DNA from: Prochlorococcus sp. AG-402-L09 | GTDB lineage: Bacteria; Cyanobacteriota; Cyanobacteriia; PCC-6307; Cyanobiaceae | DNA length: 64,000 nucleotides | Assembly: GCA_003216715.1 (NCBI GenBank) | Contig: QCIK01000006.1 | Location: 1 to 64,000, forward strand | Direction: 5' to 3' | Part shown: piece after piece, positions 1 to 64,000 of the stretch | How the letters are laid out: every line of letters starts with the position of its first letter | How positions within the stretch are numbered: the stretch's first letter is position 1 | Notes under the pieces: model-generated | What the model saw: only the letters and a program-made list of their open reading frames with translations | Told to the model about the DNA's origin: nothing | Databases searched by the model: none | Made by a program: the position numbers and the translations under genes

Positions 1-416
1 GTGCCTCTACCTCTAATCCTTTTTTCAAGTTCAGATAAATTAGGAGGCGCTAAAAATATTTGTAGTGCCTCAGGAAACGACTTTCGAATTTGTCGAGCTC
101 CTTTTAATTCAATTTCAAGAAGGACATTAGTTCCTTTTTCTATTTTTTCTTTAACAATTTTTTTTGGAGTTCCATAAAAATTATTAGAGAATGAAGCCCA
201 CTCGAGAAAACCTTCTTTATCAATTATTTCTTGAAAATTTTTCTTTTCTAGGAAAAAATAATGCTCTCCTTCAATTTCTCCAGATCTTGGCTGGCGAGTA
301 GTAGCAGAAATAGAAAGCCATACATCACTATGACTATCGAGGATTTTCCTAACAATTGTTCCTTTACCTACCCCGCTTGGGCCAGTGAGAACAGTAAGAT
401 TTCCTAAAGAAGACAT
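1..416 (-). CDS. gmk: guanylate kinase, 3' part cut off by window edge
   Basis: Guanylate kinase phosphorylates GMP to GDP in purine nucleotide metabolism. The visible N-terminal part (about 138 residues) opens with MSSLGNLTVLTGPSG and a P-loop GPSGVGKGT at about residues 11-19. It continues with the guanylate-binding stretch SATTRQPRSGE and the EGEHYFF motif typical of Gmk. The ATG lies at 414-416 and the frame runs off the left edge, so the C-terminal third (about 45-50 residues) is not seen. It is divergent from the NFACT-type gene at 485. Family assignment is secure. Confidence 0.93.
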   Translation of the reverse strand, partial: MSSLGNLTVLTGPSGVGKGTIVRKILDSHSDVWLSISATTRQPRSGEIEGEHYFFLEKKNFQEIIDKEGFLEWASFSNNFYGTPKKIVKEKIEKGTNVLLEIELKGARQIRKSFPEALQIFLAPPNLSELEKRIRGRG

Positions 417-484
417 AACTCAATCCTATCTAATTTACTTATCAAAGGATAATTACATCAATTATGAAGTTAAAAGGATGATAT

Positions 485-2201
485 ATGAACAAAGTTCCAA
501 TTCAAATCATGGACTTAACAACCCTTAAAGCGGTTGTATTTGAACTTAGCCAAGACATAGTTCCAAGTCGATTTGAGAATGCACAGCAAATTGATTCACA
601 TACTATTCAACTAGGATTTAGAACCCTAGAAAAACTTAGATGGATAGAAATAAGCTGGCTTGCTGAATACCCAAGAATTATTTCAATACCACCGCCAAAA
701 AGATATGGTGAGAAAAGTACATTAGCAAAGCAACTAAAACATTTATTGGTCAATTTAGCTTTGGTAGAAATAACACAAACTGGTTTTGAAAGAATAGTAA
801 GATTTAAATTATCTAATAGACCTGGAGAAGAAATAGAGAAAGAATTGATAGTTGAATTGATGGGTAGACATAGTAATATTTTACTTTTAGACAGAACAAG
901 TAAAATAATTACTCTTGGGAAACAAGTAAAAGAGAGTCAATCAAGATTAAGGCCAATAGGAACAGGAGATTTCTATACGAATCCTCCTCCTCTTAAAGGT
1001 TTAATTCCTGATTACTCTGAATCATTCAATTCATGGAAAAAAAATATTTGCTTAGTTCCATCAACATTTAAGAATAGTCTCAAAGATAAGTCTCAAAGAT
1101 ACTTTCCAAGGAATAAGCCCTTCTCTAACATTACAAATTGCTAGCAATAATTATAATGATGCACTTAATATAATAAATCAATCCGTAACATGTATTGAAT
1201 TAGAAATATGGGAAGCCATCTATAAGAAATGGAAAGAGTGGCTATTAGATTTAGAAAATAACAATTACACTATTAATTTCAAAGGGCCAACAGATTTTGT
1301 AGTGTGGGGACAAAAGAAATCAAAAACTAAAAATTCTAAAATAGGAATTAGCCTTAGCATCTATTATTCAAATAAAATTGCAGAAAGGAAAATAAATTCT
1401 CTTAGAGAAAAATTGACACAAGATCTAAGAAATTCAAAAGATCTTGAAATCAGAAAACTAGAGGAACAGAAATTACTAATTCAAAATATTTCTGAATATA
1501 TAACGATGCAAAATAAGGCTAATAATCTTCTCACTTTACCATCTCCCACAAAGAAGCAAATAATCGAGTCTCAAAAACTATTTAAAGAAGCCAAAAGAAA
1601 AAAAAGATCTAGAGAATCAATTCTAAATAGAATCAATTTTCACAAAAAAAAGATATCAGAAATTGAAAATTATGAATTATTTCTTGATTCATTAATGCAC
1701 GGAAAAAATGAAGACAATACAAATAATCTAGAATCAATAATTGAACTTAAAGAAGAGATCGAAGCATATATTTGCATTAAACAAAATAAATCTAAGTTTA
1801 AATCAAATAGAATTAAGGAACAGCCTTCAAATATAAAAGAGATTCAAAGTCCCAGCGGTCTAAAGATTCAAATAGGTGGTAACAACAGACAAAACGAATT
1901 AATAAGTTTAAGGAAAGGAAAAAAAGGTGATCTTTGGTTTCATGCGCAAGAATCACCAGGAAGCCATGTTGTACTTAAATCATCCAACGGACTTGTCGAT
2001 GAAAAAGACATTCAACTAGCTGCTGATCTAGCTTCTCTATTTAGCCGTGCTAAAGCTAACAAGCAAGTAGCAGTTGTAATGGTACCAATTGAAAATCTTC
2101 AGAGGATATCAGGAGCCTTGCCTGGAACGGTTAGCCATAGAGGAGGGAAGGTGCTTTGGGGGAAGGCAGATAGAGCAGAGAAATATTTCCACCACAAGTG
2201 A
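485..2201 (+). CDS. NFACT-family (RqcH/Rqc2/FbpA-like) protein, interrupted by a frameshift near 1103
   Basis: NFACT proteins bind the stalled 50S ribosome-peptidyl-tRNA complex and take part in C-terminal (alanine) tailing during ribosome quality control; older annotations say fibronectin-binding protein. The first part (485-1144) has the NFACT-N pattern DLTTLKAVVFEL near its start and ELMGRHSNILLLD at about residue 125. The second part, open from about 1101 to 2201 in another frame, has a lysine-rich coiled-coil middle and the NFACT-R domain, with KGDLWFHAQESPGSHVVL and the end PGTVSHRGGKVLWG. Removing one T from the TTT at 1103-1105 joins the parts as RYFQGISPSLTLQI and gives about 571 residues, a normal family length. 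The second ATG at 509 fits the family start better than 485. Sequencing error, recent mutation or a +1 shift are all possible. Confidence 0.8.
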
Positions 2202-2494
2202 ACTTCAATGACTTACTATCAACTTCATTAGACAAGATGAAAATGATTGACTTTTTGCTAGGCACTCATGAGTTTCTAGGTAATCATTCTTTTCCGGAAT
2301 TCTTAATTGGATATGCATTCGGAGCAGCATTAATTATCGGAGCTCCAACAGTCTTCCTTTTATTAGCATTTACCAGCGCTTTAATGAAAACCAATGGGAA
2401 AATGGGAGGCTACAAAGAATATGCTAGTTATGGTGAATCTTCACTAAATGATTGCCCTCCTTTTATTTTGCCTGACCCAACAAAAAACAAATAA
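2198..2494 (+). CDS. small conserved membrane protein, function unknown
   Basis: Up to 98 residues with one or two hydrophobic stretches: FLIGYAFGAALIIGAPTVFLLL (about residues 37-58) runs on into AFTSAL, followed by a polar tail ending in PDPTKNK. I do not know a function. It looks like one of the short membrane proteins conserved among marine picocyanobacteria. The GTG at 2198 overlaps the stop of the preceding gene (GTGA), but internal ATGs at 2237 and 2243 (MKMIDFLLGTHEFLG) are equally plausible starts and would give about 83-85 residues. It is probably co-transcribed with the NFACT-type gene. Confidence 0.6.
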   Translation: MNFNDLLSTSLDKMKMIDFLLGTHEFLGNHSFPEFLIGYAFGAALIIGAPTVFLLLAFTSALMKTNGKMGGYKEYASYGESSLNDCPPFILPDPTKNK

Positions 2495-2719
2495 AAAAAT
2501 CTATCCTTGTTTCGCATCCAAATAATTTATTTACTTAATTTTTATAAAATAGCTACAAACAATTTTTGCATGCTTCCAAACTCAATTTTCTACTAAAATA
2601 AGCTCATTACCTAAATCAACCTGAATAGCTCAAACAAAAAAGAAAATATTTTAAAAGTTCCTCCTCCTATCAGAATAAAGGGAAAGGCTAGTTCAGTTGA
2701 GGCATCTCAATCTCTTGAG

Positions 2720-3439
2720 ATGCCTCTAGTTGATCATCTTGAAGAACTTCGCCAAAGGATCCTAAAGAGTCTCATTGCAATTCTTCTATCGTCAGGTTTT
2801 TGCTTGTTATTTGTTAGGAGACTTGTACAGGCATTGGAGATACCGGCAGGGAAAATACAATTTTTACAAGTAGCGCCTGGTGAATTTTTATTTACTTCAA
2901 TAAAAGTTGCAGGTTATGGGGGGCTAACTATTTCACTCCCTTTTATACTTTACCAATTTTTAAAGTTCATCCTTCCTGGGCTAACTAAAAAAGAAAAGCT
3001 CTTAATAGCTCCTTCTGTTGCAGGTTCAGCAATTTTATTTTTCTTAGGAATTTTCTTTGCATGGAAGGCTTTGATACCTGCAGCTTTGGGATTTCTAATA
3101 AGTTATGGTGCTGATGTAGTAGAACCACTTTGGTCTATAGAAAAATATTTAGATTTCGTACTTCTGCTTATGCTCTCAACTGGTTTAGCCTTCCAGTTAC
3201 CAATTCTTCAATTAATTTTAGGTTTCTTAGAAATAATTTCTTGGAAAAGGATGTTATCAGCATGGAGATTAGTAGTTATGGCTTCAGCAGTAGCAGGAGC
3301 TGTTTTAACTCCATCGACTGATCCTATAACCATGCTTCTTCTATCATCATCGATAACTTTTTTGTTTTTTATTGGAATTGGATTAGTGGCCTTAACAACA
3401 AACCTCAAAGGAAAAATTCTTCCATCCTTTGATCCATAG
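2720..3439 (+). CDS. tatC: Sec-independent (twin-arginine) translocase subunit TatC
   Basis: TatC is the multispanning receptor subunit that recognises twin-arginine signal peptides in thylakoid and plasma membranes. The start MPLVDHLEELRQRIL is the classic TatC signature, and about six hydrophobic segments follow, including the conserved AGSAILFFLGIFFAWKALIP region. The length of 239 fits. The frame stays open upstream to 2615 without any ATG, GTG or TTG, and the ATG at 2720 has no good ribosome-binding site, so an N-terminal extension from an unusual start such as CTG 2621 cannot be excluded. The Rieske protein PetC encoded just downstream is a likely Tat substrate. The 3' end overlaps the convergent gene by 35 bp. 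Confidence 0.93.
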   Translation: MPLVDHLEELRQRILKSLIAILLSSGFCLLFVRRLVQALEIPAGKIQFLQVAPGEFLFTSIKVAGYGGLTISLPFILYQFLKFILPGLTKKEKLLIAPSVAGSAILFFLGIFFAWKALIPAALGFLISYGADVVEPLWSIEKYLDFVLLLMLSTGLAFQLPILQLILGFLEIISWKRMLSAWRLVVMASAVAGAVLTPSTDPITMLLLSSSITFLFFIGIGLVALTTNLKGKILPSFDP

Positions 3440-3767
3440 GCAAAGTTAACGTTATCGCTCTGCCAAGTCTTGGCTTTGCCTGTACATTTTCCAACCAATT
3501 TCTTACAAAACCCGATTGACCTGACCGATTAATAATTTCTAAGGTTCGATTCAAATTTTCTCTAAAGGTCTCCTCATCCAATGGGAAAGATTGTTGTTCT
3601 AAAAATCCCCACATCATTTGTAAATATATTCTGTCTTTTTTGATTAACAATCTTAAATCATATGTCACGCCCCATCGCCTTCTTAAGCACCCCACTACCT
3701 CTTCTACTTCCAAGGGAATTGGAGAAGTAAAGCTACCAGAATTTAACTCATTAGATTTAAAACTCAT
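3405..3767 (-). CDS. DUF3067 family protein
   Basis: A 120-residue soluble protein matching my memory of the cyanobacterial and plastid DUF3067 family. Recognisable elements are the RRRWGVTYDLRLLIK segment in the first half, YLQMMWGFLEQQSFP in the middle, and an acidic end MDQRMEEFFL. It has no signal peptide or membrane segment. Its last 35 bp overlap tatC tail-to-tail, so the final residues are read opposite the TatC C-terminus. The biochemical function is not one I can assign. It lies between tatC and petC but on the other strand. Confidence 0.75.
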   Translation of the reverse strand: MSFKSNELNSGSFTSPIPLEVEEVVGCLRRRWGVTYDLRLLIKKDRIYLQMMWGFLEQQSFPLDEETFRENLNRTLEIINRSGQSGFVRNWLENVQAKPRLGRAITLTLPMDQRMEEFFL

Positions 3768-3849
3768 ATCAAAAGCCAGTCTTGGCAGAGATTAATAACC
3801 TTTTGGTGTCCATTCTGGTCTAATATCATAATTCAGGTGAACATCTGTA

Positions 3850-4386
3850 ATGACACAATTGAATGCTGCAGATGTGCCCTCAATGGGCAGAAGGCAGTTC
3901 ATGAACTTGCTTACCTTTGGCACCGTTACAGGAGTTGCCCTAGGAGCTTTATATCCAGTAGCTCAATATTTCACACCCTACAGAGCGGGTGGAGGTGGCG
4001 GCGGAACAAATGCTAAGGATGAACTAGGCAATCCAGTAAAGGCAAGTGCATGGCTATCTAATCATCCAGTGGGAGACAGAAGCTTAGTCCAAGGCCTTAA
4101 AGGTGACCCTACTTATCTAATAGTTGAAGGCGAGGATGCAATCACTAGTTATGGAATTAATGCCATTTGTACCCACCTTGGTTGTGTAGTGCCTTGGAAC
4201 AGCGGAGCAAATAAATACATGTGTCCATGTCATGGAAGTCAATACGATTCGACAGGGAAAGTTGTCAGAGGTCCAGCCCCTCTATCACTAGCCATAGCTC
4301 ATGTCTCAGTCGAGGATGATCAAGTTCTAATAAGTCAGTGGACAGAAACTGATTTTCGAACTGGTACTGATCCTTGGTGGGGGTGA
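3850..4386 (+). CDS. petC: cytochrome b6f complex Rieske iron-sulfur subunit
   Basis: PetC carries the 2Fe-2S cluster that passes electrons from plastoquinol to cytochrome f. An N-terminal Tat-like segment ([12 protein letters not shown], residues about 13-24) serves as uncleaved membrane anchor, followed by a glycine hinge of six Gly (GGGGGG). The two cluster-binding boxes are CTHLGC and CPCHGS, giving the four canonical Cys/His ligands. The length of 178 is typical. petA follows after 7 bp, so the two are one operon. The ATG at 3850 is preceded by a weak GGTGA. Confidence 0.97.
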
Positions 4387-4393
4387 TAAATAA

Positions 4394-5359
4394 ATGCAAA
4401 AAAACTTCAATACTACTTCCAAAACCATGAGTCGTTCATTAAAACTTTTACTTTGTTCAGTTGTTCTTGGATTTTCAATATTTCTTGTTCCACAACCAAG
4501 TTGGGCATATCCATTTTGGGCGCAACAAAAATTCGAAAATCCTAGAGAGGCAACTGGAAAAATTGTTTGCGCTAATTGTCATGTTGCAAGCATGCCAACT
4601 AGGGCTGAAGTCCCTCAGGCAGTTGCTGCTGATAGTGTTTTCAAAACAGTTGTAGAAATACCTTACAAAAAGGATCTGCAAGAAATTGGAGCGGATGGCA
4701 GCAAAGTCCCTCTCCAAGTTGGAGCAGTTGTAATGCTTCCAGACGGATTCAAGCTTGCACCTCAAGAAAGATGGACTGATGAAATAAAAGAAGAGACACA
4801 AGGTGTTTACTTCACTCAATACAGCGAAGAACAAGAAAATATTATTTTAGTAGGCCCTTTACCAGGTGATCAAAACAGAGAGATTGTCTTCCCTGTACTT
4901 TCACCTGATCCTAGAAAAGACAAAAATTACAACTTTGGAAAATATTCAATTCATATAGGAGGTAATAGAGGAAGAGGTCAGGTTTATCCCACTGGTGAAA
5001 AGAGCAATAACAATTTGTTTACGGCAACTAATTCTGGAACGATAACCTCAATCGATACAAATGAAGATGGTACAAAAATTATCAATCTAAATAATGAAGC
5101 AGGTGAAAGTTTTGCTGAAAATATTCCTGCAGGGACTTCATTATTAGTAAAAGAAGGCGACAATATCGAGACAGGTGCAAAATTAACTGAAGATCCTAAT
5201 GTTGGAGGATTTGGTCAACTTGACAAAGAAATAGTTTTACAAAGTAAAGCAAGAGTTATTGGAATGATAATTTTCTTTATAGGAGTTGGTTTATCACAAA
5301 TAATGCTTGTTCTTAAAAAGAAACAAGTTGAAAAGGTTCAAGCTGCTGAAGGAATATAA
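4394..5359 (+). CDS. petA: cytochrome f precursor
   Basis: Cytochrome f is the c-type haem subunit of the b6f complex and hands electrons to plastocyanin or cytochrome c6 in the thylakoid lumen. A signal peptide ends at about residue 38 (PSWA), and the mature protein begins YPFWAQQ, where the Tyr amino group is the axial haem ligand. The haem attachment site CANCH is at about residue 59. The [16 protein letters not shown] stretch of the large domain is present, and the single C-terminal transmembrane helix ([15 protein letters not shown]) ends in KKKQVEK. ATG 4394 is used; an internal ATG at 4427 would give a shorter signal peptide. It follows petC directly. Confidence 0.97.
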
Positions 5360-5372
5360 CTTCAAATAGTTG

Positions 5373-6284
5373 ATGGAAAATATTTTTTTAGCGCTTAGAT
5401 CACCTGGGCCTGAGTTGTTTCAACTAGGCCCTTTTTCTTTACGATGGTATGGATTGCTAATAGCCATTTCAGTTTTGATAGGTTTAAATTTATCAGGTGA
5501 ATTAGCCTCAAAAAAAGGATTCAAAAAAAGCCTAATTAACGATTTACTTCCTATTTTAGTTTTAGCATCTGTAATTGGTGCAAGAATTTATTATGTTGCA
5601 TTTGAATGGAGAAACTACACTGGTAAAAACTTCTGGAGTTCTATAAATATCCTAAACTTAAATATTCCTATTCCCAGTGCAATAGAAATTTGGGGTGGAG
5701 GAATTGCAATTCATGGAGCCCTGATAATGGGGACATTATCCATTATATTTTTTTGCCGCTGGAAAAAAGAACCTTTTTGGGATGTTATAGATCTTTTGGT
5801 CCCCTCCGTTGCTTTAGGTCAAGCAATAGGTAGATGGGGAAATTTTTTTAACAATGAAGCTTTTGGGATACCTACACACTTACCCTGGAAATTATTTATA
5901 CCTTACGAATTCAGGCCAGAAATATTTTCCTCGCAAGATTATTTTCACCCTACTTTTCTTTATGAATCAATATGGAATATTTTTATTTTTTGCATACTAA
6001 TTTTTCTTTTTAGAAAGTCAAATAAAAGAGAACTTACCCTCCCATCTGGAAGCTTAAGTTGCTTATATTTAATTACTTATAGTTTAGGAAGGTTGTGGAT
6101 AGAAGCCCTCAGAACAGATCCTCTTTGCTTGGGTGGTGTTCCACCTTTTTGTGAGGGAGGGCTACGCATAGCACAATTAATTAGCTTATTTTTAATTAGT
6201 GCAGGTTTATTAGGAATATGGAGAATTTACATTTCTAAAAAAGCACTCCCTGATCCTTCTTTAATTAAAGGGAGAAATCAATGA
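5373..6284 (+). CDS. lgt: prolipoprotein diacylglyceryl transferase
   Basis: Lgt transfers diacylglycerol from phosphatidylglycerol to the lipobox cysteine of prelipoproteins in the plasma membrane. The protein has about seven membrane segments and the signature [13 protein letters not shown] (about residues 152-164), with an upstream IHGALIMG that carries the conserved His. The length of about 303 is slightly long but normal for cyanobacteria. A TTG at 5370 is one codon upstream; the ATG at 5373 is preferred. It starts 13 bp after petA and overlaps cobM by 4 bp (ATGA), so it is probably in the petCA transcript or a read-through unit. Confidence 0.95.
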
Positions 6285-7033
6285 ATCCGATTGCAATTGT
6301 AGGAGCAGGTCCAGGCGCTTTAGACTTAATGACAATACGAGCTCAACAAAGACTAAAAGCAGCTGATGTTCTTGTTTGGACAGACTCTCTCATTCCCAAA
6401 CAAATCACCAAACTTGTTAAAGATAATTGTGAAAAAATAAAGACAAGTTCATTAACACTTGAAGAGATCCTTTTGATACTAATTACAAAGCACAAGGAAG
6501 GTAAAAAAATTGTTCGCCTCCACGATGGTGATCCTTGCTTATATGGAGCAATATCAGAACAGATATGTAGATTAAATGATGAAGGAATTCAAGTAGAGGT
6601 AGTTCCTGGGGTGAGTGCCTATCAGGCAACAGCAGCAACTTTAGGATTCGAACTAACAATTCCAGATTTAACCCAGACCATAATACTTAGCAGAGCTGAC
6701 GGCAGGACAGGCAAACCAGAAAAGGAAAGTCTTCAAAAGCTAGCTTCTATTCAATCTTCTTTATGTCTTTACTTAAGTGCAAGACATGTAGAAGAGGTTC
6801 AATCCATACTCATAAAGTATTATCCTGCGAGTACTCCTGTAGCTATTGGCTATAGAGTAACTTGGCCAGACGAATGGATAAAAATTATTCCTTTGAGTGA
6901 GATGGCAAAAACATCTAAAGAAAAACATTTAATAAGAACAACATTGTATATAATTAGTCCAACATTAAAGATCGGAAATAATAGATCCAAGCTTTACAAT
7001 CCATCTCATTCACATTTGTTTAGGCCTAGTTAA
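6281..7033 (+). CDS. cobM: precorrin-4 C11-methyltransferase
   Basis: CobM methylates precorrin-4 (or its cobalt form) at C-11 using S-adenosylmethionine in corrin ring synthesis. It shows the tetrapyrrole methylase pattern: [15 protein letters not shown] at the N-terminus, [17 protein letters not shown] at about residues 78-94, and [22 protein letters not shown], which is diagnostic for CobM/CbiF. The length of 250 is typical. It overlaps lgt by 4 bp, indicating translational coupling. cobK (38.2 kb) and cobO (57 kb) in this window belong to the same pathway but are not clustered with it. Confidence 0.93.
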
Positions 7034-7151
7034 AGAACAAATACTGAGGAATACATTTTAACAAACTTTAAAGCCAGAGATAAATGCTCTTTTAGAGACA
7101 AACTACTTTACAGAGCCTTTAGAATGAACTTAATACCCAAAAGGTTTTTAA

Positions 7152-7649
7152 TTGGAAAAAAGTGAAGAAAAAAAAAGCGATGGTACTTATGCCGCAAGTA
7201 AAAAAAAGGCATTGCAATCAGTTGGTGAGTTTCTAAGAGAAGCCCGACAAGCTAGAAATCTTTCAGTAGAGGATCTATCTTCATCACTTAGAATTGGTAA
7301 AGAACAATTAATTGCACTTGAATCAGGAGATGAAAGCGCTCTTCCTGAAAAAGTTTATATCAGAGCAATGGTTCGAAGAATAGCCGAGAAATTGAACTTA
7401 GATACAAGTTTCGTTATTGAAGAACTTAATGAAAAGAAAAATAATAAGCCTAAACCTAGCCCTGTGATTAAGAAAAAAAATACTAGAAAAAATATAAAAT
7501 TCAATCCATTTAGCATGGTAATTTTATCAGGTGCTTTAGGATTATTTACTTCAATTATGGTATTAAAATATATTCAAGGAGTGCAAGATCATTCGACTAA
7601 TTCCCAGCGAAGTGATATGTTTTTATTACATAAAAACATCTATTTTTAA
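7152..7649 (+). CDS. RodZ-like helix-turn-helix protein with one membrane segment
   Basis: A 165-residue protein with a Cro/XRE-type helix-turn-helix of the RodZ kind (GEFLREARQARNLSVEDLSSSLRIGKEQLIALESGD, in part; about residues 26-60), followed by KVYIRAMVRRIAEKL, a basic linker, and one hydrophobic segment (MVILSGALGLFTSIMVLKY, about residues 124-142). RodZ links MreB to the cell wall machinery, but here the periplasmic beta domain is absent, leaving only about 22 residues after the membrane segment. The start is a TTG. The 3' end overlaps ppx tail-to-tail by 4 bp. The HTH family is clear; an equivalent role to RodZ is inference. Confidence 0.72.
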   Translation: MEKSEEKKSDGTYAASKKKALQSVGEFLREARQARNLSVEDLSSSLRIGKEQLIALESGDESALPEKVYIRAMVRRIAEKLNLDTSFVIEELNEKKNNKPKPSPVIKKKNTRKNIKFNPFSMVILSGALGLFTSIMVLKYIQGVQDHSTNSQRSDMFLLHKNIYF

Positions 7650-8824
7650 AGTATATTAATATCAACATCTTTAATTTTCTTAATCAGTAAAATCGCCTTA
7701 TTTAGGCTCCATTTTTCAAGATCCAAATTTTGTCCTATGTCCTTAGGTATCAGCTCTATATTAACTTTTTTATTATTAGCTTCAATAACTAACTTATCTA
7801 TCAAAGGTTCTGGCCTTTTATCCAAAGCGCATGAAAGACGAAGAAGTAAAGACATTTCAGCGACCAAGCTTCTTTGACTTTCATCAACCAATAGTTGCCA
7901 CGATTCATGTCTTTTTTTGGGAAAACTTTTCCTGTGATATCTTGCGATAGCTGCAACCATTAAATGCTCACTTTGGGAATATCCTAAGAGCTCTCCATGT
8001 CTAATTAAATACCAGGAATGCTTGTGATAGGCACTTATATTGATATGTTTTCCACAAGAGTGAAGTTTAGCTGCTGCCCACAAAAGATCTCTACCTTCAC
8101 CATTATCATTATGCAAAATCCCCTTGGTCTGATCATAAAAAGTAAGCGAAAATTCTGATACCTTTTTTGATCGTTTTGAATTAACACCAAATCTTCTTGA
8201 TTGATGAAGAACTGTTCTTTCTCTTATTGATCCTTGAAAGCTCAACTGATCTTTTAAATAATCATTTCGACACATCCAATCAACAACCAATCCTTCCCGC
8301 AGAGCCCTCTCACTTAAGATGATTTCATTAACATTAATCATAGTCATTATGGTTTGTAAAATCAAAGCGCCTGGGACAATAATTTCAGATCTTCTTTCAC
8401 TTAATGAGGATAATTCACTCCGTTCAGAAGGTGTCATTTTTATTAACTTACTAACTATTAAATCCAAATTATTTTTTGAGATTTTATATCCTTGTAATTT
8501 TGATTGAATATGATTTTCTTTGTTAGATATTAATGCTCCAATAGCCATAGCAGTTCCACTGGTTGCTACTAAGACTGGTGTTTCACCAACTTCAATCCTA
8601 TTAGATACTTTATCAATTGCAGACTCCATAGAGCCTCTGATAAATGACCTTAAAAACAATTCAATCTGAGAGGATATTGGATCTTTTTTAATAAATTCTC
8701 TTTGTAATCTTACTGCTCCAATCTTTGTACTTGTTAATGCTCGTGCCTCAGAACCATCAGCAAGGATTAATTCTGTAGAACCTCCTCCAATATCAAGAAC
8801 AAGATGAGGTTTATTTCCAAATTG
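7646..8824 (-). pseudogene. ppx: exopolyphosphatase (Ppx/GppA family), 5' end missing
   Basis: Ppx/GppA proteins hydrolyse polyphosphate or pppGpp using an actin-like fold. The preserved part (about 392 codons) contains the second phosphate-binding motif LVLDIGGGSTELIL at its very start, then the HD-like C-terminal region with KLHSCGKHINISAYHKHSWYLI. The N-terminal lobe, with the DIGTNS motif and the catalytic Glu (roughly 140-150 residues), is absent: the frame is closed by TAG at 8825-8827, and the antiporter begins on the other strand at 8835. The longest start-to-stop frame begins at a TTG at 8659 and would lack even the DIGGGS motif. The gene therefore looks 5'-deleted, either truly or through a misassembly. 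Confidence 0.8.
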
Positions 8825-8834
8825 CTAGTTATTT

Positions 8835-10079
8835 ATGACTCCTGAGCGGTTGGGCTTGCTCTGGGGTATCACAGTTTTTTCAGGAGCTGGCGCGAGATTA
8901 TTATCGGTTTTAACAGGCCTGCCTGGGGTAGTTTTATTGTTGCTTTCTGGCTTGTTGATTGGAAGATCCGGTCTTGGATTGGTTGAACCTTTAGATCTGG
9001 GTAAGGGCTTGGAAACAATAGTTGGTTTATTGGTAAGCCTAGTTTTATTTGATGGTGGTTTAAATCTTCGATTTCCGGGAGGGCCAATTAAGTCAATAGT
9101 TCTTAGAATTTCTTCAATTAGATTAATTATTTCATTAGCAGCTGGTTTCCTTGCTGCTCATTGGTTTGCAGGACTTGGTTGGTCAGTAGCAGGTGTTTAC
9201 AGCGCAATTGTCCTTGCTACCGGACCAACAGTTGTGACTCCATTAGTTCGACAAATTCGACTTGCATCACCATTAAGTGATGTCCTCGAAGCGGAAGGTT
9301 TGATACTTGAACCTATTGGAGCAGTATTAGCACTTTTGTTGTTAGAGCTTGTAGTGGGAGATTTGCATGGCTGGAGAGAACTATTGCTTGGTCTGCTTTC
9401 AAGACTTGGAGGAGGAGTCTTGATTGGGACAATTGCTGGCTTATTGCTTTCAGAAGGCCTGAAGCGCTTGCGATCTGATCCTTATATAGGGCTTAGATTG
9501 CAACTCACTCTTGGGGTAGTTTTCTTGCTTTATGGAGTGTGCGAATGGTTATTACCTGAATCAGGTTTGCCTGCATCTGTTGCCGCAGGATTTGTTGTAG
9601 GACAAAGACCCTCTACTCAGGCGAATGAACTTGATAAATTAATAAGAGAATTAGCTCAGCTAGCTATAACTATGCTTTTCCCTTTGTTAGCAGCAGATGT
9701 TTCATGGGGGGAATTAAGTCCTCTGGGGTTGGGAGGTATAACTTGTGTTCTTTTTTTGATGATTGTTGTGAGACCAATAGCAGTATCGATTGCTACTTAT
9801 GGATTGCCTCTTGACAATAAACAAAGATTGTTTCTTGGTTGGCTAGCTCCTCGTGGAATAGTTACTGCTGCAGTTGCTTCTTTGTTTTCAATTAGGTTGG
9901 AGCAGGCGGGTGTTTTAGGAGCAGGGAAACTTCAGGGATTAGTCTTTTTGACAATATTGATGACAGTTGGCATACAAGGTTTAACAGCTCAACCTTTAGC
10001 TAAAATGTTGGGTTTATTGGATGAAGATGAAAATCTAGATAAAACGACTAATACGGGCTCTATCTTTACTGAATCTTGA
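8835..10079 (+). CDS. Na+/H+ (cation:proton) antiporter, CPA1-like
   Basis: A 414-residue membrane protein with about 11-12 hydrophobic segments, typical of CPA1 (NhaP/NapA-like) exchangers that move Na+ out against H+. Seen motifs are LLSGLLIGRSGLGLV, the FDGGLNLRFP segment, LATGPTVVTPLVR (the TG-P unwound region), and near the end FLGWLAPRGIVTAAVASLF. The charged tail (DEDENLDK) is cytosolic. The ATG at 8835 has no clear ribosome-binding site because it directly abuts the broken ppx. By eye, G+C is about 42%, above adjacent gltX but like some other core genes here, so I do not claim transfer. The last 45 bp overlap gltX tail-to-tail. Confidence 0.88.
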   Translation: MTPERLGLLWGITVFSGAGARLLSVLTGLPGVVLLLLSGLLIGRSGLGLVEPLDLGKGLETIVGLLVSLVLFDGGLNLRFPGGPIKSIVLRISSIRLIISLAAGFLAAHWFAGLGWSVAGVYSAIVLATGPTVVTPLVRQIRLASPLSDVLEAEGLILEPIGAVLALLLLELVVGDLHGWRELLLGLLSRLGGGVLIGTIAGLLLSEGLKRLRSDPYIGLRLQLTLGVVFLLYGVCEWLLPESGLPASVAAGFVVGQRPSTQANELDKLIRELAQLAITMLFPLLAADVSWGELSPLGLGGITCVLFLMIVVRPIAVSIATYGLPLDNKQRLFLGWLAPRGIVTAAVASLFSIRLEQAGVLGAGKLQGLVFLTILMTVGIQGLTAQPLAKMLGLLDEDENLDKTTNTGSIFTES

Positions 10080-11464
10080 AAGTAAAACCCAACTTTCAAT
10101 TAAATCAGGTCCATTGAGAGTTCCAAAAAATGCAGCCCTAAGACTTTTCATAACCAGACCTTTTTTTACTTCGCAGTTTTTTGTCGCTTGATTTATCAAA
10201 TCAACCGCTTCTTCTTTACTAATGAATGCAGCATCTTTGCTTTCTAGCTTTTCAAGAATAAAATTTAAAATTACTTTTGCTTCTTTTATTTCCAATTGCT
10301 TTTTACCGTCATCACTTAATTCTGGTTCTTCAAAAAAGGTTTAGCTTGATCAACTCCATCATTAATAAGAACCATAGATGGTCCTATTAAATCGACGAGA
10401 TGTTTTCCCCATTCTTGATTTGGTAGATACCATCCATTTTTTTTAAATAAAGGATCTAAATTTTCTAATAGAGTTCTGGATGACATGTCATGTATTACCT
10501 GAGAGTTGAGCCAGTTCAATTTGTCCCAATCAAATTTTGCTGAAGCTTTATTAACCTTTTTAAAGCTAAAAATTTCTGAAACTTCTGAAATTTTGAATCT
10601 TTCATTAATTCCTTCTGGAAGAGACCACCCAAGAAGAGTCATGTAATTGGCCATAGCCTCAGATGTATAACCCATCTTTTTGAATTCAGAAATTGAGGTA
10701 ACCCCATCCCTTTTCGAGAGCTTTTTACCTTCAGAATTAAGAATTAAAGGAGTATGAGCGAAAACTGGAATCTTGAGATCAAGAGCTTCGTAAAGAAGAA
10801 TTTGCTTTGCTGTATTGGCAAGATGATCTTCTCCCCTTATTACATGAGAGATTTTCATTGCTGAGTCATCTGCAACAACAACTAGATTGTATAAAGGATC
10901 ACCAATCGTATCTGCTGGAGCTCTTCTTGCAATTACCATATCTCCTCCTAAATCTTTTCCATTCCAAGTCATCTTTCCTCGTATTAAGTCATCCCATGAA
11001 ATTAATTTTTGATCGTTGATTTTGAATCTTATGACAGGTTCTCTGCCTGCTTTTATAAATTCTGATTCTTGCTCTGGAGTTAAATTTCTGTGCCTATTAT
11101 CATATCTAGGAGCCAAACCATTTCTTTTTTGAGTTTCTCTCAATTCATTTATTTCAGACTCTGATGCAAAACATTTATATGCGAATCCTTTAGATATAAG
11201 GCTTCTTATGATTTTTTTATGTTCATTTATTCTGTTACTTTGAATGATTGGTGATTCATCCCAGTTGATGCCGAGCCACTGAAGTCCATCATATATGTTG
11301 TTTATATACTCATCTTTTGATCTTTCAATATCAGTATCTTCAATTCTTAAGAGAAAAGTACCACCTTCTTTTTTTGCAAATAGCCAGTTAAAAAGTGCTG
11401 TTCTCGCTGTCCCTAGGTGAAGTGTTCCTGTTGGACTTGGTGCCAATCTTACCCGTACTGTCAA
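10035..11464 (-). CDS. gltX: glutamyl-tRNA synthetase, frame broken at an A6 run (10332-10337)
   Basis: GltX charges tRNA-Glu; in cyanobacteria the product also feeds tetrapyrrole synthesis through glutamyl-tRNA reductase and HemL. The N-terminal part has [20 protein letters not shown] (HIGH-type motif HLGT) and KKLSKRDG (KMSKS-type). The C-terminal piece at 10035-10295 ([16 protein letters not shown]...) lies in another frame. Adding one base to the six-base run at 10332-10337 joins [12 protein letters not shown] to the C-terminus and gives exactly 476 residues, a normal length. The start is taken as TTG 11464 ([10 protein letters not shown]); a frame open further upstream would run into tRNA-Asp. 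Because the gene should be essential, an indel in the data or slippage is more likely than real loss. Confidence 0.88.
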
Positions 11465-11485
11465 AGCTCTAATTCGATTGAGATA

Positions 11486-11559
11486 CGGGACCGACGGGAT
11501 TCGAACCCGCAACTTCCGCCGTGACAGGGCGGTGCTCTAACCAGTTGAACTACGGTCCC
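11486..11559 (-). tRNA. tRNA-Asp (anticodon GTC)
   Basis: Read on the minus strand, a 74-nt cloverleaf: acceptor GGGACCG/CGGTCCC with G discriminator at 11486, D arm with AGTTCAACTGGTTAGAGC, anticodon loop CTGTCAC giving GTC, and T arm GCGGGTTCGAATCCCGT. CCA is not encoded. It ends 22 bp before the gltX start, so the two may be cotranscribed and processed. Confidence 0.97.
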
Positions 11560-11759
11560 AGATTTAGCCCTTCAGAGGGATTCATCCTTGAATGATAAAT
11601 CCTTGTTTTCCTCAATGAGTATCATCCTATAAATGCCTTCTAGTCAACTAGGGATTAATTTTGTTGACTTAAGAACTATTTGTATAAGATTTTTCATCAA
11701 GCTAATTCTCTATCAAGATAGAGTTGCTCATGAAATAAAACTAAATAAGTAGATGAGTT

Positions 11760-11948
11760 TTAAGGACGGAAACCTGCAGGCTCTATAAGCCTAACTTGAT
11801 TCCCACGAGCTGTGAACTCGCGGCCTTGGTCGCTTTGCACTACAACACGGCCACCTGATTTGACACGAATAACTCGAGCCCTGACCCAGCCTAAAGCGGC
11901 TGACTCAAGAACTTTTACGACATCGCCAGGTTGAAGATCCAACTCCAT
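11760..11948 (-). CDS. hyperconserved 62-residue protein (Hcp), SH3-like
   Basis: MELDLQPGDVVKVLESAALG opens a basic 62-residue protein with a compact beta pattern (VRARVIRVKSGGRVVVQSDQGREF) suggesting a small SH3/Tudor-like barrel. I recognise it as the protein described as hyperconserved in Prochlorococcus and marine Synechococcus, nearly identical between species. Its function is unknown to me, although the neighbourhood (tRNA-Asp, tRNA-Trp, rplS, gltX) suggests translation. Its G+C is clearly higher than its flanks, in keeping with constraint at protein level. It lies between the two tRNA genes on the same strand and is perhaps part of a mixed tRNA-mRNA transcript. Confidence 0.85.
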   Translation of the reverse strand: MELDLQPGDVVKVLESAALGWVRARVIRVKSGGRVVVQSDQGREFTARGNQVRLIEPAGFRP

Positions 11949-11983
11949 TCTTTAAAAAAGTAACTGCAGAAAGGGTTTTCGAA

Positions 11984-12056
11984 CGCGCCGTGGAGGACTT
12001 GAACCCCCGACATCAGGTTTTGGAGACCTGCGTTCTACCAACTGAACTAACGGCGC
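11984..12056 (-). tRNA. tRNA-Trp (anticodon CCA)
   Basis: A 73-nt cloverleaf on the minus strand: acceptor GCGCCGT/ACGGCGC with G discriminator at 11984, D arm TAGTTCAGTTGGTAGAACG, anticodon loop TCTCCAAAA giving CCA, and T arm with GGGGGTTCAAGTCC. CCA is not encoded. It sits downstream of rplS and upstream of hcp on the same strand. Confidence 0.97.
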
Positions 12057-12072
12057 ATTTTATATACCCTTT

Positions 12073-12095
12073 AAGTCATTGTTGACCAATGACTT
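12073..12095 (-). other. perfect 9-bp hairpin between rplS and tRNA-Trp
   Basis: AAGTCATTG (12073-12081) pairs perfectly with CAATGACTT (12087-12095) around a 5-nt loop. It lies 22 bp after the rplS stop and 17 bp before the tRNA. On the minus strand no T tract follows, so it is not a standard intrinsic terminator for rplS. A processing or 3'-end-stabilising hairpin is possible. On the plus strand it is followed by TTTTAT, but no plus-strand gene precedes it. Confidence 0.45.
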
Positions 12096-12116
12096 TTTAT
12101 TTAGGAGGCCGAAACC

Positions 12117-12605
12117 TCAGCGGTCGAAGCGCTGCTTTACGCGTGTGGCTTTGCCCACTCGCTCCCGCAGATAAAAAAGCTTCGCTCTTCTTACTTTACC
12201 TCGGCGCTCAACCTTAATGGATGCAACTTGAGGACTGTGAACCAAGAAAATTCTCTCAACTCCTATTCCTTGAAAAATACGCCTTACAGTAATTGTTTGA
12301 TGAATTCCTCCGTGTCGCTTTGCTATGACAACGCCTTCATAGGGTTGGACCCTCTCTTTGTTACCCTCACTTATTCGGACACCAACACGAACTGTGTCTC
12401 CAACGTAAATATCAGGAAGGTTTTTGGTTTGTTGTGCTTCTTCAAAAGTCTTTATTATTTCTGCAGGAGAGATTTTTTTGATTGAAATTTTCTTTCCATT
12501 AGATTTGGCTTTCGAAGCATTTTTTACTTCAGACTCCACTGGAGCATTTGATTCATCTTCAACTTTTACCTCTTTAGATGAGGGATCTTTCGAATCAACG
12601 GACAT
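12117..12605 (-). CDS. rplS: 50S ribosomal protein L19, with an N-terminal extension
   Basis: L19 sits at the 30S-50S interface. The core begins around residue 45 ([16 protein letters not shown]) and continues through [52 protein letters not shown] and the C-terminal [21 protein letters not shown], all standard for L19. The first 40 or so residues ([19 protein letters not shown]...) are a charged, low-complexity extension of the kind seen in marine cyanobacteria. ATG 12605 is preferred to the TTG two codons upstream. The structured spacer at 12606-12913 could contain a regulated leader. Confidence 0.96.
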
Positions 12606-12913
12606 CACCAATTACTCTAAAATTGACCGAACCATTATTGTAACCGGTTGGTTCACAAATTAAAAATTTTTTTATCTATTTGAACTTGTGATCGATGAGT
12701 CAGCATGATCTCACCGTTACCCTTTACCGTTTAACGTTTATCACTCATTGATCGGTTTTTTTTAATTAGTCTTTATAGCCTTTCTTTAACATGGGGAATT
12801 TATTAAGTAAATAAATTTTTTTGATGAAATTTTCCCTATCCATTTGATAGCTTCTCTATTATCAAGTTATTAATAAAATGCAAATTTTGATGTTTTTACT
12901 TTTTTTCTAAACA
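12606..12913. promoter_or_regulatory. 308-bp rplS-map divergent spacer with hairpins, no protein gene seen
   Basis: The spacer separates divergent rplS and map and must hold both promoters. Two structured parts are visible. Near rplS, GAACCA (12629-12634) pairs with TGGTTC (12649-12654), with AACCGGTT between. In the middle, a long imperfect stem ends in a T8 tract (see 12690-12763). From about 12765 to 12913 the spacer is very AT-rich and I see no ORF or confident -35/-10 pair. Confidence 0.5.
12690..12763 (+). ncRNA. candidate small RNA 3' end / terminator, or rplS leader
   Basis: GATCGATGAGT (12690-12700) pairs with ACTCATTGATC (12743-12753), ten Watson-Crick pairs and one G-T. The 42-nt interior holds a nested CGTTA/TAACG stem, and GG plus eight T follow (12756-12763). 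This has the form of an intrinsic terminator on the plus strand, but no plus-strand gene lies between it and the antiporter 2.6 kb upstream. The element is less AT-rich than its flanks. It could be the 3' part of a short plus-strand RNA. Alternatively, read on the minus strand, it lies in the rplS 5' leader and could be a ribosomal-protein-type autoregulatory structure. Neither is proven. Confidence 0.4.
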
Positions 12914-13753
12914 ATGAAACTTTTTTCTGATCTTATTTCTTCTGCAAACTCAATAAACCTTAGCAATAATGGACCTGTTATTAAGCAAAGGAGAGGAGTT
13001 GAAATTAAGTCTTCTAGAGAGATAGAAATCATGCGTAAATCTAGTAAGATAGTTGCAACAGTATTGAGCGAAATTAGAGATTTAGTTAAACCTGGAATGT
13101 CTACTTTGGACTTAGATAATTATGCAGAAAAACGTATAAGAGAACATGGTGCTAAGCCTAGTTTCAAAGGTTATCATGGCTTTCCAGGAAGTATATGTTC
13201 TAGTATAAATAATGAAGTTGTTCATGGCATACCAAGTAAAACGAAAATTATTAAAGATGGTGATTTGCTTAAAGTAGATACAGGAGCTTTCTATAATGGT
13301 TATCACGGAGATAGTTGTATTACTATTTGCGTGGGTAAAACTTCGGATGCAGCAAATAAATTAAGCAAAGTTGCGCAAGAGGCTTTGATGCAAGGAATCA
13401 AACAAATTAAGCCTCAAAAAAAACTTCTTGATATAGCTGGAGCAATAGAAGATCATGTCAAAGCTAACGGTTTTAGTATCGTTGAAGATTACACAGGACA
13501 TGGCGTAGGAAGGAATTTACATGAAGAACCTTCGGTATTTAATTTTAGAACTAATGATTTGCCAAATGTCACCCTAAGAGAGGGTATGACGATAGCAGTT
13601 GAACCTATAGTTAATCTCGGAACAAAATATTGTAAGACTCTTCGTGATGGATGGACAGTAATTACAAAAGATGGAAATCTATCTGCTCAATGGGAGCATA
13701 CTGTGTTAGTAACGAAGGATGGTTTTGAGATACTAACTGATAGAGGAGATTGA
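12914..13753 (+). CDS. map: methionine aminopeptidase, type I
   Basis: Map removes the initiator methionine from nascent proteins using two divalent metal ions. The core starts at about residue 30 ([20 protein letters not shown]). The substrate His is in the segment [21 protein letters not shown]; the metal ligands are Asp in [18 protein letters not shown] (two Asp), His in [16 protein letters not shown], Glu in [10 protein letters not shown], and Glu in QWEHTVLVT. The length of 279 includes a roughly 30-residue N-terminal extension. It is the first plus-strand gene after the structured spacer and is followed 16 bp later by a convergent SDR gene. Confidence 0.95.
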
Positions 13754-13769
13754 TCTTGTTTTTAATAGC

Positions 13770-14513
13770 TTATTTTGAGTAAACTCTTTCTATAAATCTT
13801 GAATAAAATATTCTAATTGATTCAACAATTGGCATTAATAAATATGTTATCGGATTGGGAGTTACTATAATTAAATAATCTTCTCGTTCTGCTTTTTGTA
13901 TTATTCTTTCTGCTACAAAATCAGGCTTCAAAATTCCTTGTGGATTTAATTTAGATTTGAAGGGCCCAAGTATTAATTTTTTGACAATAAAGTATTTATT
14001 TTTTTCAATTAATAATTTACTTTTCTTTAAACTTACAAGTTCACCAATTAGACGTTTTGTTATTTCATATACAGGACTCAAAGCTATCTGAATCTCTGCT
14101 TCTGATGTATTTATCCATATTTCCTTCGTATTGTATTCATTGTTATTTATTGCTAATTCCTCAAAGATTTTAATCAATCTCCAATAACTAAGTGCGTTTA
14201 TTTCTATAGCTTTATTTATTTCATTGAATTCAATCTTTTCTTTTGGATTGAATCCATGGTTAAGTATTAAAATGTCAACATTAGTAAGGCTGCTTGAAAG
14301 TTCATCTTCTTTTCCACATGACCAGGAAATCCAATCGTCCGGGCCTCTTTCGTCAGAGTTGAAATTGTTTTTTTTGCTATGAGTTAACCCAACAACATAA
14401 GCTCCTTTTTTTTTCAGTTCCTGAATAAGAGACTTACCAAGACTCCCATTTGCACCAGTTATGGCAATTCTTAAACCTTTAAACTTTGAAGTTTTTGATA
14501 AGTTTTTGTTCAT
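13770..14513 (-). CDS. short-chain dehydrogenase/reductase family protein
   Basis: A 247-residue Rossmann protein with a nucleotide-binding loop ITGANGSLGKSL at about residues 17-28 and an ILNHGFNP segment at about 82-89 corresponding to the NAG motif of classical SDRs. The expected active site Ser and YxxxK are seen as WINTSEAEIQIA and SPVYEITKRLIGE (Tyr-x-x-x-Lys present). The C-terminus is hydrophobic with basic residues. The substrate is unknown. The best ribosome-binding site (GGAGGAAA) does not face this ATG but a five-codon ORF just upstream, whose stop overlaps this start (see 14510-14527). Confidence 0.8.
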   Translation of the reverse strand: MNKNLSKTSKFKGLRIAITGANGSLGKSLIQELKKKGAYVVGLTHSKKNNFNSDERGPDDWISWSCGKEDELSSSLTNVDILILNHGFNPKEKIEFNEINKAIEINALSYWRLIKIFEELAINNNEYNTKEIWINTSEAEIQIALSPVYEITKRLIGELVSLKKSKLLIEKNKYFIVKKLILGPFKSKLNPQGILKPDFVAERIIQKAEREDYLIIVTPNPITYLLMPIVESIRIFYSRFIERVYSK

Positions 14514-14527
14514 TTAGTTGAATCCAT
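14510..14527 (-). other. five-codon mini-ORF (MDSTK) coupled to the SDR start
   Basis: On the minus strand, GGAGGAAA lies 6-8 bases before an ATG at 14527 that opens ATG-GAT-TCA-ACT-AAA-TGA. The TGA overlaps the ATG of the SDR gene as ATGA. The SDR start itself has no close ribosome-binding site. This could be a translationally coupled leader peptide, or the real gene start with a small frameshift. Confidence 0.4.
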
Positions 14528-14663
14528 TGTATTTCCTCCAAAAAAATCAGGAATTACTAGAGAATTTTTGTGTAATTAGAATTTTATACAGATTTGGTGT
14601 TGAGAACTTCTTCAAAAAGCCTAAACTTATAAAGTTATTAATCTCACATCAGGTCTTTAATTA

Positions 14664-15770
14664 ATGAGCAAGACCTTTCTAATTGGATCGTGTGAACCAT
14701 TTAGCGGCAAGTCAGCATTAGTGCTAGGTATTGCAAGAAATTTAATTGCTTCTAATCATTTGGTTAGATTTGGAAAGCCATTAGCCACAAGTCTTGAATT
14801 GAATGTCTCGGCAAGCGGAGACATTCAAGAAGATCTACTTGATGATGATGTCAGGTTTGTTGGAAAGACATTAAATTTATCTGCGGAAAATTTAATTCCT
14901 TCCATTCAGTTTTTGGCCGCCTCTACAGCCAGCAAAAGAATTGAAAATAATACATTAGATGCTGGGGTTAAATTTGATGAGTTTAAATTATCTCTTGATT
15001 CTTCTGATAATGCTATCAATATTCTTGAGGCTGCTGGTAGCTTACATGAAGGACTCTTATATGGTTTAAGTCTAAGTCAACTCGCTAAAGGTTTAAATGC
15101 TAAAGTTTTACTTGCTCATTTTTGGCAAGATAGTAGAAGTGTTGAAGCTTTATTGGAGGCTAAAAATCAACTTGGAGATAATTTAAGTGGTGTTGTTTTA
15201 AATGCTGTGAACCCTGATCAAATCAAGGATATTAAAGAGAATATAGTTCCATCACTTAAGTCACTAGGTTTAGATGTATTTGGAGTAATGCCTAGGTCTC
15301 CTTTATTGAGGAGTGTCACTGTGGAAGAATTGGTGAGACGTTTAAATGCTCGAGTTGTTTGTTGTTCTGAAAGGCTTGAGTTGATGGTAGAAACTTTAAG
15401 TATAGGCGCGATGAGTGTTAATAGCGCAATGGAGTTTTTCCGCAGAAGGCGTAATATGGCTGTAGTGACAGGAGCTGATCGCACTGATATCCAATTGGCC
15501 GCTTTGGAAGCTTCTACTCAATGCCTAATACTTACTGGAGCTGGCGAACCACTACCACAATTAATTAATAGATCAGAAGAATTGGAAGTTCCACTACTTA
15601 AAGTTGATAGAGATACTCTCTCAACAGTTGAGGTCATTGAGCAAGCATTTGGTCATGTTCGTCTTCATGAAACAGTCAAAGCTACTTATGCGTTTCGTTT
15701 AGTTCAAGAACATTGTGATCTTCATCGAATCTTTAAAACTTTAGGAATTTCTACTGGAATTCATGAATAG
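14664..15770 (+). CDS. BioD-like P-loop plus DRTGG domain protein (phosphotransacetylase-like family)
   Basis: A 368-residue soluble protein. The N-terminal half resembles dethiobiotin-synthetase-like P-loop NTPases (FLIGSCEPFSGKSALVLGIA, with GKS at about residues 16-18). The C-terminal half (about 215-330) is a DRTGG domain, with MAVVTGADRTDIQLAALEAS as its core. This combination is also the N-terminal part of long phosphate acetyltransferases, but the catalytic Pta domain is absent. The role is unknown; a nucleotide-binding regulatory function is a guess. The next plus-strand gene starts 28 bp downstream. Confidence 0.82.
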   Translation: MSKTFLIGSCEPFSGKSALVLGIARNLIASNHLVRFGKPLATSLELNVSASGDIQEDLLDDDVRFVGKTLNLSAENLIPSIQFLAASTASKRIENNTLDAGVKFDEFKLSLDSSDNAINILEAAGSLHEGLLYGLSLSQLAKGLNAKVLLAHFWQDSRSVEALLEAKNQLGDNLSGVVLNAVNPDQIKDIKENIVPSLKSLGLDVFGVMPRSPLLRSVTVEELVRRLNARVVCCSERLELMVETLSIGAMSVNSAMEFFRRRRNMAVVTGADRTDIQLAALEASTQCLILTGAGEPLPQLINRSEELEVPLLKVDRDTLSTVEVIEQAFGHVRLHETVKATYAFRLVQEHCDLHRIFKTLGISTGIHE

Positions 15771-15797
15771 TGCTAACTTTAAATTATCTGAATTAGG

Positions 15798-16316
15798 ATG
15801 TCCTTGAGCCGATCGCTCGATCTTCCTGCATTGGGACGAGTTGATACTCTCGCTCAGGAATTGGCCTTGTTGAAAAACGAGGGAAAAAGAAGAATTGCGT
15901 TTCTAGGTAGTAGGCATGTGCCTGTTGTCTCGATACATATAGTCGAATTAATAGCACGGTCTTTGGCTCAAGAAGGCCATTCGATAATCACATCAGGTTC
16001 TCAAGGTGTAAATGCTGCAGTGATACGAGCCGTTTTAGATGTTACCCCCTCTCTCTTAACCGTTTTATTGCCTCAATCTCTTGATAGGCAGACCGCAGAA
16101 GTTAAGGATCTTCTTGGCAACGTTTTACATTTAATAGAAAAAGAAGACAATAATGATTTACCTTTGCCAATGGCCAGTAGTCTTTGTAATCAAGAAATTA
16201 TTAATAGATGTGATCAATTGATTTGCTTTGCATTCCATGATAGTGAAACATTATTGAGTAGTTGTCATAGCGCTGAAGATATGGGGAAAGTGGTGAGCCT
16301 TATGTTTTTTGATTAA
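15798..16316 (+). CDS. Rossmann-fold protein resembling DprA/LOG family
   Basis: A 172-residue protein with IAFLGSRHVPVVSIHIVELIARSL (about residues 33-56) and GHSIITSGSQGVNAAVIRAVLD (about 60-81). This spacing and the GSR...SGxxxGVNxA pattern recall the nucleotide-binding fold of DprA and of lysine-decarboxylase-like (LOG) proteins. It is too short for full DprA and lacks the LOG PGG-GTxxE motif, so a precise function cannot be given. It follows the DRTGG gene by 28 bp on the same strand and is probably in the same operon. Confidence 0.65.
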   Translation: MSLSRSLDLPALGRVDTLAQELALLKNEGKRRIAFLGSRHVPVVSIHIVELIARSLAQEGHSIITSGSQGVNAAVIRAVLDVTPSLLTVLLPQSLDRQTAEVKDLLGNVLHLIEKEDNNDLPLPMASSLCNQEIINRCDQLICFAFHDSETLLSSCHSAEDMGKVVSLMFFD

Positions 16317-16437
16317 TTTACAATCAAAGATAACTAACTACTTCTGGATATTTTTAAACTTACGAAATGTCTCATAAGTATATTTTAAGCAATTTGGCGT
16401 TTTTTTCATAAGATGGTGGAAACAAATAGAAATTTTC

Positions 16438-16935
16438 ATGCCCTCTTCTTATTCTTTTGATGTGGTTTCAGAATTTGATCAGCAGGAATTAGTAAATGCT
16501 ATTGATCAATTAAGGAGAGAAGTGGATCAAAGGTATGATTTGAAAGACTCAAAGACAAAAATAGATATTAAAGAAGATGAATTAACTATTATCTCTCTAA
16601 GTGATATGACAATCGAATCTGTAAAAGATATTTTATTACAGAAAGCCACTAAAAGAAATTTATCATTAAAGATATTTGATTTTCAAAAAATTGAAACTAT
16701 AGGGGGGAATATGGTAATGCAAACTGTTAAATTGAAGAAAGGATTGCCTCAAGAAATCTCGAAGAAATTAAGTAAATTAGTTCGAGATAATTTGAAGAAA
16801 ATAACTGTATCAATACAAGGAGATAGCCTGAGAATTACTGGTAAAAATAAAGATGATTTGCAATCTGCAATTAATTTAATTAAGAAGCAGGAAGATGATT
16901 TAGAAATAGCTCTACAATTTCAAAATTATAGATAG
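16438..16935 (+). CDS. yajQ: YajQ family nucleotide-binding protein
   Basis: YajQ proteins have two ferredoxin-like domains that bind nucleotides; some members sense cyclic di-GMP. The signatures are SFDVVSEFDQQELVNAIDQ at the start, REVDQRYDLKDSKTKID at about residues 28-44, and QGDSLRITGKNKDDLQ near the end with a final QFQNYR. The length of 165 is standard. It begins with ATG at 16438 after a 121-bp AT-rich spacer. Its cyanobacterial role is not known to me. Confidence 0.95.
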   Translation: MPSSYSFDVVSEFDQQELVNAIDQLRREVDQRYDLKDSKTKIDIKEDELTIISLSDMTIESVKDILLQKATKRNLSLKIFDFQKIETIGGNMVMQTVKLKKGLPQEISKKLSKLVRDNLKKITVSIQGDSLRITGKNKDDLQSAINLIKKQEDDLEIALQFQNYR

Positions 16936-16976
16936 TAAATTAATAATTAAAAACCCTATCACTAAGATTTTTTGTT

Positions 16977-17171
16977 ATGGAGAAATTAATAGAAAGACTT
17001 TCTAAAAAGGCAGTCGTTTTATCCGGTAAGTCAAAAAAAGAATTAGAAAGAACATGTTGGATGATTGTTCATGAGCATAAGCATGGCGTGATGCCAACAG
17101 AATATGATGTTAGAGAGATTGATGAAGAACTATATTTAGAGGTTTTAAAAACAGCTAGAGATATGGCTTAG
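16977..17171 (+). CDS. small conserved protein of unknown function (64 residues)
   Basis: MEKLIERLSKKAVVLSGKSK starts a charged helical protein with a WMIVHEHKHGVMP centre (two His and a Trp) and an acidic second half (YDVREIDEELYLEVLKTA). It has no signal peptide or membrane segment. It starts 41 bp after yajQ on the same strand. I do not recognise a named family, but normal composition and position support a real gene. Confidence 0.65.
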   Translation: MEKLIERLSKKAVVLSGKSKKELERTCWMIVHEHKHGVMPTEYDVREIDEELYLEVLKTARDMA

Positions 17172-17309
17172 GTAATGAAGAGAGATGCTTTTTATTCATT
17201 AAAAATGACAATCTGGCAGGTTTAAAAATAAATTTATTATTTTTTCTATCTAACAATTTTCACAATACTTGCTAAATCAACATAAAATCATTTTTAGATA
17301 ATCTTTTTT

Positions 17310-18113
17310 ATGACAACTCCATTTCGTAATGTGACTCCGAATGGACCAGGTGGCACAACAACTCTTCTACTTGTCCTTTCATTTACCGGATTTTTACTTC
17401 TTACTCAAGCATTTTTCGTTGTTCCTGCTGGACAAGTTTCAGTTGTCACAACATTAGGGAAAGTAAGTGGTGGATCTCGTAAACCTGGTTTGAATTTCAA
17501 AGTACCTTTTGTTCAAAATACTTATCCTTTTAATGTTCAAACTCAAGTTAGACCTGAAAAGTTTGATTCATTAACTAAAGACTTGCAAGTCATTTCCGCC
17601 ACGGCCACTGTTAAATATGCTCTAAAGCCTAATGAGGCAGGAAGAGTCTTTAAAACCATCTCTTATAACGATAGAGAGATATATAACAGGATTATTCAAC
17701 CATCATTACTTAAAGCACTAAAGTCAGTTTTTTCAAAGTATGAGTTGGTAACAATAGCTAGCTCCTGGAGTGATATTTCTGAATTGGTTGAGCAAACAGT
17801 AGCTGATGAACTTAATAAGTTTGACTACGTTGACGTCCAATCACTCGATTTGACTGGTTTGACTATCGCTGATGAATATCGAGCAGCTATTGAACAAAAA
17901 CAGATTGCTGAGCAGCAATTATTGAGAGCTCAAACTGAGGTTAAAATTGCAGAGCAAGAAGCTCTTAGATACGACACCTTAAATAAAAGTCTTGATGATC
18001 AAGTTCTTTTCAAATTGTTTTTAGATAAATGGAATGGAGAGACACAAGTTGTTCCTTCATTGCCAGGAAATAGTTCAGGAAATGTTCCTGTAATTGTTAG
18101 AGGAAAAAATTAA
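17310..18113 (+). CDS. SPFH/prohibitin-like membrane protein
   Basis: SPFH (stomatin/prohibitin/flotillin/HflK) proteins form membrane-bound ring scaffolds, often with FtsH proteases. One N-terminal hydrophobic segment (LLLVLSFTGFLLLTQAFFVV, about residues 19-38) is followed by VPAGQVSVVTTLGKVSG and GLNFKVPFVQ, typical of prohibitins. A coiled-coil with IEQKQIAEQQLLRAQTEVKI sits at about residues 192-211. The length of 267 fits prohibitin. The gene ends at the strong bidirectional hairpin at 18133-18174 and is convergent with hemL. Confidence 0.9.
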   Translation: MTTPFRNVTPNGPGGTTTLLLVLSFTGFLLLTQAFFVVPAGQVSVVTTLGKVSGGSRKPGLNFKVPFVQNTYPFNVQTQVRPEKFDSLTKDLQVISATATVKYALKPNEAGRVFKTISYNDREIYNRIIQPSLLKALKSVFSKYELVTIASSWSDISELVEQTVADELNKFDYVDVQSLDLTGLTIADEYRAAIEQKQIAEQQLLRAQTEVKIAEQEALRYDTLNKSLDDQVLFKLFLDKWNGETQVVPSLPGNSSGNVPVIVRGKN

Positions 18114-18132
18114 TTAGACTTAAAAAATGACT

Positions 18133-18174
18133 ATAAAGAAATCCAATTTATTAATTTAAATTGGATTTCTTTAT
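18133..18174. terminator. 18-bp perfect stem, bidirectional terminator between SPFH gene and hemL
   Basis: ATAAAGAAATCCAATTTA (18133-18150) is perfectly complementary to 18157-18174 around a 6-nt loop TTAATT. The right arm includes the hemL stop codon (18171-18173). It lies between convergent genes, so it can end transcripts from both sides. The stem ends in A/T-rich stretches rather than a long T tract, and the T-rich half of each arm may serve that role. Confidence 0.7.
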
Positions 18175-19469
18175 GAGATTTCAGAGAAACTTTCTTGAAA
18201 AGCTTTTATGGTCGAATTTATATCATCTTCAGAATGTGCAAGTGATGTGAAACCAGCTTCAAATGCACTTGGAGCTAAATAAACCCCCTTTTGAAGCATC
18301 AATCTATGAAGTTTACTGAAACGTTCGGTATCAGCAGATTTGGCTTCTTCAAAGTTTCTAACTGGTCCTTCACATAGATAAAAACCGAACATTGCGCTAA
18401 TGCTCTGTCCATAAATGGCAATATTTGATTCTTTAGCAGCTGAAATAACTCCATCGACAAGCTTTTTCGTGAGAGCTTCTAATTTTTCATAGGTACCCTC
18501 TTGCTTTAGGAGTTCAAGAGTTTTAATGCCTGCTGTCATGGCTAGAGGATTACCGCTCAGTGTACCTGCTTGATACATCGGACCAGAAGGTGAAACCATT
18601 GACATGATTTCTTTGCGACCGCCGTAGGCCCCGACTGGAAGTCCTCCACCTATTACCTTCCCCATAGTTGTTAAATCAGGAGTTACTCCAAAACGCTCTT
18701 GGGCACCTCCAAAGCTGATTCGAAAACCAGTCATTACTTCATCAAAAACTAAAAGAGCACCATTCTCCTGGGTTACCTCTCTCAACCCCTCTAAGAATCC
18801 TGGTTCAGGTGTAATGAAGCCGGCATTACCAACAACGGGCTCAAGGATGACTCCAGAAATCGCATCTGGGTTTTCAGCAAAAAGCTCTTTTACAGCTTCA
18901 AGATCGTTGTAAGGAGCAGTAAGCGTATTGGCGGTTGTACTTCTAGGAACACCTGGTGAATCTGGCAGACCAAGTGTTGCTACTCCCGAGCCTGCTTTCA
19001 CTAAAAACATATCTGCATGTCCGTGATAACAACCCTCGAACTTGATAACTTTATCCCTGCCAGTAAAGGCTCTCATTAAACGAAGAACAGCCATACAAGC
19101 TTCTGTGCCGCTGTTGACAAAGCGAACCATCTCAACGCTTGGCACGGCATCTATGACCATTTCAGCAAGCTTGTTCTCGAGCACACAAGGTGCTCCAAAA
19201 CTTGTACCTTTTTCAAGTGTTTCTTGAAGAGCGGAAATCACCTCTGGGTGAGCATGACCACAAATTGCAGGTCCCCAGCTACCTACATAGTCGATGTATC
19301 TGTTTCCATCAACATCCCAAGCATAAGGACCCTTAACTCGATCAAAAACGATTGGATCCCCTTCAACAGATTTGAAAGCTCTTACAGGTGAACTAACTCC
19401 ACCAGGCATTAAATTTTTGGCAGAGCCAAAAATTTCTTCAGATCTTTTTGTGTTCAACGCGTCTGTCAC
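18171..19469 (-). CDS. hemL: glutamate-1-semialdehyde 2,1-aminomutase
   Basis: HemL makes 5-aminolevulinate from glutamate-1-semialdehyde, the last step of the C5 route to haem, chlorophyll and corrinoids. It is a PLP class III aminotransferase-fold enzyme: [16 protein letters not shown] near the start, [16 protein letters not shown] and [10 protein letters not shown], then VVGNAGF and [11 protein letters not shown] (PLP Asp), with the lysine at [17 protein letters not shown]. The length of 432 is typical. The start is GTG at 19469 ([14 protein letters not shown]). G+C is somewhat higher than surroundings, as in other strongly expressed genes here. It ends inside the terminator stem. Confidence 0.97.
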
Positions 19470-19740
19470 AGCACCTCAGCGAATGAGCTAATAAACACAG
19501 TTCGCCATATTGGCCTAAAAGTGACTGATTCGTCTAAATTTTCGAATCTGTTCAGCTTCTGGTTATTTTTATTTAATCTTTAAGAGCTCCATCTTGCTAA
19601 TTGTTTTTAATTATGAAAACCAGTCATAGATTGACTTCCTTGGATATCCGACCTGCCTAATTCAATGTTTTTTGGCTAATTGTAAATATTTGATTTGTTA
19701 ATTCTGTGATGATTTGAAAATAGAAAATAACCTAATTTTT

Positions 19741-20568
19741 TCAAAAGAAAAATTCATTTTCAATCTCTGATGGAGGCCAGCTAATATCGACAACTACTGG
19801 GGCGTGGTCACTAGGCTTTTCTTTAGATCTTTGTTCTTTGTCTATCCAACAACTATTGGCACAACAAAGAATATCTTCTGTTAAGTAAATATGATCGATT
19901 CGCCAACCCTTGTCTCTTTCCCAGGACGAATGGCGATAATCCCACCAAGACCAATGATTCTCTCCAGGTTCAAAAATTCTAAAGACATCTTCTAATTCTC
20001 CTCCTAAGGCATCTTTAAGTAGTCTTCTTTCTTTAGAAGAAGCCATGATTGAGTCTCTATAAAGATTAGGCGTATGTATATCTTTATCTTCAGGAGCAAT
20101 ATTAAAGTCTCCCAATAAACATATAGGAGTATGATTTAAATTGATTTTCCTTATATAAAACTTTAGGCACTCTATCCATTTTTCTTTGTAAATGTATTTA
20201 TCTGAATTTAAAGATGATCCATTTGGAACATAAACATTTATAATTCTAATGTCTCTTATATCAGCGCTTATAATTCTTTTTTGCTGAGTTAATATAGATA
20301 AATCCTGGTAGTCTTGGATAACTTGATCAAAACCGATCTTTATATCATTAATAGGGAATTTACTTATTATTGCTACTCCATTATAAGACTTTTGCCCAGA
20401 GGTTGAAACTTGATATCCAAGTTTTGAAAAAACTTCAACTGGAAAAAAATTATCTTCTGTTTTTGTCTCTTGTAAGCAAAGTACGTCAACTTCGTTAGCT
20501 ATTAGCCATTCTTTGACATGATCAATTCTTGAACGAATAGAATTTACGTTCCATGTTGCAACAAGCAA
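19741..20568 (-). CDS. xth: exodeoxyribonuclease III (AP endonuclease)
   Basis: Xth repairs abasic sites and digests the 3' strand of duplex DNA. The endonuclease/exonuclease/phosphatase fold is seen from MLVATWNVNSIRSRIDHV, VLCLQETKTED (metal-binding Glu), VYVPNGS, LLGDFNIAPEDKDIH, the WSWWDYRHSSWERDKGWRIDHI substrate loop and the catalytic SDHAPVVVDI. The length of 275 is normal. A 271-bp spacer with only weak hairpins (for example GATTCG 19527-19532 with CGAATC 19543-19548) separates it from hemL downstream. Confidence 0.96.
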   Translation of the reverse strand: MLVATWNVNSIRSRIDHVKEWLIANEVDVLCLQETKTEDNFFPVEVFSKLGYQVSTSGQKSYNGVAIISKFPINDIKIGFDQVIQDYQDLSILTQQKRIISADIRDIRIINVYVPNGSSLNSDKYIYKEKWIECLKFYIRKINLNHTPICLLGDFNIAPEDKDIHTPNLYRDSIMASSKERRLLKDALGGELEDVFRIFEPGENHWSWWDYRHSSWERDKGWRIDHIYLTEDILCCANSCWIDKEQRSKEKPSDHAPVVVDISWPPSEIENEFFF

Positions 20569-20625
20569 GGCCCTAAAATTTATTGCTTAAGTTATTATCA
20601 TGTAAAGTCGGTCGAAATTTTAGTT

Positions 20626-20958
20626 TTGATCAAAGCGGTACTTTTTATTCCTTGTCAATTTTTTTTGACTTTAGTTTGTTTAACACCGTTTTTTATTAAA
20701 GCTGTGCGAGATGTTTATTCTTCTAGAATAATAATATCGGAGGTAAAAAATTATTCAACTGATGAAAAAAGAGATATTTATAGTACTTTTGATACAGAGG
20801 ATCAAATTGATCAGGGTTTACCTATCGATCCATTCGATTTAATGAATCGTCTCAAACAAGTAGGAGCGATGAATAATGCTACAACTCCATCAAATGCAAT
20901 AGATGAAGCTCTTAATGCATTTGATCAGTCAGAGTATGAAAATGTCCCAATTGAATAA
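20626..20958 (+). CDS. conserved protein of unknown function with N-terminal hydrophobic segment
   Basis: Up to 110 residues from a TTG at 20626. The first about 25 residues are hydrophobic (VLFIPCQFFLTLVCLTPFF) and could be a signal anchor or a mis-extended start, as no ATG precedes the conserved part. The rest is acidic, with DPFDLMNRLKQVGAMNNATT at about residues 72-91 and an acidic end. It is divergent from xth and followed by another unknown gene on the same strand. Confidence 0.55.
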   Translation: MIKAVLFIPCQFFLTLVCLTPFFIKAVRDVYSSRIIISEVKNYSTDEKRDIYSTFDTEDQIDQGLPIDPFDLMNRLKQVGAMNNATTPSNAIDEALNAFDQSEYENVPIE

Positions 20959-21027
20959 AATCAACAGAGTATTTGTGGGGTTTTGGTAAATTTAAGAACA
21001 GTAACTCATGGATCATTTATTAAATAG

Positions 21028-21678
21028 ATGCAAAACCATCCGATCCCTTCGGTCACTGATCCATTGCAATACAGAGCAATTGGAATAGTTAGAGGTATTT
21101 ACAAACCTCATGATGATGAGAAATTCACTCGTGGAGCTCTCATTGATTCTCAAGGTAATGAAATTGATTCAGTTGTGCTTGGAAGAGTTATAACTTTGAT
21201 TCGTAATCACGTCTCTTTAGAAAAACCTCATCTCTGGGTTGTATATCCAAGATGTAGAAATAATCAAAATCTTCATTTGCAAATCACAGGCATTTGGGAG
21301 CCAAGTACGCTGAGAAAAGATCTTAAGGACGATGAGGGATTGAATGAAACTTCAAGTTTCAACGTTGATTCTGATGATTTATTGGAAGGTGATGATTATT
21401 TCTCAATAAGAGGAGAATTGATTTTTACTAAGCCAGCGGATAAGGAAGTGGTAATAAAAATCCGTCAAAAGCCAAGAAACCAACAAAAAAAAGCATTACC
21501 TTTTAAGGTTAATCTTAAAGGAGAAGTCCCCCCTAATTATTTAAAACATTTTATTAGTCTTGATGTTAGACGAGTAGACTATGAGCTTTTTGTTGAGGAT
21601 TTTCAAATAATAGGTCCGATTCCTAAAGACTCAATAAACAACAAAAGTAGTAAAAATCAAAAAAAAATAAAAAACTAA
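21028..21678 (+). CDS. conserved hypothetical protein (216 residues)
   Basis: A soluble protein starting MQNHPIPSVTDPLQYRAIG, with a beta-rich body (AIGIVRGIYKP, VVLGRVITLIRNHVSLEKPHLWVVYPR, LHLQITGIWEP, YFSIRGELIFT) and a lysine-rich end. The repeated short strands hint at an OB-like or beta-barrel fold, but I recognise no catalytic motif. It lies 69 bp after the previous unknown gene and 64 bp before larC on the same strand. I believe relatives occur in other picocyanobacteria, but that is memory only. Confidence 0.65.
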   Translation: MQNHPIPSVTDPLQYRAIGIVRGIYKPHDDEKFTRGALIDSQGNEIDSVVLGRVITLIRNHVSLEKPHLWVVYPRCRNNQNLHLQITGIWEPSTLRKDLKDDEGLNETSSFNVDSDDLLEGDDYFSIRGELIFTKPADKEVVIKIRQKPRNQQKKALPFKVNLKGEVPPNYLKHFISLDVRRVDYELFVEDFQIIGPIPKDSINNKSSKNQKKIKN

Positions 21679-21742
21679 TCACATTCTGAAAATTTATTCA
21701 AATGTATTTGTCTATAAAACTAATTATAAATTTACTAATTAA

Positions 21743-22969
21743 ATGAAATCTATTTTTATTGATTGTAGTCTTGGAATATCTGGAGATATGCTTACCTCAG
21801 CATTTTTTGATTTAGGTGTTCCGCATTCTATTTTCTTGGATAATTTAGTAAATTTAAATTTAGATAAAAATTATAAGTTAAACTTTAATCAAGGAGATAG
21901 TAAAGGAATCAAAGGAATTGTATGTAGTAAAAATGAAATCCAATTTGAAGAATCACCTAGAAGTCTGAGAGACATAAAAAACTTTATTCTTAATTCAAGC
22001 TTGAATGATTACGTTAAAAAGAAAACAATTAGGGCTTATGAAATTCTTGCAAAAGCAGAAGCAGTTGTTCACGGGAATAAAATTTCAAATGTTCATTTTC
22101 ATGAACTAGGTTCAATTGATTCAATAGTTGATATTGTTAATGTATGTTCGGCTGTTGATTTTTTAAAGCCAGAGAATATTTATTTCTCAGACCCACCAAC
22201 CGGTCAAGGCATGGTAACTACTTCGCATGGTATTCTCCCTGTTCCAGTCCCTACGGTTTTAGAGATAGCGAAGCAAAATAAAATTCAATTAATAATGTTA
22301 AAGGATAAATATTTTGGTGAATTAACAACACCGACTGGTATCGCTTTGATAGCAACTTTTCTAGATAAAATTGTGCAACCTTATAATATAAACATTAAAA
22401 ATATTGGTATCGGTTTAGGAAGCAAAAATATTTCTCGTCCAAATTTTTTACGAGTCCTGCTAATAGATGAGAATAAAGATAGTAAAAATAATAACCATAA
22501 GCCTTTTTCTGAGACTATAGTTTCTCAGGAGGCTTGGATTGATGATTCCACACCTGAAGATATTGCGATCTTAATCGAAAGATTAAGATCAGCAGGTGCG
22601 ATTGATGTAATTTGTTATTCGGTTGATATGAAAAAAAATAGAAAAGGGGTATGTATAAAAGCTATTTTACATCCCGAAAAAGAATCTTTACTTAGAGAAG
22701 TTTGGTTTAATTATAGTACAACACTTGGCATAAGAGAAAATAAGATTAATCGCTGGATACTTCCAAGACGAATAGTTAGTCAAAAAACTATATTTGGTGA
22801 AATTAATTTTAAACAGGCTATGAGACCAAACGGTCAAATTTCAATAAAAATAGAACATAAAGATTTGAGTGAAATAAGCTTAAGAACTGGAATTTCAATA
22901 GAAGAGATTCGTCAAAAACTATTTATAGAATTGTCAGAATTCTATGAATTTGATGATTGGTTCTATTGA
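21743..22969 (+). CDS. larC: LarC-like nickel insertion protein (DUF111)
   Basis: LarC inserts nickel into the pincer nucleotide cofactor of lactate racemase and related enzymes, in a CTP-dependent reaction. The start FIDCSLGISGDMLTSAFFDLG is the LarC signature, followed by HFHELGSIDSIVDIV (about residues 129-143), the TTSHGILPVPVPTVLE segment and EAWIDDSTPEDIAILIERL that opens the C-terminal domain. The length of 408 covers both the LarC1 and LarC2 parts in one frame, whereas some bacteria need a frameshift to join them. No larA, larB or larE is visible in the window. Its stop overlaps the next start (TGATG). Confidence 0.9.
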   Translation: MKSIFIDCSLGISGDMLTSAFFDLGVPHSIFLDNLVNLNLDKNYKLNFNQGDSKGIKGIVCSKNEIQFEESPRSLRDIKNFILNSSLNDYVKKKTIRAYEILAKAEAVVHGNKISNVHFHELGSIDSIVDIVNVCSAVDFLKPENIYFSDPPTGQGMVTTSHGILPVPVPTVLEIAKQNKIQLIMLKDKYFGELTTPTGIALIATFLDKIVQPYNINIKNIGIGLGSKNISRPNFLRVLLIDENKDSKNNNHKPFSETIVSQEAWIDDSTPEDIAILIERLRSAGAIDVICYSVDMKKNRKGVCIKAILHPEKESLLREVWFNYSTTLGIRENKINRWILPRRIVSQKTIFGEINFKQAMRPNGQISIKIEHKDLSEISLRTGISIEEIRQKLFIELSEFYEFDDWFY

Positions 22970-23934
22970 TGCTTGAATTTAATAGATTTCAAGGCAAAAT
23001 AATGTTTTTTGTTTTTCGATTTATATCTAAACTAAATATTAAACTTTTAATAACATTAATTTGTTTAGTATTTCTTGGTATTTCAATATACGGAAATTTC
23101 GAGGATTTATCTAATCAGAGAATTACTCTTGATAAGATCTTATGGTTACTAGGGGGCTTTGTTTTTAGCTTTTTAAGTATAGTCATTAACGCCTATGCTT
23201 GGAAGCTTTTAATAATTAGCATTGGTTGTAATATTAAAAAAAATAATATAATAAAAATATTTTTGAATACAAATATATACAAATACTTACCAGGGGGAAT
23301 ATGGCATTTTGTCTATAGATATAATACCTTGCGATTGGAATTTTCTAAAGAAAAATCGGTAGAATCTATTTTATTAGAACCATTATTGATGCTTGTCGCA
23401 GGCTTAATTTTTATCCCATTAGGAGGCTTTAATATATTTATTTTTCTCTTTTGCTGGTCTTCACCTTTAGTCTTATTAACTGGATTTAGAGAATTTACAA
23501 TTAAAAAATTGAAGGCAATGAAGTCTACTATCTTTACGAATAATGATAATGTAAATGAAGGAAATCTAGTATGTAATCAACATCATAGTTCAAATAGTAT
23601 TTCTTATCCATATAGTGCATTATTTGTAGAAATTGTATTTATCTTTTTTCGTTTTCTTGGTTTTTTGTTTTGTCTGAATGCATTTTCTATTGGATCGTTA
23701 ATTTCTCAAGGTGAATCAATCTCTTATTTCTCTTTGGCATGGATAATTGGCCTTATTGTTCCTGCAGCGCCAGGTGGATTAGGTGTTTTTGAGTCTGTGA
23801 TTTTATTTACTCTTGGTTCACATTTACCAGAAGCACCTCTCTTGGCTTCCTTGCTTTGCTATCGCCTTGTTTCAACACTCTCTGATTTAATTGCGGCTTT
23901 GGTTTACCCAGCTAAAAGATTGTTTAACGTTTAA
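22969..23934 (+). CDS. UPF0104 / lysylphosphatidylglycerol-synthase-type membrane protein
   Basis: A roughly 321-residue integral membrane protein with about 8 hydrophobic segments, matching the membrane part of lysylphosphatidylglycerol synthetase-like proteins. The diagnostic region is FLNTNIYKYLPGGIWHFVYRY (in part; about residues 101-118) and the loop VPAAPGGLGVFESVILFTLG near the C-terminus. It lacks the cytosolic aminoacyl-transferase domain, so lipid flipping or an unknown transport role is more likely than lysinylation. The ATG at 22969 overlaps the larC stop, giving tight coupling. Convergent with the ABC permease. Confidence 0.8.
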   Translation: MLEFNRFQGKIMFFVFRFISKLNIKLLITLICLVFLGISIYGNFEDLSNQRITLDKILWLLGGFVFSFLSIVINAYAWKLLIISIGCNIKKNNIIKIFLNTNIYKYLPGGIWHFVYRYNTLRLEFSKEKSVESILLEPLLMLVAGLIFIPLGGFNIFIFLFCWSSPLVLLTGFREFTIKKLKAMKSTIFTNNDNVNEGNLVCNQHHSSNSISYPYSALFVEIVFIFFRFLGFLFCLNAFSIGSLISQGESISYFSLAWIIGLIVPAAPGGLGVFESVILFTLGSHLPEAPLLASLLCYRLVSTLSDLIAALVYPAKRLFNV

Positions 23935-23943
23935 ATTTATGGT

Positions 23944-25569
23944 TTAGTTGTTTTTATTATTTAAATTTGGTATTAAGGAAAAAGAAGCTATTAATCCTAA
24001 ACAAATTATTATCAATGAAGGTAATATAGATTCCGCGACTCTTTCATCTCCTGCGTATTGGAATATTCGTACTGAAAGCGTATCAAAATCAAAAGGTCTT
24101 AAAATAAAAGTCAAAGGTAGTTCTTTTATAGTGTCAACAAAAACAAGAAGAGCTCCCACTAGCATAGGTCCTTTTAGAAGTGGCAGATGGATTTGGAAAA
24201 GTACTTCTGGCCAACTTTTGCCAAGATTTGTAGCTGCATTGTCAATACTTGGTGAAATTCTTTCAAAGCCAGCATCTAGTCCACCTTTAGAAACAGCTAA
24301 AAATCGAATACTATAGCCCCAAACTAGTAAACTTAGTATATTTATTTGCCAGATGCTTCCTTTAAATGAAATAAGAGCAAGGGCCAAAACTGATCCAGGA
24401 ATTGCATAACCAACACTTGATAAAAAGGTAAATATATTGAGCAATTGATTATTTTGCCATCTCTTAGAAATTGATAAAATTAATGATATAAATACTGTTA
24501 TTATGGAAACAACTAAGGCTAAACTAAAACTTCTAATAGTTAAACCAATTAAGTCAATATTTAATCCTTGATTCATTTGATCAATATTTACTATTGCCCA
24601 TATGATTGGAATCCCTAAAGTAAAGATTGGAGGCGTAAAGGTTATTACTTTAGCAAGGAATAGATTAATTCCTTTTAATTCCCATTTTGCTGTATCTCCA
24701 CTACTTATTCCATCAGTCCATCTTTTACTTCGCTCTCTTGATTTTCGTTCAATTGCAACTAATAGAAAAACGAAAACCAGAGCAAATAGAGCTAGAGCAA
24801 TAGCACCAGAAGGATCACCTTCCTCTACCCAGCTCTCAAGTATTCCGGCTGAAATACTTGGGATATTTAATAATTGAACAGCACCTAACTCATTTATAAT
24901 TTCCATCGCCATTAAAGATAATCCAGCTGTGATGGACGGCAATGCGATTGGTAAAGATATTCTAAAAAAACTTTCCCAAGGACCTACTCCAAGAGTTCTG
25001 CATGCCTCAATTTGTTTCCTACCAACTTTCTCAAAGCTTTCTGAACTTAGGAGAAATACATATGGGTAGGTTGTAAATGCCATTATTATTACCCCCCAAA
25101 ACATCCCGTTGATTCGGATGGAGTTAATGCTGCCTAGGTCAATAAGTGTTGCTGCTAAAAGATAAGCCGGAGTTGCGAAAGGAATTAGTTGAAAAATTCT
25201 AAGTATTTTTCTCCCTTTGAAATGGCAATTGGCTAAAATCCAACCATTTGATATTCCTAATAACCCTCCTAGGAGCAAAGAAAAAATTAATAATAATAGT
25301 GTTCCTTTTATTTCCTCAAGATTATTTATTGTTAAATAAATCGACCCATTCTGAATGCCGTAAAATCCCTCTCCTATAAGAGAAAGTAGAGGCCATAAAA
25401 TAAAAAATGCTAACAAAATTACTACTAATTTCAATATAATTCGACTATTATTCCACTCCATTAGATTAGAAATTATTATAAAAGATTTTTTATTCTTTAT
25501 CCTTTTATTAAATGAATTTAACATTGGTTGATTTAATTTAAAAGTATTTATTTTTTGATTATTTATCAA
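23944..25569 (-). CDS. futB: Fe(III) ABC transporter permease (FutB/FbpB-like)
   Basis: The permease of a periplasmic-binding-protein-dependent iron importer. It has about 12 hydrophobic segments in two halves. Each half bears an EAA-type loop: IEACRTLGVGPWESFFRISLPIA in the first and IDNAATNLGKSWPEVLFQIHLPL in the second, as in FbpB/FutB double permeases. The length of 541 is usual. The start is a TTG at 25569; an ATG at 25524 is a possible alternative. It overlaps the cobW-like gene by 11 bp. The binding protein (FutA) and ATPase (FutC) are not in this window. Iron is inferred from family resemblance. Confidence 0.82.
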   Translation of the reverse strand: MINNQKINTFKLNQPMLNSFNKRIKNKKSFIIISNLMEWNNSRIILKLVVILLAFFILWPLLSLIGEGFYGIQNGSIYLTINNLEEIKGTLLLLIFSLLLGGLLGISNGWILANCHFKGRKILRIFQLIPFATPAYLLAATLIDLGSINSIRINGMFWGVIIMAFTTYPYVFLLSSESFEKVGRKQIEACRTLGVGPWESFFRISLPIALPSITAGLSLMAMEIINELGAVQLLNIPSISAGILESWVEEGDPSGAIALALFALVFVFLLVAIERKSRERSKRWTDGISSGDTAKWELKGINLFLAKVITFTPPIFTLGIPIIWAIVNIDQMNQGLNIDLIGLTIRSFSLALVVSIITVFISLILSISKRWQNNQLLNIFTFLSSVGYAIPGSVLALALISFKGSIWQINILSLLVWGYSIRFLAVSKGGLDAGFERISPSIDNAATNLGKSWPEVLFQIHLPLLKGPMLVGALLVFVDTIKELPLTFILRPFDFDTLSVRIFQYAGDERVAESILPSLIIICLGLIASFSLIPNLNNKNN

Positions 25570-26581
25570 TACATGAATTTAATTGAGATAGCATTTTCTC
25601 TTTATCTAATTCTTTCCCAATAAAGACTAGTTTATTATTCCTTACCTCTCTCCATTCACTATCTTCAATTGATATTCTTTTACCTGCCAGATGAAATAAA
25701 TGTCTTCTCTCACTTTCACTAAACCATAGGATACCCTTTGCTCTGAACACATTACTTTCTAATTGATTATCTAAAAAATATTGGAACTTTCTTAGAGAGA
25801 ATGCTTCCTTCGTTTGAAAAGAAACAGAAAGAAAATCTTCAATTTTATCATCTTCTTTTGAGTGAACATGTTCATGAGAGTGTTCATGAGAGTGGTCATG
25901 AGAGTGTTCATGAACGGTTTCTTTTTGATTAGATAGATCAGTTTCGAATAGCCCCACACTTAATAGTAGATTAAGAGGAATATTACCTTTAATACTTTTT
26001 AAAATTCTCAAATCATTTTTTATTTCTTTTAACTTGGCTATGGTTTCTTCTATCTCTTTATTAGTTACTAAATCACATTTGTTTAGAAGTAAAATATCAC
26101 CATAGATAACCTGGGATCTGCCTATTGAACTTTCTAAGGCAACATCATTAAAGTTCTCAGCATCAATTAGAGTTATGATAGAGTCTAATCTTATTTGATC
26201 TCTTAACTCACTTCCAAGTAATGTCATTGCAACTGGAAGAGGATCGGCTAATCCTGTAGTTTCAATGATAATGTAGTCTAAATTCTTGTTGGCATTAATT
26301 AACTTTTCTATTGCTTCTACTAACTCACCATTTATAGAACAACAAATACATCCATTACTTAGTTCTATCATTTCTTCTTCAGTCTTAATTATTAACTCAT
26401 TATCAATTCCTATTTCACCAAATTCGTTCACCAATACAGCTGTCTTTATACCTTTCTGATTAGTAAGTATATGATTTAATAAAGTTGTTTTCCCTGACCC
26501 TAAAAACCCTGATATAATTGTAATTGGAATATTCGTTTTGGAGACTAAATTTTCTTTAATATTACATTGGCTATCTTTCAT
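25559..26581 (-). CDS. COG0523/CobW-family metal-chaperone GTPase with His-rich loop
   Basis: G3E GTPases of this family deliver metals (Zn, Co, Ni) to target enzymes. The P-loop is GFLGSGKTTLLNHIL at about residues 22-36, and the metal-binding CxCC motif is present as NGCICCSINGEL at about 79-90. The GTPase Asp and LNKCDLV (NKxD) are also seen. Between the domains is HEHSHDHSHEHSHEHVHS, a likely metal-binding loop. The length of 340 fits. Downstream it overlaps the iron permease; upstream lie phhB and yjbQ. By context, ZNG1-like zinc or general metal trafficking is more likely than cobalamin synthesis. Confidence 0.9.
   Translation of the reverse strand: MKDSQCNIKENLVSKTNIPITIISGFLGSGKTTLLNHILTNQKGIKTAVLVNEFGEIGIDNELIIKTEEEMIELSNGCICCSINGELVEAIEKLINANKNLDYIIIETTGLADPLPVAMTLLGSELRDQIRLDSIITLIDAENFNDVALESSIGRSQVIYGDILLLNKCDLVTNKEIEETIAKLKEIKNDLRILKSIKGNIPLNLLLSVGLFETDLSNQKETVHEHSHDHSHEHSHEHVHSKEDDKIEDFLSVSFQTKEAFSLRKFQYFLDNQLESNVFRAKGILWFSESERRHLFHLAGKRISIEDSEWREVRNNKLVFIGKELDKEKMLSQLNSCIDK
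25865..25912 (-). repeat. 4 x 12-bp tandem repeat encoding the His-rich loop
   Basis: Four consecutive 12-bp units of the form CATGAACACTCT (on the minus strand) encode HEHS, HDHS, HEHS and HEHV inside the cobW-like gene. Two are identical and the others differ by one to a few bases. Such in-frame repeats can expand or contract and alter the number of metal-binding His. Confidence 0.85.
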
Positions 26582-26606
26582 TTTGATTACTGAAAATAAT
26601 AATAAA

Positions 26607-26894
26607 TTAGGCTTTGATTAGTTTATCAATAGACTCAGCAAGCTTTATGTCATTAGTAGTGACCCCACCTTTGTCATGAGTTGTTAAATTGATTTTAACT
26701 TTATTATATGTATTTTGCCAATCTGGATGATGATCCAATTTTTCAGATAAAAGAGCGACCTTACTCATAAATCCAAAAGCATCAATGAAATTATCGAATT
26801 TAAATTCTTTCTTTATCGCTTTATTATCTATTTGCCAGCTAGGGTTCTTTTCTATAAAAGAATCTAGTTGATTTTTTTCTATTAATGAAACCAT
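26607..26894 (-). CDS. phhB: pterin-4a-carbinolamine dehydratase-like protein
   Basis: A 95-residue protein with the PCD fold: [24 protein letters not shown] in the first half and the active-site segment [28 protein letters not shown] (in part; about residues 51-75), where the HHPDW motif is diagnostic. The classical role is recycling of tetrahydrobiopterin after aromatic hydroxylation. In cyanobacteria without such hydroxylases, a role in pterin metabolism or as a metal-linked chaperone is possible. Its position between yjbQ and the cobW-like GTPase, 20-25 bp spacers, suggests one operon. Confidence 0.92.
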
Positions 26895-26913
26895 GAGTTT
26901 TTTCTATTTTATT

Positions 26914-27375
26914 TTAATTTAAATCAAAATCACCAATTGCATGCAATTGTAATGACCTTGATTTATTTGATGCTCTATGCTCCCATATATAAATGGCTTG
27001 CCATAAGCCTATTACTAATTTGCCGTCAACCACACTGAAGCTTAAATTATTTGAAGTAAGCATTGTTCTTATATGAGCAGGCATATCGTCTAAACCTTCT
27101 TCTGAATGAAGATATTCTATTTTTTTACTGCTTCTGTTAATTGGATAAATTCCATCCTCTGGGACAATAGCTTTCATATAAGCTGATAAGTCTTTAAGAA
27201 CATTAATATCCGCATTTTCATTTATAATTAGACTACAGCTTGTATGCTTTAAAAAAATAAGAAGTATTCCTTTTTTAAGCTTTTTATTTTGGATCCAGTG
27301 ATCAATTTCTTTTGTTATATCAGTAAAACCTTTTCCCTTAGTCTCGAAATCTAAAGTTGATAAAATCTGTTCCAT
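26914..27375 (-). CDS. YjbQ (UPF0047) family protein
   Basis: A 153-residue protein with HTSCSLIINENADINVLKDL (about residues 46-65), PAHIRTMLTSNNLSFSV and LGLW/LVIGLWQAIYIWEHR near the end, the standard UPF0047 pattern. Family members have been linked to weak thiamine phosphate synthase activity, but the true role is unsettled. ATG at 27375; it heads the minus-strand cluster with phhB, the cobW-like gene and the iron permease, and is divergent from the M32 peptidase across a 229-bp AT-rich spacer that must contain both promoters. Confidence 0.9.
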   Translation of the reverse strand: MEQILSTLDFETKGKGFTDITKEIDHWIQNKKLKKGILLIFLKHTSCSLIINENADINVLKDLSAYMKAIVPEDGIYPINRSSKKIEYLHSEEGLDDMPAHIRTMLTSNNLSFSVVDGKLVIGLWQAIYIWEHRASNKSRSLQLHAIGDFDLN

Positions 27376-27604
27376 TCCTAATAAACTGCTAACCTGACTG
27401 TATTAAATATTAACAGGTTTGTTGGTTCCTTCCAAAGGTGAGGTTTTTTGAATTCGATTTTATTAAAAAAATATAATCTTTTTGATTTTAAATCATCAAT
27501 AATTTAATTAAGAACTTATGATTTAAATTATTTTAAATTGATCAAATACTGATCTCTTTTCATCAATTTGATATTAGGATTATAGAAATATCAAATGGAG
27601 TATT

Positions 27605-29134
27605 TTGTCAAATTCTGCTTGGCAGCGTTTGGGTGATTACCTAAAAGATACGCAGTTGTTGGGATCTATACAAAGCACTCTCTACTGGGATCAAAATACA
27701 TCTATGCCTATTGCTGGTTCCACTTGGAGAGGAGAGCAATTAAGTCTTTTAGCTAAGCAACTTCATGCAAGACAAAGTTCTGAACAGTTCGGAATTTTAA
27801 TAAAAGAAGCTAAATCTGAACTTCAAAATTTAAAAGAAAAAGACGATTTGGAATCTCAACTCATGACAGATAGGTTTAGAAATATTGAATTGCTTGAGCA
27901 AGATTTTAATAGACAGAAAAGTTTGGATCCTCAATTGGTTGTTGAGCTTGCAACAGCAAAGTCTGAGGGTTATATGTGTTGGCAGGAAGCTAAGAAAAAT
28001 AATGATTTCAAAAGCTTTTCTCCAGCTCTTAAGAAATTAATTTCATTACGAACAGAACAAGCTAATCAGCTTTGTGAAGAAAGAAGTTGCTGGGAGACAC
28101 TTGCCCAGCCTTTTGAACCGAACTTAACGATTAATCGTGTAAGCGAACTATTTGAACCTTTGAAAAAGAGATTGCCAGAATTGATTCAGAAGGCTGAGAC
28201 AATAACCAATAAAAAGAGTGAAAAATGGGATTTAGCAATTAGCGATCAAGAAAAACTCTGTCAAATACTTTTAAATGATTGGTCTAGGGATCCTTCTAAT
28301 ACGGCTATAGCTAAGTCTCCGCATCCATTCTCTATAACTTTAGGTCCGGATGATTATCGAATTACGACTCGAATCGTTAAAGGTCAGCCACTTTCTTGCT
28401 TATTAGCTACTGCCCATGAATGGGGGCATTCTCTTTATGAACAAGGCTTGCCGTCTGAAAGTCACCAATGGTTTGCATGGCCGTTAGGTCAAGCAACCTC
28501 TATGGCTGTTCATGAGAGTCAATCTCTATTTTGGGAAAATAGAATTGCTAGGAGCTTTTCATTCTCAAAGTCTTTTTGGCATCATTTTGAGAATGCAGGT
28601 GCTCCAATTCACTCTGGAGATGATTTATGGATCAATCTAAATCCATTTACTCCAGGATTGAATCGAGTAGAGGCCGATGAACTCAGTTATGGCTTACACA
28701 TAATGATTAGGACTGAATTGGAAATTGATCTTCTCGAGAGAGGGCTTTCTGTAGAAGATCTGCCTAATGAATGGAATAAAAGGTATTTGAACCTTCTAGG
28801 TGTTTCGCCAGAAAATGATACTGAGGGATGTTTGCAAGATGTACACTGGAGTGAGGGGATGTTTGGTTATTTTCCTTCTTATTTGCTTGGTCATCTAATT
28901 AGCGCTCAGTTAACAAAAACTCTTGAAGAAGATTTAGGAAAAATTGAAAATTTTATTGAATCTAAGGAAATCAGTAAAATATTGGGTTGGCTTCGCAAAA
29001 ATGTTCATCATTATGGGAGAAGTTTAGATTCCGAGGAACTTGTAAAGAAGGTCTCTGGAGCAAAATTATCACCAACTTATTTTCTTGAATACTTAGAAAA
29101 TAAACTTGAAAAGCTTTCTATAATTTCTGATTAA
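27605..29134 (+). CDS. metallocarboxypeptidase, M32 (Taq) family
   Basis: M32 peptidases remove C-terminal residues using a metal bound by HExxH. The motif HEWGHSLYEQ is at about residue 268, preceded by DDYRITTRI and followed by ESQSLFWENRIARS, which supplies the third ligand Glu; the FNPFTPG-like NLNPFTPGLNRVEADELSYGLHI segment is also present. The N-terminus (GSIQSTLYWDQNTSMP) is typical. The length of 509 is normal. The start is TTG at 27605, since no ATG is available in frame. Likely cytosolic, involved in peptide turnover. Confidence 0.93.
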   Translation: MSNSAWQRLGDYLKDTQLLGSIQSTLYWDQNTSMPIAGSTWRGEQLSLLAKQLHARQSSEQFGILIKEAKSELQNLKEKDDLESQLMTDRFRNIELLEQDFNRQKSLDPQLVVELATAKSEGYMCWQEAKKNNDFKSFSPALKKLISLRTEQANQLCEERSCWETLAQPFEPNLTINRVSELFEPLKKRLPELIQKAETITNKKSEKWDLAISDQEKLCQILLNDWSRDPSNTAIAKSPHPFSITLGPDDYRITTRIVKGQPLSCLLATAHEWGHSLYEQGLPSESHQWFAWPLGQATSMAVHESQSLFWENRIARSFSFSKSFWHHFENAGAPIHSGDDLWINLNPFTPGLNRVEADELSYGLHIMIRTELEIDLLERGLSVEDLPNEWNKRYLNLLGVSPENDTEGCLQDVHWSEGMFGYFPSYLLGHLISAQLTKTLEEDLGKIENFIESKEISKILGWLRKNVHHYGRSLDSEELVKKVSGAKLSPTYFLEYLENKLEKLSIISD

Positions 29135-29262
29135 AATAGACATATATTGCCAAAAAAATTTAGTGGAGCATATCTTTTTATTGAAACTTTTCTAAATTAT
29201 CTGCTACAACTCCATTTGCATTTACTGTGTTGATTTACCATGTAAGAACATAAAAAAATACC

Positions 29263-29850
29263 ATGGCTAACCTTGACCAAGCGCCTAGCAGAACAATGCC
29301 TAATCTGCTTCATATATTACCTGCGTTTGCCAATGAATCTGAACTTAGAGTCAATACAATTGTTGAGTTAAATTCAAATACTATAAATAAATACGAACTT
29401 ATTACTGAAACAGGTCATCTAAAGCTTGATCGGGTTGGATATTCTTCTCTGGCCTACCCTTTCGCTTATGGGTGCCTTCCACGTACATGGGATGAAGACG
29501 GGGACCCATTAGATATCGAAATTGTGAATGTTACAGAGCCTTTGGTCCCCGGTTCAATTGTTGAGGCAAGGATTATAGGAATAATGACTTTTGACGATGG
29601 AGGTGAAGTTGACGACAAAGTTATTGGCGTAATAGCAGATGACAAGAGGATGGATCACATACAAAGCTTTGAACAACTAGGAAAGCATTGGATTAATGAA
29701 ACAACTTATTATTGGGAGCATTATAAGGATCTTAAAAAACCAGGAACTTGTACTGTAAATGGTTTCTTTGGTGTTGAAAAAGCAGTTCAGATTATTAAAT
29801 CCTGTGAGGAGCGTTACTTATCTGAAATAAATCCTAATTTAATTAATTAA
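29263..29850 (+). CDS. ppa: inorganic pyrophosphatase, family I (divergent copy)
   Basis: Hydrolyses pyrophosphate and pulls biosynthetic reactions forward. Family I residues are present: NKYEL (Lys and Glu), LKLDRV (Arg), the YPFAYGCLP segment, the metal-binding box DEDGDPLDIEIV, then DDGGEVDDKVIGV, and HYKDLKKPG with the YK pair. An N-terminal extension of about 25 residues and changed spacing mark it as distinct from the second pyrophosphatase at 45033. All expected catalytic residues that I can check are kept, so it should be active. It lies between the M32 peptidase and convergent hemC. Confidence 0.9.
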   Translation: MANLDQAPSRTMPNLLHILPAFANESELRVNTIVELNSNTINKYELITETGHLKLDRVGYSSLAYPFAYGCLPRTWDEDGDPLDIEIVNVTEPLVPGSIVEARIIGIMTFDDGGEVDDKVIGVIADDKRMDHIQSFEQLGKHWINETTYYWEHYKDLKKPGTCTVNGFFGVEKAVQIIKSCEERYLSEINPNLIN

Positions 29851-29864
29851 ATTTTATGGATGAT

Positions 29865-30812
29865 TTAGGCTCTTGCAGACTTGAATATCTCTTCTAATAT
29901 TTTTCCTGCTCCACGGCCTTTTAATTCATTGGCTAAGTCTATACCTATTTCCTCTGCAGAGCTTACCGATCCTTTTTGTATATCTCTAATTAATCTTTTA
30001 CCATCTAAACTTGCGACCATTCCTTCAAGAATTAATTCATCGTTGTTAATTTCCGTTCTAACGCCTATTGGAACTTGACATCCTCCTTCAAGCTCTCTGA
30101 GGAAAGACCTTTCTGCTAAACATCTTTTAGATGTTGATGCGTGTTCAAGTGTTTTTAAAATATCTAGTACCTCTTGTTGACCACTTACACATTCAATACC
30201 AAGAGCTCCCTGTCCCACAGCATGGAGTGAAATATCTGTTGGAATTAACTGATGTATTCGATTAGCAAAACCAAGTCTTTGCAATCCAGCAGCAGCCAAG
30301 ATAAGACAGTCATATTCTCCTGAGTCAAGCTTTTCTAATCGTGTAATAACATTTCCTCGTACATCTTTGAAAACAAGATGTGGATAATGGTATCGCAATT
30401 GAGCAAGCCTTCTTAAGGAACTAGTCCCCACTACAGAACCTTCTGGCAGAGTTTCTAGTTTGTGAATTTGATTTTTCTCATTAACCACTAATGCGTCTGA
30501 AGGATCCTCCCTTTCTGTGATGCACCCAAGAATTAATCCATCTGGAAGGTTCGTGGGTAAATCCTTAAGTGAGTGGACTGCAATTTCGGCATGACCAAGA
30601 AGCATTTGAGCTTCAAGCTCTTTGGTGAAAAGACCTTTATCTCCTATTTTTGCTAAAGCTACATCAAGTATTTTGTCACCCTGCGTAGCCATTGCTTCGA
30701 TAGTGATAGCAAGATCAGGATGTGCTTTTTGTAGTTCATCTCGTACCCAGTTCGTCTGAACCATGGCCAGCTGGCTTCGGCGAGAGGCGATGCGCAGTTG
30801 GTCTAGAGTCAT
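29865..30812 (-). CDS. hemC: hydroxymethylbilane synthase (porphobilinogen deaminase)
   Basis: HemC polymerises four porphobilinogen molecules into hydroxymethylbilane. The motifs are [18 protein letters not shown] at the start, [12 protein letters not shown] (about residues 56-67), [13 protein letters not shown] (active site Asp), [12 protein letters not shown] and [14 protein letters not shown], with the Cys that carries the dipyrromethane cofactor. ATG at 30812 is preferred over the TTG two codons upstream. The length of 315 is normal. It is downstream of rpoD on the same strand, separated by about 150 bp. Confidence 0.96.
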
Positions 30813-30961
30813 TAGCAAATATCTTTCTATTTCTTTACCTTAAGCAGTCAACCTTACCAAATGAAAATTCTTGGAAAATAATTTAATAAGGTTGATGTGA
30901 AATGAAATCTCTGATCTAACCAATATTTTTATTTGTTTCTAGGAAAAGTAAAGGTTAAAGT

Positions 30962-32263
30962 TTAATTTAACTTGATATATTCTTTAAGTACTCCGTTTCT
31001 ATTTGGATGACGAAGCTTCCTTAAAGCCTTGGCTTCTATTTGTCTAATTCTCTCTCTAGTTACATCAAAAATTTGTCCAATCTCTTCAAGCGTTTTCATC
31101 CTTCCATCATCTAAACCATAACGAAGTCTTAGAACATCTCTTTCTCTAGGACTTAATGTGGCGAGAACACCCTCCAAATCTTCTCTTAATAAGGTTTTTG
31201 CTACATCTTGTTCAGGATTTTCTATATCTGCTTCAATAAAATCTCCTAGTCGAGAATCTTCTTCTTTACCAATAGGGGTCTCAAGCGAAATAGGTAGTTG
31301 AGCACTCTTAGCGATAAATCTAAGTTTCTCAATCGTCATTTCCATGCTTTCGGCAATTTCTTCCTCGGTTGGTTTCCTTCCAAACTCTTGACTTAAAACT
31401 TTAGTGGTTTTCTTAATACGTGAGATAGTTTCATATAAATGCACAGGCAAACGAATTGTTCTGCTTTGATCTGCAATTGCTCTTGTAATAGCCTGTCTAA
31501 TCCACCATGTAGCGTAAGTTGAGAATTTATATCCTTTCTCATGGTCAAATTTTTCAGCGGCACGGATAAGTCCAAGGCTTCCTTCTTGGATTAGATCTTG
31601 AAAAGACAACCCTCTATTCATATATTTTTTTGCAATTGAAACTACCAATCTTAGATTCGATTGCACCATTTTTTCTTTTGCTCTTCTACCAAGCATTAAT
31701 CGCCTGCGGAAGCGAGTTAAAGGCATTTCTGCAATAATTGCCCATTCTTTAACAGATGGAAAATGACCGTTTTCACTTTCAAATTGAGCAGCTTCTTCCT
31801 CTAATTGAAGAAGATCAGCTATTTTTCTTGCTAATTCAATTTCTTCGTCTGGCCTAAGAAGTCTTATCCGACCAATTTCTTGGAGATAAACCCTAATAGA
31901 GTCTTCTGTATAAACTCCCTTGGGTCCTATCTTGATGCTTGCTAATGCTTTCGCGGCTGCTTCTTGAGCACTGGTAAGCATAGAGGCATTATCGTCGTCA
32001 TCGTCTAGATCGATATCTGCTTCAGTGGCTTTATTTGCTTCAGCAATTAATTTGTCGGCCTCTAGATCTAAATCAATTTTTAGATCATTTGAAGATTCTT
32101 GAGGAAGAGTTTGAGTTTCTTTAGTCACGTTTAATTTGGCGGCGGTTTTTTTAACTTTTGTGGAATTGCTTTTAGTTTCCTGGTTAATAGACATGGTTTT
32201 AGATTTCTTCTTTACCTTTGAAGTGATTTTTTCAATTGTTTTTTGGTCAGATGCTGAGCTCAT
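30962..32263 (-). CDS. rpoD: principal RNA polymerase sigma factor (group 1, sigma-70)
   Basis: Directs RNA polymerase to housekeeping promoters. The N-terminal about 95 residues are charged and low in complexity. Region 1.2 begins [16 protein letters not shown] (about residue 121). Region 2 has [26 protein letters not shown] and [17 protein letters not shown], region 3 has [13 protein letters not shown], and region 4 has [20 protein letters not shown] and [19 protein letters not shown]. The length of 433 fits a cyanobacterial SigA/RpoD. The ATG is at 32263. The upstream spacer (32264-32456) carries an inverted repeat. Confidence 0.97.
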
Positions 32264-32456
32264 GTTACTAACCGAAAAAAATGGCCGGAATCTCCTAGTG
32301 AAAATATTTCAGGAAAAACTATTTAATTTGTTAAATTTCAACGAAAACACTCTAATTTGGCATTGTCCTTAACCGTGATGAATCTTGCGAAAAATCACAT
32401 GATATCAATAAGGACTTAAAAAATATTAAAAATGTTTTGTTGAAGGATGTAAATCA
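32264..32456. promoter_or_regulatory. rpoD upstream spacer with nested inverted repeats
   Basis: This is the left part of the 379-bp rpoD-priA spacer. GTCCTTA (32365-32371) pairs with TAAGGAC (32409-32415), and inside it GTGAT (32375-32379) pairs with ATCAC (32394-32398), forming an interrupted hairpin. It must also carry the rpoD promoter on the minus strand, but I cannot pick a -10 with confidence. It leads into the small ORF/structured island at 32457. Confidence 0.4.
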
Positions 32457-32606
32457 ATGTGTAAGCAAGGATGTCAGGGGATTTCTCAGACCGGCATACC
32501 TAAGAATAGGATTATTCCTATTCTTGATAAAGCTTCTAGTCTTCCCTCTGGGTGGAATCTTGCAAGTTCCACAACAGCTTTGAAGCTGTTAACAAACCAA
32601 TGGTAG
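32457..32606 (+). CDS. possible 49-residue small protein, or structured RNA island
   Basis: ATG at 32457 has AAGGA about 11 bases upstream and opens a 49-codon frame (MCKQGCQGISQTGIPKN...) ending TAG at 32604-32606; the peptide has CxxxC at residues 2-6. The segment is visibly less AT-rich than its flanks. It also contains strong hairpins: AAGAATAGG (32502-32510) with CCTATTCTT (32517-32525), GGAA (32554-32557) with TTCC, and AACAGCTT (32573-32580) with AAGCTGTT (32583-32590). A structured RNA overlapping or replacing the ORF is as likely as a protein. It lies 36 bp upstream of priA on the same strand. I recognise no family. Confidence 0.4.
   Translation: MCKQGCQGISQTGIPKNRIIPILDKASSLPSGWNLASSTTALKLLTNQW
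32501..32590 (+). ncRNA. cluster of three hairpins upstream of priA
   Basis: Within 90 nt there are a perfect 9-bp stem with 6-nt loop (32502-32525), a GGAA/TTCC hairpin around a CTTGCAAG core (32554 to about 32570), and a perfect 8-bp inverted repeat AACAGCTT/AAGCTGTT with a 2-nt centre (32573-32590). The density of perfect stems in a moderately G+C-rich island inside an AT-rich spacer suggests an RNA structure. It does not resemble SRP RNA, tmRNA, RNase P or Yfr1 motifs that I know. No T tract follows directly. Confidence 0.35.
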
Positions 32607-32642
32607 AAAAATTTTCTGAAGTCGGCAAGTATTAAAAATAAT

Positions 32643-34874
32643 ATGAATGCTTTTATATTTGATATTTGGTTACATGTAGGTCGTGAAGGACGATGTTTTT
32701 CTTATCAAGATGGAAATCATTTAAATATAGATTTAGGCGATGTCGTTACAGTGCGTCTAAAAGGGCAACTCATGCAAGGGTTGGTCGTCAATAAGAGGAA
32801 TAGAAGCGGGACTAGTTCAAAGGAAAATTTAAATAATCTTTCATTGAATAATGTAGAAACATTAGTTCAAAAAAGAGCTATCAAAAAAGAATGGAGAGAG
32901 TGGTTAGAAGAAATTGCCCGTGAGTTATATGTATCTGATTTTCAGATGCTTAAGGCCGCGTTACCTCCTGGTTGGTTGGGAAGGTCGAAACTATTGAATA
33001 GACCTAAAAAACTTTGGTGGGTAAAATTGTCTAGTGAAAAGTATGAGAAAAACATATCTTCTAGACAGAGAGAATTAAAGGATAATCTTCTTTTGAATGG
33101 AGGAGGAAAATGGCAAAAAGATTTAGAGAGTGAGGGGTTCAGTTCTGCATTTATTAGAAAATTTGTTTCTTCGGGTTGTGGAGAAAGAGAAAAACGTCTT
33201 TTTCTTTTAGACTCTTTTGATAATGAAAAAAAGATTTTCAAGAATGAAGATCCTCAATCTTTAACCTTAGAACAAAAATTAGCTAAAGAAAAATACGAGT
33301 CTCTTCAAGATGGGTCGACTCTTTTGCTTTGGGGTATTACTGGATCTGGTAAAACCGAGGTATACCTACAAGCTGTAGCACTTGAGTTATCTGCAAGTAG
33401 ACATTGCCTGGTACTCACGCCGGAGATTGGATTAGTTCCACAATTAGTTGATCGCTTTAGAAAGAGATTTGGATCAAATGTTTTTGAATATCACAGTAAT
33501 TGTTCTGTTAAAGAAAAAATTGATACATGGAAGAGGTCTTTAGAGACAAAAAAACCTAGTGTTTTCATTGGAACTCGCTCAGCTATTTTTCTTCCCTTAT
33601 CCAACTTAGGATTGATAATTCTCGATGAAGAACATGACAGCTCTTATAAACAAGAATCACCTATGCCTTGTTACCATGCAAGAGATTTGGCAATTCATAG
33701 AGCAAAAAAATTAGGAGCTAAAGTAATTCTTGGAACAGCAACTCCATCTTTAAATGTTTGGAAAAATATACAACCCAATGGCAACATTGTTGTTGCAAGA
33801 TTAAACCGACGAATTTCAAATTGTAAATTGCCAACTGTTAGTGTCGTAGACATGCGTGCAGAATTGGCTATTGGAAATCGAAGCTTAATTAGTAGATATT
33901 TAAAAAAACAACTTATAGATATAAAAAAGAGTGGAAATCAAGCTGTCATTTTAGTACCTAGACGTGGATATAGTAGCTTTTTGAGTTGCCGTAGTTGTGG
34001 AGAGGTTGTTCAATGTCCACATTGTGATGTCGCATTAACTGTACATCGTTCTAAGGAGGGAATTCAATGGCTACGTTGTCATTGGTGTGATTTTCGTTCG
34101 AAAATTAATGATAAATGTGGAGAATGTGGCTCAACTGCTTTTAAACCATTTGGAACGGGAACACAAAGAGTTATAGATCATTTAGAGCAAGAACTAGAGG
34201 GTATAAGTTTATTAAGGTTTGATAGGGATACAACCAGAGGCCGTGATGGCCATAGATTGTTGTTAGAAAGATTTGCTCAAGGTGACGCCGATATTTTAGT
34301 AGGTACTCAAATGCTCTCTAAGGGAATGGATCTACCAAAAGTTACTCTTGCTGTTGTCCTGGCAGCAGATGGATTATTACATCGTCCTGATTTAATGGCG
34401 ACGGAAGAAACTCTTCAACTCTTTATGCAATTAGCTGGTCGTGCGGGACGAGGTGATCAACCTGGGAGGGTTGTAGTGCAAACCTATTGTCCTGATCACC
34501 CTGTGATTCTTCATTTGATTGATGGGAGGTACGAAGAGTTTTTGAAGAAGGAAGAAAAGATAAGAAAAGAAGCTGCGTTGGTGCCATATAGTCGAGCTTG
34601 TTTGTTAAGGTTCTCGGGCGAATCTTCAGAGTTGACATCAAATGGAGCATTTAATGTCTCATTGAAAATCAGGAAACTTTGCAGTGAAAAAGGCTGGAAG
34701 TTGGTTGGTCCAGCACCTTCATTAATTGAGAGAGTTGCAGGTAAATGCCGTTGGCAACTTCTTTTGTACGGTCCTGAATCAAGCCAAATCCCACTCCCCT
34801 ATGGATCTGAATTATGGAAAGATTTACCAAAAGGAGTCACCCTTTCTATTGATCCTGATCCTCTACAACTATGA
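32643..34874 (+). CDS. priA: primosomal replication restart helicase PriA
   Basis: PriA recognises stalled forks and reloads the replicative helicase. The N-terminal 3'-end-binding domain starts FIFDIWLHVGREGRCFSY. Walker A is WGITGSGKTEVYL (about residues 230-242), Walker B IILDEEHDSSYKQ, and helicase motif III ILGTATPSL. The zinc-binding Cys cluster spans SCRSCGEVVQCPHCDVAL to NDKCGECGS, and motif VI is QLAGRAGRGDQPG. The length of 743 is normal. It follows the small structured island at 32457-32606 on the same strand. Confidence 0.96.
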   Translation: MNAFIFDIWLHVGREGRCFSYQDGNHLNIDLGDVVTVRLKGQLMQGLVVNKRNRSGTSSKENLNNLSLNNVETLVQKRAIKKEWREWLEEIARELYVSDFQMLKAALPPGWLGRSKLLNRPKKLWWVKLSSEKYEKNISSRQRELKDNLLLNGGGKWQKDLESEGFSSAFIRKFVSSGCGEREKRLFLLDSFDNEKKIFKNEDPQSLTLEQKLAKEKYESLQDGSTLLLWGITGSGKTEVYLQAVALELSASRHCLVLTPEIGLVPQLVDRFRKRFGSNVFEYHSNCSVKEKIDTWKRSLETKKPSVFIGTRSAIFLPLSNLGLIILDEEHDSSYKQESPMPCYHARDLAIHRAKKLGAKVILGTATPSLNVWKNIQPNGNIVVARLNRRISNCKLPTVSVVDMRAELAIGNRSLISRYLKKQLIDIKKSGNQAVILVPRRGYSSFLSCRSCGEVVQCPHCDVALTVHRSKEGIQWLRCHWCDFRSKINDKCGECGSTAFKPFGTGTQRVIDHLEQELEGISLLRFDRDTTRGRDGHRLLLERFAQGDADILVGTQMLSKGMDLPKVTLAVVLAADGLLHRPDLMATEETLQLFMQLAGRAGRGDQPGRVVVQTYCPDHPVILHLIDGRYEEFLKKEEKIRKEAALVPYSRACLLRFSGESSELTSNGAFNVSLKIRKLCSEKGWKLVGPAPSLIERVAGKCRWQLLLYGPESSQIPLPYGSELWKDLPKGVTLSIDPDPLQL

Positions 34875-34889
34875 GTTGCTTTGTTTTTA

Positions 34890-35981
34890 TTAAGGTGGTA
34901 ATTCAGGGAAACCGAATCCCATTTTTAGACGAAAATTTTGAAGGGTTATACTCAGTAAAGTTAAAAAAATTATCAAGATAATCCCAATTGAAATTTGGTT
35001 CCACTTCCAATTAGCAAACTCCAGTTGATTAACCTTTCCAATTTCAAGAGGTAACAATGTTGAATCTTTTTTAAAAGTAGGTTCTAGAGGTTTGGTTTTG
35101 AAATTATTTTTATTTCTAATTTCATTAATGACTAAATTTATTTTTAATCCAGGTATTTTTGGAAGTTCTCTCAAATCAAAATAAAACTCTAAATTTTGTC
35201 TTGTGCCAATAATCCAATTTTTATTATTTGTAATTAGTTTTGGTTGTTTTATATTGAAACCACTACTCTTTGAGGCCGCTGAAGCTATTTGATTTAGCAA
35301 TTCATTCGCTTCCTCAAAGCGAATAGTTGGTGATTCAAAATGCTGGTTATACTCATTTGCTTGAATTTTTAAAATACTTTCATCATCAGAAAGATTGTCC
35401 GCAAATTCTATTTGCCATGGAATTGATTTGCCAGAATTGCTATCAATATCAAGTGAAATTTTTAGTCGATCTGGACCTGTAATACTCAAGTTTGTTGATA
35501 TATTAACGCAACCACTCAAAAGAAAAGTTAATAATAAAATAATAAATAAAGTAATTATTGAAAATCCAAAGTCCAGATTTTTTGTTGGACCCGTTGGTGG
35601 AAGTTTAATTTTCTTCTTCTTCTTCTTCGTTGTTTTAAATGACGATTTTAGAGATGGCTCCATCTCTAACTTTGGAATTTCTACAGACCAGTTGGAGGGC
35701 CTAGGTAAATGTGGAGCATCAAGTATTGCTAGAAGTTGTTTCGCCTGTTGACGAACACTATCTTTTTTGTTATTGATTAATGTTTGACAAATATTGATGG
35801 CTTTTTTTTCATCACCCTTACCCATGTAGGCAGTAACTACAATTAGTCGAATACGTCCTCCTATTTCTGTCTCTTCTTGGAAGGACAAAAGTAAAGGGTC
35901 TAATATTTTTATGCACAAATTATAATCACCTTTATCAAGGGCCGCTTCAGCAGCTTTTATAGCTGAAGCTGAGTTTGACAT
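34890..35981 (-). CDS. TPR-like plus DUF3153 membrane protein
   Basis: A 363-residue protein. The N-terminal about 95 residues look like TPR-type helices (AAEAALDKGDYNLCIKILDPLL, AYMGKGDEKKAINICQTLI), followed by a basic KKKKKKIKLPP linker, a hydrophobic segment (FSIITLFIILLLTFLLSGC, about residues 141-159), a beta-rich extracytoplasmic domain of DUF3153 type (STNLSITGPDRLKISLDID) and a second membrane segment near the C-terminus. LSGC could serve as a lipobox if processed internally, but that is speculative. Function unknown. It ends 1 bp from argB, in the same direction. Confidence 0.7.
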   Translation of the reverse strand: MSNSASAIKAAEAALDKGDYNLCIKILDPLLLSFQEETEIGGRIRLIVVTAYMGKGDEKKAINICQTLINNKKDSVRQQAKQLLAILDAPHLPRPSNWSVEIPKLEMEPSLKSSFKTTKKKKKKIKLPPTGPTKNLDFGFSIITLFIILLLTFLLSGCVNISTNLSITGPDRLKISLDIDSNSGKSIPWQIEFADNLSDDESILKIQANEYNQHFESPTIRFEEANELLNQIASAASKSSGFNIKQPKLITNNKNWIIGTRQNLEFYFDLRELPKIPGLKINLVINEIRNKNNFKTKPLEPTFKKDSTLLPLEIGKVNQLEFANWKWNQISIGIILIIFLTLLSITLQNFRLKMGFGFPELPP

Positions 35982-36896
35982 TCAACCTCTTCCCATAACC
36001 ATTGTTCCAATCCCGGCATCAGTGAAAACTTCTAATAGAAGAGCATGAGGTGTTCTTCCATCGATAATATGAGCAGCATTTACACCCTGAGCTAGCGATC
36101 GAATACAGCATTCAACTTTTGGTCTCATACCTTCTTTAACTATTCCTTTGTCTATTAATTCTCTAGCTTCTGATAGACGTATTTTTTCTATTAAGGAGGA
36201 AGGATCCTTGTCTTTCCTTAAAATCCCGGGAGTATCTGTTAAAAGAATCAATTTTTCGGCGCCTAGTGCTGCGGCAAGCTCCCCAGCAACGGTATCAGCA
36301 TTAATATTGTGAGATCTACTATCAGAAGAGTTCGCGACACTGGAAATTACTGGTACATAGCCTTCTTGGAGAAGAGGGGCTAACAGTTTTGTATTTACTT
36401 TTGCCACTTCCCCAACAAGGCCATGAGTCCCACCTCCAAGAGTTCTTGCCTCAATTAAGTTCCCATCCATTCCAGATAGCCCAACAGCTAAGCTTCCATG
36501 ATTATTAATTCCACGTACAATTTGTTTATTTACTCTCCCAACAAGAACCATTTCTACAACATCCATGGTTTTGGTGTCGGTAACACGTAAACCATCAAGG
36601 AATTCAGGCTTTATCCCTAATTTTTCTAACCATTGGTTAATTTCTGGCCCCCCTCCATGAACGACTACTATTTGTACGCCAACAGATGATAGAAGAGCTA
36701 TATCTCTTAGGACGGCATTCTGAAGAGTTTTGTCAGCCATAGCTGAACCACCATATTTGATTACGATTCTTTTATTTGCGAAACGCTGGATATAAGGAAG
36801 CGCCTCGCTTAAGACTGAAACTCTAATTGAATCTTTGTCCGTAAAAGGTTTATTCAGTTGATTACTGGAGTTTGTTTGTTTTTCTTTCTTATTCAT
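35982..36896 (-). CDS. argB: acetylglutamate kinase
   Basis: ArgB phosphorylates N-acetylglutamate, the controlled step of arginine synthesis; in cyanobacteria it is relieved from arginine feedback by PII. The amino acid kinase motifs are [13 protein letters not shown] (about residues 44-56), [54 protein letters not shown] and [12 protein letters not shown] basic N-terminal extension of about 25 residues precedes the core. The length of 304 is typical. Its start overlaps the end of the DUF2854 gene by 8 bp. Confidence 0.96.
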
Positions 36897-37452
36897 TTTC
36901 TTGTGAATTTTCCTCTTGTTTTTGAGGAAGGAGGGTTAAATCTATTTGACCGGGTGTGGGACAAAATAATTCAGCACATAAACCTTTAGCAAAAAATCTT
37001 CCCAAACGTTCTTTTTGAGCATTCCATCTTTCTAAAGATACGGCAGCCATGTCAAATCTCATTCGTATTCCATAATTCCCATCTTTAACCAATTCTTCTA
37101 TTTCGATAAGTTGAGGGGGATTGTCTATGTCCCAAAGCTTCAGAACCCTCAAAGATGATTCAAGTTGGCAAGATTGACCATAGCGCCATCTAGTGACATC
37201 TTTAACAAGTTTTTCTAGTTCTTCAGGGCCTTTATTTCTCTCTGAGGTAAACTTACTTGCGGAAACTACTCTTAGGGCAGGAGGAACTTCAGTCGTTTTC
37301 AGTGATATGCCTATCAGAAAAATAGGCACTCCATAAAAGAAAGTTGGAACACTGAGGTTTGTTGCATCAGTGAAATATGCTGTTAAGCCAATTAAAGAAA
37401 GGAATGCTCCTCCGATGGTGATGAGATTTCCCGGGGAAAAAAATTTATTCAT
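36889..37452 (-). CDS. DUF2854 family membrane protein
   Basis: A 187-residue protein with two close hydrophobic segments at the N-terminus ([19 protein letters not shown] and [19 protein letters not shown]), then a soluble domain with [22 protein letters not shown] and [14 protein letters not shown]. This is the pattern I know from the DUF2854 family of cyanobacteria and plastids. The molecular role is unknown. It overlaps argB by 8 bp, with likely translational coupling, and is divergent from a 63-residue gene at 37506. Confidence 0.8.
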
Positions 37453-37505
37453 GAGTGTAATTCTGGCTAAAATTTGTTGAAGATGGGTTTTAAGGAGACA
37501 GTCTC

Positions 37506-37697
37506 ATGGCCTCACACCAAAAACAATTTTCTGATTTAACTGAACTTGTTGAAAAATTAAACAAGGATAGATCATGGATTCTTGAACAACTAGATAGAGG
37601 TAGCTGGCCTGAATTTAGACCTGATCTAGCTGCATTGGAGAGAGAGTTAGGACAACTCTTGACTAGGGCTACAGAATATATTGAAGAGAATTGTTGA
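37506..37697 (+). CDS. small conserved helical protein (63 residues), unknown function
   Basis: MASHQKQFSDLTELVEKLNK opens a highly charged, wholly helical-looking protein with DRSWILEQLDRGSWPEFRPDL and the end ATEYIEENC. No membrane segment is visible. GGAG lies 9 bases before the ATG. It sits alone on the plus strand between divergent DUF2854 and convergent ssb, with a 6-bp gap to ssb. The opposite-strand frame at 37490-37720 is a shadow. Confidence 0.65.
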   Translation: MASHQKQFSDLTELVEKLNKDRSWILEQLDRGSWPEFRPDLAALERELGQLLTRATEYIEENC

Positions 37698-37703
37698 TCC
37701 AAT

Positions 37704-38141
37704 TTAAAATGGAATGTCATCAGTATCAGGCACTAATGGTGAACTATCCCATTTGACACTCTCGTTATTTAAAGTAGATGATGATTCATTTTTCTGATTT
37801 GAAAGGGGTTTGGACGGTATTTCTGAAACAGATGAGTTGTTAGAGAAGGGGTGAATTCTAGAGAGGGTAAATTCAGCTCGTTTTTCTTTAGTACCATCTT
37901 GTCGCGGAACAGAATTCATTCTTAAACGTCCTTCTATTATTAATTTAGAATTGACTTGAACTGTGTTTTGAAGCTCTTCTGCTAATTTCCCCCAACCAAT
38001 AACCTTAATTGTGCTGGGAGGATCATCGGCACGGAGGCTTGCAAATTCAGCTTCCATTTCAGCCAGAGGAGTTTTGTTGTCTTGGGTAAAACGAACTGTT
38101 GGTGCTTTTTTTACCAGAATCTCAAGCATGCAATGGTTCAT
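37704..38141 (-). CDS. ssb: single-stranded DNA-binding protein
   Basis: SSB coats single-stranded DNA in replication and repair. The OB-fold is seen as MNHCMLEILVKKAPTVRFTQ, KTPLAEMEAEFASLR, TIKVIGWGKLAEELQ, SKLIIEGRLRMN and RAEFTLSRIHPF. The disordered acidic tail ends LVPDTDDIPF, close to the DDDIPF partner-binding tip of bacterial SSB. The length of 145 fits cyanobacterial SSB. The start MNHCMLE at 38141 is chosen; an internal ATG four codons on is possible. Divergent from cobK with only 15 bp between starts. Confidence 0.9.
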   Translation of the reverse strand: MNHCMLEILVKKAPTVRFTQDNKTPLAEMEAEFASLRADDPPSTIKVIGWGKLAEELQNTVQVNSKLIIEGRLRMNSVPRQDGTKEKRAEFTLSRIHPFSNNSSVSEIPSKPLSNQKNESSSTLNNESVKWDSSPLVPDTDDIPF

Positions 38142-38156
38142 TTTTTTCTTTAGTTA

Positions 38157-38981
38157 TTGTGGTTCATCTTGATGGATATGAGCGAAAAATGCCAGCCACA
38201 TCTTTGGTTGTTAACAGGAACAGGCGAAGGGCATATTTTTGCTAAGTGTTTAATGAAAGAAGGATGGAGAATTACAGTGAGTGTTGTTTCGGAGAGAGCT
38301 TCAATTCCATATGAAAAATTAAACTTAGAAAAAATATTAATTGGTGCCTTGATTAGTGAGAAAGAGATACGAAGTGTGATTTTAAATGCAAGAGATAATC
38401 AAAATGAATTTGATTGTGTTGTTGATCTGACCCACCCATTTGCTACAAAAATCACACCAACAATCTCAAAAGTTTGTAAGGAACTAGGTCAAACTTTTAT
38501 TAGGTATGAGAGACCTATTGATAATATTTCAAATGCATTGCTAATAAAAAAATTTAGTGACTTGGAAAATTATGATTTAAAAAATAAATCTATTTTGCTC
38601 GCTGTAGGTGTAAGACATCTTCAGGAAGCTCTAACTATTTTAAGAGATTCAGGAGCTAATGTTTATGCAAGAGTTTTAGCAAATCCTGAAAGTATAAGAA
38701 AAACTTTATCTTCGTCAATTCAGAAAAATAATTTTGCAGTATTAAACCCTTCAGTTTCTAGTAATGGTGAAATTGAGAAAGCATTGATTAGGAGATGGTC
38801 TATCGATGGTGTTGTCTGTAGACAATCAGGTGGAAAGAATGAAATCTTATGGCATAGAATTTGTTTGAGTATGAGGATTGATCTTTGTTTATTGGAGAGA
38901 CCCCATAAACTTCAATATATTAATTCAATTGATAATTATGAAGAATTAATAAAAAGATTAAAATCCATTAAAATGGAATAA
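38157..38981 (+). CDS. cobK: precorrin-6A reductase
   Basis: CobK/CbiJ reduces precorrin-6A with NAD(P)H in corrin ring formation. The features are LWLLTGTGEGHIFAKCL at about residues 17-33 (nucleotide-binding loop), DCVVDLTHPFATKITPTISKVCKEL at about 87-111, FIRYERP, and the C-terminal SIDGVVCRQSGGKNEILWHRI, all matching the family. The length of 274 is slightly long; the ATG at 38178 (MSEKCQPHLWLL) is a plausible true start. cutA follows 16 bp downstream. Confidence 0.88.
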   Translation: MWFILMDMSEKCQPHLWLLTGTGEGHIFAKCLMKEGWRITVSVVSERASIPYEKLNLEKILIGALISEKEIRSVILNARDNQNEFDCVVDLTHPFATKITPTISKVCKELGQTFIRYERPIDNISNALLIKKFSDLENYDLKNKSILLAVGVRHLQEALTILRDSGANVYARVLANPESIRKTLSSSIQKNNFAVLNPSVSSNGEIEKALIRRWSIDGVVCRQSGGKNEILWHRICLSMRIDLCLLERPHKLQYINSIDNYEELIKRLKSIKME

Positions 38982-38997
38982 AAAATTTTCAAATACC

Positions 38998-39321
38998 ATG
39001 ATTCATTTTGATTTTGACCAGGTAATTTATTTGGTTATAACTACTGAAGTAGACAAAAAAACTGCATTTAAATTAGGTAATTTACTCTTAAAAGAGAAAT
39101 TAATACCTTGTGTGACGTTTAAAAATATTGAGTCGTATTTCTGGTGGGAGGGAGATATAAATCAATCGAAAGAAGTACAATTAATGATTAAGTGTAAGGA
39201 GGAAAATATAGATAAGGTTTGTAATAAGATTACTGAGTGGCACACCTACGAGGTTCCAGAAATAATTTATTTTCCTGTTTCAACTAGTAAAAATTACTAT
39301 CTTTGGGCAAATTCTATTTGA
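38998..39321 (+). CDS. cutA: CutA-type divalent cation tolerance protein
   Basis: A trimeric CutA1-like protein of 107 residues. Matches are VIYLVITTEVDKKTAFKLGNLLL at the start, the middle CVTFKNIESYFWWEGDINQSKE and the end TYEVPEIIYFPVSTSKNYYLW. Family members bind Cu and other divalent metals, but their physiological role is unsettled. It is 16 bp after cobK and probably cotranscribed; convergent with the PfkB kinase with an 11-bp gap. Confidence 0.92.
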   Translation: MIHFDFDQVIYLVITTEVDKKTAFKLGNLLLKEKLIPCVTFKNIESYFWWEGDINQSKEVQLMIKCKEENIDKVCNKITEWHTYEVPEIIYFPVSTSKNYYLWANSI

Positions 39322-39332
39322 GCTTTCAAGGC

Positions 39333-40340
39333 TTAGGTTGATAAATGTGAATTGATTAAATTTAAAAGATCAATATTTGATCTAGATCCCATTTCTGTAA
39401 CGATCTGTCCTGCACAAATTGATCCAATTTTTGCTGATTGTTCTGGATTTAGACCATCTGCAAGCCCTTTTAGAAAACCTCCAGCATAAAGATCCCCTGC
39501 GCCAGTAGTATCGATTGCCTTCCCAAGAATGAAAGGATCTATAGTGATTTCTTGGCAATTTGAAATTAAAATTGAGCCGTTCTTACCAATTGTGATTGCG
39601 GCAAGAGCACATTTTTTTTTCAATTTTTCTATCGCTGTTTTTAGAGAGGAGGTTTTATATAATGTTGTTATTTCATCTTCATTGGCAAATAAGATATCTA
39701 TGTAATCTTCAACTAGTTTGAGAAAACTCTCGCGATGTCTATTTACACAAAAAGAATCAGAAAGGGATAAAGCAACTTTTCTTCCTGCATTTTTAGCTAT
39801 TTCTGCAGCTTTAATAAATGCATTTTTAGCAGCTGGGTTGTCCCAAAGGTATCCCTCTAAGTAAAGTATTTTTGCTTCCCTAACTGCTGAAAGATCTATA
39901 TCCTCGGGTTCTAGTAGAACTGAAGCACCTAGATAAGTACACATTGTTCTCTGTGCATCGGGAGTGACAAAAATCATACATCTAGCAGTCGAGGGGCCAA
40001 CGGATGATGGAGGAGTCTTAAAAATGGTCCCAGTGCTTGATATCTCCTCTGTAAAGATTTTTCCAAGGTTGTCATTTTTTACCCTGCCAATGAATGCCGC
40101 TTTCCCCCCTAGTTGGGCTACACATGCTAATGAATTAGCAACAGAACCTCCAGATCTCTGAATTCTGTTAGTAGTCATTTCATAAAGTTCTTTGGCTTTG
40201 TTTTCATCAATCAAGGTCATTGAACCTTTGTTGAAAGATAGTCTTTCAATGTGAGACTCATCTGTGGTTGTTAATACGTCTACAATTGCATTGCCGATCC
40301 CAACAACATCAAGATAAGATTCTTCTGTTTTATTTGTCAT
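39333..40340 (-). CDS. PfkB family sugar/nucleoside kinase
   Basis: A 335-residue ribokinase-fold enzyme. N-terminal pattern DVVGIGNAIVDVLTTTDESH, followed by GGSVANSLACVAQLGGKAAFIGRVKND (PfkB signature 1; about residues 58-84). Signature 2 with the catalytic Asp is AIDTTGAGDLYAGGFLKG at about 282-299. The substrate cannot be fixed; resemblance is closest to adenosine-kinase-like and related carbohydrate kinases. It lies 33 bp downstream of purA on the same strand, which would fit a purine-related role, but this is inference only. Confidence 0.88.
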   Translation of the reverse strand: MTNKTEESYLDVVGIGNAIVDVLTTTDESHIERLSFNKGSMTLIDENKAKELYEMTTNRIQRSGGSVANSLACVAQLGGKAAFIGRVKNDNLGKIFTEEISSTGTIFKTPPSSVGPSTARCMIFVTPDAQRTMCTYLGASVLLEPEDIDLSAVREAKILYLEGYLWDNPAAKNAFIKAAEIAKNAGRKVALSLSDSFCVNRHRESFLKLVEDYIDILFANEDEITTLYKTSSLKTAIEKLKKKCALAAITIGKNGSILISNCQEITIDPFILGKAIDTTGAGDLYAGGFLKGLADGLNPEQSAKIGSICAGQIVTEMGSRSNIDLLNLINSHLST

Positions 40341-40373
40341 TACTTTAATAATGAGACCAAAATGAATAGTTTT

Positions 40374-41756
<1,383 letters not shown>

Positions 41757-41767
41757 TCAAAGAAATG

Positions 41768-41788
41768 AATTAAAGATTATCTTTAATT
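41768..41788 (-). terminator. small hairpin at the psb27 stop codon
   Basis: AATTAAAGA (41768-41776) pairs with TCTTTAATT (41780-41788) around a 3-nt loop. It covers the psb27 stop codon (41783-41785). On the minus strand it is followed by CATTTCTTT, a poor T tract, so termination is uncertain; it could protect the psb27 mRNA 3' end. Confidence 0.35.
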
Positions 41789-42217
41789 ATCTCTAATTGC
41801 CAATTTCTCTGCTTTAGAAAGTTCTTTATTTAATCTATCTTTAAGATTTTCAGGAACAGGTCTGTTTGCAAAAGTTTTGTAATGACCTGATAAAGCATTT
41901 AATGCAGTTTGCATTGTTGTAAAGGTAGTGGAAGTATTTACTTGAGATCGATTTCTATATCTAGAAATGTAATCGCTTATTAGAAAAACAGCTTCTTTTT
42001 CTTCCTCTGATAGCCCTTTATCTTCTTTAGGTAAAGTTATGGTCTCTTTTAAAGTTGATGAGACTGAAATAGTGTCTTTAGCGAAATCCCCAGTCATTAG
42101 TGTTTTAGCTGCATTCACTTCTGAAGCGAATTGAAAGAATATGAGGCATAAGCCAAGGCATATAGCCAAAGCTGCCCTCACCAACCTAATGGAGAGGTGA
42201 TGAAAGGCAGAAATCAT
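41783..42217 (-). CDS. psb27: photosystem II assembly factor Psb27
   Basis: Psb27 binds the lumenal side of CP43 during PSII assembly and repair. A hydrophobic signal (AALAICLGLCLIFFQFASEVNA) ends in an AxA-type site at about residue 36. The mature domain has the four-helix Psb27 features: LSEEEKEAVFLISDYISRYRNR, TTFTTMQTALNALSGHYKTF, and the end LNKELSKAEKLAIRDN. I see no clear lipobox at the signal end, although many cyanobacterial Psb27 proteins are lipoproteins. The length of 144 is normal. Confidence 0.93.
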   Translation of the reverse strand: MISAFHHLSIRLVRAALAICLGLCLIFFQFASEVNAAKTLMTGDFAKDTISVSSTLKETITLPKEDKGLSEEEKEAVFLISDYISRYRNRSQVNTSTTFTTMQTALNALSGHYKTFANRPVPENLKDRLNKELSKAEKLAIRDN

Positions 42218-42262
42218 TTTTTTTTTGCAATTAAACAGACTCTAGAGTCCTTTGGGCTCGAT

Positions 42263-44053
42263 TTATCGTTTTTCAATATTAAATTCTTCTGATAGTTTTT
42301 TTAAAACGGATGTGAGATCTAATGATTCTGTAGTTTTTGTTTTTCTATTATGCAATTCAACTAGTCCAGAATTGGCTTCTCTACCTGCAACAATTCTCCA
42401 GGGGATGCCAATAAGGTCTGCATCTTTAAACTTTATTCCAGCTCTCTCTTCCCTATCGTCAAGTAGTGCATCGACTTGATTCTCTAATAACTTTTGATAG
42501 ATTTCTTCAGCTAAAGTTTTCTGCTCAGTATTTTTTATATTTGCAATAATAATTATGACTTCAAATGGGGCAATTGATACCGGCCAAATAATACCTAAAT
42601 CATCGTGATTTTGTTCTACTGCAGCTTGCGCTAACCTGGAAATACCAATTCCATAGCATCCCATCCAAAAGGGATCTTCTAACCCTTTTTCATTAGTGAA
42701 AGTTGCATTTAATGATTTTGAATACTTTTTCCCTAATTGGAATATATGCCCTATTTCTATTCCTCTACATTCTTTAAGTGTTTGAGTATTATCGTGAATA
42801 CATCTGTCTCCAGGTTTGGCTTTTCTAATATCGCATATAAGCTGTTCAGTATGAATTAAATTCCAATTGTAAAAAATTTTATGCTCATTATTAATATTAT
42901 TTCCACAAATAAAACTTTTCATATTCTTTGCAGAAGTGTCAGAAATTCTTATGAATTTCTTTTCCCATACTTTTGCTTTTGAGAGTAGATTATCGCTAAG
43001 ATCAGGACCTATAAAGCCAAATGGTATATCAGTAATACCTTGTTTTTTTATATCTTCATTTGAAATCGCTCTAATATCTAATACATTTTGTTTTAAAAAA
43101 TGAGATATTTCATTTGAAAGCTTAATCTCATTTACCTCTTGGTCTCCCCTAATACTAATTAAAACCGGATATTTTTTATTATCATCGCACGTTGCGAGAT
43201 AAGCTAAAACTTTTACAATTTGGGTTGGATGGAAATTATTATATTTGCATAATTCTTCTATCGTTCTCTGATTAGTAGTTTTGATTATTGAAGGCTTATT
43301 GTTCTTTAATGACTGTCCTTCTTCAATAATTGAAACTGCTTTTTCTTGATTAGCACCATATTTACCATCAGAACTTATTAAAATTAAGTCTTCTCCAGCT
43401 TCTGCTGTAACCATAAATTCTTGAGATGCTGCACCACCAATCGCTCCACTATCGGCATCGACACAAACGAAATCTAGGCCGCACTTAGTAAATATATTTT
43501 GATAAGCATTTCTCATTTCAGAATAAGTTGATTTAAGATCATTCTCACTTGCATGAAATGAGTAAGCATCCTTCATAATGAATTCTCTGCTTCTCATTAA
43601 TCCAAATCTTGGCCTGATTTCATCTCTAAATTTAGTTTGAATTTGGAATATATTGATTGGTAATTGTTTGTAAGAGTGAATTGTTTGCGAAATTATTTGA
43701 GTAATCACCTCTTCATGAGTTGGCCCTAGCCCTAGCTCTTTACCTTGTCTATCTTTTAAGCTGAACATAATACCTTCTCCCTCTGTGTAAGGCTTCCATC
43801 TCCCACTCTTCTCCCATATTTCTGAAGGTTGAAGTTGAGGGAGAAGTGTTTGAAGACAACCTTTGCTTATTAACTCTTTTTCAACAATCAGGGTTATTTT
43901 TTTTAAGACTTTCCAGAGCAATGGCATATAAGCATAAATACCTCCAGTAAGCCGTTTGATAAAGCCTCCTCTTAAAAGTAACTGATGTGAAATTATATCT
44001 GCTTCCGCAGGGACGTCTCTTAGAGTGACCAGCATTAGGCGGGAGACGCGCAT
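42263..44053 (-). CDS. proS: prolyl-tRNA synthetase (bacterial type)
   Basis: ProS charges tRNA-Pro. Class II motifs are visible: motif 1 GFIKRLTGGIYAYMPLLWKV, motif 2 with TKFRDEIRPRFGLMRSREFIMKDAYSF (in part; around residues 135-160) and motif 3 near GCYGIGISRLAQAAVEQ. Between motifs 2 and 3 is the inserted editing-type domain (about residues 225-390), as in bacterial-type ProS. The C-terminal anticodon domain has PVSIAPFEVIIIIA. The length of 596 is normal. It lies 45 bp upstream of psb27. Confidence 0.96.
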   Translation of the reverse strand: MRVSRLMLVTLRDVPAEADIISHQLLLRGGFIKRLTGGIYAYMPLLWKVLKKITLIVEKELISKGCLQTLLPQLQPSEIWEKSGRWKPYTEGEGIMFSLKDRQGKELGLGPTHEEVITQIISQTIHSYKQLPINIFQIQTKFRDEIRPRFGLMRSREFIMKDAYSFHASENDLKSTYSEMRNAYQNIFTKCGLDFVCVDADSGAIGGAASQEFMVTAEAGEDLILISSDGKYGANQEKAVSIIEEGQSLKNNKPSIIKTTNQRTIEELCKYNNFHPTQIVKVLAYLATCDDNKKYPVLISIRGDQEVNEIKLSNEISHFLKQNVLDIRAISNEDIKKQGITDIPFGFIGPDLSDNLLSKAKVWEKKFIRISDTSAKNMKSFICGNNINNEHKIFYNWNLIHTEQLICDIRKAKPGDRCIHDNTQTLKECRGIEIGHIFQLGKKYSKSLNATFTNEKGLEDPFWMGCYGIGISRLAQAAVEQNHDDLGIIWPVSIAPFEVIIIIANIKNTEQKTLAEEIYQKLLENQVDALLDDREERAGIKFKDADLIGIPWRIVAGREANSGLVELHNRKTKTTESLDLTSVLKKLSEEFNIEKR

Positions 44054-44226
44054 GAGCCTAAGATTTAAACCTTTCTGACATTAGTACTTTGAGTGTTTGC
44101 CCAAAAAAGATCTACAGGGAATGTGCGGGAATCATGTTGTTTTTTTAAAGTGTTCAAATGTACATGGTGTTAATTTGATAGATCTGCTAATTTCTTTCAC
44201 ATGTGTTTTGGAAGCTCTCTTTAGCA

Positions 44227-44691
44227 ATGTTTAACGGGTCTGTAAATTTAGGAACAAATGGAAGAGCAGAAGAGCCTATTGATAAAGTATTGAATCAATC
44301 TTCCAACTTAAGTGATGCATTATTAAATATAGATGACGTACAGAAAACATTGAATAGATCTAGAGCGTCTGTTTATAGATATACAAACACTGACACTAGG
44401 AATCTTAATCCACCATTTAATCCTAGAAAGCTAAATACTGAATTTAGAAGCGATCAGAAAGATCAATTGCTTTTTCATCCCAATGAAGTTGCAAGATTTG
44501 CAAAAGATATTCTTAGAATCAAGGAAGTCACAGTTGAAGTACTTAATTCTCCATCATCAGAAACTCAAAATATTCTTACAGCAATACTTGAGGAGTTGAG
44601 AATTATTAGAAATAAACTTGATGAAAAATATGATTCGAATAATCATAGTCTTTCTAATCGTTTAGAAGATACTGACAGAAAGGCTGCTTAA
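44227..44691 (+). CDS. putative DNA-binding protein with HTH-like segment
   Basis: A roughly 154-residue soluble protein. The segment NIDDVQKTLNRSRASVYRYT (about residues 35-54) resembles the helix-turn-helix of excisionase/MerR-type proteins, and LFHPNEVARFAKDILRIKE follows. The C-terminal part is helical, with ILTAILEELRIIRNKLDEKY. ATG at 44227 is preferred to a GTG 24 bases upstream. Target and function are unknown. It is divergent from proS, and a 103-bp spacer follows it. Confidence 0.6.
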   Translation: MFNGSVNLGTNGRAEEPIDKVLNQSSNLSDALLNIDDVQKTLNRSRASVYRYTNTDTRNLNPPFNPRKLNTEFRSDQKDQLLFHPNEVARFAKDILRIKEVTVEVLNSPSSETQNILTAILEELRIIRNKLDEKYDSNNHSLSNRLEDTDRKAA

Positions 44692-44794
44692 CTATTCTTG
44701 AATGTGGGATAATATTTGTATAGATTTAATTGAATGAAGTCTTTTAATTGAGTTACACAAATTCAACTAAGATTTTATCTATTCCAAAATCTCA

Positions 44795-45046
44795 ATGGAT
44801 ATAGAATCAAAATTAATTAAAAAGCAATCTTCTGAGCTTGATCCTGCTTTGTTTAATAAAGAAGCTGATCAACAATCTTCTGATGATGAAGATCCTTACA
44901 GTTTTAATAGTACATCAACTTCTTTAATTGGTTTAGCAATAGTATTTGTAATGCTTGGCATACCTTTATTAGCTGTCATTAGTGAAAAGCCAGAAACAAC
45001 AAAAAGCTTCATACCGACTTCAATAAATCAAAATGGACCTGAGTGA
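44795..45046 (+). CDS. small single-pass membrane protein (83 residues), unknown function
   Basis: The N-terminal half is acidic and polar (ESKLIKKQSSELDPALFNKE, then DDEDPYSFNS); one hydrophobic segment, SLIGLAIVFVMLGIPLLAVI at about residues 43-62, is followed by a short tail. The 3' end overlaps the ppa start by 14 bp, implying coupling with the pyrophosphatase. I recognise no family. Confidence 0.6.
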   Translation: MDIESKLIKKQSSELDPALFNKEADQQSSDDEDPYSFNSTSTSLIGLAIVFVMLGIPLLAVISEKPETTKSFIPTSINQNGPE

Positions 45047-45560
45047 TCTTCCTCCTTCACCATCGCCTGGATTAGTAAATCTAGTTGTCGAGATTCCTGC
45101 TGGAAGTAGAAATAAATATGAATATTTTAGCTCTGCAGGCATTATGGCTCTAGATAGAGTTTTACATTCTTCAGTGAGATATCCATTTGATTATGGATTT
45201 ATTCCAAATACTCTGGCTGAGGATGGAGCGCCGCTTGATGCAATGGTTGTTATGGAAGAACCCACTTTTGCAGGTTGCTTGATCCAGGCAAGACCTATAG
45301 GTGTGCTTGATATGCATGATTCAGGGGCATACGATGGCAAACTTTTATGTATACCTACCGCTGATCCAAGGCAAAGAGAAATTAATACTATTAAGCAAAT
45401 AGCACAGAATCAATTGGAGGATGTAGCTGAGTTTTTTAGAACTTACAAAAGCCTTGAAGGGAGGGTGATCGTAATAGATGGATGGAGAGATTATGATGCT
45501 GTTGATGAATTATTGAATAGCTGCATAGAGGCTTATCAATCTGATATTAGAAAAAAATAA
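45033..45560 (+). CDS. ppa: inorganic pyrophosphatase, family I (canonical cyanobacterial type)
   Basis: A compact 175-residue enzyme. Catalytic elements: VVEIPAGSRNKYEYFSSAG (Glu, Lys and Glu), MALDRVLHSSVRYPFDYGFIPNT (Arg, Tyr), the signature EDGAPLDAMVV (Asp pair), and SGAYDGKLLCIPTADPR, then FFRTYKSLEGR with the Tyr-Lys pair. It is shorter and more regular than the copy at 29263 and is probably the housekeeping enzyme. The start ATG lies within the end of the upstream small membrane protein gene. Confidence 0.95.
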   Translation: MDLSDLPPSPSPGLVNLVVEIPAGSRNKYEYFSSAGIMALDRVLHSSVRYPFDYGFIPNTLAEDGAPLDAMVVMEEPTFAGCLIQARPIGVLDMHDSGAYDGKLLCIPTADPRQREINTIKQIAQNQLEDVAEFFRTYKSLEGRVIVIDGWRDYDAVDELLNSCIEAYQSDIRKK

Positions 45561-45612
45561 TTATTTTGATTTGATTTCTTTGAGTGAAATGATTGCTGCT
45601 AATCTTTAAAAT

Positions 45613-45960
45613 ATGAAATTATTTAGTCATTCTTCATGTTCAACTTGTCGCAAAGCGATTAAGTGGCTTAAAAATAATGATATTGCCTTTGAATTAATTG
45701 ATATTTTAAATACTCCCCCGTCTAAGGACATGATTATCTCAGCTAGTGAGCTATATGGGAGTAGAAAATATCTTTTAAATACTAGTGGAGTTATGTATCG
45801 TTCTATCGGTGCAAAAGTTGTTCAAAAAATGAGTGATAATGAATTATTTGAGAAACTTGTTAGGGAACCCAGCTTAATAAAGCGACCTTTTCTATATAAG
45901 ACTAATAAATGCTTTTTAATTGGGTTTAAAGAAGAAAAGTGGGCAGAAAAATTGCTTTGA
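45613..45960 (+). CDS. ArsC/Spx-family thioredoxin-fold protein
   Basis: A 115-residue protein with SHSSCSTCRKAIKWLKNNDI at the start (CxxC at about residues 9-12), PPSKDMIISASELYG in the middle and LVREPSLIKRPFLY at about 86-99, the standard ArsC/Spx layout. It could be an arsenate-reductase-like or a YffB/Spx-like redox protein; the CSTC pair leaves both open. It follows ppa by 52 bp on the same strand and precedes lepB. Confidence 0.85.
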   Translation: MKLFSHSSCSTCRKAIKWLKNNDIAFELIDILNTPPSKDMIISASELYGSRKYLLNTSGVMYRSIGAKVVQKMSDNELFEKLVREPSLIKRPFLYKTNKCFLIGFKEEKWAEKLL

Positions 45961-46000
45961 AATTCACATGATGACTAATATCGACTTAAAGTAAGTAGTC

Positions 46001-46735
46001 TTGGCAAATAAAGTAAACTATATATTTATTATTAAGAAATTGGTGAAAAAAATTCTTTCATACTGGAGCAAACAAGCCAAAAATTGTTGGTGGTACTCTT
46101 TTTTTGATACTTGGGGACCTATTTCTTTAACTGTTCTGCTTTATGTAGGTGTCCGTCATTTTATAGCAGAAGCTAGATATATCCCCTCGGGTTCGATGCT
46201 ACCAGGATTGAAAGTGAATGATCGACTGATTGTTGAAAAACTTTCTTTGCGCAAAAGAGCTCCTTTTCGTGGAGAAATTGTAGTTTTCAACTCACCATAT
46301 TCATTTGACAAGAAATTGATTGCTAATAGGCAAACTAAACTTCCGTCTAAATTTCAATGCTCATTAATAACTTTTCCATTGATTTCATGGGTACCTACTT
46401 TATCTGATCGTGCTTGTGATGCTTATATTAAACGTGTAGTAGCTGTAGGAGGAGATCAGCTTATTGTTAATGCTAGTGGGGCGATTATTTTAAATGGCAA
46501 ATCGATGAACGAACCATATGTTGAATACTTTTGCCCAAATAAACCAGAATTTAATCTATGTCGACCGATGTCTACAACTGTTCCGAAAGGGTATGCATTC
46601 GTTTTGGGTGATAATCGAGCTAATAGTTGGGATAGTCGTTTTTGGCCAGGAGGTGGGCTCTTGCCCGAGAAAGAAATAATTGGCAAAGCAACCTGGCGGT
46701 TTTGGCCTATTAGTCGTTTTGGCAAGCCTGATTAA
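46001..46735 (+). CDS. lepB: signal peptidase I
   Basis: LepB cleaves signal peptides of exported proteins on the outer face of the plasma or thylakoid membrane. The catalytic Ser is in IPSGSMLPGLKVNDRLIVEK (about residues 64-83) and the Lys in DAYIKRVVAVGGDQ (about 140-153); the ALGDNRANSWDSRFWPG-type box is FVLGDNRANSWDSRFWPGG. One N-terminal membrane segment (ISLTVLLYVGVRHFIA). The start is a TTG at 46001 since no ATG is in place. The 3' end overlaps the dihydroorotase-like gene tail-to-tail by 26 bp. Confidence 0.95.
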   Translation: MANKVNYIFIIKKLVKKILSYWSKQAKNCWWYSFFDTWGPISLTVLLYVGVRHFIAEARYIPSGSMLPGLKVNDRLIVEKLSLRKRAPFRGEIVVFNSPYSFDKKLIANRQTKLPSKFQCSLITFPLISWVPTLSDRACDAYIKRVVAVGGDQLIVNASGAIILNGKSMNEPYVEYFCPNKPEFNLCRPMSTTVPKGYAFVLGDNRANSWDSRFWPGGGLLPEKEIIGKATWRFWPISRFGKPD

Positions 46736-47984
46736 TAAGCCCACAATCTATAACTTTCCCATAGACTTTTTTGTCTTTGATTGGTTGATTAGTCGCAGTA
46801 GTTAATTGATTTTCTTCATTAGATTGGACCCATTCTTTTTCAGGATCAAACAATAACCATCGGTTGCTATTTAAACTTAATTTTTCTTCAGCTTGGCTTA
46901 ATAGTTTAGATGGACCAAAACTAATTTTTTCCCACAATTTCTCTACATCCCATTTTGACTTTCTCACTAATTGATCCCAGAGCAAAGGTAAAACTAGGTT
47001 ATAACAACTAATTCCTTTTTTCCTTTTATTTGCAGGTAGTTTCGTTTCCGAGTCATCTGTAGGAGTTGAGTGGACAGATATTGCGGTTAAGACATTATCC
47101 TCTAAACCTTTTATAAGGGAAGATCTATCTTTTGGCGATCCTAATGAGGGCGTTACGCTCCATCCAATATCAAAGGGAGAAAGACTTGAATTGTCATTTA
47201 CTAAATGCCACCATAAAACAGTTGACATTGGCTTTGAGTATGCATTCTTCAGCATTGCAACACCTTCAGATGTTGAAATATTCATCAACCTTAGAGCTAT
47301 TTCAGGATATTGTTTCTGAAGCTCAAGTAATTGAATAAGAGGAAGAATTTCACTTTCAATAGGATCAGGAGGCCAGCCGGCCCTCAGAGTATCTACACTT
47401 TGTCTAGACATCCCACCTGCTTGAATTGATTTATCTCTTGGTGCAATTAGTATAGGGGAATGTTTCATTTCTCCAAGTAAAAAACCTTGCCTAAGAAGCT
47501 CAAGGGGAGGCATAAAGTCGTCATCACTTAAGCCAATAGCTCCATTTTGTAGTAGATGAGTATGCTTTGAAAGTGAAACTCCCTTTCCACTTAGGCTGAA
47601 ACCTCCCCATAAATGTATTAAAAGCTCACTTTTGATAGTCTTTAAAGAAATAATCGGCTCAATATGGTCTCTCCAAAAATTACCTCTTGGTAAGATCCCT
47701 ACTTGGCCATATCCAGCAGATGTAGCTTTTTTAATAAGTGTATGGATATTCTCTTCTTTACCATTAAAGGGAGATTCTAAAAAAGAATGAGGATCAACAA
47801 GACATGGTGCTAAAAGCATATTTTTAGCTTTTTGTGGCTTAATTCCTAAAAGTTCTGCATTTTGAATTGCCTTTTTACCAAATGCTTTTACTACACCATC
47901 TTTTATTAAAACAGCTTTTTTCCTTAAAGTAGATCTAGACCCTTCAAGGATTTGAATATTTTCAAAAAAATAACTACTAGACAT
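46710..47984 (-). CDS. dihydroorotase-like protein with degraded metal site
   Basis: A 424-residue amidohydrolase-fold protein related to PyrC/AllB. Recognisable elements are LAPCLVDPHSFLESPFN at about residues 55-71, a SAGYGQVGILPRGN segment, and LRLMNISTSEGVAMLKNA. Active dihydroorotases need a DPHVH-type metal pair, a His before VST, and a SDHAP Asp; here these appear as DPHSF, MNIST and VHSTP, so at least three ligands are lost. It is probably a non-catalytic partner or has another function. It is convergent with lepB (26-bp overlap), with the double mutase gene directly upstream on the same strand. Confidence 0.8.
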   Translation of the reverse strand: MSSSYFFENIQILEGSRSTLRKKAVLIKDGVVKAFGKKAIQNAELLGIKPQKAKNMLLAPCLVDPHSFLESPFNGKEENIHTLIKKATSAGYGQVGILPRGNFWRDHIEPIISLKTIKSELLIHLWGGFSLSGKGVSLSKHTHLLQNGAIGLSDDDFMPPLELLRQGFLLGEMKHSPILIAPRDKSIQAGGMSRQSVDTLRAGWPPDPIESEILPLIQLLELQKQYPEIALRLMNISTSEGVAMLKNAYSKPMSTVLWWHLVNDNSSLSPFDIGWSVTPSLGSPKDRSSLIKGLEDNVLTAISVHSTPTDDSETKLPANKRKKGISCYNLVLPLLWDQLVRKSKWDVEKLWEKISFGPSKLLSQAEEKLSLNSNRWLLFDPEKEWVQSNEENQLTTATNQPIKDKKVYGKVIDCGLINQACQND

Positions 47985-47988
47985 TAAA

Positions 47989-49317
47989 TTAAAGAGCCCC
48001 AGTAGCTGTTGAGTCGATGATTCCTCCCAAATGAGAAGTGATGTTTAGACAAGTGATTTGATCTGGTTGTCCTTCGATTTCTGAGAGATCAACAACAGTA
48101 ATTCCACCATTACCTTGCTTTATCATCCAAATTGTTGATGGCATTAATCCTAAAAGATGACAAAGAATAGTTTTGTTAACTGCATCATGAGCGACAACCA
48201 ATGCCGTTTCATCGTTTTTAAGATCTTTACAAATCTCTTCCCAACCGTTAATGGATCTGGTGGAGACTTCGTTAATATTTTCTCCCTCTGGCATTTGAAC
48301 TTTTTCAGGAAAAGTTTTCCATTCTTTAAGAAGATCTGGCCAATCGGATTGAATTTCAGACTCCAACTTTCCTTCCCATTTTCCATGACCAATCTCTTTC
48401 AGGTTATCCTTAAGAGAAATTTCGATTCCGGAATGTTTTTCTAGAATTATTTGAGCTGTTTCTTGTGGTCTTGAGAGAGAACTACTAAAAGCTTTATCTA
48501 TAATAGTATCTTTTAAAAATTCACTTGCAGCCTTGGCTTGGGCTTTACCATTTTCATTAAGGGGAATATCAATTTGTCCTTGGAATCTTCCCTGTTGATT
48601 CCAATCAGTTTCACCATGCCTGACTAAAATAACCCTTTTTTTACTCCTTTTCTTGGGAAGACCAAGTTGTAAATGAGCTACATTATTAAGACACTCAATT
48701 TGAACTTGTCTATCTTCCCAATTATTAAAAACAATATTACAAATTGAGATTGATGTATTGTCCAGCCTCAATCTCCTAAGGCCTTTTGATGGTTCATTGA
48801 TTAATTTTAGTATTAAGCATCTAAGAATTGCATTATGAGCAACTATTAAAATAGTTTTATTAGAATCTGAATAAGTCTTGAATAAGGATTTTAAAAAATT
48901 TTCAGCTTGGGATAAGAGTTCTTTAATTGGTTGAACTTTAGTACCATCTTCTCTATTGATTGATAGTTCTTTTGGCTGCTTTTCCCAAATAGCAAGATCA
49001 TTTGGATAAAGACTTTTTATCTCATTTTTTGTTAAACCACTCCAAATTCCAAGATCAACCTCCAGGAGCTCATTAGTGTAGGTCGCTTGAAGTTTGCTTT
49101 GATGTTGATTGATAATGATTTTTGTGGTTTCTGAAGCTCTTTGTAAAGGGGAGCTATAAATCTCATCTATTGGAACGGAAGAGAGTATTTCCCCTGCAGC
49201 TTTGGCTTGTAATTGCCCTTCTTTAGTTAATGTTGAAAGGTCGTTTCTTCCCTGAATACGACCCTCCTTATTAAAACTACTCAATCCATGACGAACAAAA
49301 ATTAGACGCAATGTCAT
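47989..49317 (-). CDS. tandem phosphoglycerate-mutase/histidine-phosphatase protein
   Basis: A 442-residue protein with two complete histidine phosphatase domains. Domain 1 has FVRHGLSSFNKEGRIQGRND at the start, SSPLQRASETTKII, LLEVDLGIWSG and LIVAHNAILR. Domain 2 (from about residue 225) has LVRHGETDWNQQGRFQGQID, SSSLSRPQETAQII, LKEIGHGKWEG and LVVAHDAVNK. Both keep the RHG His, Arg and second His. Glycolytic mutase, phosphoserine phosphatase and other phosphatase roles are all possible. It is followed 4 bp later by the dihydroorotase-like gene. Confidence 0.88.
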   Translation of the reverse strand: MTLRLIFVRHGLSSFNKEGRIQGRNDLSTLTKEGQLQAKAAGEILSSVPIDEIYSSPLQRASETTKIIINQHQSKLQATYTNELLEVDLGIWSGLTKNEIKSLYPNDLAIWEKQPKELSINREDGTKVQPIKELLSQAENFLKSLFKTYSDSNKTILIVAHNAILRCLILKLINEPSKGLRRLRLDNTSISICNIVFNNWEDRQVQIECLNNVAHLQLGLPKKRSKKRVILVRHGETDWNQQGRFQGQIDIPLNENGKAQAKAASEFLKDTIIDKAFSSSLSRPQETAQIILEKHSGIEISLKDNLKEIGHGKWEGKLESEIQSDWPDLLKEWKTFPEKVQMPEGENINEVSTRSINGWEEICKDLKNDETALVVAHDAVNKTILCHLLGLMPSTIWMIKQGNGGITVVDLSEIEGQPDQITCLNITSHLGGIIDSTATGAL

Positions 49318-49426
49318 TAAATAAGATGTCTTCTAGATAATTATGGTATTAGCCATGAGGGCAATCTAATGTTCTTTCAGTAAAGATAGAAGTCTTTCTC
49401 CATGTCAATCTTCACAAGTTGATTTT

Positions 49427-50773
49427 ATGAGACAAGCTAAAACCGGGTGGAAATGGGCTGTAGCTCTTTTTTCATTACTTTTAACTTTTTTAATTTGGCG
49501 ACAGGGTTTGCAAGAAAGCTTTGATCGACCCTCAGTGGCACCAAAAATTTCATTGATGCAAACTGAGATGGCAGTATCAGCTTCATCATCCTTACCTGAA
49601 AGAATAAAAGATGTATCTTTAGGTTCAGAACCTAAAAAAAAGCTATATCAAACTCTTAAAAAGATTTCCTTGGAAGAAATTGAGGATAGAGAGAGACTAT
49701 TATTAGCGGTTCTTGAAGAGTCTGAGAATGAGCAAAAAATAATATTGGAAAAAGGTTTTAAAGATAATAAATTTGAAACTGTTAAAGGCTATCTATTAGA
49801 TAGACAAAAAGGTAAAGAATTAGATCGATTTCCTGAATTTAATGAGATTAAATTAGACCCTTTACTTTATCAAGTTTCATGTTCTAGCCTTGGATTTAGT
49901 GATAAAAAGTGTATTAATCAAAAGTATAATTCGATAATTGCTGCAAGACTTTTAACTTCTCAGTTGTTACCATTTTTTGCTTCATTGATAGGTTGTATAT
50001 TGTTGATTAAGTATGCTTTAATTTTTTTAAGAAAGAAATATACACAATGGCCAGAAATCATTGCTCCTCCATTATCTATAATAGATATGATTATTTTGAT
50101 TTCTGGTGGTTTTGTTGTTATTGGTGAAGTTGTTTTCCCCGCGCTAATAATACCCATAACTGATTTATTATTTAATAATTTATCCTCTCCACTTAAGGAG
50201 TCTTTAAGAGTATTTATTGGTTACTGCTCAATGACTATTGGACCTTTATTGATTATTCGATACCAATTAATGGCTCTTGTTCCTTTAGAAGTTGAGGGAG
50301 GATGGTTACAATGGAAAATTAAACCAATTAAAGAAGGAATTCTTAAGTCAATAAGTGGCTGGTTGATGATTATGCCTTTGGTGTTGCTTATTGGGTGGCT
50401 AATGAATGAGATTATTGGTGATCAGGGTGGAAGTAATCCTTTGTTGGAACTTGTTTTAAGTAGTGATGAATTTATTCCATTGTTTTTACTTTTGATTACA
50501 ACTGTTTTTTTAGCTCCAGTTTTTGAGGAGTTGGTTTTTAGAGGTATTCTTCTGCCTGTATTGGTATCTAAAGTTGGCAAAATCAATGGAGTTTTATTAA
50601 GTGCTTTGATCTTTGCTTTGGCTCATTTAAGTGTAGGAGAACTACCTCCCTTATTCGTGTTAGGTATCGGTCTTGGTTTGATGAGATTGAGCTCAGGAAG
50701 GTTGTTTCCTTGTGCTCTAATGCACTCTCTTTGGAATGGTGTCACTTTTATTAGCTTATTATTAGTAGCTTGA
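49427..50773 (+). CDS. CPBP (CAAX/Rce1-like) intramembrane metalloprotease
   Basis: A 448-residue membrane protein. A short N-terminal segment (WAVALFSLLLTFLIW) is followed by a charged coiled region to about residue 170, then about six membrane helices. The CPBP motifs are FEELVFRGILLPVL (EExxxR, about residues 366-379), FALAHLSVG and LMHSLWNG, the expected Glu and His ligands. Family members include bacteriocin immunity and membrane-protein processing factors; the cyanobacterial target is unknown. Divergent from the double mutase gene. Confidence 0.88.
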   Translation: MRQAKTGWKWAVALFSLLLTFLIWRQGLQESFDRPSVAPKISLMQTEMAVSASSSLPERIKDVSLGSEPKKKLYQTLKKISLEEIEDRERLLLAVLEESENEQKIILEKGFKDNKFETVKGYLLDRQKGKELDRFPEFNEIKLDPLLYQVSCSSLGFSDKKCINQKYNSIIAARLLTSQLLPFFASLIGCILLIKYALIFLRKKYTQWPEIIAPPLSIIDMIILISGGFVVIGEVVFPALIIPITDLLFNNLSSPLKESLRVFIGYCSMTIGPLLIIRYQLMALVPLEVEGGWLQWKIKPIKEGILKSISGWLMIMPLVLLIGWLMNEIIGDQGGSNPLLELVLSSDEFIPLFLLLITTVFLAPVFEELVFRGILLPVLVSKVGKINGVLLSALIFALAHLSVGELPPLFVLGIGLGLMRLSSGRLFPCALMHSLWNGVTFISLLLVA

Positions 50774-50857
50774 TATTAAATAAATAAAACATCAGCATTT
50801 CAGCTCTTGCAGTTGCTTGATGAAGGTGTTTGACTTGAATTGATTTAATATTTTGAT

Positions 50858-51322
50858 TTGGTTAGTCGTACTCTATATAAAAAAAAAGTAGGACAATTTC
50901 AAAAAAAGAAGTTGCCAAGGAGTGTCCTAAATAGTGTTTTTTCTTCAAAACAGGTTCAAAGGAGATTTCCAATTCAAGCGGCTTTTCATATTATTTTAGA
51001 CGGTGCATTGTTAGGAATACTAACGACAGTGGCAATAATGTCATCCGTAGCTCTGCACTCACAATATTTATGGACTAAGTCTTTTAATAAACTTGAGATT
51101 ACCAGAGATTTGAATAGAAGGATATTGGAATCAACTTCAATACTTGAAAGTTATCTTTTGAAAAATCAAAAGTTATCTAGAAAATTTGTTCCGACAAAAG
51201 CGGAGGATCTTATATACATCGATAGACCAATATCAGTAAAAAATAGGCGGTTAGTTAATAAGACATATGAAAGTCAATTAATGGAAAAATTATCTTCTTT
51301 TCCCATTAAGCCAGGTTATTAA
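50858..51322 (+). CDS. FtsL-like small membrane protein upstream of ftsI
   Basis: Up to 154 residues from TTG 50858. A basic N-terminal part (KKKVGQFQKKKLPRS) is followed by one hydrophobic segment (ALLGILTTVAIMSSVALHSQ, about residues 50-69) and a helical extracytoplasmic part (FNKLEITRDLNRRILESTSI) that could be a coiled coil. This topology and the position 8 bp before ftsI match FtsL of other bacteria, but sequence similarity is not obvious to me. FtsL-like is thus a context-based guess. Confidence 0.6.
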   Translation: MVSRTLYKKKVGQFQKKKLPRSVLNSVFSSKQVQRRFPIQAAFHIILDGALLGILTTVAIMSSVALHSQYLWTKSFNKLEITRDLNRRILESTSILESYLLKNQKLSRKFVPTKAEDLIYIDRPISVKNRRLVNKTYESQLMEKLSSFPIKPGY

Positions 51323-51330
51323 TATTTTTC

Positions 51331-53127
51331 ATGAGAAGTATTAATTCTAGAAAGAAGAGAAAGGCATTTAAGGTGAAAACTCTTTCGCCTCTAGCGCAGT
51401 CACGATTTAGAATTATCTTCCTTCTGTTATGTTTTGGACTTGGAGGCCTTTTTTTTAGAATAGGTTGGCTTCAAGTATTTCAGGCTAATCAATTAAGAGC
51501 TTTAGCACGTCAAGTTCAAACGGAACAAAAGAAGCCTCTTGGTACACGTCGATCTATTGTAGATAGAAATGGAAAGCTTGTCGCAATTGATGAGAAACGT
51601 TTTAAGATTTGGGCTCATCCCAGATATTTTAATTTCCCTGGTGATTCATTTAGGAATGTGCGTAAACCTGTAGAAGTAGCAAGACTTCTTTCTATCCCAT
51701 TATCCAAAAGTGTTGATGAAATTTTAAACAAGTTAGGAAATTATTCTTCAGGGGTAAAACTGGCAGAGGGATTAACCCCCGAGAAAGCTAATACAATTAA
51801 GCAACTTGGAATAAGTGGTATAGATTTGGAGGCGTATCCTCAAAGGCTTTATCCTCATGGATCACTTTTTGCAAATGTAGTTGGTTTTTTGGATTTAGAT
51901 AGAAGACCTCAGGCAGGATTGGAATTAAGTTTAGATAGAGATCTTAAGCGTTTAGAGAAAGCAAGTGTACTCAGAATAGGAGCTGATGGAACACCATTAC
52001 CTATGGGTGTTCAACGTGGTGTCTTTGATGAGGATCAACTAAGTCTGCAGCTAACCTTAGATGTAAGACTTCAAGAAGTAGCTGTTAAAGAAATAAGTAA
52101 GCAAGTAAAGAAGTGGAATGCGAAAAAAGGTGTAGTAATCGTAATGGATATAGATACAGGAGAACTACTGGCATTGGCTTCTACACCAACTTATGATCCT
52201 AATAAGTACTGGGATTATTCTCCATCTCTTTTTAAAGAGTGGTCAGTGCAAGAATTATTTGAACCTGGTTCTACCTTTAAGCCAATTAACTTGGCTTTGG
52301 CATTGGAGGAGGGAGTTATAAGTCCTAATGGAGAAGTGAATGATGATGGTCTAGTTACTGTAGGAGGATGGCCTCTCTCGAATTGGGATCGAAAGCCTAA
52401 CGGGATATTGACTTTTCCTGAGGTGTTACAAGTCTCAAGCAATGTAGGTATGGTTAAGATTATGAATAAATTGAATGCGAGTGATTATTGGCAATGGTTA
52501 AGGCGCTTAGGTATAGATGAAATCCCAGAAACTGATCTGCCAGGAGCTGTTTCTGGGCAAATAAAATCAAAGCAGACATTTGTGAATCAACCGATAGAAC
52601 CAGCGGTAGCCTCTTTTGGTCAAGGCTTTTCTATTACTCCGCTTAAATTAGCTCAATTGCATGCTTTGATTGCAAATGGTGGCAGACTTGTTACGCCTCA
52701 TATTACCAAAGGCCTGAAAGGTGATTATGAGTCGCATTTCAATGCTCCTTCAGTATCTAAGCAAGTTTTATCTCCTAAGGTTGCAAAGACTGTCCTTGGA
52801 TGGATGGAAACAGTTGTTTCCTTTTATGATGAAAGTGGTATTGAGGTAAGTGTTCCTGGCTATCGAATTGGAGGAAAAACTGGGACGGCACAAAAATCGC
52901 AGGATGGCTTTAACTACAATTCTAAAATTTGCAGTTTTGTTGCAAGTCTACCTATCGATGATCCTCGTTATGTTGTTTTAGCAGTTATTGATGAACCCCA
53001 AAAGCCAAATGCCTATGGAGCAACTGTGGCTCTCCCTGTAGCAAAAAAAATTATTGAGACTTTGCTTGTGATAGAAAAAATCCCTCCAAGTATTTCTAAA
53101 AAAGAACATTTAGCTATCAAAAGCTAA
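51331..53127 (+). CDS. ftsI: septal peptidoglycan transpeptidase FtsI (PBP3-type)
   Basis: FtsI cross-links septal peptidoglycan. One N-terminal membrane segment (FRIIFLLLCFGLGGLFFRIGW, in part) is followed by the PBP dimerisation region with GTRRSIVDRNGKLVA. Transpeptidase motifs are SxxK in LFEPGSTFKPINLAL, SxN in VSSNVGMVKI and KTG in GYRIGGKTGTAQKSQ. The length of 598 fits. It follows the FtsL-like gene by 8 bp and precedes tal by 92 bp. No mraW or mur genes are in the window. Confidence 0.95.
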   Translation: MRSINSRKKRKAFKVKTLSPLAQSRFRIIFLLLCFGLGGLFFRIGWLQVFQANQLRALARQVQTEQKKPLGTRRSIVDRNGKLVAIDEKRFKIWAHPRYFNFPGDSFRNVRKPVEVARLLSIPLSKSVDEILNKLGNYSSGVKLAEGLTPEKANTIKQLGISGIDLEAYPQRLYPHGSLFANVVGFLDLDRRPQAGLELSLDRDLKRLEKASVLRIGADGTPLPMGVQRGVFDEDQLSLQLTLDVRLQEVAVKEISKQVKKWNAKKGVVIVMDIDTGELLALASTPTYDPNKYWDYSPSLFKEWSVQELFEPGSTFKPINLALALEEGVISPNGEVNDDGLVTVGGWPLSNWDRKPNGILTFPEVLQVSSNVGMVKIMNKLNASDYWQWLRRLGIDEIPETDLPGAVSGQIKSKQTFVNQPIEPAVASFGQGFSITPLKLAQLHALIANGGRLVTPHITKGLKGDYESHFNAPSVSKQVLSPKVAKTVLGWMETVVSFYDESGIEVSVPGYRIGGKTGTAQKSQDGFNYNSKICSFVASLPIDDPRYVVLAVIDEPQKPNAYGATVALPVAKKIIETLLVIEKIPPSISKKEHLAIKS

Positions 53128-53219
53128 GAGATGGCTAAATTTTTCCAAAAGTACTAATTAAGGGGTGAAATCTATAAAAAATATAGCTAGTCTGTTACCT
53201 ATGAAAGAAGTTTTAAATT

Positions 53220-54218
53220 ATGGAATCCCTTCTTAATCAGTTATCTTCAATGACTGTGGTGGTGGCTGATACTGGTGATCTTGAAGCGATCAAAAAATTT
53301 CATCCCAGAGACGCTACAACAAATCCTTCTTTGATTTTGGCGGCCGCACAAATCCCTGCTTATCAAAGTTTGATTGATCAAGCACTTACGACTTCAAGAA
53401 AAATGTTAGGAGCCAGTGCCTCCACTACAGATGTGGTTAAGGAGGCTTTGGATGAGCTTTGTGTTGTCTTTGGTAAAGAGATTTTGAAATTAATTCCTGG
53501 CCGTGTTTCCACAGAGGTTGATGCGAGGCTAAGTTTTGATACTGACGCCACTATTGCCAAAGCAAGAAAAATAATTGCTAAATATAATCAGGATGGCATT
53601 TCGAACGATCGGGTTTTAATCAAAATTGCTTCTACTTGGGAGGGAATAAAAGCTGCTGAGGTATTAGAAAAAGAAAATATTCATTGCAACCTAACTTTAT
53701 TGTTTAATTTTTATCAAGCAGTTGCTTGTGCTGAGGCAGGTGTAACGCTTATTTCTCCCTTTGTTGGAAGGATTTTAGATTGGTATAAATCTGCTACGGG
53801 AAGAGATTCTTATCCAGCGGCTGAAGATCCAGGGGTCGTTTCTGTTACTAAAATATTTAATTATTTCAAGTCAAATGGTTATAAGACAGAGGTCATGGGG
53901 GCAAGTTTCAGAAATATAGATGAAATAACCGAGCTTGCAGGATGTGATTTGTTGACGATTTCTCCTAAATTACTTCAGCAACTTAATGAAACATATTCGG
54001 ACTTGCCAATTAAGTTAAATGCACAAAAACCTTTAGTAATTGAAGAGACAATTCATTTAGATCAGACATCTTTTGAACTAATGATGGCTGGAGATAAAAT
54101 GGCTACGGAAAAGCTTGATGAAGGAATTACAGGTTTTAGTAAAGCAATTGATAAATTAGAAAATCAATTGAACGAAAGACTTGAGTTGATTGAAGGAGGA
54201 ATTGCCCTAACTCTTTGA
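53220..54218 (+). CDS. tal: transaldolase
   Basis: Transaldolase exchanges dihydroxyacetone units between sugar phosphates in the pentose phosphate pathway. The signatures are [14 protein letters not shown] (about residues 32-45), [12 protein letters not shown], and the Schiff-base Lys in [23 protein letters not shown] (about residue 133). [29 protein letters not shown] follows (in part). The length of 332 is class I. In picocyanobacteria it supports dark or phage-modified carbon flow, as known from related cyanophage tal genes. The last 12 bp overlap the convergent reductase gene. Confidence 0.96.
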
Positions 54219-55352
54219 ACTTTGATTTTGCAAGAGTAATCTCTTGATTACTCTTTTTGCAATGTCTTCATAACTTATCTCCCCTGAAAGGATTTGTGCA
54301 ATTCTTTTTGGAGCAGTAGGCCTTTTAACACCTAATTGGTATCCAACTTTGGGAAAACGATAAAAAACCTGAGAAATTCTTTTACCCCAAGCCATTGAAT
54401 TCCCCCAATTGCTTTGCATTGTTTTTGTATATTCATCTAAACAATTAACTTCTCCATCCAGCCAATAAATAAGGCTTTTTGCAGCTTCAAATCCACTCAT
54501 TAAAGAGGGCCTTAATCCTTCTGCTAAAAAAGGATCACATAATGAGGCAGCATCTCCAACTAGAAGAATTCCTTCTCCGTTTAATTTACAGTGGCCATTC
54601 CATACTCTTAATTTTTTTTCATTACCAATTACTTCAGAAGGGTCAAAACCTAAATCAGGAAGAAAGGATTTAAGTATTTCATTAACTGGAATTGAATTTT
54701 TATTATCTAGAAAAGTTCCCATTCCAATATTTACTTCATTGTTTAATGGAAAGGCCCATGCAAAACCATTCTTTACTAAGCCAAATTCAAATCTCGCCGT
54801 TTTGCTCCTTAAATTTCCTCTCCTTTTAATTCTTCCTGAGAAAGTTGATGCAAATTTTTGTTTAGTTGGACCTAAATTAAAAGTTTTAGACCAAGGTGAT
54901 TGAGATCCATCAGCAATAACAACTGCTTTTGCCTCTACTTGTCTCCCATCAAGAGCGGTAATTTGCCAAATATTTGATTGTTTTTTTATATCGACTACAT
55001 TAAAAGTAGTCAATAAATTACAACCAGAATTTAGTGCTTGGTCTAATAAGAATGAATCGAGCTTTTCACGTTTGACTATCCAAAAAGGAGAAGAGCCAGA
55101 AAGCTCAGCAACTACTTTGTCGGCATTGCACCAACTAAATTCTACATTTGTGATGACTTCATCAACTATTGGAAAAAGTTTGAAAGGAAACCAATTTTGA
55201 ACTGCAGCAGACATCCCACCACCGCATGTTTTCTCTAGAGAGGAAACATTTTTTTCAAGAATACAAACATTTTTACTTTTATTAGCTAGATGAAATGCTG
55301 TAGTAGTGCCTGATGCTCCCCCTCCAATAATGGCAACATCTACGAGACTCAA
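54207..55352 (-). CDS. FAD-dependent oxidoreductase, geranylgeranyl-reductase-like
   Basis: A 381-residue flavoprotein with [22 protein letters not shown] at the N-terminus (dinucleotide-binding GxGxxG), [25 protein letters not shown] in the middle, and [27 protein letters not shown] (in part; about residues 267-290) near the end. It resembles the ChlP/geranylgeranyl reductase group, which reduces isoprenoid tails, but may be a paralogue and not the main ChlP. It overlaps frr by 4 bp and probably belongs to a pyrH-frr transcript. Confidence 0.82.
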
Positions 55353-55897
55353 ACTTTTAGAATCTCAGCTTCTTTTTCTGAAAGCTTTTTTTCGATATCT
55401 TTAATAAAATTATCCGTCTCTTTCTGAATCGTTTCTTGTTCATCTCTGCTTTGATCTTCGGATAGGTCACCATCCTTTTCAGATTTTTTGACTCTCTCTA
55501 TTGCATCACGGCGTATATTTCTTAGGGCAACTTTTCCTTCCTCTGCATATTTGGATGCGAGTTTGCAAAATTCTTTTCTACGCTCTTCAGTTAATGGAGG
55601 AACATTAATACGAATTATTTTTCCATCATTGTTTGGAGTAAAACCTAGATCACTTGTTGCAATCGCTTTTTCAATGGTAGCTAATGAGCCTAAGTCAAAG
55701 GGTTGAATTGCTATCGTTTGAGAGTCAGGAGTAGTGATAGTTGCAAGTGACTTTAGAGGAGTTTCAGCCCCATAATATTCGACTGAAATTCTGTCTAGTA
55801 AAGATGTGTTTGCCCTTCCCGTCCTGATGGTATTGAAATTCCTCTGAGCTGCTTCTACCGATTTGGTCATTGTGGCTCTTAGCTCTTGGTTTGACAT
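55349..55897 (-). CDS. frr: ribosome recycling factor
   Basis: RRF with EF-G separates ribosomal subunits after termination. Sequence: [23 protein letters not shown] at the start, [43 protein letters not shown] and the helical end [21 protein letters not shown], all standard. The length of 182 is exact for the family. It is 50 bp downstream of pyrH on the same strand, the usual bacterial order pyrH-frr. Confidence 0.97.
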
Positions 55898-55947
55898 TTA
55901 GATAATTTATTGCGAATTGATTTTAAAAAGGTTCAGATAGTTTAGTT

Positions 55948-56661
55948 TTAACTTGAATTAGATATTCTTGATCCAATTGGTTCGCCAGAAATAGCCTTAG
56001 CAATATTCCCAGGTTGGAAAATATTAAAAACAACTATTGGGATTTTATTATCTTTGCAAAGAGCAATAGCAGTGCTATCCATTACTCCTATTTCGTTAGC
56101 CAATACATCTTGAAAGGTGAGATTGTCATATTTGACAGCATCTGTGAATTTTTTTGGATCTCGATCGTAAACACCATCAACTTTCGTAGCCTTGAAAACA
56201 ACTTCTGCGTTGATTTCAGCGGCCCTAAGAGCGGCAGTAGTATCAGTTGTGAAAAATGGATTGCCGCACCCACCTCCAAAAACTACTACCCTTCCTTTTT
56301 CAAGATGTCTTATTGCTCTTCTCCTTATGTATGGTTCTGCAATCTGTTGCATGTCAATAGCAGATTGAACTCTTGTTGGTACTCCAGCTCTTTCTAATCC
56401 ATCTTGAAGTGTAATTGCATTCATTACCGTAGCAAGCATTCCTACGTAGTCAGCAGTGGCTCTATCCATTCCTGCCGCTGATCCTTTTAGACCTCTAAAG
56501 ATATTTCCACCGCCAACAACTATTGCTATTTGCGTACCATTTTCAACTACTTTTGAAACATCTTTGGCAATTGATTGAACAATTTCAGGATCAATCCCAT
56601 AAGGTTTTTCTCCCATAAGAGCTTCACCACTGAGTTTTATAAGTGCTCTAGAGTATGTCAT
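55948..56661 (-). CDS. pyrH: UMP kinase
   Basis: PyrH makes UDP from UMP and is an amino-acid-kinase-fold hexamer. Motifs: [20 protein letters not shown] at the start, [13 protein letters not shown] (about residues 48-60), [23 protein letters not shown] and [23 protein letters not shown] (in part), [14 protein letters not shown] at 56661 is preferred ([11 protein letters not shown]), giving 237 residues; an upstream non-ATG codon at 56691 would add ten. It is upstream of frr. Confidence 0.97.
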
Positions 56662-56758
56662 TAAAAATTCATAACAAGTTGACAGTAGCAAGTCCTGGGA
56701 GAACGTCTTTAAATCTGTATTGGATCCCTTGCGATGGAAATATTTTCAACTCTATAGA

Positions 56759-57451
56759 TCAATATTCAATTCCTTCTTGTGCTTTTACTCCTTGCTCTTT
56801 AAAGGGGTGGTGGATTAATTTCATTTCTGTCACAAGATCAGCTGAATCGATTAATTTTTTGGAAGCTCCTCTTCCAGTCAAGACTACATGTGTAAGCTCG
56901 GGGCGCAAAAGTATGCCATTTATAATTTCATCTTCATCTATGTATCCAAGTTTTATTGCAACAATAATCTCGTCTAAAATTATAAGTTTATAATTTGGGT
57001 CTTTAATGTAAGAAACCGCCTTTCTCCAACTTGACTTAACTAAATTGATATCTTTATTTCTATCTTGTGTTTCCCATGTGAACCCTTCCCCACATGCGTG
57101 AAACTTTAATTTGTCCCCAAAGATTTTCAAAGCCAATGACTCCCCTGGTTCCCATCCACCTTTGATAAATTGAATTATTGCAACTTTGTGGTTATGACCA
57201 ATAGTTCTTAATCCCATACCAAGAGCTGCTGTGGTTTTCCCTTTGCCTTGACCGGTATTAATTATTATTAGACCTTTTTCTTTATTTCTTTTTTTTAATC
57301 TTTGTGTTTGAACGTCTTTCCTTTTTTTCATCCTTTCTCTATATTTTTCTTCGGTAATATTTGGTATTAAATTACCCCCCATTCCTATTTTTTCTGCACT
57401 CTTATCTAGGTTTTTAAGTCTAGAATCTTCTTTAGGAATTTTATTTTTCAT
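56759..57451 (-). CDS. cobO: cob(I)alamin adenosyltransferase, CobO/BtuR type
   Basis: Transfers the adenosyl group of ATP to cob(I)alamin or cobyrinic acid diamide. P-loop GQGKGKTTAALGMGLRTIGH (about residues 68-87), VAIIQFIKGGWEPGES, KLIILDEIIVAIKLGYID and VVLTGRGASKKLIDSADLVTEM match CobA/CobO/BtuR. A basic N-terminal extension (KRKDVQTQRLKKRNKEKG) is typical. The length of 230 is normal. It stands next to pyrH on one side and the tyrosine recombinase on the other, all minus-strand. Confidence 0.93.
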   Translation of the reverse strand: MKNKIPKEDSRLKNLDKSAEKIGMGGNLIPNITEEKYRERMKKRKDVQTQRLKKRNKEKGLIIINTGQGKGKTTAALGMGLRTIGHNHKVAIIQFIKGGWEPGESLALKIFGDKLKFHACGEGFTWETQDRNKDINLVKSSWRKAVSYIKDPNYKLIILDEIIVAIKLGYIDEDEIINGILLRPELTHVVLTGRGASKKLIDSADLVTEMKLIHHPFKEQGVKAQEGIEY

Positions 57452-57531
57452 TTATTTGCTTAAATTTAATATGTTAATAAAAGAATAATTTATATAAATA
57501 ATTCATCTATAAATATTAATTATTCTTCTTG

Positions 57532-58695
57532 TTAACATTTGACTCTAGATAGAGCACTATCAACAGCAATTTGCTGATCTCTTCTTGTTATCCAATGATG
57601 ATAGGTTTTTGTATGTATTGACACTGAGTGTCCCATCATTTTTGCAGCCACAGTATTTGGTAGGCCTATTAAGATTGTTCTAACTGCCCATGCATGTCTT
57701 AGATCATAGGGGGTAAAAGATATTTTATATCTTCTGAATTGTTCAGATACTCTTCTTCCGATATGTTGAAGAGTTGTCTCTTTTAGATCTGTTTTGATAT
57801 CTGGGAGTAAATCTGAAATATCAGTTATGTTGTCTAGCTCAAATAAGCCAACCCATTCAGGATGAAATGGCCAAACTTGATGCTCTCCTGTTTTTGTTTT
57901 CGGGAAAACCCGAAGTATTTTATCCCCGCCTTTTTTTAAACAAGATAAGTCACTAAAAAAGACTTCATGATTTCTAAGCCCGTAGGTTGCCATTAACCCA
58001 AAAACAAATCTCCATTTTGGATTTGGTATTAATTGAAAGCTATTAATAATCTCTTCATCACTAGGTAATTCTCTGAAATTAGATTCGTTTATTCCATACC
58101 CACTTTGAAGTTGTTTCCAGTTCTCAGGTAGCTTTAATTTAAGGTGTCTAGCTAAAGCCCCTAAAGCAATTCCACATTGTTGTCTGCTCCTTGAATTTTC
58201 TTTGTAACTTAAAAGGATTTTTACTAGAAGCTCCTTGTTTAATGTAAGACTAGATTTATGACTTACTCCAATCAATCTGTTCAAATATGGTTTGTAAGCA
58301 GACTGCCAAGTGCTGATCATTCCTGCTTGTGATTTGCTCCTGGATGTATCAGAAAAAAAATTTTTTTTAAAGCTTTCTATTTCATTGCTTACTGCGGTTT
58401 TATTAGTCTTTGTTGATGAGATGGCTTTTTCTTTAATCCAATTAGACCAGCAAAACTGACTTATTTTGAGTTGATAGTCAATTAACTCTATAGCCTTTTT
58501 AGCTTCTTCTAAACCGTTAATGTTAAAAGGGAGCTTAAGACTTATTCTTTGAACTTTGGAAAGATTTGGAGATTTCTTATCCGGTAAAGAGCCTCGAATG
58601 TTTAAAACTTTACCCCTTTTTTCAACTCTTAGATTGATCCCCTTTGATTCAAGGTCTTGATTGAGATCTATTAACTTTTGATTCTCGTCCATCAT
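57532..58695 (-). CDS. tyrosine recombinase / phage-integrase family protein
   Basis: A 387-residue protein with a C-terminal tyrosine recombinase domain. The catalytic pattern is: Arg in LMATYGLRNHEVFFSDL (about residues 232-248), Arg in FTPYDLRHAWAVRTILIGL, where the usual His before xxR is Tyr, then MMGHSVSIHTKTYHHW with the nucleophile Tyr. The N-terminal part is basic and contains a SAM-like DNA-binding region. No excisionase, phage genes or att-like repeats border it. I recall a homologue at a similar place in other Prochlorococcus genomes, so it could be a domesticated gene. ATG 58695 or the next codon. Confidence 0.85.
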   Translation of the reverse strand: MMDENQKLIDLNQDLESKGINLRVEKRGKVLNIRGSLPDKKSPNLSKVQRISLKLPFNINGLEEAKKAIELIDYQLKISQFCWSNWIKEKAISSTKTNKTAVSNEIESFKKNFFSDTSRSKSQAGMISTWQSAYKPYLNRLIGVSHKSSLTLNKELLVKILLSYKENSRSRQQCGIALGALARHLKLKLPENWKQLQSGYGINESNFRELPSDEEIINSFQLIPNPKWRFVFGLMATYGLRNHEVFFSDLSCLKKGGDKILRVFPKTKTGEHQVWPFHPEWVGLFELDNITDISDLLPDIKTDLKETTLQHIGRRVSEQFRRYKISFTPYDLRHAWAVRTILIGLPNTVAAKMMGHSVSIHTKTYHHWITRRDQQIAVDSALSRVKC

Positions 58696-58761
58696 CCTGT
58701 AAATTTAGCTAGCTTTACTTTGAAAAGGGTTTTATATCCTTTATAAGGAGTTTTTTCTAAA

Positions 58762-59937
58762 ATGGCTCGGGTTGGTGTCCTCTTATTAAATCTCGGAGGT
58801 CCTGAGAGGATTAAAGATGTTGGTCCATTCTTGTATAATTTATTCTCTGATCCAGAGATAATTCGTTTACCAGTTCGTGCTTTTCAAAAACCTCTTGCTT
58901 GGCTTATAAGCTTATTGAGAAGTAGTAAGTCTCAACAGGCTTACATGTCAATTGGAGGCGGCTCCCCTTTACGTCGTATCACTGAGCAACAGGCAAGAGA
59001 ACTTCAAAGTTATCTTAGAAAGCTAGGAATAGATGCAACAACCTATGTTGCAATGAGATATTGGCATCCATTTACTGAGTCAGCCGTAGCGGATATAAAG
59101 GCAGACGGTGTCAGTGAAGTTGTTGTTTTGCCTCTTTATCCTCATTTTTCTATAAGTACAAGTGGATCAAGTTTTAGAGAATTAAAAAGATTAAGAGATT
59201 GCGACTCTGAGTTTGAAAAATTATCAATTCGTTGCATACGTAGCTGGTTTGATCATCCAGCCTATGTATCTTCAATGGCCAACTTAATAAAGAAGCAAAT
59301 CCTTGCTTGTGATTCACCTCAAGAGGCTCACGTTTTTTTTACTGCGCATGGTGTTCCTAAAAGCTATGTAGAAGAAGCTGGAGATCCTTATCAAGATCAA
59401 ATACAAAACTGTTCAATTTTGATCATTGACCAGCTTGAAAATTCACTCGGATTTAGTAATTCATTCTCACTTGCTTACCAAAGTAGAGTGGGGCCAGAAG
59501 AGTGGCTACAACCATATACTGAAGATGTATTAGAAAAACTTGGAAAATCCGGCGTTAAAGAACTTGTCGTTGTACCAATAAGCTTTGTGAGTGAACATAT
59601 TGAAACACTCCAAGAGATTGATATTGAGTACAAAGAAATTGCTCATGAAAATGGAATTGTTAATTTTAAAAGAGTTCCAGCACTTGATACGTATCCACTT
59701 TTTATAGAAGGATTGGCTGATCTAGTCTCTTCTTGCTTAAACGGAGAGGGAGTCAGTTTGGAGGAAGCATCAAAATTGCCAGAAAGAGTAAAACTTTATC
59801 CTCAGGAAAAATGGCAGTGGGGATGGAACAACAGCTCGGAAGTTTGGAATGGAAGAGTTGCAATGATTGTTTTTCTTTGTTTCTTAATGGAATTAATAAT
59901 TGGTGATGGACCTCTACACCAAATAGGTTTGTTGTAA
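58762..59937 (+). CDS. hemH: ferrochelatase with C-terminal chlorophyll-binding-type helix
   Basis: HemH inserts Fe2+ into protoporphyrin IX. The core has [21 protein letters not shown] at the start, [29 protein letters not shown], the active-site region [22 protein letters not shown] (in part) and [18 protein letters not shown]. After the enzyme domain (to about residue 320), a linker leads to [20 protein letters not shown], an LHC/HLIP-type helix with the chlorophyll-binding pattern, as known in cyanobacterial ferrochelatase. The length of 391 is usual. Divergent from the recombinase. Confidence 0.97.
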
Positions 59938-60082
59938 AGAATTAAATTAACTATAAATATTAATTAATTTACTAACTTTTTAGTTTTTAAAACTAAGTAA
60001 ATTTAATTAAATCTTTGCTTAATTTAGATTAATTGAAATTAAGCCTACTAGGATTTATTGTTAGCTTAGATTTCTTTTTGCC

Positions 60083-61846
60083 GTGACCCTGACTTCTGCG
60101 CCTAATGATATGGAAGATTCAGGAATACAAACTCAATATGAGATATCAGGTGCTGATGCCCTTATGGATTCTCTTCGTAGGCATGGAGTAGATACTATTT
60201 TTGGTTATCCAGGAGGAGCAATTCTTCCAATATATGATGCAGTTTATAAATCAGAGGAAGAAGGCTGGCTAAGACATATCCTAGTTCGACATGAGCAAGG
60301 AGGTACTCATGCTGCTGATGGTTTTGCTAGAGCGACTGGGAAAGTGGGAGTCTGTTTTGGCACATCAGGTCCTGGGGCTACAAATCTAGTTACAGGAATA
60401 GCCACGGCTCAAATGGATTCAGTGCCGCTTGTCGTAATTACAGGACAAGTACCAAGACCTGCTATAGGTACTGATGCTTTTCAAGAAACAGATATTTTTG
60501 GGATCACACTTCCAATTGTTAAACATTCATGGGTTGTAAGAGATCCAGCTGAAATTGCCAAAATTGTCGCTCAGGCTTTTCTCATCGCCTCATCGGGTAG
60601 ACCAGGTCCTGTTTTGATTGACATACCAAAAGATGTTGGGCAAGAAATGTTTAAATATAGACCTGTTGAACCAGGTTCAATTACCCCCCCAGGCTTTGAA
60701 CTTCCATTTGCGCCAGAACATAAGGCCATAAGTGAAGCCTTAGATCTAATTGAACGTTCTGAGAAACCACTTCTTTACGTGGGTGGAGGTGTTATTTCTG
60801 CTGGAGCTCATGAAACTCTTGCCGCGATTGCTAATAGATATCAAATACCCGTAACAACAACTTTGATGGGGAAAGGAGCTTTTGATGAACGTGAACCACT
60901 ATCAGTTGGGATGCTTGGGATGCATGGAACAGCTTATGCAAACTTTGCTGTAACTGAATGTGATTTGTTGATTGCCATTGGAGCAAGATTTGATGACAGA
61001 GTTACTGGCAAATTGGATACTTTTGCTCCAAATGCAAAAGTAATTCATTTTGAGATTGATCCAGCTGAAATAAATAAAAATAGAATCGTTGAAGTTTCAG
61101 TATTAGGAGACGTTGGTATTAGCCTTGTTAAATTATTAGATCTAAGTAATCAAAGAAAAATAAATCCAAGAACTTCTAGCTGGCTTAACAAAATCAAAAA
61201 TTGGAAAAATAATTTTCCTTTAATTACTCCGCCAAAAGAAGGAGAAATTTATCCACAGGAAGTATTAATAGCATTAAGAGATTTGGCCCGAGATGCTTAC
61301 ATAACTACTGATGTTGGACAACATCAGATGTGGGCGGCTCAGTATTTGTTAAATGGACCAAGACAATGGATTAGCAGTGCTGGTCTTGGAACAATGGGTT
61401 TTGGGATGCCTGCAGCAATGGGAGTTAAAGTTGCTTTGCCTGAAGAGCAAGTGATTTGTATCGCTGGAGATGCAAGTATCTTGATGAACATTCAAGAGCT
61501 TGGAACCATTGCTCAATACAAATTGAATTTAAAAGTTATTATTATCAATAATCATTGGCAAGGGATGGTTAGGCAATGGCAAGAAAGTTTTTATGATGAA
61601 CGATATTCTGCCTCTAATATGTCTGTTGGGGAACCTGACTTTATTTTATTATCTAAGGCTTTTGGTATTGAGGGCATTGTAATTTCTGAGAGAGATCAGC
61701 TAATACCTCAACTTCAGAAAGCTTTAGCGAATGAAGGACCTGTTCTTATTAATGTCAATGTAAGAAAAGATGAAAATTGTTATCCAATGGTGCCACCCGG
61801 AAAAAGTAATGCTCAAATGGTTGGTATCTCTGATAAAAATGAATAA
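60083..61846 (+). CDS. ilvB: acetolactate synthase large (catalytic) subunit
   Basis: Catalyses the first common step of branched-chain amino acid synthesis with thiamine diphosphate, FAD and Mg2+. Motifs: DTIFGYPGGAILPIYDAVY at the start, RHEQGGTHAADGFARATGKVGVC (catalytic Glu), TSGPGATNLVTGIATA, and the ThDP motif ICIAGDASILMNIQELGTIAQY ending VIIINNHWQGMVRQWQ. The length of 587 is normal. The start is GTG at 60083. The 145-bp AT-rich spacer upstream has an imperfect inverted repeat (TAGTTTT/AAAACTA at 59981-59995). Confidence 0.96.
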   Translation: MTLTSAPNDMEDSGIQTQYEISGADALMDSLRRHGVDTIFGYPGGAILPIYDAVYKSEEEGWLRHILVRHEQGGTHAADGFARATGKVGVCFGTSGPGATNLVTGIATAQMDSVPLVVITGQVPRPAIGTDAFQETDIFGITLPIVKHSWVVRDPAEIAKIVAQAFLIASSGRPGPVLIDIPKDVGQEMFKYRPVEPGSITPPGFELPFAPEHKAISEALDLIERSEKPLLYVGGGVISAGAHETLAAIANRYQIPVTTTLMGKGAFDEREPLSVGMLGMHGTAYANFAVTECDLLIAIGARFDDRVTGKLDTFAPNAKVIHFEIDPAEINKNRIVEVSVLGDVGISLVKLLDLSNQRKINPRTSSWLNKIKNWKNNFPLITPPKEGEIYPQEVLIALRDLARDAYITTDVGQHQMWAAQYLLNGPRQWISSAGLGTMGFGMPAAMGVKVALPEEQVICIAGDASILMNIQELGTIAQYKLNLKVIIINNHWQGMVRQWQESFYDERYSASNMSVGEPDFILLSKAFGIEGIVISERDQLIPQLQKALANEGPVLINVNVRKDENCYPMVPPGKSNAQMVGISDKNE

Positions 61847-61866
61847 ACAATGATTAAAAATTATTT

Positions 61867-62214
61867 ATGAATAAGTTTTCTATAAAGGTTTTAATTTTAG
61901 TCGTATCATTTTTTTGTTTTTTTTCGCATGTTTATGCTGCTGAAATTTTGCAAGTCAGTAGCTCGTCAGTGTTGCTAATCGGAGATAATAATCGTACCTA
62001 TACTGTAAAAATAGCATGTGCAGAAATCAGTCCTGATTTAGAAGAAAGATCTGTTAACTGGTTGAAAAAACAATTACCAAGGCATACAAAAGTCAATTTA
62101 AAACCCAAGGGCTCTATAGATGGAGTTCTAGTGGCTAAAGTTATTCCTTTTAATAGTAATATTGATATTACTGAGAAATATATAAATGAAGGGCTTGCAA
62201 TAAATAAATGCTAA
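61867..62214 (+). CDS. small exported protein, distantly SNase-like, function unknown
   Basis: A 115-residue protein with a signal peptide (KVLILVVSFFCFFSHVYA, cut after about residue 24). The mature part is EILQVSSSSVLLIGDNNRTY followed by TVKIACAEISPD, NWLKKQLPRHTKVNLKP and KYINEGLAINKC. The order of short strands and a helix recalls a staphylococcal-nuclease-like OB fold, but the catalytic Arg-Asp-Glu set is not obvious. Two Cys could form a disulfide. It follows ilvB by 20 bp, perhaps in one transcript. Confidence 0.6.
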   Translation: MNKFSIKVLILVVSFFCFFSHVYAAEILQVSSSSVLLIGDNNRTYTVKIACAEISPDLEERSVNWLKKQLPRHTKVNLKPKGSIDGVLVAKVIPFNSNIDITEKYINEGLAINKC

Positions 62215-62243
62215 ATTAGTTAAAGAATATTATTGATATATTA

Positions 62244-63002
62244 TTATGAGTAGATGCAACTCCATTGCCTTGAATTAGTATTGTCTCTTCTGTAAGAGTT
62301 AAATAATTTTGGATTTGAGTAGGTACAAAGTCTATTGATATTTATTTGGGATTGTTTGATACCTTCTTTCAATAATTGTAAGATCGCAGCAGCTTTTATA
62401 TCAAAAAATATCCTATCAGTGTCGGAGTCTTTTTTGAATAAGTGAATCATATCTTCTTTATCTCTGTCAATAATGCAACAACTTTTTTCTAAATAGCTTT
62501 TCCCTGTAATTTGAATGATTAGATCAGCAACATCTTTTATCTTTACTTGATATTTTTCTCCTGTAATAGAAGGTCCAATAGAAAAAACTAAATTGTTTTT
62601 ATTAGATCCAATCCTTTTTAATCTTTTTATTGTTTTTGAGATAACTTTCTTTTTGAGACCTTTTAATCCAGAATGGCAAGCTGCGATGTTTCTGGTCTTT
62701 GTATCAGCAATTAGTATAGGTATACAATCTGCTGAATAGATCCATAGGCTTTGATTCTGCTGATTTGTTATAAGGCAATCTCCGATTTTGTTTTTTAAAT
62801 TAAATGAATTATTTACTTGAATTACTTTATTGCTATGAACCTGCTCTAAATAATGAATGTTAGAAGTTAGATTAAGTTCGTTTTGTAAATCTATTGGTTC
62901 ATTTTTCTTTGATCTTTTTGTGAAAAATGCATGTTTAAAATGATTGGCTCTTAATAGAGCAGATTCAAAATACTTAATATTCTCATAATTGATTAACTTC
63001 AT
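62244..63002 (-). CDS. pgeF: PgeF/YfiH-type multicopper-oxidase-like (polyphenol oxidase family) protein
   Basis: Family members (YfiH, LACC1) were called laccases; they are now linked to purine nucleoside phosphorylysis and peptidoglycan editing. Key residues: HFKHAFFTKRSKKNEP at about residues 21-36, YLEQVHSNKVIQV (His), LWIYSADCIPILIADT (Cys), IAACHSGLKGLKKKVI (His). The usual CxHC zinc set is thus present. The length of 252 is normal. Convergent with the small exported protein gene. Confidence 0.9.
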   Translation of the reverse strand: MKLINYENIKYFESALLRANHFKHAFFTKRSKKNEPIDLQNELNLTSNIHYLEQVHSNKVIQVNNSFNLKNKIGDCLITNQQNQSLWIYSADCIPILIADTKTRNIAACHSGLKGLKKKVISKTIKRLKRIGSNKNNLVFSIGPSITGEKYQVKIKDVADLIIQITGKSYLEKSCCIIDRDKEDMIHLFKKDSDTDRIFFDIKAAAILQLLKEGIKQSQININRLCTYSNPKLFNSYRRDNTNSRQWSCIYS

Positions 63003-63065
63003 TCATTCTATTGATTTTATATTTTAAGCATAAAGCCAAATTGAATTGTATTTTTGGTCAAAATG

Positions 63066-63953
63066 TTAAATCTCTCCAATGTCTCTTAGCATCCAAAACC
63101 CATCTAGAGAATTTTCTTCAGGACTTTTTTGAATTGAAATAAATTGAAGTCCATCTGCATCTCTTTTCGTATTTAAAAAATTATTTTCAATAGCATTTTT
63201 TGCTTCTTCGTCTACATCAGTTACTAGCCATCTATCGGCTTGACCTGCTTCTAGAATTAGTTGGGTTCCTTCTATTAAAAGCTTTACTGGTTCAAGTCCA
63301 CCTAGCCAGGCAGAGAGTGCCAAGGATCTTTTTGAGCTAAAGAGCCTAATACCTGGAATTGAAATATTTTGATTAATTGAATCTTTTATGGGTATTAAAT
63401 TAGAAAACTCTATTTCCCATTCATCGGCCTCTCTCAATGTATTTAGGGATAGAGAAGCAAAGCTCCAAGAGTCTCCTCTGACTTCCTCTGGAAGTGGTAT
63501 CGCTTGGTTTGTGATTGGGCTTGATGGAGGAGCAAGATTAATGCCTGTATATCCTTTTTGATTAGGATAAAAATTTCTTTCTCTTTCAATAAGCCACTCC
63601 AATAATGAATATGTTCTTCTGCTAGAGATTAGTTCAATTCCAATTTGATCTGCTGCACGTTTTATCATTGTTTTCATAGAAGATCGCCAACAACGTATAA
63701 CTGAAGGTTTATCCCATCCTTGTGAATTGGCTTTGTCAATAGCCTCCTCTAAAGCATCTTTTAACCAAATAGAATTAACATTTGATGCCGGACAAATTTT
63801 TTCCCATTTAAAGGTTTTTGTATCTTTAAAACTATTTGTAGTTGTAATTAATAATTCCCATCTTTTTTTTCCATCATCATCAATTATGGGTCGGGAATAA
63901 AAGTCTATTTCCCAATCTGTTTTTTTTAAATCAGGTTTTTTTGAAACAATCAC
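63066..63953 (-). CDS. tab2: Tab2-family protein (DUF1092), RNA-binding in photosystem I/II expression
   Basis: Homologue of Tab2/ATAB2, which in algae and plants is needed for translation of PSI (and PSII) mRNAs such as psaB. Sequence matches: WEIDFYSRPIIDDDGKKRWELLI at about residues 14-36, RCWRSSMKTMIKRAADQIGIE, YSLLEWLIERERNFYP, and the end SPEENSLDGFWMLRDIGEI. The length of 295 fits. In cyanobacteria the exact target is unproven. The region 63954-64000 upstream of it holds no gene I can see. Confidence 0.9.
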   Translation of the reverse strand: MIVSKKPDLKKTDWEIDFYSRPIIDDDGKKRWELLITTTNSFKDTKTFKWEKICPASNVNSIWLKDALEEAIDKANSQGWDKPSVIRCWRSSMKTMIKRAADQIGIELISSRRTYSLLEWLIERERNFYPNQKGYTGINLAPPSSPITNQAIPLPEEVRGDSWSFASLSLNTLREADEWEIEFSNLIPIKDSINQNISIPGIRLFSSKRSLALSAWLGGLEPVKLLIEGTQLILEAGQADRWLVTDVDEEAKNAIENNFLNTKRDADGLQFISIQKSPEENSLDGFWMLRDIGEI

Positions 63954-64000
63954 AATTTTTTTTCTTCAATGTAATTTTATGAGGATAAGTTGATTAGTTT

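Follow-up and report, generated by a model that had tools for sequence, protein, structure and literature searches.

A conserved pseudoknotted RNA encoded upstream of rpoD in Prochlorococcus and Synechococcus, a candidate 5' leader of the sigma factor transcript

Introduction

Does the G+C-richer stretch between the divergent genes rpoD and priA of Prochlorococcus sp. AG-402-L09 encode a small protein or an RNA, on which strand is it read, and which gene would it serve? Few photosynthetic cells are as abundant as Prochlorococcus and marine Synechococcus, which have only a small set of protein regulators. The source genome is a 1.62 Mb draft in 43 contigs, and the window analysed here is a stretch of 64,000 nucleotides from one of them. 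In it rpoD, encoding the main sigma factor, occupies positions 30962-32263 of the minus strand, and priA positions 32643-34874 of the plus strand. A preliminary description of the gap between them pointed to a structured island that might hold either a new small protein or a small RNA, in both cases reading the plus strand.

Results

The island is real. Its core (32460-32597) has a G+C content of 0.43 within an AT-rich spacer and folds better than dinucleotide shuffles of itself (z = -3.45 for the plus and -3.70 for the minus strand), as does the region as a whole (z = -3.1 and -3.9, respectively). All the hairpins placed inside the plus-strand open reading frame by the preliminary description are present: AAGAATAGGA/TCCTATTCTT at 32502-32525, whose stem measures 10 bp and not the 9 bp originally given, AACAGCTT/AAGCTGTT at 32573-32590, and GTGGAA/TTCCAC at about 32551-32572. 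The interrupted hairpin GTCCTTA...TAAGGAC also exists (32365-32415), but only close relatives have it, and its stem does not covary among these.

The 49-codon frame (32457-32606, plus strand) and the AAGGA at 32444-32448, a plausible distance from its start, are as first described, and in 18 of 29 same-genus sequences the ATG and a length of 47-51 codons are kept. In the other 11, however, the frame is altered by a lost start, a stop, a frameshift or a changed length, and pairwise codon comparison of the close relatives yields a dN/dS of ~1.26, indicating no purifying selection on a peptide. Island DNA is 85-92% identical within the genus in all aligned genomes but one, and in the most divergent member (L059) the stems are kept through changed sequence whereas the frame is not. 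Strong conservation falls on the paired and loop segments of the RNA described below, and genera that retain this RNA have no counterpart of the frame. The proposed alignment of relatives thus went against the peptide, with neither synonymous bias nor a kept frame, and in favour of an RNA, with compensatory changes in the stems and conservation in 30 of 31 genera. A new protein of ~49 residues is therefore highly improbable, rejected on the altered frames and a dN/dS above 1, and we regard the open frame not as a gene but as sequence antisense to the RNA.

These comparisons firmly point to a structured non-coding RNA rather than coding sequence. It extends over ~130 nt (~32597-32465, minus strand) and is oriented towards rpoD; the covariance model R2, built from 43 diverse sequences, matches 138 nt (32460-32597), and the source genome carries one copy of ~134 nt. 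Two hairpins, a long interrupted stem and an apical stem are backed by compensatory changes, as is a pseudoknot that joins the loop of the second hairpin to the 3' end of the RNA. In alignment A6, 18 of 34 pairs have changes on both sides; double-change cells number 133, compared with 57 +/- 8 after shuffling and 34-61 after sliding, and the covariation score of 0.283 compares with 0.155 +/- 0.008 for shuffled and at most 0.105 for slid controls.

Reading along the minus strand, hairpin H1 (AACAGC...GCUGUU, 32573-32590) has changes on both sides in five of seven pairs, with 92.6% of cells paired. Hairpin H2 (GUGGAA...UUCCAC, 32552-32572) bears one pseudoknot strand in its loop and is paired in 85% of A6 cells, although the closest relatives are misaligned there by one column. 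The long stem P3 is formed by a 5' side CAGAGGGAAGAC (32539-32550) and a 3' side GUCUGAGAAAUCCCCUG with the conserved internal loop GAGAAA (32475-32491), the latter hardly varying among 43 sequences drawn from many genera; its helices (5 and 6) are paired in 96-100% of cells, with five pairs changed on both sides, including AGAC/GUCU to AGGC/GCCU and to AGAU/AUCU. It is capped by P4, an apical stem-loop (32493-32533) variable in sequence and length, in which pairing is partly retained: five of six pairs are changed on both sides and 69% of cells are paired.

The two pseudoknot strands, GCAAG in the H2 loop (32559-32563) and CUUGC at the 3' end of the core (32465-32469), vary together: GCAAG/CUUGC in the window becomes GCAG/CUGC in many genera and ACAG/CUGU in several, UCAAGA/UCUUGA in locus L113 and AAGUAA/UUACUU in locus L116. 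When the partners were swapped between genomes, none of 5000 permutations matched the observed pairing energy. Pairing of the 5' end with sequence beyond the pseudoknot, as a closing helix, was tried and found to be unsupported (permutation p = 0.09). Directly after the pseudoknot, GC-rich genera (e.g. loci L115, L121, L143 and L169) carry a short hairpin of the GGGC-UUUC-GCCC type, which changes in sequence and in most cases lacks a U-run.

Both strands fold nearly equally well, and the orientation is indicated by wobble pairs and by a promoter. G-U wobbles occupy 110 cells when the RNA is read on the rpoD strand, as compared with 46 cells that would be G-U on the opposite strand. Among close relatives the count is 55 to 10 in favour of the minus strand, and as one fixed U-G pair contributes 27 of the 55, it is 28 to 10 without it; within H1 the same genus shows minus-strand G-U variation in nine cells (3+1+1+4) as against one on the plus strand. 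Directly upstream of the RNA lies a conserved sigma70-type promoter on the minus strand, TTGCCG (32623-32628) and TACCAT (32600-32605) separated by 17 nt. Nearly all loci across genera have TTGC(A/C/G) 17-18 nt before the -10 element, which elsewhere is usually TAAGAT, TAGGAT or TAACAT. From its position, transcription is predicted to start at ~32593 +/- 2, a site within the first few nucleotides of the fold. Encoding on the minus strand is thus well supported, the wobble asymmetry being strong and not absolute. Accordingly, the plus-strand orientation of the preliminary description does not hold; its suggestion of a small RNA was right as to the RNA, and missed the strand, the dedicated promoter, the position on the rpoD side and the pseudoknot.

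A plus-strand element, either a leader of priA or a plus-strand small RNA, could appeal to the folding of that strand and to the location of the island ~40 nt before priA. Yet its fold would reach within 50 nt of the priA start and it would leave the minus-strand promoter unexplained; we rejected it on wobble asymmetry and promoter direction and consider it very unlikely.

The RNA is nearly universal in the family. Searching the order with a minus-strand covariance model (R1) gave a single full-length copy in 249 of the 299 genomes, and R2 found one copy in 212 of the 223 Prochlorococcus/Synechococcus family genomes that are at least 95% complete, representing 30 of 31 genera. A class-wide search outside the family gave chance-level matches only (best E 0.007 over ~250 genomes), and the rpoD-upstream regions of 20 other cyanobacterial families, searched with filters off, gave no convincing copy. 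In phages four pattern matches were unconfirmed by the model, and blastn gave no match.

Seven of the 11 genomes missed by R2 belong to a single genus, g44, in which the model found no RNA at any of the four loci checked (L219, L220, L221 and L222), while promoter-like sequence clearly persists at L219 and L220 (TTGCAG...TAGCAT). In this genus, possibly a host-associated lineage (a guess on our part), the RNA ahead of rpoD has apparently been lost. At its loci the open frame of rpoD reaches much further upstream. Two other misses, L216 and L218 of genus g30, have weak, derived versions near the expected place (E = 6e-5 and 0.0016, respectively); in L216 the H2 loop is longer by more than 20 nt. 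In genus g32 (L176 and L179-L187) the RNA is strongly diverged, scoring 37-52 bits, with synteny kept.

In all loci of two sets (20/20 and 41/41) the RNA is flanked by divergent priA on one side and by co-oriented rpoD on the other, and rpoD mostly begins 145-300 nt downstream of it. Among close relatives identity is 93% in the core, as compared with 86% where priA begins and in the region encoding the rpoD N-terminus. The spacer separating the RNA from rpoD is not conserved across genera. Within the genus, this spacer contains a strongly conserved block, ATCTCCTAGAGAT followed by AATATTTCAGGAAAAACTATTTAATTTGT (32289-32303), of which ATCTCCTAGAGAT is palindromic in most relatives; the block may represent an operator or a further promoter of rpoD. 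The rpoD ATG of the window (32261-32263) aligns with CTG in most close relatives (L033-L058), and translation in those relatives may start at an in-frame ATG ~35 nt further into the gene.

None of the 4227 families of Rfam 15 matched the window, or the corresponding loci of 12 other genomes, at gathering score, and at E values up to 10 the window gave chance-level matches only, which bears out the early remark that the stems match no common RNA family. The 6S RNA model (RF00013) matches another contig of the source genome and was not found at the rpoD-priA locus.

Discussion

Our results firmly indicate that a new, near-universal picocyanobacterial structured RNA, which matches no Rfam family, is encoded upstream of rpoD; this holds for its identity as an RNA and for its position. 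Its manner of action is a matter of likelihood. The RNA has a fixed same-strand position upstream of rpoD and, judged by sequence, a promoter of its own, and no terminator is seen before rpoD. In the 90 nt that follow the RNA, terminators are not enriched (-2.55 for the loci themselves compared with -2.24 after shuffling). As no terminator follows it, the RNA is most likely a 5' leader that regulates the rpoD mRNA in cis, and together with the location of rpoD mostly 145-300 nt downstream this favours a long leader, which in the window would measure ~330 nt, over a separate gene. We therefore lean towards a cis-acting leader, with reasonable though far from complete confidence.

The main competing view is that of an independent trans-acting sRNA that arises at the same promoter and is set free when the rpoD leader is processed, with either a protein (RNA polymerase, a ribonuclease or a ribosomal protein) or other mRNAs as partner. 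Such processing could occur, and the core is indeed self-contained, with sharp ends, a near-invariant internal sequence and a stable fold, followed by a spacer that is not conserved between genera. Nevertheless, no terminator follows the RNA, it is present as a single copy only, and its fixed site upstream of rpoD throughout the family is what would be expected of a cis element; the trans-acting reading is a conceivable but rather doubtful one. Far less probable is a divergent form of a known RNA, namely 6S, tmRNA, SRP RNA, RNase P RNA, a Yfr RNA or a known riboswitch. The size and near-universal presence of the RNA resemble those of housekeeping RNAs, but the Rfam scans, through which alone tmRNA, SRP RNA and RNase P RNA were compared, were negative, 6S RNA is encoded elsewhere in the same genomes, and Yfr1-21 of strain MED4 map to positions other than the rpoD-priA spacer (PMC2518516, PMC1242208).

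If the RNA acts as a leader, RNA polymerase would start at ~32593 and the RNA would fold first, the pseudoknot closing as its 3' strand CUUGC emerges. The state of this compact fold would then set the amount of rpoD mRNA that survives or is translated, the fold serving either as a small-molecule or protein aptamer or as a cap at the 5' end through which RNase E entry is controlled. Cis action as such is likely. That the RNA represents an undescribed class of ligand- or protein-sensing leader directly setting how much housekeeping sigma factor Prochlorococcus and Synechococcus contain is a more tentative idea, to which we give less than even weight; if true, global transcription would respond to a metabolic or stress signal via one RNA switch. 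Nearly universal and present once per genome, a pseudoknotted RNA that sits on the primary sigma factor's transcript would constitute a central point of control. It is also experimentally tractable: its boundary is clear, a covariance model exists, and its loops and stems offer defined mutations.

How does this RNA compare with those already described? Yfr103 of Prochlorococcus MIT9313 and marine Synechococcus is 290-328 nt long with seven paralogs in strain CC9605, and is also found in NATL strains, with no high-light Prochlorococcus homologs listed (PMC5069720). Both are conserved picocyanobacterial non-coding RNAs with conserved structure, but the rpoD RNA has ~130 nt and a single copy as against ~300 nt and several paralogs, and it is present in genus g25, which has genomes of 1.3-1.8 Mb and which we take to be the high-light type; identity with Yfr103 was rejected on these points of its description, i.e., length, paralogs and distribution. 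Yfr106-108 of NATL2A are presented as Northern-validated sRNAs of low-light Prochlorococcus, specific to Prochlorococcus or to a clade (PMC7368042), whereas the rpoD RNA also occurs in genera with larger, Synechococcus-type genomes; by description rather than by coordinates, it is unlikely to be one of them. A 161-nt cluster of putative non-coding RNA, CLID 229, was reported from MIT9313 and WH8102, with no location in the main text (PMC1242208), and supplementary candidate lists accompany the NATL2A study (PMC7368042); either could be an earlier sighting of the rpoD RNA.

With 6S RNA (RF00013, Yfr7) the rpoD RNA shares a wide distribution, a single copy and a thematic link to sigma-factor function, yet locus and fold are different. 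We know of no leader of riboswitch or protein-binding type for rpoD. The present RNA differs from such leaders in that neither sequence nor covariance relates it to an Rfam family and no expression platform was recognised, the platform search having covered terminators only, with a negative result. It resembles them in design: it is promoter-proximal and compact, with a near-invariant internal loop, a pseudoknot that runs from a loop to the 3' end and is closed by the 3' strand, and a gene downstream on its own strand.
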